From contig JAFGJS010000078.1 of the NCBI GenBank assembly GCA_016928995.1, positions 1 through 40,426 on the forward strand: a DNA stretch of 40,426 nt. The letters are read 5' to 3'. Below, one piece after another: positions 1 to 40,426 of this stretch. The position numbers were made by a program, and so were the translations under genes. Within the stretch, counting starts at the first letter, position 1, and each line of letters opens with the position of its first letter. The notes below the pieces were generated by a model that was not told where the DNA came from, did not search any database, and saw only the letters and a list, made by a program, of their open reading frames with translations. This DNA comes from Candidatus Sumerlaeota bacterium (GTDB taxonomy: Bacteria; Sumerlaeota; Sumerlaeia; JAFGJS01).

Positions 1-54
1 AATGTAGTGAAGAAAATCACCGTTTTGGAAAAACAAGCCCAACAAAATCAATAA
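1..54 (+). CDS. C-terminal end of an unidentified protein (partial)
   Basis: An open frame runs in from the left edge and ends with TAA at 52-54. It encodes 17 residues ending in LEKQAQQNQ, a hydrophilic tail rich in Lys and Gln that would suit the end of a coiled-coil. There is too little to assign a family. It is supported only by the open frame and plausible composition, so it may be chance. Confidence 0.35.
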   Translation, partial: NVVKKITVLEKQAQQNQ

Positions 55-373
55 CTACATCCTTTAAACTGCGGAACATGGGCTAGCCCGGTCTTCTCAC
101 CACGGTGTATAAGATTTTCATTGTATCGTGCTTGAGACCGAATATTCTTGCTCTTGCTCGTGCTCAAAAAACAGCGTGTGGTTGGGCATAAAGAGCAAGA
201 GCACGAGCAAGAGCAATTGAAACATTATCACACAGCCAAAAATGTGCTGAATGGTGAAAAATACGTGCTAAACCGGCCCCATTTGCTCCAATTCCAAGCG
301 AAAATGAGGCACATGCTGGCATGGAAGGCATGCTAGTCTCCGATGTATACGACTGTAAATAAAGGGAATAAAG
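55..373. other. Gene-free stretch with hairpin repeat, left of tRNAs
   Basis: No convincing gene is visible. The stretch contains a 10-bp perfect palindrome (GGGCTAGCCC, near 82-91) and the 18-bp inverted repeat listed separately. The short open frame across 148-336 is built on the repeat and has no ribosome binding site, so I do not call it. On the minus strand this is the region downstream of the tRNA genes; no T-run terminator is visible. Confidence 0.5.
148..216. repeat. 18-bp perfect inverted repeat of hexamer-like GAGCAA/GAGCAC units
   Basis: The left arm 148-165 (TTGCTCTTGCTCGTGCTC) is the exact reverse complement of 199-216, with a 33-bp spacer. Each arm is itself low-complexity, made of GAGCAA and GAGCAC hexamers. 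The transcript could form a long hairpin on either strand, but no T-run follows, so a Rho-independent terminator is not indicated. It may be a dispersed genomic repeat. Confidence 0.8.
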
Positions 374-449
374 TGGTGGAGCAGATGGGATTCGAACCCA
401 CGACCCCCGGCTTGCAAAGCCGATGCTCTCCCAACTGAGCTACTGCCCC
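374..449 (-). tRNA. tRNA-Ala (anticodon TGC)
   Basis: Read on the minus strand, the gene starts GGGGCAG at 449 and has a standard D-arm, an anticodon stem-loop with CTTTGCAAG (anticodon TGC, alanine) and the T-loop core GGTTCGAATCC. The acceptor 3' strand CTGCTCC pairs with the 5' strand. The discriminator A is at 377 and CCA is genome-encoded at 376-374. It follows tRNA-Ile by about 64 bp in the same direction, the order usual in 16S-23S spacers, but no rRNA flanks the pair here. Confidence 0.97.
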
Positions 450-513
450 ACGGAGGGGATGGATTTGACGTTGGCTTGAACGGCGAAATGCATCTGTATT
501 TCGTCGAAGATGA

Positions 514-592
<79 letters not shown>

Positions 593-665
593 ACAGTTTC
601 TACTTCATGCGCGGCGTTTTGGGGAAACGAGGCTTGCGAATCCCTAACCACGCGATGGGTTGTGA

Positions 666-694
666 TTCCTAAACATTGCCCTCGAATGTGTCAA
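666..694 (-). promoter_or_regulatory. Candidate sigma-70 promoter of the tRNA-Ile/Ala pair
   Basis: On the minus strand a perfect -35 TTGACA lies at 694-689. After a 17-bp spacer comes TAGGAA at 671-666, a weak -10. Transcription would start about 65 bp upstream of tRNA-Ile. The perfect -35, correct spacing and position support it; the poor -10 is the doubt. Confidence 0.4.
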
Positions 695-882
695 ATGAAA
701 AATGGATTTATTCTGCTTTTTTGTTCCGGGAATCCCGTTCGTTGATGTCATCGATTGATCTCAAAACTGTTCATGTAAAAACTCTCAAATCGTAACACTT
801 GCCGCGTCTTTGCGCTTTTCGCTTCACTTTTGGCGGCATTTCCCTCAGTATATGGCGATACAGCGATTTCGAAAAGAGCGTG

Positions 883-1521
883 ATGATGATTCTCGAAGCC
901 ATCCCTTGCGGTCCGATGCAGACGAATTGCTATGTTGTGATCGACAACGTGTCCAATGAAGCAGTCGTGATCGATCCGGGCGGCGATATGCAATTGATTC
1001 TAGATCGCCTCAAGGCGCTCTCCCCTGGCGCGCGAGTGGACAAGATCCTGCTGACTCATGGCCATGGCGATCATATCGGCGCGCTGGCCGCGTTGAAGCG
1101 CAAGACCGGCGCGCTGATTTACATCCATTACGCAGACAAGCCGATGCTCAGCGACAATACGCTGAATATCTCCGCGCTGTTCGGGATTCCATGCGAGCTG
1201 TGCCCGGCGGACTGCATGATGCAGGATGGCGACGTTATTGAATTCGGCTCGCGCACGGTGGAGGTGATACATACTCCCGGCCATACTCCAGGAAGCGTTT
1301 GTCTCGTGATCGGAGATCATCTATTCACCGGCGATTGCCTGTTCCGGCGAGGCATGGGCCGCTATGATCTTCCGGGGGGCGATCTGGAGGCGCTGAAGCA
1401 AAGTCTGCGAAAATTGGCCTCATTCGAGGAGAAACTCAAAGTGCATCCCGGTCATGGTCCGGCGACGACTATCGGCGAGGAACGCCGGACAAATCCCTAC
1501 TTGCGGGAATTGCTGAAGTGA
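883..1521 (+). CDS. Metallo-beta-lactamase-fold hydrolase (glyoxalase II-like)
   Basis: A 212-residue cytoplasmic metallohydrolase. The binuclear metal site is complete: THGHGDH gives His59, His61, Asp63 and His64; His134 lies in TPGHTPGS; Asp151 in FTGDCLF; and His191 in HPGHG. This is the YcbL/GloB-like small-hydrolase pattern, a family that acts on thioesters such as S-lactoylglutathione, but no substrate can be read from sequence. It lacks the C-terminal glutathione-binding helical domain of true GloB, so a general MBL hydrolase is the safe call. The open frame extends upstream to a TTG at 799, but that extension is not family-like. I chose ATG 883, preceded by a weak AAGAG; GTG 880 and ATG 886 are equally possible. 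It converges with the sugar-transporter operon. Confidence 0.9.
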   Translation: MMILEAIPCGPMQTNCYVVIDNVSNEAVVIDPGGDMQLILDRLKALSPGARVDKILLTHGHGDHIGALAALKRKTGALIYIHYADKPMLSDNTLNISALFGIPCELCPADCMMQDGDVIEFGSRTVEVIHTPGHTPGSVCLVIGDHLFTGDCLFRRGMGRYDLPGGDLEALKQSLRKLASFEEKLKVHPGHGPATTIGEERRTNPYLRELLK

Positions 1522-1533
1522 GTGATTTGAGCC

Positions 1534-1558
1534 GAAGCGTGAAGTTCCCAGGCGCTTC
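1534..1558. terminator. Possible bidirectional terminator between convergent genes
   Basis: GAAGCG at 1534-1539 pairs perfectly with CGCTTC at 1553-1558 across a 13-nt loop, in the 39-bp gap between the convergent hydrolase and permease genes. It is followed on the plus strand by a moderately T-rich stretch. The stem is short and the loop long, so this is a weak call based mostly on position. Confidence 0.35.
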
Positions 1559-1560
1559 TT

Positions 1561-2454
1561 CTATTGTTTCATGGCGCCGCTGGTCATGCCCTGAATGAAT
1601 CCGCGCTGGAAGAAGAGGAAGGCGATGATCAACGGCAAAGCGGTGATCAGGCCGCCCGCCATTACGATGCCATAATCAATGCGCGTCTGATCGCCCTGCA
1701 TAATATACACCCACAGCGGCAAGGTGTACATATCTTCCGTGCGCATGAAGATGAAGGCCGACATCAGGTTGTTCCATGATCCGATCAGAGCGAAGATGCC
1801 CAGCGCCGCCAAAGGCGGGATGCTGATGGGCAGCACAATCCTCCAGTAAATGCCGAACTCGCTGCAGCCGTCGATGCGCGCGGCGGCAAGCAGATCGTCC
1901 GGCACGAACGACGCAATATATTGACGCATCAGAAAAATCCCGAACGCATTGGCCGCGCCGGGAATGATCAAGGCCCAGTAACTGTTGATCATATGCAGTT
2001 TGGTCAACACAAGAAACACGGGGATCATGGTCACGGCGCCGGGAATCATCATCGTGCCCATGACCATCGCAAATAAAACATTATGTCCGGGCGCGTTGCG
2101 ATACTTGGCGAAAGCAAAGCCGGCCAGCGAGCAGAAGAACAGCGTCAACAGGACATTGCCCGCGGCGATCGTCGCAGAATTGAAAAACGCCCGCTGGATC
2201 TGCGTTTCCCTGAAAATATTTTTAAAGTTCTGCCAGATCAGGGGATCCGGAATGAACTGCATCGTATCGCTAAAGATCTGGTCGCGGGATTTGAGCGATG
2301 AAATTAAAAGCCAGTAGAACGGGAAAGCAAAAATAATCGTGGCGATGAGCAGCAGCGCTCCCAGCATGAGGTAATGAAACCGGCGCTGCTGAGAATAACT
2401 CAGATTCAGCATGGAGCGCTTATGCGCGTATCTTGCGTCAGGATTGTAAACCAT
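1561..2454 (-). CDS. ABC sugar transporter permease, MalG type
   Basis: A 297-residue inner-membrane permease of the carbohydrate-uptake-1 ABC importer class. It has about six hydrophobic segments and the MalG-type cytoplasmic EAA loop near residues 190-215 (AAARIDGCSEFGIYWRIVLP), which docks onto the ATPase. The longest open frame starts at 2625, but its first 57 codons are Ser/Pro/His-rich and lie over the end of the preceding permease. ATG 2454 is preceded by GGGGGAGG at 7-nt spacing and follows the upstream stop codon by one base, so it is clearly the start. It is the last gene of a three-gene operon (binding protein, MalF-type, MalG-type). No ATPase gene is present in the window, so a shared MsmK/UgpC-type ATPase elsewhere is likely. 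Confidence 0.95.
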   Translation of the reverse strand: MVYNPDARYAHKRSMLNLSYSQQRRFHYLMLGALLLIATIIFAFPFYWLLISSLKSRDQIFSDTMQFIPDPLIWQNFKNIFRETQIQRAFFNSATIAAGNVLLTLFFCSLAGFAFAKYRNAPGHNVLFAMVMGTMMIPGAVTMIPVFLVLTKLHMINSYWALIIPGAANAFGIFLMRQYIASFVPDDLLAAARIDGCSEFGIYWRIVLPISIPPLAALGIFALIGSWNNLMSAFIFMRTEDMYTLPLWVYIMQGDQTRIDYGIVMAGGLITALPLIIAFLFFQRGFIQGMTSGAMKQ

Positions 2455-2455
2455 G

Positions 2456-3367
2456 CTACGCCTCCCCCATCGGTTTGCGCCAGCGCAGGATGAACAGGGT
2501 GATGATAAAAACGACGGATGCGACGACGTATGCCGCGGCGGATGCGTAGCCGAAACGGAAATCGGTGAATGACTTGTTGAACAGGAATAGGCCGAAGTTG
2601 GTCGAGGATGTTCCCGGTCCTCCATTCGTCATCACGAACACTTCGTCAAACATATAGACTGTGCCCAGCAGCGACATGATCGAGCAGAAGATGAACATAG
2701 GGCGCATCAACGGCAGCGTGATGTGCCACATCTCCTGCCACCATGTCGCGCCGTCGATCTTGGCGCTTTCATAATAATCCTTCGAAATTCCCTGCAGACC
2801 GGCAAGCATCATCAGCATGTTGTAGCCCGTCCAGCGCCAGACTAATAGGATCGCCAGCGAAGGTTTGGACCATTCCGGCGATGAAATCCAGGGGATGACC
2901 GGCGGCGCCGGCCCCCAGGGCAGAAAACTGCAGAAGAGTTCAATCAGCCAATTAAACAATCCCTGTTCTTCACTGTAATAGAGTCGAAAGACCAGCGCGA
3001 TCACAACCATGGGTGTGATGCATGGAATAAAGACAGCGGCGCGAAAGATGCCGCGAAAACGAATCGCCTGGTTGTTTAGAATCACGGCGAAAATAAACGC
3101 CAGAAAAAACATCGGCGGTATATACATCAGTCCGATGATGATTGTGTTGAGCAAAGACCGGTAAAAAGGCGGATCGTGAAATAGCGTGGCGAAGTTGCTC
3201 AGTCCGACGTAAACGGGCTTCGTCAATCCATCCCATTCCATGAAACTCAGCACAAATGAATAGATCAACGGATACAGGCCGAAAATCCCAAAGATGATGA
3301 AAAACGGCGAGATGAACAGGTAGAAATGACGATTCGTCCAGATGCGCTGTTTGAGAGAGCTATTCAT
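2456..3367 (-). CDS. ABC sugar transporter permease, MalF/UgpA type
   Basis: A 303-residue permease, partner of the MalG-type protein. It has six predicted membrane segments and an EAA loop near residues 195-215 (YYESAKIDGATWWQEMWHIT). Its short N-terminus, without the extra MalF loop, is typical of UgpA/LacF-like sugar permeases. The start overlaps the end of the binding-protein gene by 8 bp (ATGAATAG), with GGAGG upstream, which implies translational coupling. The imported sugar cannot be inferred from the permease sequence. Confidence 0.95.
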   Translation of the reverse strand: MNSSLKQRIWTNRHFYLFISPFFIIFGIFGLYPLIYSFVLSFMEWDGLTKPVYVGLSNFATLFHDPPFYRSLLNTIIIGLMYIPPMFFLAFIFAVILNNQAIRFRGIFRAAVFIPCITPMVVIALVFRLYYSEEQGLFNWLIELFCSFLPWGPAPPVIPWISSPEWSKPSLAILLVWRWTGYNMLMMLAGLQGISKDYYESAKIDGATWWQEMWHITLPLMRPMFIFCSIMSLLGTVYMFDEVFVMTNGGPGTSSTNFGLFLFNKSFTDFRFGYASAAAYVVASVVFIITLFILRWRKPMGEA

Positions 3368-4682
3368 GGATTGGAGCCTCCTTCCCCGCCTTGGGCGCCA
3401 GCTCCCGCTCCAGATTGCTGTGCATCTGCGCCACGGTGTCTTTGATGAAACGCTCGTTGTCGCGGTGCGTCGTGGCCCAGGCGCTCAAGTTCTGCCCCAG
3501 GTAGCGATTGGCTTCACGCCAGTCCTTGGTGCGATTCAGCCGATGAATCTTGTCAATCTCCGTGGCGAACAGGCGCCGCACTTTCTGGTTGGCGTAAAAT
3601 GGATCCTCTTCGTCGAAGAATGGATCGTCAAACGTGGTGATCAGCGCAGGAAACAAATCGTGGTTACGGTAATGATTCAATTGCGTTGTCTTGTTGCACA
3701 TCATGAATTCGACAAACTTCCATGCGGCTTCCTTGTGTTTGGTCTGAGCGGGAATCGTCAGCACGGATCCGCCGAGAATCGCCACACGCAAGCCCCCTGG
3801 CTCGATGGCCGGCAAGCGGAACACACCCCAGTTCCCCGAAGTTTCCGGCGCATATCCCTTGATATTGGAGCCCAGCCATACGGCGAGCGGATAACACGCG
3901 ATTTTGTCGTTTTTGAAAGAACTCATGTATTCGGGGCCAAACACGTCAACCGAGGCGATGCAATCCGACTCCAGCCATGTTTTTAATACATCGAGCGCTT
4001 TTCGTGTCGCTGGAGAATCCAGGGCGATCCGGCCTTGGTCGTCAAAGACATTCCCTTCCGCCTGTTGCAGCAGAATTTCGAAATACCACCCCATACCGCC
4101 CGGCGACGCGGCCATCAGCTTCGTTTTGCCGTTGGAAAGCTGATAGATTTTTTCACCGGCCGCCAGATAATCCGCCCACGTATCAATCGCATCCGGATCG
4201 ATCTCGTATTGTTCGAAAATATTGCGCTTGTAGAAGACGCCGCATGGGCCCATGTCCCAGGGTATCGCGTAGACTTTGCCTTCATATTCACAATTGATCC
4301 AGTAAGCCTGCGAAAAGTCGTCCTTGTATTTCATCGCCCATTCGGTCAGATCCAGCATACGGCCGCTGATGTTGTATCGCGGAGCGTCGACGGCTTCATA
4401 TTGCGTGACGTCTGGCGCGCCGACGCCGGAGATCAGCGAAAGCATCAGACGCTGTTGCACCATCGTGCTGGTAATAATGAGCTCCGAATCGATCTCCGGA
4501 TATTCCTTTTTGAAATCTTCATTCGCATCCAGGAGGCAGTTTCCCGCGACATTCCAACTCCACACTTCCAGATGCGTCCGGCCATCGCCGGAATCCACAG
4601 CCCGGTCCGATCCGCCGCATCCCAGTCCGCTGGCGCCAATGATCAGCGCGCCGATGAAAAATCCAAACTTCAGCCTTGTCAT
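3360..4682 (-). CDS. Extracellular sugar-binding protein of ABC importer (family 1)
   Basis: A 440-residue periplasmic, probably lipid-anchored binding protein. The N-terminus has a hydrophobic signal segment ending GLGCGG, with Cys22 as the likely lipidation site; this lipobox is imperfect. The mature start LEVWSWNVAG and the central KTKLMAASPGGMGWYFE and AAWKFVEFMM patterns are typical of solute-binding family 1 (MalE/UgpB-like). The open frame begins at TTG 4700, but ATG 4682 gives a compact signal peptide and is preferred. It is the first gene of the operon, as usual for the most abundant component. Candidate ligands are oligosaccharides or glycerol-phosphate compounds; I cannot choose. 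Confidence 0.93.
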   Translation of the reverse strand: MTRLKFGFFIGALIIGASGLGCGGSDRAVDSGDGRTHLEVWSWNVAGNCLLDANEDFKKEYPEIDSELIITSTMVQQRLMLSLISGVGAPDVTQYEAVDAPRYNISGRMLDLTEWAMKYKDDFSQAYWINCEYEGKVYAIPWDMGPCGVFYKRNIFEQYEIDPDAIDTWADYLAAGEKIYQLSNGKTKLMAASPGGMGWYFEILLQQAEGNVFDDQGRIALDSPATRKALDVLKTWLESDCIASVDVFGPEYMSSFKNDKIACYPLAVWLGSNIKGYAPETSGNWGVFRLPAIEPGGLRVAILGGSVLTIPAQTKHKEAAWKFVEFMMCNKTTQLNHYRNHDLFPALITTFDDPFFDEEDPFYANQKVRRLFATEIDKIHRLNRTKDWREANRYLGQNLSAWATTHRDNERFIKDTVAQMHSNLERELAPKAGKEAPIHE

Positions 4683-4725
4683 TCGTGTCCAATTCCGCAA
4701 GGGTGCTTTATGTTAACCACATGAC

Positions 4726-4754
4726 TATTTAGAACGAGTGGAGCATGCTGTCAA
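4726..4754 (-). promoter_or_regulatory. Candidate sigma-70 promoter of the sugar importer operon
   Basis: On the minus strand TTGACA (4754-4749) is followed by a 17-bp spacer and TAAATA (4731-4726), about 45 bp before the binding-protein start. The -35 is perfect and the -10 is weak. It lies in the 157-bp divergent gap shared with plsY. No clear LacI-type operator is visible; a short imperfect palindrome around GTTAAC lies just downstream. Confidence 0.5.
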
Positions 4755-4839
4755 TCAGGAAGCAAGAATCTTATTGTTTCAGCAAAGCGAAGCTTTTTGA
4801 ATAGCGATATTGACTCAACCGGCGAGGCGTTCGACTCGA

Positions 4840-5508
4840 ATGTGGACTGACGAGAAATTCTGGCTGCTGCTGGGCGCGGCGTATCTGCTTGGTTCAATCT
4901 CGCCAAGCTACGTCCTCGGACGATTGCGCGGCGTAGACCTGCGCCAGCATGGCAGCGGCAACCTGGGCATGACTAACGCCATGCGCGTGCTGGGCAAGCC
5001 CGCAGGCGTTACCGTGCTGTGCTTCGACGTGGCCAAGGGCTTCGTTCCTGCGTTTTGTTTCGTCCACTGGTTGGATGCGCAGCTTTATCCTGTCTATGCC
5101 GATGACATCTATTTATTGCAGCTGGCGTTCGGTCTTGCGGCGGTCATCGGACATTGTTTCCCGTTTTATCTGGGATTCCGGGGCGGCAAAGGCATCCTTG
5201 CTGGAGCGGGAACGTTCCTCGCCCTGGCGCCGGAACCGGTCCTGATCGCGCTGGTTGTGGCGCTCAGCCTGATGCGCCTCACGCGCTACGTCTCGATCGG
5301 CTCAATGTGCAGCGGCGTCACGCTGGCGATCGCGACCACGGCCTGGAATTGGAATGCCAGCAAGCCCTGGCTCATCGTCGCTGCATGGCTCATTGCGTTC
5401 TTTGCGATCTATACGCATCGCACAAACATTCAACGCTTGCTCTCCGGCACGGAAAGCAAGATCGGCGAAACAACGGGAAAGTTGAACGGTGAAAAGGTGA
5501 AAAACTAG
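4840..5508 (+). CDS. plsY: Acyl-phosphate:glycerol-3-phosphate acyltransferase PlsY
   Basis: A 222-residue polytopic membrane enzyme that moves an acyl group from acyl-phosphate to the sn-1 position of glycerol-3-phosphate, the first step of phosphatidic acid synthesis. All conserved PlsY motifs are present: YLLGSISPSYVLGRL near the N-terminus, then GSGNLGMTNAMRVLG, then GHCFPFYLGFRGGKG, and HRTNIQRLLSGTESKIG near the C-terminus. The open frame begins at TTG 4810, but ATG 4840 places the first membrane helix directly at the N-terminus as usual. gpsA, which makes its substrate glycerol-3-phosphate, follows in the same direction after a 140-bp repeat-containing gap. Confidence 0.96.
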   Translation: MWTDEKFWLLLGAAYLLGSISPSYVLGRLRGVDLRQHGSGNLGMTNAMRVLGKPAGVTVLCFDVAKGFVPAFCFVHWLDAQLYPVYADDIYLLQLAFGLAAVIGHCFPFYLGFRGGKGILAGAGTFLALAPEPVLIALVVALSLMRLTRYVSIGSMCSGVTLAIATTAWNWNASKPWLIVAAWLIAFFAIYTHRTNIQRLLSGTESKIGETTGKLNGEKVKN

Positions 5509-5512
5509 GGAT

Positions 5513-5604
5513 ATTTTAGATTTTAGAAATTCAATTTTAGATTTTTCAACTGACTGGCTGGCATTCATCCATCAATCTAAATTCTAAAATCAAAAAATCT
5601 AAAA
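5513..5604. repeat. AT-rich cluster of TTTTAGATTTT inverted units
   Basis: The plsY-gpsA gap is very AT-rich compared with its neighbours and holds repeated TTTTAGATT-like words in both orientations. TTTTAGATTTT at 5514-5524 pairs exactly with AAAATCTAAAA at 5594-5604. ATTTTAGAA at 5520-5528 also pairs exactly with TTCTAAAAT at 5582-5590. Several alternative hairpins are possible. It could act as a terminator for plsY or be a dispersed repeat. Confidence 0.7.
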
Positions 5605-5648
5605 CTTGTTCGCGTGATGGCGGCGAATAAAAAATATGAGGTGGACGG

Positions 5649-6671
5649 ATGCCGGACGACATGACTTCGAATATCGCCGTGATCGGCTGCGGCACATGGG
5701 GCGTCTCGCTGGGGAGTTTGCTGGCGTGGAAAGGCTATCGTGTGCGCGGCTGGGACGTGAATGCGAATCTGCTGTGCCAGCTGGATGAAACGCGCAGACA
5801 TCCCAAACTGCCCGAACTGGACGTTCCGCGCTCCATCGAATTCAGCGACGACTTTGCCGCCGTGCTGCAAGGCGCGGAAGCGCTGGTTGTCGTGGCCCCC
5901 AGCGTGGCTATGCGGCAGGTCATCACGCAAATCAAGGAATGCCCCGCCCGCGCGCAGAATCCGTTCATCATCATCTGCAGCAAGGGCATCGAAATCGAAA
6001 CGATGATGCCGATGAACGAAGTGGCCGTGGACGTGCTGGGGCCGCGCTTTGCCAACAGCGTCGGTGTGCTCAGCGGCCCCAGCCACGCCGAAGAGGTCAG
6101 CCGCCGCATGCCAACCTCGGTCGTCGCCGCCTCGCAAGATCCCGGCGTGGCTCCATACATCCAACAGCTCTTTCTCACGCCCGAATTTCGCGTTTACACG
6201 CAGACCGACGCGCTTGGTGTGGAGTTGGGCGGCGCGTTAAAGAACGTCATCGCCATCGCCACGGGCGTCTGCGACGGGCTGGGCTTCGGCGACAATACGC
6301 GCGCCGCGCTGCTCACGCGCGGACTGGCCGAGATGACGCGCCTGGGAGTCGCCATGGGCGCGCAAGCGGCCACTTTTTCCGGCTTGTCGGGCATGGGCGA
6401 CCTGATCGTCACCGCCACAAGCCAGCACAGCCGCAACCGCAAATTCGGCGAGTTGCTCACGCGCTGCTCGAGCGTGGAGGAAGCCCTGGAGCAGGTCGGG
6501 ATGGTCGTGGAAGGCATGCCCACGGCGCGCGCCGTGGCGCGGTTGGCCGCGAAACTGGGCATCGAAACGCCGATCGCCGCTGAGGTCGAGCAGGTGATCT
6601 ATCACGGCAAATCGCCGAAAGAAGCCGTATACGATCTGATGAACCGCGAAGCCAAAGCTGAAATTTACTAA
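5649..6671 (+). CDS. gpsA: Glycerol-3-phosphate dehydrogenase [NAD(P)+]
   Basis: A 340-residue cytoplasmic enzyme that reduces dihydroxyacetone phosphate to sn-glycerol-3-phosphate for phospholipid synthesis. The N-terminal Rossmann motif GCGTWG is at residues 13-18. Family signatures follow: CSKGIE, LSGPSHAEEV, GGALKNVIAIATG (catalytic Lys198) and GLSGMGDLIVTATS, with NRKFGE after it. Length is normal. The start ATG 5649 has GAGGTGG upstream. The TAA stop is formed at the junction with the adjacent MITE-like insertion: TA comes from the target duplication and the final A from the element. The uninterrupted target would have given the same stop. Confidence 0.98.
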   Translation: MPDDMTSNIAVIGCGTWGVSLGSLLAWKGYRVRGWDVNANLLCQLDETRRHPKLPELDVPRSIEFSDDFAAVLQGAEALVVVAPSVAMRQVITQIKECPARAQNPFIIICSKGIEIETMMPMNEVAVDVLGPRFANSVGVLSGPSHAEEVSRRMPTSVVAASQDPGVAPYIQQLFLTPEFRVYTQTDALGVELGGALKNVIAIATGVCDGLGFGDNTRAALLTRGLAEMTRLGVAMGAQAATFSGLSGMGDLIVTATSQHSRNRKFGELLTRCSSVEEALEQVGMVVEGMPTARAVARLAAKLGIETPIAAEVEQVIYHGKSPKEAVYDLMNREAKAEIY

Positions 6672-6826
6672 CTGATGTTACGCAGGGCCTGTTCTTTGGA
6701 GTGCGCAGGCCATGCCTGCGCCTTGAAAAAACGGAGTTTTGCCGATAATACGGCGGAATTTTGCCATCTTTTAAGGCGGCGGCATGGCCGCCGCAGTCCA
6801 AGGTGACAAGCGTGCGTAACATCAGT
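6671..6826 (+). mobile_element. MITE-like element, copy A (156 bp), with 5-bp target duplication
   Basis: The ends ACTGATGTTACGCA (6671-6684) and TGCGTAACATCAGT (6813-6826) are perfect 14-bp terminal inverted repeats. They are flanked by the direct repeat TACTA at 6666-6670 and 6827-6831. Two internal modules are identical to those of copy B at 35957-36121, which lies in the opposite orientation: 6694-6726, containing the palindrome GCGCAGGC-CAT-GCCTGCGC, and 6773-6803, containing GCGGCGGC-ATG-GCCGCCGC. The sequence between the modules has diverged. There is no coding capacity, so any movement would need a transposase from elsewhere. Removing the element plus one duplication leaves gpsA about 30 bp from the next gene. 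Confidence 0.9.
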
Positions 6827-6862
6827 TACTAAGGAAAATCCATAAATCGACAGGACGGACTC

Positions 6863-7981
6863 ATGAGAAAACAATCACTACAATTCTTTGAAAACATTTG
6901 CAACGCGCCAGGACCGTCGGGTTTTGAGCGCGAAGTGGCCCGTATGGTCAAAGAATATGTGCAGCCGCATTGCGACGAAGTGTCAGCTGACAAACTTGGC
7001 TCGCTGATCTTCACCAAGCACGGCGCGAGCAAAAAGCCGGTGGTACTCCTGCCGGGTCACAGCGATGAGATCGGCTTCCTGATTCATGCGATTCATGAAT
7101 CGGGATACCTTAAGTTCTATCAACTCGGCGGTTGGCCCGACCAGGTGTTGCTCGGGCAACGGCTGACAATCCTGACGAAAAAAGGTCCGCTTTTCGGCGT
7201 GATCGCAGCCAAACCGCCGCATCTGATGAAGGCGGACGAGCGCTCGAAAGTCGTAACCAAGGACCAGATGTTCATCGACATCGGTTGCAGCAACGCCGAT
7301 GAAGCGAAAGACATGGGTGTGCGCGTGGGCGACTGCGCCGTGCCGGATTCGACCTTCCACACGATCACGCGCAACGTCTTCAAGGACGGCAAGAAAAAAG
7401 GCAAGGCCACGCTCGCCGTGGGCAAGGCCTTCGATAATCGCGCGGGCATGTTTGTCGCCGCCGAGGCCATCCGCCGGTTGCACACGGAAAAAATCAAACA
7501 CCCCAACACCGTGGTGGGGGCGGCCACATCGCAGGAAGAGGTCGGTTTGCGCGGCGCCGCGACCGCCGGCTACAAAACGCAGCCGGATGTCTGCCTGGCG
7601 CTGGATGTGGATATCGCGGGCGACGTGCCGGGCATCGACCGCTCGCAGTGCGCCAATGGCTTGGGCGGCGGCGTTTCGATCTGCGCCTACGACGCCTCGC
7701 TGATTCCGAATCAGGCGCTCAAGGAATTCGTGCTCGACACCGCGGAGAAATGCAAAATTCCGTATACCATCACCTGCACGGCGGGCGGAGGCACGGATGG
7801 CGGCGCGGTGCATAAAGTCCGCGAGGGCTGCCCTTCGATCTATCTCGGCGTCCCCACGCGCCACATCCACAGCCATGTCGGCATTCTGGATATGCAGGAT
7901 CTGGAGAACTTGATCGAACTGGTTGTTCAGCTCATCAAGCGGCTCGACGCCAAAACGGTTGAATCTTTCACAGCGATCTAG
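6863..7981 (+). CDS. M42 family metallo-aminopeptidase (glutamyl/deblocking aminopeptidase-like)
   Basis: A 372-residue cytosolic co-catalytic metallopeptidase, probably a large TET-type dodecamer that trims peptides. Metal and catalytic residues are in place: GHSDEIGF (His66, Asp68), FDNRAG (bridging Asp191), TSQEEVG (Glu225 general base, Glu226), DVDIAGD (Asp248/250) and a His cluster at 334-338 (RHIHSH). The PDZ-like insertion typical of the family is present between residues ~75 and 180. The start ATG 6863 has AGGACGG upstream. Before the MITE insertion the gene probably followed gpsA closely, but a functional link is not obvious. Family members can also act as cellulases or frv-type sugar enzymes, so substrate is uncertain. 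Confidence 0.93.
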   Translation: MRKQSLQFFENICNAPGPSGFEREVARMVKEYVQPHCDEVSADKLGSLIFTKHGASKKPVVLLPGHSDEIGFLIHAIHESGYLKFYQLGGWPDQVLLGQRLTILTKKGPLFGVIAAKPPHLMKADERSKVVTKDQMFIDIGCSNADEAKDMGVRVGDCAVPDSTFHTITRNVFKDGKKKGKATLAVGKAFDNRAGMFVAAEAIRRLHTEKIKHPNTVVGAATSQEEVGLRGAATAGYKTQPDVCLALDVDIAGDVPGIDRSQCANGLGGGVSICAYDASLIPNQALKEFVLDTAEKCKIPYTITCTAGGGTDGGAVHKVREGCPSIYLGVPTRHIHSHVGILDMQDLENLIELVVQLIKRLDAKTVESFTAI

Positions 7982-8092
7982 GCGTCCTCAGGTTTTGATG
8001 AAACGCCATGTGAGGGTGGAAATTTCATTGCGCGCGGCTGCGCTTTCGGCCATGCTGAAGGCGTTTGGATATCCGCGCACACGAGCGAGTCA

Positions 8093-10666
8093 ATGAAACC
8101 GCCGTTTGTCAATTCGCTGTACCATAAAACGATCCTGCTGGTTATTTTCACCGCGCTCGCTCCGGCGATCATCGGCACGATGATTTTTCTCTTCGGCGCC
8201 AAGGAGCTCGTTTCGCGCGACACCGCTCAACGCATGCAAGTGCTCGCCGCGCAGTTCAATGATTTTGTCAGCCAGACGATTGAAGACCTTGCCGCGCAAA
8301 GTTCTCGACTATATCAGGCTCCTGCTATCCCGGAAACCTTCGCCGAACTCGACAAACAGCTGAACGATCCCGGCGCCGCATCGGCTTTGACAACGGATAC
8401 AATCAAACGTGTGGAGTATTTAGAGCAGCGGCTCAACGAACAATTAGCTGAGAAATCCGCGCTGCAAAACGCTCAAACGGTCGTCTTTCATCGCTCGCGC
8501 GCCGAACCGGTCGTCTCGATCAACGCCGTCAATCCCGCGGAACTTGCGCGCGTTTTTCAATCGACCCGCGACAGCGTCGCCCTGGATATGAACTGGCAAG
8601 TCTATGACACGCGCGATCCGCAATATCCAAACCGGTATTATGTCTTTTTTCTCTGTTCCGTTAACGGCGGAACGATTAAAAACGCGGATTTCATCAGCGT
8701 CTCCATGCTCGATGTGGAAGCCCTGTTTCCCTTCATCCATTCCAGTTCCCGGCCGGAAAATATCACACTTTCGCTCTGGTCGGATCGAGGCTACATCCTA
8801 TTACGGTCGGTGGATTTCAACGACGCTCTGCTGGATCAATCGCCTTATCAGTACTTCGGCTCGGAAAACATTGAGGGCGTCATTCCGCTTGATGTGCGGC
8901 TGTATGGCCCCCACGCGTTGATGGTTTGGCGCAAAATCTCCGCGTTGCGGATCCGGCGCGGAGAAAACGACGGAGGATCGCTGCAAAGCGATTGGCTGAT
9001 TTGCATGATCGGCGATATGACCGAGTCGCAGACGCTGCTGATCTGGCTTTATTGGCGCGTGGCGATCACAATCGGCGCGTTGATCCTGGGCATGTGCGCG
9101 CTGAGCATCCTGCTCACTCGCCGCCTTGTGCGGCCGATTGTGAAACTCACGGAAGCCGCCGAAGCCATGTCCGCCGGCGAGGCGCAAAAAATCAAGTCGC
9201 TGCCCAGTTTCAACGATGAAGTTGAACGTCTCACTCAATCATTCAACGCAATGGTGGAGCGCCTGGAAAGTTCCTACGGCGAACTTCGTGAAAGCCTGGA
9301 TAACAGCCGCAAGCAGGCCGATCAACTTGAATTGCTGCAGGACATCACCAACGCAATCAATACGAAACTGCACCTTGACGAAACCCTGATGACCACAATG
9401 CGTGAATTGCACCGGCTGGCGCAGTTCGATGCCGCGGCGATTTCCATTTTCGATGATGAGACACAACGGCTCAGCATCAAAATGACTTATCCCAACAATG
9501 GCGCGGGGATGGAAGAATCCGGCAATATCGCCATGCTCACCGGCGGCAACAGCCGATGGGTCATCGAACATCGCAAGCCCTTAATTCATCTGGAGCCCGC
9601 GGAAGAAAACACCGGGATGGATGCAAATGCAACCGCAGCGCCGCAGGACGGCATACGCGCCTTCATCATCCTGCCGCTGATTTCTTCCAGCGGTGTCATC
9701 GGCACATTCGGCATCGGCCGAGCCGAGCCGCTGGAATACACGGAAAACCAAGCTGGAGTGCTGATGCGCCTGGCGAACTCGCTGGCCGTGGCCATTGAGC
9801 ACAGCCGGCTTTATGATCGGGTTTCCGACTTTGCCGAGGAACTCGAGCATAAAATCGAACAACGCACCAATGAGCTTCAGGCCGCGCATAACAAGCTCAT
9901 CGAGACGGAAAAACTCGCCGCCACGGGACGGCTGGCGGGCACGCTGGCGCATGAAGTCAACAATCCTTTGGGCATCATCAAAAACTATCTGAAAATCGTG
10001 ATCGACCAGGTCAGCGCGGCATCCGGCGGACGGCGCGCCAGCGATCCGAACATGGAGCACCTGTTGATCATGCAGGAGGAGCTCGATCGCATCGCGCGAA
10101 TCGTGCGAAACCTGATGGATTTCTACAAACCGAGCCGCGGCGTCCATCAGGCGGTCGATTTGCAGGAAGCCATGGATCAGATTCTGCGCTTGCTGGAACG
10201 CGACTGGGAAAAGCGCAATATTCATATCGAAAAGCGCTATCGGGATAATCTGCCGGCCACGTTCTGCTCGCCCGATTTAATCCGCCAGGTCTTCGTTAAT
10301 CTGCTGCGCAACGCGGAAGACGCGATGAATGTGGACGGAAAGCTCACCATCGAAGTCGAGGTCGTTCCTGATTCCCGCTCCGGCCAAAGCGGTCAGGCGA
10401 TCCGGATTCAAATCCGCGACACAGGCTGCGGCATCCCGCCCGAAGTCATGCCGCAAATTTTCGATCCCTTTTTCACCACGAAGAAGGAACAACAAGGCAC
10501 CGGGCTGGGTCTTTCGGTCACGTACAGCATCATGCGCTCCTTCGACGGCGCCATTGACGTGCAGAGCGAGCATGGGCGCGGAACAGCCGTAACCCTGCTT
10601 TTCCCCGTCATCAAGCCGGATGAATCGCAGCCCCCGCCCGCGTCCAGCAAGATCATCCTGGGTTAA
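8093..10666 (+). CDS. Membrane sensor histidine kinase with HAMP and GAF domains
   Basis: A large (857-residue) sensor kinase. Order: TM1 (~10-36); a ~280-residue extracytoplasmic sensor region, Cache-like by length and position; TM2 (~316-340); HAMP (~340-395); GAF (~430-585); a short coiled-coil; HisKA with phospho-acceptor His620 in LAHEVNNPLG; and HATPase with the N-box around LRNAEDAM, then DTGCGIPPE, FDPFFTTK and GTGLGLS. It should autophosphorylate and transfer phosphate to a response regulator, but none is encoded nearby, so its partner and output are unknown. No receiver domain is fused. The HEVNNPLG H-box resembles the HPK4-type kinases that often control NtrC-like regulators. Confidence 0.95.
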   Translation: MKPPFVNSLYHKTILLVIFTALAPAIIGTMIFLFGAKELVSRDTAQRMQVLAAQFNDFVSQTIEDLAAQSSRLYQAPAIPETFAELDKQLNDPGAASALTTDTIKRVEYLEQRLNEQLAEKSALQNAQTVVFHRSRAEPVVSINAVNPAELARVFQSTRDSVALDMNWQVYDTRDPQYPNRYYVFFLCSVNGGTIKNADFISVSMLDVEALFPFIHSSSRPENITLSLWSDRGYILLRSVDFNDALLDQSPYQYFGSENIEGVIPLDVRLYGPHALMVWRKISALRIRRGENDGGSLQSDWLICMIGDMTESQTLLIWLYWRVAITIGALILGMCALSILLTRRLVRPIVKLTEAAEAMSAGEAQKIKSLPSFNDEVERLTQSFNAMVERLESSYGELRESLDNSRKQADQLELLQDITNAINTKLHLDETLMTTMRELHRLAQFDAAAISIFDDETQRLSIKMTYPNNGAGMEESGNIAMLTGGNSRWVIEHRKPLIHLEPAEENTGMDANATAAPQDGIRAFIILPLISSSGVIGTFGIGRAEPLEYTENQAGVLMRLANSLAVAIEHSRLYDRVSDFAEELEHKIEQRTNELQAAHNKLIETEKLAATGRLAGTLAHEVNNPLGIIKNYLKIVIDQVSAASGGRRASDPNMEHLLIMQEELDRIARIVRNLMDFYKPSRGVHQAVDLQEAMDQILRLLERDWEKRNIHIEKRYRDNLPATFCSPDLIRQVFVNLLRNAEDAMNVDGKLTIEVEVVPDSRSGQSGQAIRIQIRDTGCGIPPEVMPQIFDPFFTTKKEQQGTGLGLSVTYSIMRSFDGAIDVQSEHGRGTAVTLLFPVIKPDESQPPPASSKIILG

Positions 10667-10719
10667 GGTTAAGATGAACGCCAGTGCACGGCCGTCGCAA
10701 TAGATGACGGTGAATAAGG

Positions 10720-10747
10720 TGGACAACTCTGCAACGGACCTTATAAC
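10720..10747 (+). promoter_or_regulatory. Candidate sigma-70 promoter of the dehydrogenase gene
   Basis: TGGACA (10720-10725), a 16-bp spacer and TATAAC (10742-10747) match five of six bases at each box. They lie in the 135-bp gap ahead of the dehydrogenase, giving a 5' leader of about 48 nt. This suggests the dehydrogenase is transcribed separately from the histidine kinase. Confidence 0.45.
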
Positions 10748-10801
10748 TGCTCCTATTCAAACGCAAAAAACCGCGGCATTCCAGCGGCCAGGGATCATAT
10801 C

Positions 10802-11839
10802 ATGAAAGCAGCAGTTCTCAAAGGAATCGGACGGATCGAAATCCAGGACGTCGCCGATCCCGTCATTCAGCGCGACAACGATGTGCTGATTCGCATGGGG
10901 CGAGCCGGCCTCTGCGGCAGCGATCTCCATTACTACACTACCGGACGCATTGGCGCCCAGATCGTGGAGTATCCGTTCATCATCGGCCACGAAGGCGCGG
11001 GAGTTGTCGAGGGCGTGGGTGCGGCTGTCAACGATCTCAAGCCGGGAGACCGGATCGCGATTGAACCGGCCATGCCCTGCTGGGAATGCGATCAATGCCG
11101 CGCCGGACGCCATCACACTTGCCGCAAGCTGCGCTTCCTGGGATGTCCAGGGCAATCGCCGGGCTGCCTGTCGGAATACATCGTGATGCCCAGCGAATGC
11201 TGCTTCAAGATTCAGGATAAGATGACCCTGGAGCAGGCGATGCTCTCCGAACCGCTGGCCATCGGCGTGTATGCCGCTAAACTCGCCGGACGTGTTAAGG
11301 GGGCCAGGATCGGCATCTTGGGCGCCGGACCAATTGGGCTTTGCGTCATGGCGGCGGCAAGGGCGGAAGGCGCGGAGAAGATCTACGTCACGGAAAAAAT
11401 CCCGGAGCGCATGCAAATCGCGCGGAATCACGGCGCGGATTGGGCGGGAGACGCCCGCGATGGCGATATTGCGGATCAAATCAACGGGCTGGAGCCGGAA
11501 CAACTGGACATCGTGTTCGAATGCTGCGGCCAACAGGAAGCGCTCGACGTTGCGCTGGAAATCCTCAAGCCTGGCGGCAAGCTGATGATCGCCGGCATCC
11601 CCGAAACCGACCGCGTATCATTCAGCATCGACCATCTGCGGCGCAAGGAAATCTGCGTGCAGAACGTGCGGCGGCAGGTCGATTGCGTACAGGCGGCGCT
11701 CGACATGATCGACAACGGCGTAACCGATGTCGATTTCATGGCCACGCATCACTTTCACTTCGACCAGATCGCGCAGGCCTTTGAACTTGTGGTCGGCTAT
11801 CGCGATGGCGTCGTCAAGGCGATTATTGATATGGCGTGA
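10802..11839 (+). CDS. Zinc-dependent medium-chain dehydrogenase (polyol/sorbitol dehydrogenase-like)
   Basis: A 345-residue cytosolic MDR-superfamily dehydrogenase. The catalytic zinc site is Cys38 (GLCGSD) with His63-Glu64 (GHEGAGVV). The structural zinc site Cys93/96/99/107 has the standard CxxCxxCx7C spacing. The NAD-binding motif GAGPIG is near residue 172, followed by VTEK, whose acidic Glu favours NAD over NADP. The LHYY stretch after the catalytic Cys is typical of sorbitol, xylitol and L-iditol dehydrogenases, so oxidation of a sugar alcohol is the likely reaction. The exact substrate is open; a role in using the sugar imported by the ABC system at 1561-4682 is possible but unsupported by operon structure. 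Confidence 0.93.
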   Translation: MKAAVLKGIGRIEIQDVADPVIQRDNDVLIRMGRAGLCGSDLHYYTTGRIGAQIVEYPFIIGHEGAGVVEGVGAAVNDLKPGDRIAIEPAMPCWECDQCRAGRHHTCRKLRFLGCPGQSPGCLSEYIVMPSECCFKIQDKMTLEQAMLSEPLAIGVYAAKLAGRVKGARIGILGAGPIGLCVMAAARAEGAEKIYVTEKIPERMQIARNHGADWAGDARDGDIADQINGLEPEQLDIVFECCGQQEALDVALEILKPGGKLMIAGIPETDRVSFSIDHLRRKEICVQNVRRQVDCVQAALDMIDNGVTDVDFMATHHFHFDQIAQAFELVVGYRDGVVKAIIDMA

Positions 11840-11852
11840 TGGATCATTTTAA

Positions 11853-12845
11853 TTAAACACGAAGAACAGACAGAATAGAATGCAGAAGAAACAGAATCGA
11901 AGCGATCCAAAGCGACAGGCAAAAGACCCCTGCGATGCCATAAAGGAAATCCTTGTGTTTGCTGGGCAAGCCCTGTGAATAGAGCCATCCGAGAAACATC
12001 CCGGCGAAGAATCCCCCTGCATGCGCCGCGTGATTCAGACTGCGATAAAAAATGAAACTAAACACTGCAAAGTTCATCAGCCACTGAATGAAAAACTGCT
12101 TTTCCGCGTGGCGCCCCATGAAGTGGTTCCAGGCGATGCCAAAGCCGACCAATCCCGCAGCCACGCCTGACGCCCCCGCTGTCGGCGTGTAAGGACTATA
12201 AAAGTAAATATGCGCCAGCGCCGCGCCGATTTGCGTGAGCGTGATCAGCACGACCGTGCGCCACGGTCCGATCTCCCGCTCAAAATGCGGCATAACCTGA
12301 TAGATCGCCATGCTGTTGAACAACACATGCATCAAGCCGTAATGCGCCAAGGCAAAACTGAACAAGCGCCAATATTGACCCTCTTTGATCGCAGCGTTGG
12401 TGGTCAAACCGCCGAAATGAAACACAATTCTATTGTTGGGAGTCAGCAATGCCTGCGCTCCCGAAACAGCGATTTGCCAGATGAAGAAAACGCCGATCAG
12501 AAAGATGAAGATGAACGAGACGTAATTGAATTCCGGCTTGGCCAGGCCGAGGTATTTGTAAACCAGCCACGCGCCATACGACGGCAGTTTGCGCCCGCAA
12601 GTATTACAGACGGTGTCTGACGCCAGGCTCAGCTGGCCGCAGCGGCACTGTTTATATTTGCGCGGTTTCGGCAGTTCATCGGGCTTGCGCTCCGGACTCG
12701 GATCATACGGGCTTTGCGACGGAATCCTCCGGCCGCGTTTGCGCTGCCAGTCCTGCTTCCAATAATGCAGTTTCCATCCCAGGCGATTCGTGTTGATCCC
12801 AAGCGCTCGCAGCAACTTGTCCAGCGGCTCCGGAAATTTAATCAT
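11853..12845 (-). CDS. Rhomboid intramembrane serine protease with N-terminal zinc ribbon
   Basis: A 330-residue polytopic protease that cleaves transmembrane segments inside the membrane. The rhomboid core is recognisable: WRLFSFALAHYGLMHVLFN, the catalytic Ser226 in AGASGVAAG, and His275 in HAAHAGGFFAGM, giving a Ser-His dyad. Ahead of the membrane core lies a ~100-residue cytosolic extension, basic and Pro-rich, with Cys67, Cys69, Cys80 and Cys83 (CRC...CNTC), a short zinc-ribbon-like knuckle. About six membrane helices follow. The gene converges with the dehydrogenase and lies 153 bp downstream of the helicase. The substrate is unknown; the large secreted proteins encoded upstream are candidates only by proximity. 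Confidence 0.92.
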   Translation of the reverse strand: MIKFPEPLDKLLRALGINTNRLGWKLHYWKQDWQRKRGRRIPSQSPYDPSPERKPDELPKPRKYKQCRCGQLSLASDTVCNTCGRKLPSYGAWLVYKYLGLAKPEFNYVSFIFIFLIGVFFIWQIAVSGAQALLTPNNRIVFHFGGLTTNAAIKEGQYWRLFSFALAHYGLMHVLFNSMAIYQVMPHFEREIGPWRTVVLITLTQIGAALAHIYFYSPYTPTAGASGVAAGLVGFGIAWNHFMGRHAEKQFFIQWLMNFAVFSFIFYRSLNHAAHAGGFFAGMFLGWLYSQGLPSKHKDFLYGIAGVFCLSLWIASILFLLHSILSVLRV

Positions 12846-12998
12846 GCGTATTCATCCCGGTTAATAATCCCATACGAATACGCCATCCCCACCTCGCACG
12901 CAAGCTTTATGGCTGCTCAAAGGGCAAGCAGTTCCCTTTACGACAAGTTGCCGCTTGTGGGCTGAATCAGCGATGCATTTGCGATACGATTGCGATCA

Positions 12999-14252
12999 TC
13001 ACCGGAATCTTTTATTGCCGCGCTGTTGGGCGGGTTTCCGGCGTGACCTGTCATTGCGGCTGAAGCGCGACCGCGGCAGTTCCGGAGCGAAATCCAGGGG
13101 ATGCGTGATGTCGGCATGGTCAATGTCGAAGCCTTCGATGTTTTCCACGGGAATTTCGCGTCGCAGCAGACGTTGGATCTCACGCAGATGCGTGCGCTCT
13201 TCGGCGCTGACCATCGAGAGCGCAATGCCATTTGAGCCGGCGCGGCCGGTGCGTCCGATGCGGTGGACATAATCTTCGGGCACGTTGGGCAACTCGAAAT
13301 TCACCACATGCGGCAATTGACTGATATCCAATCCGCGCGAGGCGACATCAGTCGCCACCAGCGTGCAAACGGATCCCTTTTTGAAAGCCGCCAGCGCGCT
13401 GGTTCGCGCGCCCTGGCTTTTATTGCCGTGAATCGCCGTCGCGCTTACGCCATCCCGGACGAGTTGTTTAGCCAAGCGATCGGCTCCATGCTTGGTGCGG
13501 GTGAAAACCAGCACCTGCCGCCAGGAGCCATTCCGAATCATATGCGACAATGCGGCGCGTTTTTGCGCCTGCGGCACATAATGCACGATCTGGGTCACTA
13601 ATTCCGCCGCCGTGTTGCGGTTTCCCACATCAATTTGTTTCGGCTGGCGCAGTATTCCCTTTGCGAGATTCTTGATCGCATCGGAGTACGTCGCGGAAAA
13701 AAGCATGTTTTGACGTTCTTCGGGAAGCAGTGCGATGATGCGCTTGATGTCGCGCAGAAAACCCATGTCGAGCATACGATCGCCTTCATCCAGCACCAGC
13801 GTCTCAACTTTCGAAAGATCGACGGTGCGCTGCTGGGAGTGATCCAGCAGGCGCCCCGGCGTGGCGACCAGAATGTCCGTTCCTCTGCGCAAGTTCGACT
13901 CTTGCGGCGCAAAGCCCACCCCGCCGAAGACGATGGTTGTGCTCAGGCTTAGATACTTGCCATACGCTTGAAAAAACTCGCCCACCTGGGCGGCCAGTTC
14001 ACGGGTGGGCGTTAGGATCAGCGCGCGCGGCGTTCGACGCCGGCCCTGGCCCTTCACCCGGCTTAACATCTGCAAGATCGGCAGAGCGAAAGCGGCTGTC
14101 TTGCCTGTGCCGGTTTGTGATCCGACCAGTAGGTCTTTTTGCTCCAGCACGGCTGGAATCGCCTGCGCCTGAACAGGCGTAGGAATGCTGTAGCCCCGCG
14201 CGTCCAGCGCGCGAAGCAGTTCGGTCCGAAGACCGAGTTCTTGAAATGACAT
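12999..14252 (-). CDS. DEAD-box family ATP-dependent RNA helicase (RhlE-like) with DEGD motif II
   Basis: A 417-residue cytoplasmic RNA helicase. Motifs in order: Q-motif region FQELGL...PTPVQ, Walker [24 protein letters not shown], motif II at residues 155-158, [14 protein letters not shown] and [10 protein letters not shown], then a short basic tail rich in Arg. Motif II reads DEGD instead of DEAD, read directly from the codons GAT GAA GGC GAT. The DE pair that coordinates Mg-ATP and the last Asp are kept, so activity is likely. The longest open frame starts at 14279; ATG 14252 is preferred because AGGAC precedes it and the protein then begins MSFQELGL like its relatives. Probable roles are ribosome assembly or mRNA turnover. 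Confidence 0.94.
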
Positions 14253-14359
14253 AAATAAGTCCTGTTTGTATAGGCCCACCCGCGAATGCTGGGCCGGTCG
14301 AGGCTGTACGTTGAGTTAGCGTTTGAATCGAAGCTGAAATGGGAAGGTATCAACCGATT

Positions 14360-14387
14360 AAAAACAGGCGCAGACCGGATCGCGCCT
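14360..14387 (-). terminator. Rho-independent terminator downstream of the C25 protease gene
   Basis: On the minus strand AGGCGC (14387-14382), a 10-nt loop and GCGCCT (14371-14366) form a stem followed by G and TTTTT (14364-14360). It lies about 60 bp past the stop of the minus-strand C25 protease gene and ahead of the helicase. A TTGACA at 14430-14425 upstream of it could be a promoter, in which case the hairpin would act as an attenuator. Confidence 0.55.
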
Positions 14388-14446
14388 TTAATGACGCAGA
14401 GCCTACCACGGATCGAGTTGTCGCTGTCAAGCATTATAATTCAATA

Positions 14447-17400
14447 TTAATACAAATGCCAAAATCCGGCGTTTTGGAGCAAAGTCAGCAGGACGCTCTC
14501 CGCGCGAGTTGTGCGTCCGGAGTATTCGGCGTAACCGGAGACAATGTAGTATTCCCTGTCATGGCCTTCCGTGTCCCATTGGACATTGATGTTCTGCGTC
14601 GCACCCGGCGCCAGGCCGGTAATCGCCTCTTCGAAACGTTGCACCTCGACGCCAGCGGGATTGCGAATGATCAAAATCGCGTCGCCGGACGCTGTGGCGC
14701 CGCCGGTGTTTTTCACGGTCATGCTCAGCGCAATTTGATCGCCTTCGTTGTATTGCTCAGGCGACGCCTGAAGCGCGATAAGTTCCAAACGAGCGCCCAG
14801 CACTTCCATCACGGTTTCGTTTTCCGCGATCAACCGCGCCTGCGCATCGTAAATGCGCACCTCCACGCCGTACAACCCCTCTTCCATGCCTTGCGTGGAT
14901 AAATCGAGCGTGAGCGTGCCGGTGCTGTCAAGATCGCGCAAGATGCGCAATGGCATGCCCGAAGTGGGAGCGTCATGGCCAAACGGCCGGATCGACACAT
15001 CGCAAGTCACATCCATCGCCTCGCCGCTGTTGACCAGCGTCACGGCGATGGTTGTGGATTCGTCGGGCAGCAGAACGCCGGCATTGCGCCTCAATTTCAA
15101 TTTCACATCAGCGTCGCTCGCCGTCTGCACATCGAAACTATACCCGTGATAACAGATCGCTTCTCCCTGTGCCGGTAGAATGCGGAAGGGATAAATCGTC
15201 AACACAAGCACATCAATGCCTTCGTCTTGACCGACGCTCCATTCAAAGAATTGCTCCGGCCACCACTGGTCGTCCGGCTCCGGCAGCGAGACCGCCGGAC
15301 CTTCCATGACGCCGTTCACAGCGTCTTCATCGAGTTCCAATTCGATCCCGCTGGTGGTTTCTTCGTCGCTGATCCCGCTCAGCGTCACATCCAGGATGCG
15401 AAGTCCGTCGGCCAGCGGCCAGACCTGGCGATAGTACGGCACAACCGGATTGCCGGGAATCATATAAGAACCTTGATCGGTAAAGCGCACGCTGAGTTTG
15501 CCGTCTTCCTTCACCGCATACTCAAAATCGGGAATCGTAACATCGAGCGTCACATCGCCGGTGATCGCCGGGGCGGCGGACTGCTTAGGCGCCGCTCTTG
15601 GCGGCGCGGAAGATACTACGGAATCCAACCCTAACTTGGGATCGCCGTAAAGGTTATATTCCGCCACCCAGCGCCGGTTGTCGTAGTTCGACCAGCTGGA
15701 CGTATAATCGGTGCGAAAATCGCGTTTGGCCTTGCGCAAAGCCGAACCGACGTTTTCCCGATCCCTGATATATTCCGACTGGAAACTGCGCGCGCCGTCG
15801 TTGTTTTCACCACGCGGCGAAACCTCTACCGCGCCGACGTACGCCGCGGCGCCGAGGCGCATAAAGTCCTCGCCTAATCCAGTGAAATCATCCCGATCTC
15901 CTTCATATTCTCCTGATTGGCAGGTCCAGCCGCAGACTACGGGATGGCCCGTGCCCAGGTCCGGTTCATTCAGCCTGCTCGTGCTGGTCACATCCGCCCA
16001 GCCTCTCGTGCTGCCATGACCACGGTAGACAATGTAATCGGAATCGGGGGCATTGGCTTCAAAATGATCGATCAGACTCGATCCGTCAACACGGCCACGC
16101 ACCACAGTGTCAAAGTAGCTATCGGCCTGATCCTGCAAGTCGGCCACGCATGTGCGGAAGTAAGAATAACCGTCGCCGTCGCCGGAATACAGCGCGCACT
16201 TGTCCAATCCCAGGGTGTATCCTGTCCCGCTGTAGATCAATTGAAGAGATGTATTCAATGTTGTGAACAATTCATTCGCAGTGTTGCCGATGACGCGCCC
16301 CACTCGCAGTTCCGGCTCCCAGCTGTTTCCGCCGGTGTTGGCGTAAAGCATATCGCTCGGATAGATGTGTTGGGTGGTCCAGGTCCAGGCAGATACATCC
16401 ACCGTATCCGCCGGCAGGATCTCCGTCTCTCCGACCAGCAGCAGATAGCCGCCACTGGAAAAGCCCGGCGCCATCAACTCCGACCAGGCTCCGCCCTCGA
16501 CCAATAGATCAGTGATCTCGCCGCGGTCCAGCGTCATTGCCGCATAAGCCACCACGCCGTCCCGTTCCGACGCCAACTTGCCCATCGCCTTTAAAATCGC
16601 CATCACCTCGTCCCGTTGCGCGCGCACAGTGTCGGGATCGGAAAAGTATCCCCCGCCGAAATCATGCAGCAAATGATAAGGGCAGGTCATGATGATGTAG
16701 TCCATATCATCGCACACATCGCGGTACATGTCATAAACTGTGCCGCTATCAGGCGTCGCCGGAGGCAGATCCAACTCCCACTCGTCACGCTCGGAGAGAA
16801 CCCCTTGCCGCCATTCGCCGCCATAAGTGACGGTTCCCTCCTCGCCCATGCTGGGCGCCACCAAGGTCGGCGCGGTCAGAAGCGGCATGCTCCGGATGAT
16901 GATATTGATTGTGCAACCCGCCGGATAGGATGTGTAATTGGGATTGATGGAAACGATCGAGCCGTCATCATCGTAGTCGAAAATAATGGTGGGATCCGGA
17001 TCATCGCCGCCTGCTCCTGAAACAAAACAATAAGCGTCGAATGCCTGAAAGCCTTCCAGGAAATAATCATCCAGACGAAAACTATCCGCGTCTTCCAATC
17101 CGACATTCTCAAAATTGAGTTCCGTGCGAACGCAGTGATAATACCCGTTCCATTCCGTATAGTTCTCAACCAGATCGAATTGCGGACGCTCCAGTACCGC
17201 ATTATTCACTGTCACAGTCTCTTCGTAGGAACCGACATTGCCCCACGCGTCAGTGGCTTCAAAACGCACCGTGTGCGAGCCGTTTGTCTCCGCCAGGGTG
17301 TTCCAGTGAAAGGTGTGGTTGGCGTCGCCCGGATAGAATTCCTCCCGATCCTCAATATAAATCACCCGGAAAAGATCCGCTTCATCGCGCAACGCCCCGT

Positions 17401-18469
17401 CCACATAGAACGCCACGTTGTCCAGTCCGCCCGATTCATCATGCAGGCTCAACGGCATGTCGATGGTGTAGGAACAGGTCAGCGGAAAGGAGAAATTCAA
17501 TGTGATCTGAGGATTAATCAGATCGTCCAGATAGTCGAAGATGCTATCGCCGGTCGTGAAGTTGCCGGCGGAATCAAAGGCCCGGATTTCCATGCTGTTG
17601 GCGCCAGAGGCAAAACGATGCAGGGAGACTTCCATCTTATAGGGCGCGCTGTAATCCACTCCGAGGAATTGCGAATTCATCCAGAATTCCACACGATCCA
17701 CGCCAATGTTATCCTTAGCCGCGCCGATAAAAGCGACTTTCTGGCGGCCGATTTCACGAGGCTGGGCCGTGACGCTCGCCTCCGTCGGCGCTTCGGAATC
17801 GTCGCTGTCCGGTTGCGTCAGGAAGAACTGCATTGAACTGGTCGTCGCATTGCCGGCATCGTCAGTGATCGCCACGATGTAATGATACATCGATCCCGGC
17901 TCCAGACCGGTCAGCAGCGCGTCAAAGCTCATTGACTGCTGAGGATGATCATAGCTTTCGGTCAACACGCCCGCCTCGCGGCCATACAACACGCGAGCGT
18001 ATACATTCTCATACGTCGTAAACAAGATATGCGCGGAGTTGTTGTCGACGTTATTCGCGTAGGGCTCCTGTTGAAAGAGAGGCGCAATGACGTCTTCCAG
18101 CCAGACCTCCGTGCGCGAATTGTTGTTTTCGTCCTCCTCGGCGATTGCAAAAAGCGAATCGGCGATCACAGTGACGTTGAACGTGGGATTCGGTGACGAT
18201 GGCGTTTGGGGAAACACGCCGTTATAGCGTTCCTTTGCGTTCAATCCCAGTTGAAGGTCCACCGACACGAAATTAACCGCGTCCACCTGCATTTGCATGC
18301 GGAAGGTTTGCGTGGTGAAGGCGTCGCCCTGATTCTGAATCTGGTAGGCTGCGATTCCCTGACTATCCCAGATGTCCGTGACGATCAAATCCGGCTTGCA
18401 CCAAAGAGAAACGGCATTGAGGCACACGATACAGAGGAAGACATAGTGAAATCGGTAGGACGAACGCAT
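14447..18469 (-). CDS. Secreted gingipain-like C25 cysteine protease with CARDB/Ig modules
   Basis: A 1340-residue exported protein. Order: signal peptide (~1-24); CARDB-like domain (~25-120); fibronectin-III-like segment; Ig-like domains (~240-420); peptidase C25 catalytic domain (~590-950); a propeptide-C25-like domain (~965-1120, with VTIPDF, YMIPGNPVVPYYRQ and TIYPFRILPAQGE); and two C-terminal Ig/CARDB-like domains. The catalytic pair is visible: His818 in YRGHGS and Cys850 in TCQSGEY, matching gingipain GHG and CxxGxF patterns. Family members are secreted endopeptidases. The propeptide-like part follows the catalytic domain, the reverse of gingipains. No recognisable T9SS or PEP-CTERM sorting tail is present; the protein ends GFWHLY. 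The longest open frame starts at 18499; ATG 18469 has GGAGA upstream and starts the signal peptide. Confidence 0.88.
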   Translation of the reverse strand: MRSSYRFHYVFLCIVCLNAVSLWCKPDLIVTDIWDSQGIAAYQIQNQGDAFTTQTFRMQMQVDAVNFVSVDLQLGLNAKERYNGVFPQTPSSPNPTFNVTVIADSLFAIAEEDENNNSRTEVWLEDVIAPLFQQEPYANNVDNNSAHILFTTYENVYARVLYGREAGVLTESYDHPQQSMSFDALLTGLEPGSMYHYIVAITDDAGNATTSSMQFFLTQPDSDDSEAPTEASVTAQPREIGRQKVAFIGAAKDNIGVDRVEFWMNSQFLGVDYSAPYKMEVSLHRFASGANSMEIRAFDSAGNFTTGDSIFDYLDDLINPQITLNFSFPLTCSYTIDMPLSLHDESGGLDNVAFYVDGALRDEADLFRVIYIEDREEFYPGDANHTFHWNTLAETNGSHTVRFEATDAWGNVGSYEETVTVNNAVLERPQFDLVENYTEWNGYYHCVRTELNFENVGLEDADSFRLDDYFLEGFQAFDAYCFVSGAGGDDPDPTIIFDYDDDGSIVSINPNYTSYPAGCTINIIIRSMPLLTAPTLVAPSMGEEGTVTYGGEWRQGVLSERDEWELDLPPATPDSGTVYDMYRDVCDDMDYIIMTCPYHLLHDFGGGYFSDPDTVRAQRDEVMAILKAMGKLASERDGVVAYAAMTLDRGEITDLLVEGGAWSELMAPGFSSGGYLLLVGETEILPADTVDVSAWTWTTQHIYPSDMLYANTGGNSWEPELRVGRVIGNTANELFTTLNTSLQLIYSGTGYTLGLDKCALYSGDGDGYSYFRTCVADLQDQADSYFDTVVRGRVDGSSLIDHFEANAPDSDYIVYRGHGSTRGWADVTSTSRLNEPDLGTGHPVVCGWTCQSGEYEGDRDDFTGLGEDFMRLGAAAYVGAVEVSPRGENNDGARSFQSEYIRDRENVGSALRKAKRDFRTDYTSSWSNYDNRRWVAEYNLYGDPKLGLDSVVSSAPPRAAPKQSAAPAITGDVTLDVTIPDFEYAVKEDGKLSVRFTDQGSYMIPGNPVVPYYRQVWPLADGLRILDVTLSGISDEETTSGIELELDEDAVNGVMEGPAVSLPEPDDQWWPEQFFEWSVGQDEGIDVLVLTIYPFRILPAQGEAICYHGYSFDVQTASDADVKLKLRRNAGVLLPDESTTIAVTLVNSGEAMDVTCDVSIRPFGHDAPTSGMPLRILRDLDSTGTLTLDLSTQGMEEGLYGVEVRIYDAQARLIAENETVMEVLGARLELIALQASPEQYNEGDQIALSMTVKNTGGATASGDAILIIRNPAGVEVQRFEEAITGLAPGATQNINVQWDTEGHDREYYIVSGYAEYSGRTTRAESVLLTLLQNAGFWHLY

Positions 18470-18538
18470 AATCGGCTCTCCACGCAATGAGGTTAACAAC
18501 CCGAATCAGAAACAAGAAAAATCACAACAGAGACATAT

Positions 18539-18618
18539 AAAAAAATCAAAGCGCCGACGTCGCCGGTCAATCCGGGATTCGTTCGTGGCGCTTCATGAAG
18601 CGGATGATGCTCCGCTTC
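18539..18618 (-). terminator. Two tandem hairpins with T-run after the lipoprotein gene
   Basis: On the minus strand, just after the lipoprotein stop, an 8-bp perfect stem (18618-18611 with 18604-18597, loop 6) is followed by a 7-bp stem, AAGCGCC/GGCGCTT (18593-18587 with 18555-18549). The second leads into TTTGATTTTTTT (A-run 18539-18545 on the plus strand). The second hairpin has a long 31-nt loop. Together they probably separate the two-gene envelope operon from the C25 protease gene. Confidence 0.55.
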
Positions 18619-18622
18619 GCAT

Positions 18623-19357
18623 TTATTCGCTTTGATGCGCGTGAATCGCTTTCAACAAGGAAGACGCGGCTTTTTCCGCGGCTTTCTTGCGTGCGTCTTC
18701 ACGCCCTTTTTCCTCTACCATGGCCGCGCTTTGGCCTTCCGCCTCGATCGACTCGAACACCTCAGCGGTTCCCAGATCGATCAAACGGCATTCCAATTTT
18801 GAAACAAAGTTGCTGGCGGGTTGTCCGGCAAGATCAATCTGACCGCGTTCGCGCGTCTTGGTGCGGCAGTCAATCGCCACATCGATCTTCAAATCCTCAC
18901 GCCAGCGCTTAAGTTTCGAGGCGTCGCCGGATTCAAGGCTTTGGAGAAACTCCTCATGACGCACGCCCTGCAACTGTGAAAAATCATAGACGGTGTAGCC
19001 CTTCTTGCGCAGGATCTTCTCCAGGGCCATGCGCACATCATCAGCGCCCTCGTCTTCAGGATGCGCGGCCACGGCGATGCGTAAGCTTTCTTTTTGCTCC
19101 GGCGCTGACGGTTTCTCTTTAGGCTGATCCGATGGCGCATCCGCAGTTTTCGGCGGCTTTGGCGCTTCAGGTTCCGGCTCAGCCTTCTGCTCATCCGAAT
19201 TTGAAACAGCTTCAACATTCTCATTGGATGTTGATGACTCGACACTGGCGCCGCCCTGCTTGGATTGCGTCGCAGCTTCATCCGCCTGAGTGCAGGCATA
19301 AAAGCCGATCAGGGACGCCAGGCACAACATCGCGAGATAACGTATGTTAGAAATCAT
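18623..19357 (-). CDS. Putative lipoprotein sharing a domain with the upstream FlgT-like protein
   Basis: A 244-residue exported protein. A short signal segment ends in FYAC (Cys22, a poor lipobox). It is followed by a ~70-residue low-complexity linker rich in Glu, Lys, Pro and Ser that could span the periplasm or cell wall. Then comes a folded domain (~95-240) starting SLRIAVAAHPE. This domain resembles the middle of the upstream protein: both have a helix ending in KKGYTVYD/QKGFDVVD, a segment IDVAIDCRTKT/AEMIVTYKAEA, then a strand on a defined scaffold and an Ala/Lys-rich final helix. ATG 19357 lies inside the upstream gene (11-bp overlap), implying translational coupling and a shared job. 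The longer open frame from 19378 lacks a signal peptide at its start. Function unknown. Confidence 0.8.
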   Translation of the reverse strand: MISNIRYLAMLCLASLIGFYACTQADEAATQSKQGGASVESSTSNENVEAVSNSDEQKAEPEPEAPKPPKTADAPSDQPKEKPSAPEQKESLRIAVAAHPEDEGADDVRMALEKILRKKGYTVYDFSQLQGVRHEEFLQSLESGDASKLKRWREDLKIDVAIDCRTKTRERGQIDLAGQPASNFVSKLECRLIDLGTAEVFESIEAEGQSAAMVEEKGREDARKKAAEKAASSLLKAIHAHQSE

Positions 19358-20510
19358 CGCCGCCACCCCAGGTTGCATCGACGCGGTTCTGTTCCACGCC
19401 GGTGATTTCCAGTTCTTCCAGACCTTCGATGTCCATCAGTTTTTCCGCAAACGCCTCGGCCTGCATCGTCGCCTTAAGGCGATAAATCCCGATGCCGTCG
19501 TTGAATTTCGCAGAGCCTACGGACTTGACGAACCGAATTCCGCCCAGTTTCTTTTTCACCGTTGTATACGCGCGGAAATCCATATTCTTCACGTAGAGTT
19601 CCAGATCGGCGCCCTCGTCGTCGAATTCACGCTTCAACGCCTCAATCACGCCAACCACCACTTTCTTGGACAGATCGTCGCCGGCTTTTTGCAGCGCCTT
19701 GCTGGACGCCTTGCCGCGCGATTCCGAGCCATGGTTGGACTCCGCCGTCAGCGATGAGCGCAAACGACCCGTGTCCACTTTAATCAGCTTGGCGGTCAGG
19801 ATCGCATCGTAACGTTCAAACATGACGCCCATCAGATTCTCGCGTCCGATATGCGTCGCCTCGGCCTTGTACGTCACGATCATCTCTGCGTCGTAGCGCT
19901 TGCCTAACGATGCGGCCGTGCTGTAGTCCTCCAGATTCAATGCCACGTCGCGCGCCTTGATCCGCTCCGCCTGATCCATGTCCACCACGTCGAAGCCTTT
20001 TTGCAACAAGGCTTCCTCGATCTGCTGACGCACATATTCCGTGTCCTTGACTGCACCGTCCACTTTTTCCACGCCGAACACCATGATGCGCTGATGCCCC
20101 GTCACTTCACGCAGCAATCCCAGCGATTGCAAGTCCACGGTCAATTGGCCCACAACCACGTCGGCGGAAATCTTGACCACATAAAAGCCGTCATCATCGC
20201 GGCCTTTGCTCAAAATCTCGAAGTCCTTGATGTAGCCGCGCGATTTGGTGAAAACCTTGTCCGCCACCAGATTGTAGTTCTTCGTCAGAGTGTCCGATCC
20301 GACAATCAACCCCGCGGCCTGATGCACAGCCTCCCGGAAGGCGTCCTCTTTCGCCTCATCAAAGGCGCGCCCCAAGTCTTCCGCTGCGGAACGACCTTCC
20401 ACGACAACCGTATTCACCTCTCCGTCCTGGCCATAGCCTGCCGTTACGGAAGCAACTATCAGAATTGCAATCATCCCCACCACGGTCGGTAAAAAACTAA
20501 AGACGCGCAT
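19347..20510 (-). CDS. Exported FlgT-like/LPP20-like envelope protein
   Basis: A 387-residue protein with a signal peptide (~1-27, ending AGYGQD). Residues ~32-125 match the FlgT N-terminal pattern: VVVEGRSAAEDLGRAFDEA, AFREAVHQAAGLIVGSDT, a ~SRGYIKDFEIL stretch and a final YVVKISADVVV strand. In Vibrio, FlgT is a flagellar H-ring protein, but relatives occur widely without flagella and no flagellar gene is near. The middle (~135-290) resembles the domain of the downstream lipoprotein. The C-terminus (~305-387) looks like a compact alpha/beta domain. GGAG precedes ATG 20510, and a good promoter lies 127 bp upstream. An outer-membrane or periplasmic assembly role is an inference. Confidence 0.82.
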   Translation of the reverse strand: MRVFSFLPTVVGMIAILIVASVTAGYGQDGEVNTVVVEGRSAAEDLGRAFDEAKEDAFREAVHQAAGLIVGSDTLTKNYNLVADKVFTKSRGYIKDFEILSKGRDDDGFYVVKISADVVVGQLTVDLQSLGLLREVTGHQRIMVFGVEKVDGAVKDTEYVRQQIEEALLQKGFDVVDMDQAERIKARDVALNLEDYSTAASLGKRYDAEMIVTYKAEATHIGRENLMGVMFERYDAILTAKLIKVDTGRLRSSLTAESNHGSESRGKASSKALQKAGDDLSKKVVVGVIEALKREFDDEGADLELYVKNMDFRAYTTVKKKLGGIRFVKSVGSAKFNDGIGIYRLKATMQAEAFAEKLMDIEGLEELEITGVEQNRVDATWGGGDDF

Positions 20511-20636
20511 TTTTTATGCTCCATTTTGACAGATATTTCATGCTTTCAGCATCGCATCCCACGAATTCAAAATCCGCGAACGCTACATTCTCCAGACGCT
20601 GTCGCAGAGGAATGTTACGTCGATGGCTGAAGCGCA

Positions 20637-20666
20637 ATTGTAGGGAATCGCTGGAAAGCGCGTCAA
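20637..20666 (-). promoter_or_regulatory. Sigma-70-type promoter of the FlgT-like/lipoprotein operon
   Basis: On the minus strand TTGACG (20666-20661), an 18-bp spacer and TACAAT (20642-20637) each match consensus at five of six bases. Transcription would start near 20630, giving a leader of ~120 nt before ATG 20510. Confidence 0.6.
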
Positions 20667-20788
20667 GCCCAATTCAGGGAAGATCGAACGGCTAATCTTC
20701 CGGTTTAATTGATTAGAATCCGACAGGCATTTTCACCATGCGATCCGCTTACAGCCCTAAACCGATCCTGAAATTAAAAAAACTTGCC

Positions 20789-20817
20789 TTGATCGGGATG
20801 ACAGTGGATTGTACGAT
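20789..20817 (+). promoter_or_regulatory. Weak candidate promoter of the DUF6057-like/PD40 plus-strand operon
   Basis: TTGATC (20789-20794), a 17-bp spacer and TACGAT (20812-20817) match consensus at four of six bases each. It is the best promoter-like pair I found in the AT-rich half of this gap, but the match is modest. Confidence 0.3.
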
Positions 20818-20964
20818 TCCATTGTCTTGTGAAAATCTTTCTTTTTTCATGTTTTGTTGACCAGAATCAAATCCTATCGCGCCAAGCGTCTGTGGTGGCG
20901 CGTAGAGCGATTTTTGCATATTTTAATGTTTTGATTGATGGCGTCATTTGTCGAGATTTGTTGG

Positions 20965-22902
20965 ATGAGCCTCAGAACAATGGCTGATGCGCAAAATGTA
21001 AAATCCGGACGAGGCGGTGAATCTCTGATCGCCAGCCTGGTTTTTTGGGTATTGTTCTTTCTTTTTATTCTTTTCTATATTGAACCGACGCTGATTCATC
21101 ATAGTTATTATCCACGCTGGCGGCTGCCGACGTTTGTTCCCGGAACGGATTTTTTTGCCGATTGGCCGCCTTTTCCCGGCAAACCAATTGTGTATCTGTC
21201 AGGATGGATGTTCCATTTATTTTACCTGTCGTGGGCAGGGGCATTGATCATCACCGCCGTCGCCTTTCTCATGTGCCTGGGATTGGACAAATACCTGAAT
21301 GCGATCAGCGGAGACCGTGCGCGCTGGCTGCGATTTGCTCCCGCGCTGGTCGTGTTGGTTCAATACAACCATTACAACGACTTCCTGATGGAGAACCTGT
21401 CGATCGCCTTGTGCCTGCTGTCGCTGTATGCTTATACTCATTTGCCTGTCCATCGTTCAGCGCTTCGTTTTCTGCTGTTCCTGGCGTTCTCCTGCGCCCT
21501 GTATTATATCGCGGTCTACGCCTGGTTGTTATTTTTCCTGCTTGGCGCGATCGATGAACTGCTGCATCGGCGCGACTGGAAAATCGCGCTGGCGCAATTG
21601 GCCGCAATCCTGCCCATGCCCTTGGCGTTCGGTCCATGGATTTTCGACCAGGAACTCATCGATGCATACCGCAGCGTGCTGCCCTATGATCCGCAAATTG
21701 AAGAGCCCGAGCGGATCGTGCTCCAAAGTTTCCTCTACGTATTCATCCTGGGCGCCAGCCTGAGCTGCGCGTCCTGGAATCTTTACAGCAAAAAACGTAA
21801 GGCGAGTCACACGCAATTGAACGCCGCGCAAAAAAATATCGCCGAGACAACGGACGAAAAGCCAAGCTCAAGGCGATTGCGATTCGTTTTGACGACAGCC
21901 ATTCTGCTGATCGTTGTCTTTGGCGCCGCCTGGCTTTCGACCGACCGAGTCCTCAAGATGCGCCTGCGCGTCAGTTATTTTGCCCAACACCGCATGTGGC
22001 CCGAACTCCTGCAGGAAGCGAGCAAACTCAGCGAGCACTATTACGACATCTCCTATTGCCATGATGTCAACCGGGCGCTTTATCACAGCGGACGGCTGCT
22101 GGATGACATGTTCGCGTATCCCCAGCCCATCGGCTGGCAGCTTTACCATGTCGGCGATTCATCGACTCCGCTAGACGCCACGGAAAAGCTGACGCGAAAT
22201 ATCAGCCTGCCTGAAACCTTGTATGAGATGGGGCGCGTCAATGAAGCTGAACACTTCGCGCTGGACGGTCTGACGAATTTAAAATATCACCCGCAGGGTT
22301 TGATGCAGCTCGCGATGATCAATATCGTTAAACATCAACCGGACGCTGCCCGCGTGTTCCTGCGCTCTTTGCGCAAAGATTGCTTTTACCGGGACGAGGC
22401 GCAGGCCGTCCTCGACCAGCTCGACAAGGATCCTGATTTCTCTTCAGATAAGCAGGTCCAGCAGATCCGCGCCAGCATGCCGGACATCGATAAAAGCGGC
22501 GAAAGCACACTGGAGGAGTTGCTGGCAAAGAACGAAAACAATCGCATGGCCTTTGAATATATGATGGCTGATAATCTACAAAAAGGCCAGTTGTCCGATA
22601 TCGCTGAAAATATCAAGCGCTTTGCTAACATGAAGTATCCCGCGCTCCCCCGCACATGCGAGGAGGCGCTGGTGATTTATATGCACAAAACAAACACAAC
22701 CCCGGATTTGCATGGCTATGCCATCAGCCAGGAATCGGTGGAACGCTTTAGCGCGATCAATAATATATTATTCAACAAATATCACGGCGACCCTGTCGCG
22801 GCATTTGAAGAATTGGTCGAGAATTACGGCGACAGTTTCTTCTTTTATTATCTCTACACATACGTCGTCACCAGAGATCCAAACGAGTCCACAACGGGCT
22901 AA
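20965..22902 (+). CDS. Polytopic membrane protein with TPR-like tail, DUF6057-like (copy 1)
   Basis: About 645 residues. The first half has roughly eight to ten hydrophobic segments; the last, TAILLIVVFGAAWL, is followed by a ~300-residue soluble helical domain with TPR-like pairs (LYEMGRVNEAEHFALDGL, LAMINIVKHQPDAARVFLRS). Patterns FYLSWAGALII, DVNRALYHSGRLLDDMF and LPETLYEMGRVNEA fit the DUF6057 family of Bacteroidota as I recall it; function unknown. It is clearly homologous to 26049-27989, and each is followed by a PD40/CxxCH gene. Starts at ATG 20938, 20965 or 20980 are possible and none has a strong ribosome site. Alignment with copy 2 favours 20965 or 20980. The protein probably sits in the inner membrane with its helical tail as a docking surface. 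Confidence 0.85.
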   Translation: MSLRTMADAQNVKSGRGGESLIASLVFWVLFFLFILFYIEPTLIHHSYYPRWRLPTFVPGTDFFADWPPFPGKPIVYLSGWMFHLFYLSWAGALIITAVAFLMCLGLDKYLNAISGDRARWLRFAPALVVLVQYNHYNDFLMENLSIALCLLSLYAYTHLPVHRSALRFLLFLAFSCALYYIAVYAWLLFFLLGAIDELLHRRDWKIALAQLAAILPMPLAFGPWIFDQELIDAYRSVLPYDPQIEEPERIVLQSFLYVFILGASLSCASWNLYSKKRKASHTQLNAAQKNIAETTDEKPSSRRLRFVLTTAILLIVVFGAAWLSTDRVLKMRLRVSYFAQHRMWPELLQEASKLSEHYYDISYCHDVNRALYHSGRLLDDMFAYPQPIGWQLYHVGDSSTPLDATEKLTRNISLPETLYEMGRVNEAEHFALDGLTNLKYHPQGLMQLAMINIVKHQPDAARVFLRSLRKDCFYRDEAQAVLDQLDKDPDFSSDKQVQQIRASMPDIDKSGESTLEELLAKNENNRMAFEYMMADNLQKGQLSDIAENIKRFANMKYPALPRTCEEALVIYMHKTNTTPDLHGYAISQESVERFSAINNILFNKYHGDPVAAFEELVENYGDSFFFYYLYTYVVTRDPNESTTG

Positions 22903-22931
22903 TCAAAAAAAACGGAAGACATGATGAAAGT

Positions 22932-24464
22932 ATGAATAAATTCGCCACACTTTTGATCTTTTCTCTCTGGCTGTTTTGCGCATTCTCTTTCGCTCAGGAT
23001 GCAAGCGAAACAGGCTCTCCCGCCGACCGTCTCCCCAAGATTCATCCCGATTATAGCGATGTTGTCATTCCGCCCAACATCGCGCCGTTGAATTTTTACA
23101 TCGACGAAGCAGGAGACAGCTACCACGTAAAAATACATTCACAAACAGGCGATCCGATTGAAATACACAGCAATCAGCCAAGCATCGAAATTCCGCTAGG
23201 GCAATGGAAAGGCCTGCTCTCCGCCAATCGCGGACAGAAACTCTATATCGATATTGCGATAACGGACACCGCGAATAACCAACGCCGCTTTAAGACCATC
23301 GAGAATGAGATCGCGAACGATGAAATCGATCCTTTTCTGGCGTACCGGAAACTGAACCTGTGTTTGATCTGGAGAGACATGGGGCTTTTTCAGCGAAACC
23401 TGGAAAATTTCGATGAAACCATCGTCTTGCATAATTACTCCTACAATTATGGATGCGCCAATTGTCATACTTTCTACAACAATGATCCCCGCCATATGAC
23501 GCTCCAGGTGCGCTCCACCCTCTACGGCACGCCGATGCTGCTCGTCGATGGCGATGAGGTCGAACCTAAAGCGGTGAAAGGCGAAGCGACGTCCGGCAAG
23601 GCTAACTTCGTCGCGTGGCATCCCAACGGCGAAATCATCGCCGTTTCCGACAATAAATTTTCGATGATGATTCACACGACCGGACAGGAATGCCGCGACG
23701 TGTTCGACGCCGCCGGCGATGTGGACCTGTATTTTGTGAAGACCGGCAAAGTTGTCAGCGAGAGCCAAATCAGCCAGCCGGATCGCATCGAGACCTTTCC
23801 GGAATGGTCGCGCGACGGAAAATATCTCTATTTCTGCAGCGCGCCGCAGCTGCCCCTTGATCGCTATGCCGAGGTCATTTACGACCTGATGCGCATCGCT
23901 TACAATGTTGAAAGCGGCGAATGGGGCGAACTGGAGACAGTGCTGACTTCAGAGGAAGTCAAAGGCAGCGTCGTTCAGCCGCGCTTCTCACCCGACGGCC
24001 GGTTTCTGCTGTTCAATGCCGCCCAATACAGCGACTTTCCCGTCGACAAAGCCAAAAGCGATTTGCACATGCTTGACGTCGAAACCGGCGGACATCGCAA
24101 GCTCTCCATCAGCAGCGAGCGCAACGACTCGTGGCATAGCTGGTCGAGCAACAGCCGCTGGATCGCGTTCAGCAGCCGAAGAATCGACGGCCGTTTCACC
24201 CGGCCATTTTTCAGCTATGTCGATGAAAACGGCGAAGCGCACAAGCCATTCGTATTGCCGCAACAGGATCCGGCATATTACGATTCTTTAACGCGAGCGA
24301 TCCAGGTTCCCGAACTGATCACAGGCCCCATTCCTGTCAAAGGCCGGCAGTTTATCAAGGCGATGAAAGACAACAAAAAGCGCGCCCTGAGCGGAGATTC
24401 TCCCTGGAAATCATCGAAAGAATCCGTTTCCGACACGCCGGCGGCCAATCGAAACTTCCAATAA
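22932..24464 (+). CDS. Exported PD40/TolB-like propeller with CxxCH haem motif (copy 1)
   Basis: 510 residues with a signal peptide (~1-20, AFSFAQ). Order: a ~120-residue N-terminal beta-domain beginning near DVVIPPNIAPLNFYIDE; a linker with DEIDPFLAYRKLN; CANCH at residues 175-179 in NYGCANCHTFYNNDPRHM; then PD40 (WD40-like) repeats such as AWHPNGEIIAV, EWSRDGKYLYFCS, RFSPDGRFLLF and SWSSNSRWIAF. CxxCH is the covalent c-haem attachment motif, so a periplasmic single-haem cytochrome fused to a propeller is the natural reading. A distal haem ligand is not obvious. It starts 30 bp after the membrane-protein gene, so they are probably one operon. It is homologous to the minus-strand gene it converges with. 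Confidence 0.88.
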   Translation: MNKFATLLIFSLWLFCAFSFAQDASETGSPADRLPKIHPDYSDVVIPPNIAPLNFYIDEAGDSYHVKIHSQTGDPIEIHSNQPSIEIPLGQWKGLLSANRGQKLYIDIAITDTANNQRRFKTIENEIANDEIDPFLAYRKLNLCLIWRDMGLFQRNLENFDETIVLHNYSYNYGCANCHTFYNNDPRHMTLQVRSTLYGTPMLLVDGDEVEPKAVKGEATSGKANFVAWHPNGEIIAVSDNKFSMMIHTTGQECRDVFDAAGDVDLYFVKTGKVVSESQISQPDRIETFPEWSRDGKYLYFCSAPQLPLDRYAEVIYDLMRIAYNVESGEWGELETVLTSEEVKGSVVQPRFSPDGRFLLFNAAQYSDFPVDKAKSDLHMLDVETGGHRKLSISSERNDSWHSWSSNSRWIAFSSRRIDGRFTRPFFSYVDENGEAHKPFVLPQQDPAYYDSLTRAIQVPELITGPIPVKGRQFIKAMKDNKKRALSGDSPWKSSKESVSDTPAANRNFQ

Positions 24465-24496
24465 TCAGTAAGCGCATCCATAAAATCGAGGATCAC

Positions 24497-26044
24497 TTAA
24501 TCTTCATAATGCAATTCAGAAGTTGAGTTTGCCTTGGTCGCCGCGCCGGATGTCCAAGGCGATGAAGAACCTGAACCGGTCTTCCGATTGGAGATGATCG
24601 CTTGAGTGAACTCTCTGTCTTCGATCTCGATCGGCGCTTTGATGAGCTCGGGAACATTATAAACTCGAACCAGCCCATCATAGAACGTCGGATCCTGTTG
24701 CGGCAATACGAATGGCTTGTGCGCTTCGCCGTTCTCATCGAAGTAACTGAAAAACGGCCGGGCGAAACGGCCGTCGATACGTTTGCTGTTCAACACGACC
24801 CAGCGTCCGTTGCTGCTCCAGCCATGCCAGGAATCGTTGCGTTCGCTGCTGATGGCCAATTTGCGGTATTCGCCGGATTCCATCGCCATCAGGTATAAGT
24901 CGCATTGGGCTTGATGAATGGGAAAGTCGCTGTATTCCGAGACGTTGAATAACAGAAAACGGCCATCGGGCGAGAAGCGCGGCTGCGTGATGCTGCCCTG
25001 CGCATCCTGCGCCAAAAGCACGGTCTCCAAGTCGCCCCATCCGCCGCTTTCATCATCATAGCCGATCCGCATCAGGTCGCATTGCACTTCCGGATAGCGC
25101 TTTTGAGGAACTTGCGGAGCGCTGCAGAAATAAAGGAATCGCCCGTCGCGAGACCATTCGGGAAAAGTCTCCATGCGGTCCGGCCGGCTGATCTTATCTT
25201 CGCTCACAACCTCGTGGGTGTCCACACGATACAGATCCAAATCACAGGCGCCGTCGAAAACATCGCGCACTTCCTGCGCCTGCGTGTGGATCAGCATGGA
25301 AAATTTATTGTCCGTGATGGCGATGATTTTTCCGTTGGGATGCCAGGCGGTGAATCCGACCTTGCCGCTGGTCGTATCGGACTTCGTCTGGATCGGGGCG
25401 ATGTCATCATTATCCACCAGCAGCATCGGAGTGCCGTATTGCGCGGACCGCGCTTGCAACACCATGTGCTTGGGATCGTTTTTGAGATAACTATGGCAGT
25501 TGATGCATCCGTATCCGTAAGACCGATTGTGCGACACGATTGTCTCTGTATAGCTTTCCAGGTCGCGTTGATAAAATCCCATATCCCGCCACATAATGCA
25601 GATGTTGATTTTCCGGTACGCCACATAGGGATCGATTTCATCGTCCGCGATTTCATTTTCGATCGGCTCGAAGCGGCTCCATTGATTCTCACTGTCATAC
25701 ACATAGACGTAAAAAAAGAGTTTCTGCCCGCGATTGGACTCCAGCAGTTTTCTCCAATCGCTCATCGGAATCTCTATGCTGGGCTTGGCGCTATGAAGCT
25801 CAATCGACTTGCCGTTCGTTGAGCGAATCCTGACGAAATATTCGCTCCCTTTTTCCTCGATGAAAAAATTCAGCGGCGCGATGTTCGGCGGAATGACGAC
25901 GCCGCAATAGTCCGGGCGGATTTGGGCGATACGATCAATCTTTCGGCTTGCATCATCCGGCGCGCCCTTGCCGCACTGGACAAAGGCACAAACGCAAACC
26001 AGCAATGCCGCAAGCGTCATAGATGTTGGCGTAAGAACTCTCAT
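24497..26044 (-). CDS. Exported PD40/TolB-like propeller with CxxCH haem motif (copy 2)
   Basis: 515 residues, paralogue of 22932-24464 along its whole length. The signal segment ends FVQCGKG (Cys23); the lipobox is poor, so lipidation is uncertain, whereas copy 1 has no Cys there. It shares VVIPPNIAPLNF, ENEIADDEIDPYVAYRK, MWRDMG and CINCH at residues 180-184 in YGYGCINCHSYLKNDPKHM, then GTPMLLVD, AWHPNGKIIAITDNKFSMLIHT and RFSPDGRFLLF. Strong conservation around the CxxCH argues that the motif is functional. The open frame extends upstream to 26173, but ATG 26044 follows the stop of the membrane-protein gene by 4 nt and begins the signal peptide. The convergent gap to copy 1 is 32 bp with no clear terminator. 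Confidence 0.88.
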   Translation of the reverse strand: MRVLTPTSMTLAALLVCVCAFVQCGKGAPDDASRKIDRIAQIRPDYCGVVIPPNIAPLNFFIEEKGSEYFVRIRSTNGKSIELHSAKPSIEIPMSDWRKLLESNRGQKLFFYVYVYDSENQWSRFEPIENEIADDEIDPYVAYRKINICIMWRDMGFYQRDLESYTETIVSHNRSYGYGCINCHSYLKNDPKHMVLQARSAQYGTPMLLVDNDDIAPIQTKSDTTSGKVGFTAWHPNGKIIAITDNKFSMLIHTQAQEVRDVFDGACDLDLYRVDTHEVVSEDKISRPDRMETFPEWSRDGRFLYFCSAPQVPQKRYPEVQCDLMRIGYDDESGGWGDLETVLLAQDAQGSITQPRFSPDGRFLLFNVSEYSDFPIHQAQCDLYLMAMESGEYRKLAISSERNDSWHGWSSNGRWVVLNSKRIDGRFARPFFSYFDENGEAHKPFVLPQQDPTFYDGLVRVYNVPELIKAPIEIEDREFTQAIISNRKTGSGSSSPWTSGAATKANSTSELHYED

Positions 26045-26048
26045 CGCT

Positions 26049-27989
26049 TCACTTTTTCTGAATCCGGTTATATCCATATAAATTATAAAAAAAGTAACTA
26101 TCGCCGAACTCCGCTTCCAACTCGCCCTGAGCCGCGCGAAGATTTTTATTGTTGCTTTGAATGATCCGGTCAAACTTGAAAAACCGCTCCTGCGTCTCCG
26201 CGCTGATCGGATAGCCGTTTAAAAAAGGCCTCGATTGCGTGCTGTGCATGAAAATCAGGATCGCTTCCTCGCACGCGCGAGGGATCGCGTCATAATGCAA
26301 CTCCGCCATACGCGCAGTGTTCGTCACAACATCAGCGACTTGATTCGTCTGCAGATAATACGCCATCAAGTATTCAAAAGCCATGCGGTTGTTTGGATTG
26401 ATACGCAGCAAAGTTTCCGGCGAGCATTCCTCAATGCTGTCCTTGACCGGCATGAAGGAGCGTATTCTTTGGATTTCTTCATTCGAGGTGAAATCGGGAT
26501 CCGCATCAAGCTGATCCAAAAGTTCCTGCGCCTCATTCCGAAAGATAAAATCCTCGCGCAGAGCGATTAAAAATGTGCGGGCGGCGTCCGGTTGGCGCTT
26601 GACGATGTTGATCAGAGCCAGCCGTTTCAACACATGTGGATGGTACATAAGACCGGCCAAGGCGTCCAAGGCATAATTCTCAGCTTCATTGACGCGCCCC
26701 ATTTCATACAATGAGTCGCAAAGATTTGAATTCCGCCCCATTTTATCCGCCGGGCTCAGCGAAATTGAATCGTCCACCTTATACAGTTGCCAACCCGCCA
26801 CTTGGGGATAGTGGAAAAGGTCATCCAGCAACCGGCCGCTGTGATAAAGCGCGCGAGAGACATCATGGCAATAGGCGAAGTCGTAATCTTGTGGACCAAG
26901 TTCGTTCGCTTCGCTGAGCAATTCCGTCCACATCTCATGCTGAGCGAAGCACTTGATCCGGCGCCGCTGCCGTTCGACATTATCGGTTGAGAGAAAAACA
27001 GCGATGAGGACAACGATCAGCAGAATCGATGCCGCAAAAACAAGTTGAAGCTTGCTCGCGACCGGCTGTTCTTGAATTTCAGGATCTGTTTCCTCGATTT
27101 CCGGATCCGCGTTTTCCGCGGAATCCGTCGCGTTGACGGAATAACGTTTGAAGCTGTCCTTCATTTTCCCCGCATAAGAGCGCCAAAAGGCGCCGAACAG
27201 ACCGGCAAGCGGAAAAAATAGATAAAGAAACAGATAAAGCCAAGGCCCCTGAAAACCAATGATCAACGGCTCATACGGAAGCGTGCAGAGATATGCGCTG
27301 GCCAAGGTTTGATCGAAGACAAGCATGGAGGCGATCAGCGGAATCAGCAAAACCGAAAGGAGCGCCGCAAGACCGTTGATCCAATGACGCTGGTGAAAAA
27401 CTTCGTAGCTCGCGCAAAGCGCCACAAAGAGCAAATAGGAAAAAACCGCCGCGTAATACAAAATCGCGGAAAGCGCCAGAAATATGATCAAACGTAGCAA
27501 GGGTCGCAGTTTGGACGCGTGCAGATACAGACACACAAGCAGCACGCCGAACGCTATTGAAATGTTCTCCATTAAATAATGGCAATACCGGCTGTATTGC
27601 GCCAGCAGAACGATGGCTGGAACAAAGCGAAGCCAGCGCAATCGTCCGTCGCTCATCGCGCCGATGTATTTATCCGCGCCCCAAAACAGAATCCAGGCAA
27701 GCGCGGTGATGCTGGCGGCGCCCGCCCATGAATAATAAAAGATATGGAGCAGCCATCCTGCCGCGAATACCGCCAGTTTGCCGGGATAAGCCGGCAAATC
27801 GCTGAAGACATTCAATCCCGGGACGTACGGCGGCAAGCGCCAATGGGCGAAGTGGCTGATGTGAATCAGCGCCGGATCGATGTAGAGATAGACATCGAGG
27901 AAAAACAGCAGAAAAAATATCAGGCTCGGAAGTCGCTGTATGAAGTTCCAACCGGACCGTTGCTCAAGCGAGTTCGGCGTGAGGGGCAT
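26049..27989 (-). CDS. Polytopic membrane protein with TPR-like tail, DUF6057-like (copy 2)
   Basis: 646 residues, homologous over its length to copy 1. Shared stretches include IDPALIHISHFAHWRLP/IEPTLIHHSYYPRWRLP, YYSWAGAASIT, LMENISIAFGVLL, DVSRALYHSGRLLDDLFHYPQ, LYEMGRVNEAENYALDAL and NIVKRQPDAARTFL. It has about eight to ten membrane segments, then a TPR-like soluble tail. Its start follows the Rid-family gene stop by 3 nt and its end precedes the PD40 gene by 4 nt, so the three genes form a tightly coupled operon. The loop before the last membrane segment carries an acidic run (ENADPEIEETDPEIQEQP) absent from copy 1. Function unknown; conserved pairing with the propeller suggests a complex. 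Confidence 0.86.
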   Translation of the reverse strand: MPLTPNSLEQRSGWNFIQRLPSLIFFLLFFLDVYLYIDPALIHISHFAHWRLPPYVPGLNVFSDLPAYPGKLAVFAAGWLLHIFYYSWAGAASITALAWILFWGADKYIGAMSDGRLRWLRFVPAIVLLAQYSRYCHYLMENISIAFGVLLVCLYLHASKLRPLLRLIIFLALSAILYYAAVFSYLLFVALCASYEVFHQRHWINGLAALLSVLLIPLIASMLVFDQTLASAYLCTLPYEPLIIGFQGPWLYLFLYLFFPLAGLFGAFWRSYAGKMKDSFKRYSVNATDSAENADPEIEETDPEIQEQPVASKLQLVFAASILLIVVLIAVFLSTDNVERQRRRIKCFAQHEMWTELLSEANELGPQDYDFAYCHDVSRALYHSGRLLDDLFHYPQVAGWQLYKVDDSISLSPADKMGRNSNLCDSLYEMGRVNEAENYALDALAGLMYHPHVLKRLALINIVKRQPDAARTFLIALREDFIFRNEAQELLDQLDADPDFTSNEEIQRIRSFMPVKDSIEECSPETLLRINPNNRMAFEYLMAYYLQTNQVADVVTNTARMAELHYDAIPRACEEAILIFMHSTQSRPFLNGYPISAETQERFFKFDRIIQSNNKNLRAAQGELEAEFGDSYFFYNLYGYNRIQKK

Positions 27990-27992
27990 GGC

Positions 27993-29189
27993 TTACAGAT
28001 CCCGTGATCCGCCGTTGCTGACCACCGCGGCGATGGCGTCCATCTCAAACAATAATTCATCACGGCAAACATCAGCGACCACGCATACGGCGGGCATCGC
28101 GTCCAATCCCATATCGCTGGCGACTTCGCGGAAGGTCTGGAGGTATTCCGCTTTTTTCAGGAACACAGTGGCGTCGCAGATGTCCTGAAGCCGGGCGCCC
28201 TCCGGACCAATCAAGGCTTCGATCACCTCAAGTGTTTTAACGATTTGCGCGCGGATGTCGCCGATGAAGAGGCTCTTGCCCTGATCGCAAATAGAAGCCG
28301 TGCCGGAAACCATAACCTGAACGGCATTCGGTTCGCGGATGCTGACCGCGCGTGAAAAAGCCGAGCCGTAGCGAAAGGCGGATTTCTGTTTGGCGCCGGT
28401 GATATGCTCGACCGACAGCGACGAGCCGGAATCATGCACTACGGCCAGCACATCCATCACGCATGCCGCGCCGTCCGGATTGCCCCCCTGAATGCCCGTG
28501 CTGGCGGGCAGATACACCTTTTCCACACTGTCGTTATTCGTCGTTTCCGGAATGATGCCGAATTCTGTATACTTGGCGTTGCGCACCGCGTTGAACTCAT
28601 CATACCAGCCCAAAACATCCGGGAAATAGATCCACGTGCGAACGACATTGCGGTAGGAAGCGCCTTGTGTGTGCAAAATCGCCTCGACCCGGTCGAACAT
28701 TCGAGCCGCCTCGTCACCATTACTGCCGTTCTCTTCCGTTGCCTGGCGCCCGTGCATGTTTTGCAGCATGATGTATGTAGCGCCGTTTTGTTTCCACCCG
28801 CGGCCGCAAGGAACGCCGTCCTCATCGATCGTCCATACGTCGTCTGCGGCTACGGCGCAAACCTGCAGACCGGAAAAACCTTCGCCCCACGGCGGATCGC
28901 TCTGAATATAGGTCAAGGGAGGCTCTTCATCGACGCCGTTCTGGCGCAGGAAGTCTTTGCGGATGGCAAGGATGCCGCTCCGCGCGCTGGCGCTGCCAAA
29001 GATGCGTTCGTGAACGATTTTCAGATTTTTTTGGCTGAGCAGGCCGGCAAGACGTTGATATACTTCTGTTGAGGTTTCAGCTGGGGCGTTGTCTTTTTCA
29101 ACCAATGATGCGTTGATATAAACCTGATTTTCTCCGATTGCAGCAGTATGGAATCTTAAATTCTTCATGTCAGTTTTGCTTTTTGCCAT
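27993..29189 (-). CDS. Tandem Rid (YjgF/YER057c) superfamily protein
   Basis: 398 residues with at least two Rid-like units. The central one (~125-225) has DEAARMFDRVEAILHTQGAS and VVRTWIYFPDVLGWYDEFN; the C-terminal one (~275-390) has GTASI, GDIRAQIVKTLEVIEALI, DICDATVFLKKAEYLQTF and a FEMDAIAAV end strand. Length and arrangement recall chorismatase-type or pteridine-dioxygenase-like Rid proteins (FkbO/Hyg5) more than the 130-residue RidA deaminase. In the C-terminal unit the residue aligned with the RidA carboxylate-binding Arg (PAR in RidA) is Val368 (PAV), so canonical imine deaminase activity there is unlikely. GAGGT precedes ATG 29189. It heads the minus-strand operon ahead of the DUF6057-like and PD40/CxxCH genes, an odd neighbour for an apparently cytosolic protein. 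Confidence 0.85.
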   Translation of the reverse strand: MAKSKTDMKNLRFHTAAIGENQVYINASLVEKDNAPAETSTEVYQRLAGLLSQKNLKIVHERIFGSASARSGILAIRKDFLRQNGVDEEPPLTYIQSDPPWGEGFSGLQVCAVAADDVWTIDEDGVPCGRGWKQNGATYIMLQNMHGRQATEENGSNGDEAARMFDRVEAILHTQGASYRNVVRTWIYFPDVLGWYDEFNAVRNAKYTEFGIIPETTNNDSVEKVYLPASTGIQGGNPDGAACVMDVLAVVHDSGSSLSVEHITGAKQKSAFRYGSAFSRAVSIREPNAVQVMVSGTASICDQGKSLFIGDIRAQIVKTLEVIEALIGPEGARLQDICDATVFLKKAEYLQTFREVASDMGLDAMPAVCVVADVCRDELLFEMDAIAAVVSNGGSRDL

Positions 29190-29544
29190 CTGTTTACCTC
29201 GACTGCAATCTAAGATTTTCCGGATAAACGAACGTGCAACCTTCGGAGATTCATGTCGCGCTTGAGCGTTGAACTAATCCTCTTTAGTTATTGAGATCGT
29301 TTTCAGATTTTATCCAGAGTGAAATATTTTGATTTACAACTGGAAAAATCCCGAGTTCCAATGGAGTCGGCTCGAGGGAACCCGTTTGCCGTAATTATGG
29401 TTCGACCGTGTTGAGGCTTTTGGCCAAAAGGAAACCGACAAAAAAACATTGCAAATGCTTAGCTTATGTTCGCCCCCACGTATGTCTTCCGACGCCACAC
29501 GCTCCGCTCCATTTTCTTTCCTGCGGATCATGCATCATACTGGG

Positions 29545-29574
29545 ATTTTGTAGCAGCGATCTTTTTTCTGTCAA
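29545..29574 (-). promoter_or_regulatory. Candidate promoter of the Rid/DUF6057/PD40 operon
   Basis: On the minus strand a perfect TTGACA (29574-29569) is followed by TACAAAAT, giving CAAAAT at 18-bp spacing (29550-29545) or TACAAA at 16 bp. Transcription from here would give a ~350-nt untranslated leader, unusually long, so a closer promoter may exist. Confidence 0.35.
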
Positions 29575-29773
29575 GCCCAAATGCTGCGCATCAAGAAGCG
29601 GCGTACGTTTTTTTCATATGTTGATGGAGACAACCATAACTCCTTGAATGATGAATCGCCTGGCTTTAAATTTCTGATTAAAATGCATCATCCAACGAAA
29701 TAGATGATTGTCATAATTCGACAAAGCGCACCGCGTTTACATGTACCGTCATGAAGACGCGGGTTGTTTCACG

Positions 29774-29803
29774 TTGACAGCGATAGAAGCTATGAATCAT
29801 AGT
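29774..29803 (+). promoter_or_regulatory. Candidate promoter of the TPR/coiled-coil/CehA-like operon
   Basis: A perfect TTGACA (29774-29779), an 18-bp spacer and CATAGT (29798-29803, four of six) lie about 75 bp upstream of the chosen TPR gene start at 29880. Position and the perfect -35 support it. Confidence 0.45.
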
Positions 29804-29879
29804 TAACAACGACTTGGCTCAGATCCATGCAATCCATGCGCCGAGCGCTGGAAGCATCTCGAATCGAGGTTTGAAACCA

Positions 29880-31559
29880 ATGATCCAGAGAGATTCACTG
29901 TCAAATTCCGTGTCGTACAGATTGCCGGGAATGCTGATCACCCTGGCGATGTTCATCCTCGCCGGCCGGTCCGCGCTTGCGGATTACATTATACTGAATG
30001 ATAACGGCCGGAAAGTGGAGGGCATTGTCCTCCCCTATACGGATGAAGATAAAACCATCTCCATCCAGACCACCACCTCAAAACTAACCTTTCAACTCTC
30101 GGAAATCAAATCCGTCGAAAAGCATGAAGAATATTACACTTTCATGCGCATCGGCCAACAGTATCACCGGGAAGGCAACTTGGATAAAGCCGGTGAATAC
30201 CTCAAGCGCGCCTTTGAATTAAATCCCAATGATCAGGATGTGCAGGACGCCTTGAAACTCTACGAGCGGACGTTGGACGCCGAAGCCCGCAAACAGCAAA
30301 AAATGACGAATCAGCAGATCGATGACACCATCGATGAGATCGTCAAACTGACTGAAAAAGCTCAGTTTGAAGAGGCCCTGAAACGATACACAGCGCTCGC
30401 GGAACTCGATCCTGACGAGGTACGGAAAATCGAGTTCCGCGACGTGCTTGTGCAAATCTACTACCAATGGGGCCTGAAGTGCATCGACCACGTGGATTCC
30501 GCGGGAGCAATGAAGCGCCTGGAACAAGCGCGTGAGATCAATCCGAATTTCAAGCCGGCGCTCGATAAGCTGATCAAACTCTATGAGGGCGATCCTTCGA
30601 AAGTGGACGAGGTGCTCAAGTACTACACCGAAATGCTCAAACTGAATCCCGGCGATGATAAAATACGGCTTAAAATCGCCAACGCCAGCATGGTGAAAAA
30701 AGACTGGGATCAGGCAATCGAACACTACAAGGTGTTGTTTTTAAAAAACAAATTAAACAATCCCGACATTGAAAATAATCTGCGCACGGCCTTCGAGAAC
30801 AGCCACCAGGAGAAATCCAACAGTTTTGATTTCGAAGGGGCCAAGCAGACCTACGAGGATTTCGCGAAAGTTTTTCCGGACATCGACCGCACGCCGATTT
30901 TTAATTATGAATACCTGTTGCGAAGACAGGAACTCTCCGACGACAACATCAAAGGCCATCTGGAATTGGCGCAGTGGTGTATGGACAACGGCCTGGACGA
31001 CAAGGCGCAACGCCACTTTTTCCATGTCCTGCGTTTCGACAAAAACAACGAAGCGGCGTCCAAGGCGCTGCTGCATTACGCCACGCTCGACATGCAGGAC
31101 GCGCGCAACGTATACCAAAAAGGCAACTACGCCGGCGCCATCAATCTCTGCGACGAGGTGATTGAAAAATACTCCACGACGCTGCCGTCCATCGTGCAAG
31201 CGGCCACGGATCTGCAAGAAGAGGCGCGCATCAAGCTGACCGCCAAACTCAAAGATCAAGCCCAGCAAGCGGAAAGCTATTACGCCAGCGGAGAGCAAAA
31301 CTTCTCCCAGGCGATGAGTTTCTTTCAACAACTGAATGACACGCGATATACAGAAACCAGCGTCAAAATCTATAATCCGCGCACAGAGGCTATTCGATAT
31401 TTCAAACGGGCCAAGCGCGATTATCAGACGGCTGCGCGCCTGGATAATACCTTAAACATAAAATACAGCATCTCGGATAAAATCAAAGACTGCGATCGCT
31501 ATATCGACAGACTTGACAGCGGCGCTCTCCCCTTGCCGCCCAAAAACCGCAATCGCTAG
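29880..31559 (+). CDS. Exported TPR-repeat protein with N-terminal small beta-domain
   Basis: 559 residues. The signal peptide (~1-34) ends SALADY. A short beta-domain, DYIILNDNGRKVEGIVLPYT...LSEIKSVEKHE, follows; this D-x-I-x-L-x-NG-x4-G pattern is common at the start of exported PVC-group TPR proteins. Then come several TPR units, including YHREGNLDKAGEYLKRAFELNPND, AQFEEALKRYTALAELDPD, AGAMKRLEQAREINPNF and KDWDQAIEHY. A long helical C-terminus ends in DRLDSGALPLPP. The open frame starts at TTG 29814; ATG 29880 with GAGG upstream is preferred because the signal peptide begins there, and ATG 29931 is a shorter option. It is the first gene of a three-gene run and probably a periplasmic scaffold. 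Partner proteins are unknown. Confidence 0.85.
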   Translation: MIQRDSLSNSVSYRLPGMLITLAMFILAGRSALADYIILNDNGRKVEGIVLPYTDEDKTISIQTTTSKLTFQLSEIKSVEKHEEYYTFMRIGQQYHREGNLDKAGEYLKRAFELNPNDQDVQDALKLYERTLDAEARKQQKMTNQQIDDTIDEIVKLTEKAQFEEALKRYTALAELDPDEVRKIEFRDVLVQIYYQWGLKCIDHVDSAGAMKRLEQAREINPNFKPALDKLIKLYEGDPSKVDEVLKYYTEMLKLNPGDDKIRLKIANASMVKKDWDQAIEHYKVLFLKNKLNNPDIENNLRTAFENSHQEKSNSFDFEGAKQTYEDFAKVFPDIDRTPIFNYEYLLRRQELSDDNIKGHLELAQWCMDNGLDDKAQRHFFHVLRFDKNNEAASKALLHYATLDMQDARNVYQKGNYAGAINLCDEVIEKYSTTLPSIVQAATDLQEEARIKLTAKLKDQAQQAESYYASGEQNFSQAMSFFQQLNDTRYTETSVKIYNPRTEAIRYFKRAKRDYQTAARLDNTLNIKYSISDKIKDCDRYIDRLDSGALPLPPKNRNR

Positions 31560-31672
31560 CGAACGGCGGCGCAAGCGCGCATCAGTCTCGAAAATCTCCA
31601 TCGAATCCATGTGCGGCGCTGCATTGAACACGAAGCTGCGGCAAGAAAGCCTTATCGAACAAGGAGAAAGTC

Positions 31673-32146
31673 ATGGCGGAAAAAATGCAACCTGAGAAAA
31701 AAGGCGGACACGGGATCATCAGCTTTCTGATCTTCCTGATCGCTGCCGCCGCCCTGGCCGTCTCATTATTCGCCTGGGCGGGCGTCCCTGCGCCCAAACT
31801 GCTGCACGACGCCGTTCAAACGCTCCAAGGAAAAGAGACTGAAAGCACAACCACATCCAATGATCAATCCGCCTTCGAGGCCGTGCGTCAAAAGTTCACG
31901 GAAGCGCTGGAATTGGCCGGCGATGAAAAAACCCGTGAAAAAGCCATTGAAAAACTGAAAGAGGCGGGTGAATCTCTTAAGGCATTTGAGGAAAACGCCG
32001 TTCCCAAAGCGCAGGAAATGATCGAGCAGGCGAAAGAAAAGACCAATGAGGCGATCCAGACTTTGCGCGAGACCACCCGCGAGTCGCGCGAAAAACTCGG
32101 CGATATGATCGAATCGTCCGACAATCCCGAAGAAGACAAGGAGTAA
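31673..32146 (+). CDS. Single-pass membrane protein with long amphipathic coiled-coil
   Basis: 157 residues. A short basic cytosolic N-terminus precedes one membrane helix (~14-38, ISFLIFLIAAAALAVSLFAWAG). The rest is a highly charged helix (~65-150) rich in Glu, Lys and Ala with heptad-like spacing (FTEALELA, KAIEKLKEAG, AQEMIEQAKEKTNEAIQTLR), apolipoprotein- or LEA-like. The start has an excellent AAGGAGAAAGTC ribosome site. It lies 113 bp after the TPR gene and 9 bp before the CehA-like gene. I recognise no family. It could be an envelope spacer or a membrane-stress protein. Confidence 0.8.
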   Translation: MAEKMQPEKKGGHGIISFLIFLIAAAALAVSLFAWAGVPAPKLLHDAVQTLQGKETESTTTSNDQSAFEAVRQKFTEALELAGDEKTREKAIEKLKEAGESLKAFEENAVPKAQEMIEQAKEKTNEAIQTLRETTRESREKLGDMIESSDNPEEDKE

Positions 32147-32155
32147 AGTCTTTTG

Positions 32156-34729
32156 ATGACGTCACGCATCCCACGAAACCGCCACTTGATACTCTGCGCG
32201 ATGACCGCGTTGATCGCCGGAGCGATTGGCATTGCTCCCCGCGCCGCGGTGGAATTCACTCAGATTGAACGTCAAAGCCAGGCGCTGCAAGGTCCATGGA
32301 GCGAAGCCGCCCCCGGCGATTGGATCATCCGCGAACCGGACGGCGGATTGACGCTCTGCATCGACAGCCAGGGACGCCTGATCGACATCGCCCGCAAAAC
32401 GGCGCCCGTCGATTTCTTCAGCAGCTTCGCGCCGGCGATCAACGGCTCCGCCAATCAATGGAAGAACGTCGTCATTCAACCGAACGGGCTGGAGCTGATC
32501 GTTGAAGCGGAGTGGGCGCAAAATCTCGCTTGTAAAATGAAAACCCGGTACGCGCTCGATCCCCGCGCCTACATTCTGAGCGTCGCCACGACGCTGTCGA
32601 ACGAAGGCGAAGAAGCCGCCGGGCCGCTGCAACTCGGCGACCAGATCAACTGGGGGCTCTTCAACCTGTTTATCCCTGAAACGAAATCGGGGCTGCAACG
32701 CAACGCCCAAATGCAATCGGTGGAGTTCGACGCTCCATGGATCGCAGGCACAATCGATCACATCTGCCTTGGATTGCTCTCGGATCAGGGCCGCATTTCC
32801 GGGAAACACGCCAATCAGGACACACAGCTCGTCCTGCGCGAGGTGGAATCCCTGCCGCCCGGCGAGAGCGTGGAATACACGCGCCGTCTGCGCATCGGAA
32901 CCGCCGACCTCGGCTTGATCAGCAATATGTACTATGGTCAGCAGGAACGCGGAATCACCCGGCTCGAAGGCCAGGTGATCGACAACTCGACGAAACAAGG
33001 CGTCGCCGGAGCGATGATCCAGTTGCTCATGACGGAAAAGCCAACCGATCCAGACCTGCGCCATATCACAATCGCCGAAAGCGACGAAGCGGGATTCTTC
33101 AACCTCGCCTTGCCCGCCGGTCATTATCATATCAGCGTGAGCGCGCAAGGCTATCGCACGCAAACGCTCCCGGACCTGCTGGATTTAAAGGCGAACGACA
33201 CTCGCAAGCAGACCTTCGCCTTTTCAGATGCAGTTTCTCAATTGAAGATCCGCGTGAAGGACAAGCAATCCGGCGAGCCGCTTCCCTGCAAACTTGTGTT
33301 TGAATCCACGGGCAACTCTCCGGCGCCGCGGCTCGGTCCGATGCACGGCTTCCCCGCGGCGTATAACGTCCTGTACGTACCAGAGGGCGAGGGGCAAATC
33401 ACGCTGTCGCCTGGAGCTTACCGCATCTTTGTCATGCGCGGCCCCGAATATTCCATCGACACGCGCACGATCAACATCCGCCCAGGCCAGATATCGGCTT
33501 TGTCCGCCGAACTGGAACATCAAATCGACACGCCTGGCATGGCCTCCTGCGCGCTCGGACTGCGCACGAACCGCTCCGACGGCCTGTTGACCCCGGAGCA
33601 ACAATTGCAGGCATGCCTGTGCGAAGGACTGGACGCCGTTGTTGGCGGCGACGTGAACACTTGGACCGATCTCCAAGCCGCCGCCCAGAAGGCCGGCCTC
33701 AGCGAGAAGATCGCCGTCTATAACGGCGTTCGCATCATCCCGGAAAAGGCCGGCGCTTATGGCGAGTACTTTATTTTCCCCGTTGAACAAGATCCGAAGA
33801 TCAACGGCTTGCAGGACCGTGTGCAGCAATGCGGCGATGACAGCGAAGCCGCATTGAAACTACTCCGCGAAACGTTCCCGAGATCGTTGATCGGCGTCGG
33901 CAAACTCGCTGAAGAGAACGGCTATTTCCGCCACTTCGGCTATCCCGGCGAACTGAAAAATCCGCCGCAACCCGGACCGGACGGCGCTTCGTATAACTTC
34001 GACATGATCGAGGTTTTCACGGATAAATTCGAGAACATTAACAGCAAATCGCATCAAAGCGCCTACGACATCCTCAAACGCCGCCATTCCCGGCCGATTT
34101 TCGCGTCGAGTTTCGGCCGCATACCTCTCCTGGAAGAGCCGGGCTATCCGCGGATGTATGTCGCTTGCGCGCAGGATAATCCCGCCAGCTTCGAGCAAGA
34201 CGAGCTTTTCAAACACATGCGAGCCAATGAAGCGTACATCTCCAACGGCCCGATCCTTGACGTCCAGATCGACGGGAAACCTTCTGGCAGCCTGGTGAGT
34301 CCCGACGAAAACGGCAGCCTCTGGATCCACATGCGCATTTACGCTCCTCAATTTGCCGACATCAGCACATTGGTTGTTCTGCAAAACGGCAATACGCATT
34401 GGATGACTCAGCGCGGCTCAGCGGGAGACGGCGTGCTCAAGTACCCGCTTCCAGATGTCGATCCATCCGAGTTTTCCGTCAAAGTGACGGAAGATGGCGT
34501 CATTACGATCGCCGCAGTCAGCGCCAAGCTGGCCTATCCCCTGCTGACACCTATGTTCACGACAGAGGGCAGCCAGCCAGCGAACTTTATGGCCGTTTCC
34601 GGTCAATTCTTCGTTGACGCCAATCGCGACGGGAAATTCAATCCGCCGAGTCCGGGCGATCGCCGGCAAGAAGACTTAACCAAAAAACCGCCGACTCCCA
34701 TGAAACAGGATACAATGACGCTTCCATAA
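32156..34729 (+). CDS. Exported CehA/McbA-type metallohydrolase homologue, metal site lost
   Basis: 857 residues with a signal peptide (~1-32). A ~230-residue N-terminal beta-rich region is followed by a carboxypeptidase-regulatory-like domain (~268-350, LEGQVIDNSTKQGVAGAMIQ) and a second beta-domain. Then comes a PHP-like domain (~460-720) matching the CehA/McbA pattern TNRSDGLLTPEQQLQA and NTWTDL. The usual DLHxH reads ALGLR here (Ala466, Gly468, Arg470), TDH reads GDV (Val500) and GSDSH reads ASSFG (650-654). All recognisable metal-ligand histidines are therefore replaced although the fold signatures persist. I infer a non-catalytic binding or structural protein. The open frame includes TTG 32153; ATG 32156 is chosen, with AAGGAG 12 nt upstream. 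It is the last gene of the TPR/coiled-coil run. Confidence 0.85.
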   Translation: MTSRIPRNRHLILCAMTALIAGAIGIAPRAAVEFTQIERQSQALQGPWSEAAPGDWIIREPDGGLTLCIDSQGRLIDIARKTAPVDFFSSFAPAINGSANQWKNVVIQPNGLELIVEAEWAQNLACKMKTRYALDPRAYILSVATTLSNEGEEAAGPLQLGDQINWGLFNLFIPETKSGLQRNAQMQSVEFDAPWIAGTIDHICLGLLSDQGRISGKHANQDTQLVLREVESLPPGESVEYTRRLRIGTADLGLISNMYYGQQERGITRLEGQVIDNSTKQGVAGAMIQLLMTEKPTDPDLRHITIAESDEAGFFNLALPAGHYHISVSAQGYRTQTLPDLLDLKANDTRKQTFAFSDAVSQLKIRVKDKQSGEPLPCKLVFESTGNSPAPRLGPMHGFPAAYNVLYVPEGEGQITLSPGAYRIFVMRGPEYSIDTRTINIRPGQISALSAELEHQIDTPGMASCALGLRTNRSDGLLTPEQQLQACLCEGLDAVVGGDVNTWTDLQAAAQKAGLSEKIAVYNGVRIIPEKAGAYGEYFIFPVEQDPKINGLQDRVQQCGDDSEAALKLLRETFPRSLIGVGKLAEENGYFRHFGYPGELKNPPQPGPDGASYNFDMIEVFTDKFENINSKSHQSAYDILKRRHSRPIFASSFGRIPLLEEPGYPRMYVACAQDNPASFEQDELFKHMRANEAYISNGPILDVQIDGKPSGSLVSPDENGSLWIHMRIYAPQFADISTLVVLQNGNTHWMTQRGSAGDGVLKYPLPDVDPSEFSVKVTEDGVITIAAVSAKLAYPLLTPMFTTEGSQPANFMAVSGQFFVDANRDGKFNPPSPGDRRQEDLTKKPPTPMKQDTMTLP

Positions 34730-34748
34730 ATCCGGCGTTCAATTGCAC

Positions 34749-34777
34749 TTGACGCCTCATGACCATGCACTTATGAT
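34749..34777 (+). promoter_or_regulatory. Strong sigma-70 promoter of gmd
   Basis: TTGACG (34749-34754), a 17-bp spacer and TATGAT (34772-34777) each match consensus at five of six bases, the best promoter in the window. It gives a leader of ~90 nt. The -10 box overlaps the left arm of a long palindrome. Confidence 0.7.
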
Positions 34778-34814
34778 CGCCGCCCTTACGTCCATACGTA
34801 ATTGCGGCGATCAT
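34773..34814. promoter_or_regulatory. 42-bp palindrome overlapping the gmd -10 box and start of transcript
   Basis: ATGATCGCCGC (34773-34783) pairs perfectly with GCGGCGATCAT (34804-34814). Inside, TTACGT (34786-34791) pairs perfectly with ACGTAA (34796-34801) around a CCAT tetraloop, leaving only a CC/TT internal mismatch. No T-run follows on the plus strand, so it is not a standard terminator. It could be a dimeric repressor operator, a stabilising 5' hairpin in the gmd transcript, or both. Confidence 0.75.
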
Positions 34815-34874
34815 TATCATCAGCAGCGGCGCATCACTATACATGCGCACGACAAACGATAAGGAATGGAATTC

Positions 34875-35897
34875 ATGGCCAAAAAACGCGCGCTGATCAC
34901 CGGCATCACGGGTCAGGACGGCTCGTATCTCGCGGAGCTCTTGCTCGCCAAGGATTACACCGTATATGGCTTGATCCGCCGTTCCAGCACATTCAACCGC
35001 GCCCGCATCGAGCACCTGTATCTCGACTCGATGCGCAAAGACGCGCACGCCGCGCCGACTGACATCAAACTCGTCTACGGCGACCTGAATGACGCCAGCA
35101 GCCTGAATCACATCATCCAACAGACCAAGCCTGACGAGATCTACAACCTCGGCGCGCAAAGCCACGTGCGCATCAGCTTCGATGTCCCCGAATTCACCTG
35201 CGATGTCACGGCGCTGGGCGCCTTGCGCCTGCTCGAGGCGTTGCGCGAAACAGGGCACCAGTGCCGCTTTTACCAAGCCTCGTCCTCGGAAATGTACGGC
35301 AAGGTCGTTGAAACGCCGCAGACCGAAACGACTCCGTTCCATCCGCGCAGCCCTTACGCCTGCGCCAAGGTCTTCGCCCACTGGATCACCATCAACTACC
35401 GCGAAAGCTACGGCCAGTTCGCCTGCGGCGGGATCCTGTTCAACCACGAATCGCCGCGCCGGGGCGAGAATTTCGTCACTCGCAAAATCACGCGCGCCGT
35501 CGGCCGCATCTCCCACGGCCTGCAAGCCAAACTCTACCTGGGCAACCTGGACGCCAAGCGCGACTGGGGCTTCGCGGGCGATTACGTCGAGGCGATGTGG
35601 CGGATGCTGCAACAAGACGAGCCGGACGATTATGTGATCGCCACCGGCGAGACCCATTCCGTGCGCGAATTCCTGGAATACGCCTTTGGCCGCGTCAATC
35701 TGGACTACCAGCAATACGTCGAAGTCGATCCCAAGTACTATCGTCCCGCCGAGGTCGATCTGCTGCTGGGCGATCCAACCAAGGCCAAACAAAAACTGGA
35801 CTGGTCGCCTCAAGTCACCTTCAAGGAGTTGGTCGAGATGATGGTCGATCACGACCTTAAGCTCGCCGAAAAAGAAGCCCGCGACAAGCAAGGCTGA
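34875..35897 (+). CDS. gmd: GDP-mannose 4,6-dehydratase
   Basis: A 340-residue extended short-chain dehydrogenase that converts GDP-D-mannose to GDP-4-keto-6-deoxy-D-mannose, precursor of GDP-fucose, GDP-rhamnose or GDP-perosamine for surface glycans. The N-terminal nucleotide motif GITGQDG (Gly10, 13, 16) is present. ASSSEMYG supplies the active-site Ser/Glu, YACAK the catalytic Tyr161 and Lys165, and [16 protein letters not shown] is diagnostic of Gmd. Length is normal. ATG 34866 is too close to the AAGGA site; ATG 34875 is preferred at 9-11 nt. No fucose synthase (fcl) or glycosyltransferase gene follows, so the end product is unknown. Confidence 0.97.
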
Positions 35898-35956
35898 AGC
35901 TGAAGTCAATCCCTGCTGTAGATCCGTGCTTAGAAGGGATACAGCCTTTATTATTC

Positions 35957-36121
35957 ACTGATGTTACGCACCCTTGACGCCTTGGACTGCGGCGGCCATG
36001 CCGCCGCCTTGTGTTGTGCGAAAATCCGCCGGATTAAGGACAAATTTCCTTTACTCAAGGCGCAGGCATGGCCTGCGCACTCCAAAGTTGGCGCGAACGG
36101 CGCGAACTGCGTAACATCAGT
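35957..36121 (-). mobile_element. MITE-like element, copy B (165 bp), with 5-bp target duplication
   Basis: Same element as copy A at 6671-6826, inverted. The terminal repeats ACTGATGTTACGCA (35957-35970) and TGCGTAACATCAGT (36108-36121) are perfect. They are flanked by the direct repeat TATTC at 35952-35956 and 36122-36126, a different target from copy A. The two internal modules, at 35980-36010 (31 bp) and 36055-36087 (33 bp), are identical to copy A; the sequence between has diverged. It lies 59 bp after gmd and 84 bp before the chosen comEC start, so it may affect comEC expression. Confidence 0.9.
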
Positions 36122-36145
36122 TATTCAGCAACGCTAAACTTACTG

Positions 36146-36180
36146 TTGCAATTCCACACAAACCTGTTCCGTAATTGCAA
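36146..36180. repeat. 8-bp inverted repeat upstream of comEC
   Basis: TTGCAATT (36146-36153) and AATTGCAA (36173-36180) are perfect reverse complements separated by 19 bp, in the short gap between the MITE and comEC. It could be a regulator site; an 8-bp match in an AT-rich gap can also arise by chance. Confidence 0.4.
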
Positions 36181-36205
36181 TATTCCACCATGCGCGAGGC
36201 GCTTG

Positions 36206-38752
36206 ATGCGGCATCCTTTGCTGATCGTCACCACGGTCCTGATTTGCGGCATGATCACCGGGCAATTCGTTTACCTGCCGCCGCTTGCCGTCTTTCTGGC
36301 CAACGCCGCCGTGCTCGTGATCTGCGCCTTCGAAATCATCCGGCATCAGCTCAAACGCGGACCGCGTCCGCAAGGGACGCTGCTGTTCATCGTCGTCTTC
36401 TTCGTCGGCCTGTATCTGCAAAATCAGTTGGCAGTCCGCCAGGTGCGCGCCAGCGAACGGCTCGCGCTCCTCGAACAGGGCGGCAATTCAATCATATCCG
36501 GACGGCTGACTGACGATCCGGAACTGCGGGATGGATTCGGATTCCTCGAAATCGACCGCATCCAAATCCGGCAAGGGGCAATGAAGTGCGAGATTCCCGG
36601 CAAGCTGTTGATCCGCCTGCAAGGTTCGGCTTTCTCGCAATTGGCCGCCGATCCTCCGGCCTGGCACGACTGGATCGAGGCGCGCGGCGTCGTGCGGCGC
36701 AACACGGGCGGCCGCAATCCCGGTCCGCCGGATTATTTCGACTTCCTGCTGTCCAACGATATTCATGGCTGGATCGTCGCGCGCTCTTCCAATGATATCA
36801 GGCTTGTCGAAGAAAAACACCGGTCGCCCCTGGCCTGGGCGCGACATGCGGCGCAAGGCTGGAAGGATCATTTCAGCGAAATCATCGCCCGGCGCATGCC
36901 CGGCGAATCGGCGGCGATCATGCAATCAATCTGCTTCGGGCGCGCCTATCGCCTCGGACCTGATTTACGCCGCGATTTTATGAAGACCGGATTGATGCAT
37001 GTCTTCGCCGTCTCCGGGCTGCATGTCGGCATTTTGGGCCTGATCTGCTTCTTCACGTTTCGTTTTCTACGCGCCGGGCCTCGGCTTGCCGCCGTGCTGA
37101 CGCTCATCGTGCTGCTGGGATACATGCTGATGGTCGGACCGCGGCCGCCGGTTGTACGCGCCGTCATCATGGCCGCATCACTCACCTTGTCGCTCTTCAT
37201 TAAAACCCGCGTGGACCATCTCTCCAGCCTGAGTCTCGCCGCGCTGCTCATTTTGCTCTGGGAGCCGCAACAGCTGCAACAGACCGGCTTTCAACTTTCC
37301 TTTCTCGCGGTCGCTGGCATCCTGTTTTTTACAAAGCCGATCTATGGCTTGCTTTGCTGGAAGCCGCCGGAAGATGAAACGCTCTGGCATTCCCGCGTCC
37401 GGCGCGTCTGGAACCATTGCGTGCCCGGCGTGCTCGCCGCCAGCCTTGGCGTGCAGCTCATGGTCGCGCCGGTCATCGCCGTTCGCTTTCATTATCTCCC
37501 GTTGCTGGCGCTGTTGCTCAACGCCGCCATTTATCCCTTGGTAGTAGTGATCATGGGATTCGGCGCGCTGATCCTGCTCACCTCGACGCTCTCGCCAGGT
37601 CTCGCTGGAATCGCCGCCACATGCGGCGAATTCTTCTGCCGCATCATGGCGCTCGTTGTGCGGCACGGCGCCGACTGGCCTCTCGCCTACTCCGAACAGC
37701 CAACGTGGCCGTGGTGGGCCGTCGCAGCATACTACCTGATGATTCTCGCTCCGTTGACCGTGCGCCGCATCGAAATCGATCAACGCATGCCCTTCGACAG
37801 ACCCAAGCAGAACGCAGTCCTGCTCATGCAGTTCATCGGTCTTGTCTGCTTCGCCGTGTGGATGCCGCTCTTCTCGCATCCGCCGCGCGACATCACGATC
37901 ACATTCTTTGACGTCGGACAGGGCGACTCCGCGCTGATCGAATTTCCCGCCGGACGCACGGCGCTTATTGACGCCGGTCCGCCCAGCGCCGCGCGGCGCG
38001 CATTGCTGCCGTACTTCGAGGCGCATGGCATCCGGCGGCTCGATCTCGTGATCGCCACTCACGACGACCTCGATCATTACGGCGGCTTGATCGAACTCGC
38101 GCGTGAAATCCCCATCAGCCAGCTGCTGATCCCGCAGGATCCGACGCTGTCGGAAAAATTCCAACGCATGCTCGACGACGCGCACGCACGCGGCGCGCAG
38201 ATCCATGCCATTTGCGCGCCCGCCTCGATCCCGGATTTTTGCGCCGCGGAATTCGAGTTTCTGAATCCCGCCGATAATCCTGTTGAAAATTCTTTCCGGG
38301 ATGACAATGATTTATCGCTTGTTACGCGCGTGACATACTTTGACCGCACGTTTCTCTTCACTGGCGACCTGACTTTCGAAAGCGAAGCGGATTTGCTCGA
38401 ACGCCGCTGGGACGTCGGCGCGGACGTGCTCAAAACGTCGCATCATGGCAGCAAACATGGATCGTCGCCTGCGTTTCTGCGTGCGGTCCATCCCGCTTAC
38501 GCCGTGATTTCCTGCGGACGAGACAATCGGTTCGGCCATCCGGCGCAGGAAGTGTTGCAGCGGCTCCGAGCCGTCAACGCGCGGATTTACCGGACCGACC
38601 GGCAAGGCGCCGTGGTTATCCATACCGACGGAAAATATCTCCAGATCGAATCCCATCAGCAAGAGGCGATGCTCCATGAAACGAATAGCGCTTTATCTCG
38701 CGTTGACGCTGTTGCTCGCGGCCTGCGCTCCGCGGCGTCCCATTCAAACTGA
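36206..38752 (+). CDS. comEC: ComEC/Rec2-type DNA uptake channel
   Basis: An 848-residue inner-membrane protein that transports single-stranded DNA into the cytoplasm during transformation. N-terminal membrane helices are followed by a DUF4131-like OB region (~95-200), then the Competence domain with the motif MKTGLMHVFAVSGLHVGIL and several membrane helices. A C-terminal MBL-like domain (~560-830) has FFDVGQGDSALIEF, THDDLDHYGG (His619, Asp621, Asp623, His624), FTGDL and KTSHHGS, so the nuclease-like metal site looks intact. The open frame starts at 36068 inside the MITE; ATG 36206, preceded by GAGG and followed by a hydrophobic helix, is the likely start. No other competence gene is nearby. 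The end overlaps the next gene by 77 bp. Confidence 0.94.
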   Translation: MRHPLLIVTTVLICGMITGQFVYLPPLAVFLANAAVLVICAFEIIRHQLKRGPRPQGTLLFIVVFFVGLYLQNQLAVRQVRASERLALLEQGGNSIISGRLTDDPELRDGFGFLEIDRIQIRQGAMKCEIPGKLLIRLQGSAFSQLAADPPAWHDWIEARGVVRRNTGGRNPGPPDYFDFLLSNDIHGWIVARSSNDIRLVEEKHRSPLAWARHAAQGWKDHFSEIIARRMPGESAAIMQSICFGRAYRLGPDLRRDFMKTGLMHVFAVSGLHVGILGLICFFTFRFLRAGPRLAAVLTLIVLLGYMLMVGPRPPVVRAVIMAASLTLSLFIKTRVDHLSSLSLAALLILLWEPQQLQQTGFQLSFLAVAGILFFTKPIYGLLCWKPPEDETLWHSRVRRVWNHCVPGVLAASLGVQLMVAPVIAVRFHYLPLLALLLNAAIYPLVVVIMGFGALILLTSTLSPGLAGIAATCGEFFCRIMALVVRHGADWPLAYSEQPTWPWWAVAAYYLMILAPLTVRRIEIDQRMPFDRPKQNAVLLMQFIGLVCFAVWMPLFSHPPRDITITFFDVGQGDSALIEFPAGRTALIDAGPPSAARRALLPYFEAHGIRRLDLVIATHDDLDHYGGLIELAREIPISQLLIPQDPTLSEKFQRMLDDAHARGAQIHAICAPASIPDFCAAEFEFLNPADNPVENSFRDDNDLSLVTRVTYFDRTFLFTGDLTFESEADLLERRWDVGADVLKTSHHGSKHGSSPAFLRAVHPAYAVISCGRDNRFGHPAQEVLQRLRAVNARIYRTDRQGAVVIHTDGKYLQIESHQQEAMLHETNSALSRVDAVARGLRSAASHSN

Positions 38753-40253
38753 CTCCACTGCGACGGAGGCAAGCGCGACGGCCTCAGCCGTCGCTGAAAA
38801 GGCCGAATCCGTCGAGATCGTCAAAGCGGAGGAGCCGGATTACGACGCGGAACAACGCCGCCGTCTCGCCGAAATCCGCCAACGGCGCTATCGCCTGCTC
38901 GAACGTAAAAAACGGCGGCTGGAAGAACAATTGATCGCATGGGGCGTGCGTTTCCCGCAAACGGGGCTGTTTGTCCCATACCAACGCGACCAACTCGCCT
39001 ATTGGGACGCCAAGATCGAAAAAATGCAGAGCGCCATCCAGACGCTGGAAAAGCTCGTTGACGAAAAAGCAATCGAGGTCACTGTCCGCGAAATCTCCGG
39101 GCAAACCGCTAAATTGCGCCGGCTCGAACTGAAAAAAAAGATCGAATTCAACACGCTCTCACGCAGCGAATTAATGGGATACCTGATGAAAGCGCTCGAC
39201 AAGGAAATCCCGCCGCAGGAGATGCAAGCGACCGAGTTCATCCTGACTCATATCGGATTGACGCCGTTCGACCTCAATTTACGCGAGGTCTTGCTCGGTT
39301 TTTACACGGACCAGGTCGGCGGGCTTTATGACGATGAAAGCAAAAAACTTTATGTGATGGAAGATTTTCCGCTGAAGCAGGAATTGTCGCGAGTCATCCT
39401 GGCTCACGAAATCTGCCACGCGATTCAGGATCAATATTACGATCTGTTGAATTGGGAAATACATCCAAACAACATCGACGAAGAGGGCGGCAACGACGAC
39501 CGCGCCATGGCCGCTGCATGCGTCGCGGAGGGCGACGCCACAATCCTGATGGGCGAATGGGCCGCGCAAAACCTATCCATCGGCGTGCTGCTCGATCTGC
39601 CGAAATATCTCTCGCTCAACCAGAAAGCCATGAGTTCCGCCCCTCAGCCGCTGATCGACATGTTCATCTTCCCCTACATGAGCGGCATGTACTTCATGCA
39701 GACGCTCCGGCTGGAAGAGTTTGAGCGCCCGGGACTTTATGAGCAGCCATTTATGCATCGCCCGGAGTCCACGGAACAAATCATGCATCCGGAAAAATAC
39801 TATATCTTTCCCGATCCACCCACGCCGGTGACCCTTGTGGACATCTCCAAAAGCCTTGACGATGGCTGGCAGCGCGAGCTGACCAATGTCATGGGCGAAA
39901 GCATGATCAAACTGATGTTCAACCAATGCTGCGGCGTCGAGACCGCCTATGACGCCCACGTCGGCTGGGATGGCGACCGTCTCGAGCTGTATCGCCATAC
40001 GGATGGCGGCTGGCTCTTCGGCTGGGTTACGGTGTGGGATTCCCCGCACGACGCGGAGCAATTTCAAGCGGCGTATGAGCAAAAGATCGAGTGGCACAAA
40101 CAGCGCTGTGCCGACGCCGGCCGGCCAGAGCCTTTCGGCTCAATGACGCGCAACGGCGCAGTCGTCATCATCGCCGAAGGCAGCGCCCGCGAACCCGTCG
40201 AAGCCTGGCTCGAACAAGCCCAGAAACAAGCCGCCAACATCGACTTCAAATAA
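38676..40253 (+). CDS. Lipoprotein with HExxH zinc-protease-like domain
   Basis: 525 residues. A canonical lipoprotein signal (MKRIALYLALTLLLAAC, lipidated Cys17) is followed by a low-complexity Ala/Ser/Glu linker and a basic coiled-coil (~55-150). A gluzincin-like domain comes next: AHEICHAIQDQYYDL gives His244, Glu245 and His248, and EGDA in ACVAEGDATILMGEW may provide the third metal-ligand Glu. The C-terminal region (WDGDRLELYRH, GWVTVWD) resembles the tail found in similar uncharacterised exported proteins of several phyla. It could be an active envelope metalloprotease, but no substrate is known. The start lies 77 bp inside comEC; the perfect lipobox makes this start convincing and suggests translational coupling. 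Confidence 0.88.
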   Translation: MKRIALYLALTLLLAACAPRRPIQTDSTATEASATASAVAEKAESVEIVKAEEPDYDAEQRRRLAEIRQRRYRLLERKKRRLEEQLIAWGVRFPQTGLFVPYQRDQLAYWDAKIEKMQSAIQTLEKLVDEKAIEVTVREISGQTAKLRRLELKKKIEFNTLSRSELMGYLMKALDKEIPPQEMQATEFILTHIGLTPFDLNLREVLLGFYTDQVGGLYDDESKKLYVMEDFPLKQELSRVILAHEICHAIQDQYYDLLNWEIHPNNIDEEGGNDDRAMAAACVAEGDATILMGEWAAQNLSIGVLLDLPKYLSLNQKAMSSAPQPLIDMFIFPYMSGMYFMQTLRLEEFERPGLYEQPFMHRPESTEQIMHPEKYYIFPDPPTPVTLVDISKSLDDGWQRELTNVMGESMIKLMFNQCCGVETAYDAHVGWDGDRLELYRHTDGGWLFGWVTVWDSPHDAEQFQAAYEQKIEWHKQRCADAGRPEPFGSMTRNGAVVIIAEGSAREPVEAWLEQAQKQAANIDFK

Positions 40254-40378
40254 CCCCGGCTACGAATTAAAGATGTAATCGAAATCGCCATCGAAACCGA
40301 ATAGAACGCATCTCATCGTGCCGTCATGACGTTGTGGTGAATGAATCAAGGTTTTCTCAGGAAAGAAACCGCCATCGC

Positions 40379-40426
40379 TCAGGCCGGGATATCGCCCATA
40401 CCGAACAGCGCCTGAAGCTCCGCCGC
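40379..40426 (-). CDS. C-terminal end of an unidentified protein (partial)
   Basis: On the minus strand an open frame enters from the right edge and ends at TGA (40381-40379), encoding AAELQALFGMGDIPA. This composition suits a genuine protein end, and the gene would converge with the HExxH lipoprotein gene. It is too short to identify. The 125-bp gap between them shows a weak stem around GGTTT/AAACC at 40350-40370 but no convincing terminator. Confidence 0.4.
   Translation of the reverse strand, partial: AAELQALFGMGDIPA

Follow-up and report, generated by a model that had tools for sequence, protein, structure and literature searches.

A recurrent pair of DUF6057 membrane protein and CxxCH propeller genes, with a chorismatase-like third gene, in a Candidatus Sumerlaeota genome

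On a contig of a Candidatus Sumerlaeota bacterium, two copies of a gene pair encoding a DUF6057 membrane protein and an exported propeller face each other tail to tail, which raises the question of what such a pair does and how its mirrored arrangement arose. The window analyzed here is the whole stretch of 40,426 nucleotides, and its relevant features are as follows.

20965..22902, plus strand: DUF6057a, predicted membrane protein of about nine TM helices with a periplasmic TPR tail (PF19529 E 1.1e-77; AF2 pLDDT 90.6)
22932..24464, plus strand: propeller a, exported, TolB-like and six-bladed, with one CxxCH (CANCH, residues 175-179; PD40 E 1.4e-14; AF2 pLDDT 92.1; TolB Z 26.5)
24465..24496, no strand: convergent gap of 32 bases, with no terminator-like site called inside
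24497..26044, minus strand: propeller b, of the propeller a family (59% identity), with a CINCH motif and a lipobox-like N-terminus (FVQC)
26049..27989, minus strand: DUF6057b (PF19529 E 5e-75; 49% identity to DUF6057a)
27993..29189, minus strand: chorismatase (FkbO/Hyg5)/Rid-like enzyme, opening the minus-strand operon, present once in the genome and a recurrent partner of the pair (PF01042 E 1.8e-16; PF21168 weak; FkbO structure 4bps E 8e-8)

The two pairs and the 32-bp gap between them, as described in the original prediction, are confirmed by the open reading frames and by the domain matches. Specifically, DUF6057a and DUF6057b score 262.7 and 253.9 bits against PF19529 (curated cut-off 29.8 bits), and both window propellers match PD40, each with the single c-haem motif that had been reported. 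The paralogy of the two copies also extends, as claimed, over nearly their full length, with 49% identity across 610 aa for DUF6057 and 59% across 503 aa for the propellers, both well above what chance would give. The frame of DUF6057a opens at a TTG (20935), with an alternative ATG at 20965, and ends at 22902; propeller b is taken to start at an ATG (26044), while its open frame extends further upstream to a TTG at 26173. Terminator-like sites were called at 24189 and 24775, within corresponding coding segments of propellers a and b, with the call total at chance, and an RNA-family search returned two tRNAs and no further match. The idea of a two-gene unit holds for the conserved pair but not for the minus-strand copy, which begins one gene earlier. 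The chorismatase/Rid-like gene (29189-27993) terminates 3 bases ahead of the DUF6057b start and, together with DUF6057b and propeller b, makes up a three-gene operon on the minus strand. The recognition of this third, chorismatase/Rid-family gene at the head of the operon is new here.

With respect to the pairing itself, 69 of 87 propellers in the fetched loci are directly paired with an upstream DUF6057 gene, mostly through a 4-base stop/start overlap, and across 23 whole genomes, chosen by presence of the propeller, a DUF6057 gene lies within 500 bases of 51 of the 55 propellers. Copy numbers of the two families match in 21 of these 23 genomes, and in an independent sample drawn without selection for the propeller every DUF6057 gene (5/5) was paired within 500 bases. 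Adjacency in other genomes, which had been proposed as a check, is hence common rather than rare. Linkage is also kept where gene order has changed, with DUF6057 lying downstream in two loci (L058 and L073) and divergent in two (L064 and L104). Within the present genome DUF6057 adjoins the propeller in 11/11 cases, and the distance matrices of these 11 paralogous pairs are correlated at r=0.95 (Mantel test, p=5e-5), a result with which plain co-inheritance of linked genes remains compatible; for a seven-pair clade the correlation is r=0.64, the best of 5040 permutations. Because the two families are adjacent, remain linked when reordered and diverge as pairs, the obligate partnership that had been suggested is likely, and the two proteins probably form an envelope complex. 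The distribution of the unit is patchy, spanning about ten phyla.

In terms of the propeller, CxxCH is invariant in all 80 sequences of the family, with one motif per protein, and a hydrophobic N-terminal segment of the export type is present in 78. H402, a candidate axial ligand, is kept in 75 of the 80 and is found as well in a distant TPR-fused PD40 class. The search for cytochrome maturation genes that had been recommended was positive, as ResB (E 3.7e-10) adjoins CcsA (E 6.5e-48) in this genome, a haem-attachment system. CxxCH usually sits in a helix; the AF2 model of propeller a places it in a beta strand. We consider it quite probable that the propeller carries a bound haem. PD40 c-haem propellers of this type did not appear in the literature searched, nor was DUF6057 mentioned there, in agreement with the claim that neither family has a described function.

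The third gene resembles, in sequence, makers of small aromatic acids, and offers the first concrete functional lead for the unit. It lies less than 600 b from a pair in 12 fetched loci, where no other conserved neighbor shows comparable adjacency, and it was found within 2 kb of a pair 11 times, against 0.12 expected. Each of the 23 propeller-selected genomes has one match at E<1e-20, with 18 below 1e-90; in 8 of the 23 the gene is of weaker similarity and lies away from the pairs. Among planctomycete genomes, a strong match is present in 3 of 4 that are DUF6057-positive versus 1 of 76 that are DUF6057-negative, and the gene was not found in the DUF6057-positive genome G202. The catalytic Glu (Hyg5 E334) corresponds to E382, and the CH-II Gly and Cys to G296 and C375, as placed by alignment to FkbO and by spacing to Nat-hyg5, with the third CH-II marker (Gly-164) left unplaced; all three residues are invariant in 38 chorismatase-like sequences.

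Building on these observations, we propose that each pair would be an envelope complex in which DUF6057, with a predicted topology of N-terminus inside, about nine TM helices and a periplasmic TPR tail, serves as the membrane platform and the propeller, exported and sometimes a lipoprotein, docks on the DUF6057 TPR tail. One covalent c-type haem would be held at the first-blade CxxCH, probably toward the central channel, and its second ligand is probably the His of blade 5 (H402). A single cytosolic enzyme of the chorismatase family, encoded here within the three-gene operon, could supply every pair in the cell with a small aromatic derived from chorismate. The haem propeller might carry out redox chemistry on this compound, either as such or attached to a lipid and bound by the membrane domain. 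The substrate and reaction are a guess, and the whole chain of complex, haem and chorismate-derived aromatic chemistry is a tentative proposal. Counted against it are the one chorismatase-like copy for up to 11 pairs, the modeled strand at CxxCH, the genomes in which this gene is weaker in similarity and away from the pairs (8 of 23), the low TIGR04444 score of the third gene and the case of G202, in which no chorismatase-like gene was found. The membrane domain also shows far lower conservation than the TPR tail, a pattern expected of a scaffold more than of an enzyme.

If the pair instead sensed redox state or a gas, or served as a scaffold for electron transfer, with neither protein catalytic, then the single haem motif with its candidate axial His, the strong conservation of propeller and TPR tail in the alignments and the paralogues, numerous as in sensor families, would all be accommodated. 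However, the domain search found no signaling domain in either protein, and the conserved neighbors include neither a regulator nor a cytochrome, the chorismatase-type enzyme being the only strongly recurrent one. We regard a sensor or scaffold as somewhat unlikely.

It is also unlikely that DUF6057 acts catalytically as a GT-C glycosyltransferase whose periplasmic TPR tail resembles that of TMTC/TMEM260, the propeller being its dedicated acceptor or adaptor. About nine TM helices are predicted (versus 11 or 13), and the modeled membrane domain tentatively resembles GT-C enzymes. Specifically, it matches STT3 of oligosaccharyltransferase (8age Z 9.9, rmsd 5.2, 278 aa; 7oci Z 9.8; 6s7t Z 9.6) over residues 9-340, that is, over the whole membrane domain, although Z <13 may reflect a common helical arrangement. 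GT-C enzymes retain an acidic residue just after TM1 (PMC6801728), and in DUF6057 a D/E occurs after TM1, at position 40, in 57 of 71 sequences, with no DxD. The late luminal R/K-then-P motif, on the other hand, is not conserved in the 71 sequences, in which P240 is present in 60 with no conserved R/K preceding it. Two sub-threshold PF19529 matches hit PMT_2 proteins, and in one genome (G009) two TPR membrane proteins of TMTC-like appearance are encoded about 1-5 kb away from the chorismatase-like gene. Profile comparison gave no support for GT-C homology (E 0.066 with a small PMT_2 set and 0.083 with a PMT_2 set from the same genome, a weak test as that set includes truncated frames), and when the DUF6057 profile was searched against PDB sequences, the prominent matches were confined to TPR and designed helical repeats.

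Less probable still is a CxxCH without haem, serving as a metal site or disulfide, with the pair having a TolB-like role in structure or assembly. TolB is indeed the nearest fold and the motif is modeled as a strand, but all 80 sequences have CxxCH and not merely CxxC, one per protein, the export-type segment and the ResB/CcsA genes are in place, and the TolB equivalog score is far below its cut-off. As to the origin of the mirror, an old duplication had been proposed, and duplication of a single pair in inverted orientation at this locus would fit the full-length paralogy. Such an origin is very improbable, since sisterhood of the window propellers is rejected (AU test p=0.0015) and the two fall in different groups; for the propellers, given the tree model applied, it is excluded. 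The 11 pairs of the genome are scattered, in otherwise unrelated neighborhoods, and its propeller copies fall into three separate clades interspersed with other phyla, propeller a clustering with three other copies from this genome and propeller b with one C80 copy and a Pirellulales MAG. The mirror units are two among 11 pairs and are not each other's closest relatives.

Several known systems resemble the unit in part. TolB of the Tol-Pal system shares the exported six-bladed PD40 propeller and is the top structural match (Z 26.5, rmsd 3.3, 274 aligned), whereas the window propellers score 35.6 and 27.9 bits against NCBIfam TIGR02800 (cut-off 343.15), they are partnered with DUF6057, and their conserved neighbors include no Tol gene. 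To our knowledge, a CxxCH site is no feature of TolB. The TMTC and TMEM260 O-mannosyltransferases likewise combine a multi-pass membrane domain with an extracytoplasmic TPR tail, but DUF6057 has no conserved donor motif and no profile match to the PMT_2 sets. The third gene shares with the FkbO/Hyg5 chorismatases a sequence match to 4bps, the catalytic Glu and the Hyg5-type Gly and Cys; it differs in length (398 aa versus about 340), in its score against TIGR04444 (FkbO/Hyg5; 51.6 bits, below the curated cut-off of 325) and in recurrent neighbors that include no biosynthetic cluster. DUF6057 being a domain without described function, a haem-propeller partner and one specific enzyme offer a testable pathway.

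Hydrazine synthase alpha and its non-anammox relatives also join a periplasmic propeller to c-type haem (5c2v Z 23.8), but the CxxCH motifs of HZS-alpha-like proteins follow the propeller rather than lying inside it. Orthology was rejected on this difference and on the lack of a domain match: the PF18582 middle domain was not matched by the two window propellers at E<=0.1, and a profile comparison of the propeller family with HZS-alpha-like proteins gave no match. In a small sample of other genomes, distant chorismatase-like relatives do lie near hydrazine-synthase-like haem genes, and a paper on HZS homologues mentions neither a chorismatase nor a Rid protein. A speculative extension that we think improbable is an unrecognized envelope system whose exported c-haem propeller enzymes receive a chorismate-derived aromatic from an enzyme of the chorismatase family. 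DUF6057 pairs and non-anammox HZS-like operons would then be two branches of this system, and the chemistry ancestral to hydrazine synthase would have relied on an aromatic substrate or donor. If confirmed on a larger sample, the occurrence of chorismatase-like relatives near HZS-like genes would be the first clue to these puzzling non-anammox complexes.

The genes under study in the window are as follows, in a convergent, tail-to-tail arrangement as originally described, with 32 bases between the stop codons of the two propeller genes:

20965-22902, plus strand: DUF6057a (ATG start; frame open from TTG 20935), clear match to PF19529
22932-24464, plus strand: propeller a, clear match to PD40
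26044-24497, minus strand: propeller b, clear match to PD40
27989-26049, minus strand: DUF6057b, clear match to PF19529
29189-27993, minus strand: chorismatase/Rid-like gene, ending 3 bases before DUF6057b

Both members are paralogous, as had been claimed, with 49% identity over 610 aa between the DUF6057 proteins and 59% over 503 aa between the propellers. Also on the minus strand lie a protein of 1350 aa that combines a C25 (gingipain-type) peptidase domain with CARDB and Ig-like domains (14447-18499), and two proteins with signal-like N-termini (18623-20510), one of which is weakly similar to the FlgT N-terminal domain.

The pair is a real, conserved and undescribed two-gene envelope unit. 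With the propeller alignment as query, a scan of GTDB genomes turned up 218 relatives, and the 78 loci fetched belong, by record title, to Planctomycetota, Armatimonadota, KSB1, Calditrichota, Ignavibacteriota, Bacteroidota, Verrucomicrobiota, Lentisphaerota, Hydrogenedentes, Acidobacteriota, Myxococcota and WOR-3. In these loci DUF6057 is directly upstream of 69 of the 87 propeller-like genes, mostly with a 4-base overlap; the remainder include genes at contig ends, a separate class of long PD40-TPR proteins, two loci with DUF6057 downstream (L058, L073), two with it divergent (L064, L104) and two fetched loci showing no DUF6057 partner (L080, L085). Across 23 whole genomes, a partner lies within 500 bases of 51/55 propellers and 54/58 DUF6057 matches, and copy numbers are equal in 21. 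As these genomes had been selected via the propeller, 294 planctomycete genomes were searched separately by DUF6057 alone. The family is rare there (five genomes), and a propeller adjoins 5/5 DUF6057 genes in the four positive genomes other than the centre genome, which bears out the expectation that the pair is kept together elsewhere.

Within the 4.55-Mb, 161-contig source genome we found 11 DUF6057 genes above cut-off and 11 propellers, each adjoining its partner. Five contigs (C59, C47, C20, C16, C68) start or stop within these genes, with two short C-terminal pieces of propellers among them; assembly probably breaks at the repeated genes, so that the true number may exceed 11. Across the 11 pairs the distance matrices correlate (r=0.95, p=5e-5), as do those of a seven-member clade (r=0.64, best of all 5040 permutations), a comparison made inside one genome, where species history cannot confound. 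Each pair, on this showing, was duplicated as a unit, with no sign that partners were swapped; because linked inheritance alone suffices for such correlation, contact is not implied.

The proposed mirror duplication of one two-gene unit did not survive. Sisterhood of the window propellers is rejected by an AU test (p=0.0015), and a careful tree places propeller b beside one copy from contig C80 and a sequence from a Pirellulales MAG; propeller a instead clusters with three further copies of the source genome. Given also the 11 scattered pairs, the mirror is best explained if two members of one multi-copy family have come to be neighbours. The propeller tree splits the own copies among three clades, with Planctomycetota and Lentisphaerota sequences interspersed. 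Taken with the lack of any DUF6057 match above cut-off in 40 other genomes searched as relatives, this suggests that the genes moved between lineages and then expanded in the source genome.

The third, enzymatic partner of the pair is the chorismatase-like gene. Beyond the pairs themselves, no gene was seen in common among the wider neighbourhoods of the 11 own-genome pairs. The chorismatase-like gene is single-copy in the source genome, and neighbour clustering across loci yielded it as the only recurrent partner (16 loci, 12 within 600 bases). Its product matches FkbO (4bps; E 8e-8) with the catalytic Glu kept. Of three Nat-hyg5 residues that mark the 3-hydroxybenzoate-forming subfamily (Gly-164, Gly-231 and Cys-318; PMC7170507), the last two were placed and correspond to G296 and C375 of the window protein. 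The Glu, these two residues and most of the active-site positions tested vary little or not at all across 38 sequences. All 23 propeller-selected genomes carry one match at E<1e-20 (18 below 1e-90), and for 11 of these genes a pair is no more than 2 kb away, where 0.12 would be expected. Among the independently sampled planctomycetes, 3/4 DUF6057-positive genomes have a match below 1e-90, versus 1/76 DUF6057-negative ones (hypergeometric p about 2e-4 by hand calculation). The 40 relatives without DUF6057 above cut-off gave strong matches in two and weak ones in three.

With respect to function, our best guess is that the pair would perform redox chemistry on a chorismate-derived aromatic. The pair probably binds c-type haem. 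The propeller model (AF2, 80 sequences, pLDDT 92) is closest to TolB (Z 26.5) among solved folds. CxxCH, R194 and E287 are each present in 80/80 propellers, and H402 in 75/80. Judging from motif spacing, H179 of CxxCH and H402 appear to fall at equivalent positions of the repeat, in blades 1 and 5, and CxxCH and a SWHSWS motif are both retained in the long PD40-TPR class. These features point to a haem lying close to the central channel and bound by two His residues. The CxxCH is modelled in a strand, which is unusual. Cytochrome maturation genes, whose presence was to be checked, were found in the source genome as ResB and CcsA.

DUF6057 and the propeller likely form a complex. The DUF6057 model (AF2, 71 sequences, pLDDT 90.6) and charge distribution are consistent with nine transmembrane helices, an inside N-terminus and an outside TPR tail, and in structural comparison residues 326-496 match mostly TPR proteins. 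Conservation is far higher in the tail than in the membrane part. In the long CxxCH/PD40 class a TPR tail is fused to the propeller (L062:2549-7581, L082:8503-13378, L095:13360-15657, L118:7864-10209), a hint that TPR belongs with this propeller; these proteins occur near pairs or near the chorismatase-like gene.

A rival function, that of a GT-C-type transferase, draws on the structural match of the membrane part to STT3 subunits (Z 9.6-9.9) and on an acid following TM1 in 57/71 sequences. By the criteria of PMC6801728, the R/K-P donor motif is unconserved in the 71 sequences, and profile comparisons with PMT_2 proteins found nothing; a relationship to GT-C enzymes is at most a lead. A sensor or scaffold is the other rival to redox chemistry. 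Separately, the source genome (4.5 Mb) has 28 matches to PMT_2-type membrane glycosyltransferases, and two TMTC-like TPR membrane proteins lie near a chorismatase-like gene in a genome without DUF6057 (L116:2477-7094).

Hydrazine synthase (HZS) alpha is among the next-closest folds to the propeller (Z 23.8), and HZS-like genes neighbour 6 of 15 more distant chorismatase-like loci not beside a pair, a small sample in which two were seeds. In two genomes without DUF6057 (G103, L173:3697-10007; G082, L174:6415-13380) the chorismatase-like gene shares an operon with HZS alpha-like (PF18582, E 2.5e-23 and 6.8e-30) and beta-gamma-like genes (NF052342, E 2e-35 and 3e-29); the L174 alpha-like protein has a C-terminal FGE-sulfatase domain. 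In G099, likewise without DUF6057, it lies 3 bases from a beta-gamma-like gene (L183:2026-5058), and L179, L181 and L185 have an alpha-like gene at a distance of about 4 to 6 kb. The 78 propeller-selected loci (1.09 Mb) gave no HZS-like match. HZS homologues lacking key residues are known outside anammox, in an account that does not mention a chorismatase-like enzyme (PMC12758564). In the alpha-like proteins the haem motifs follow the propeller, and the pair-propeller profile does not match them; we therefore reject a single haem-protein family. Since each part has a recognisable fold, we class the pair with a known kind, that of exported c-haem propellers which have a dedicated partner.
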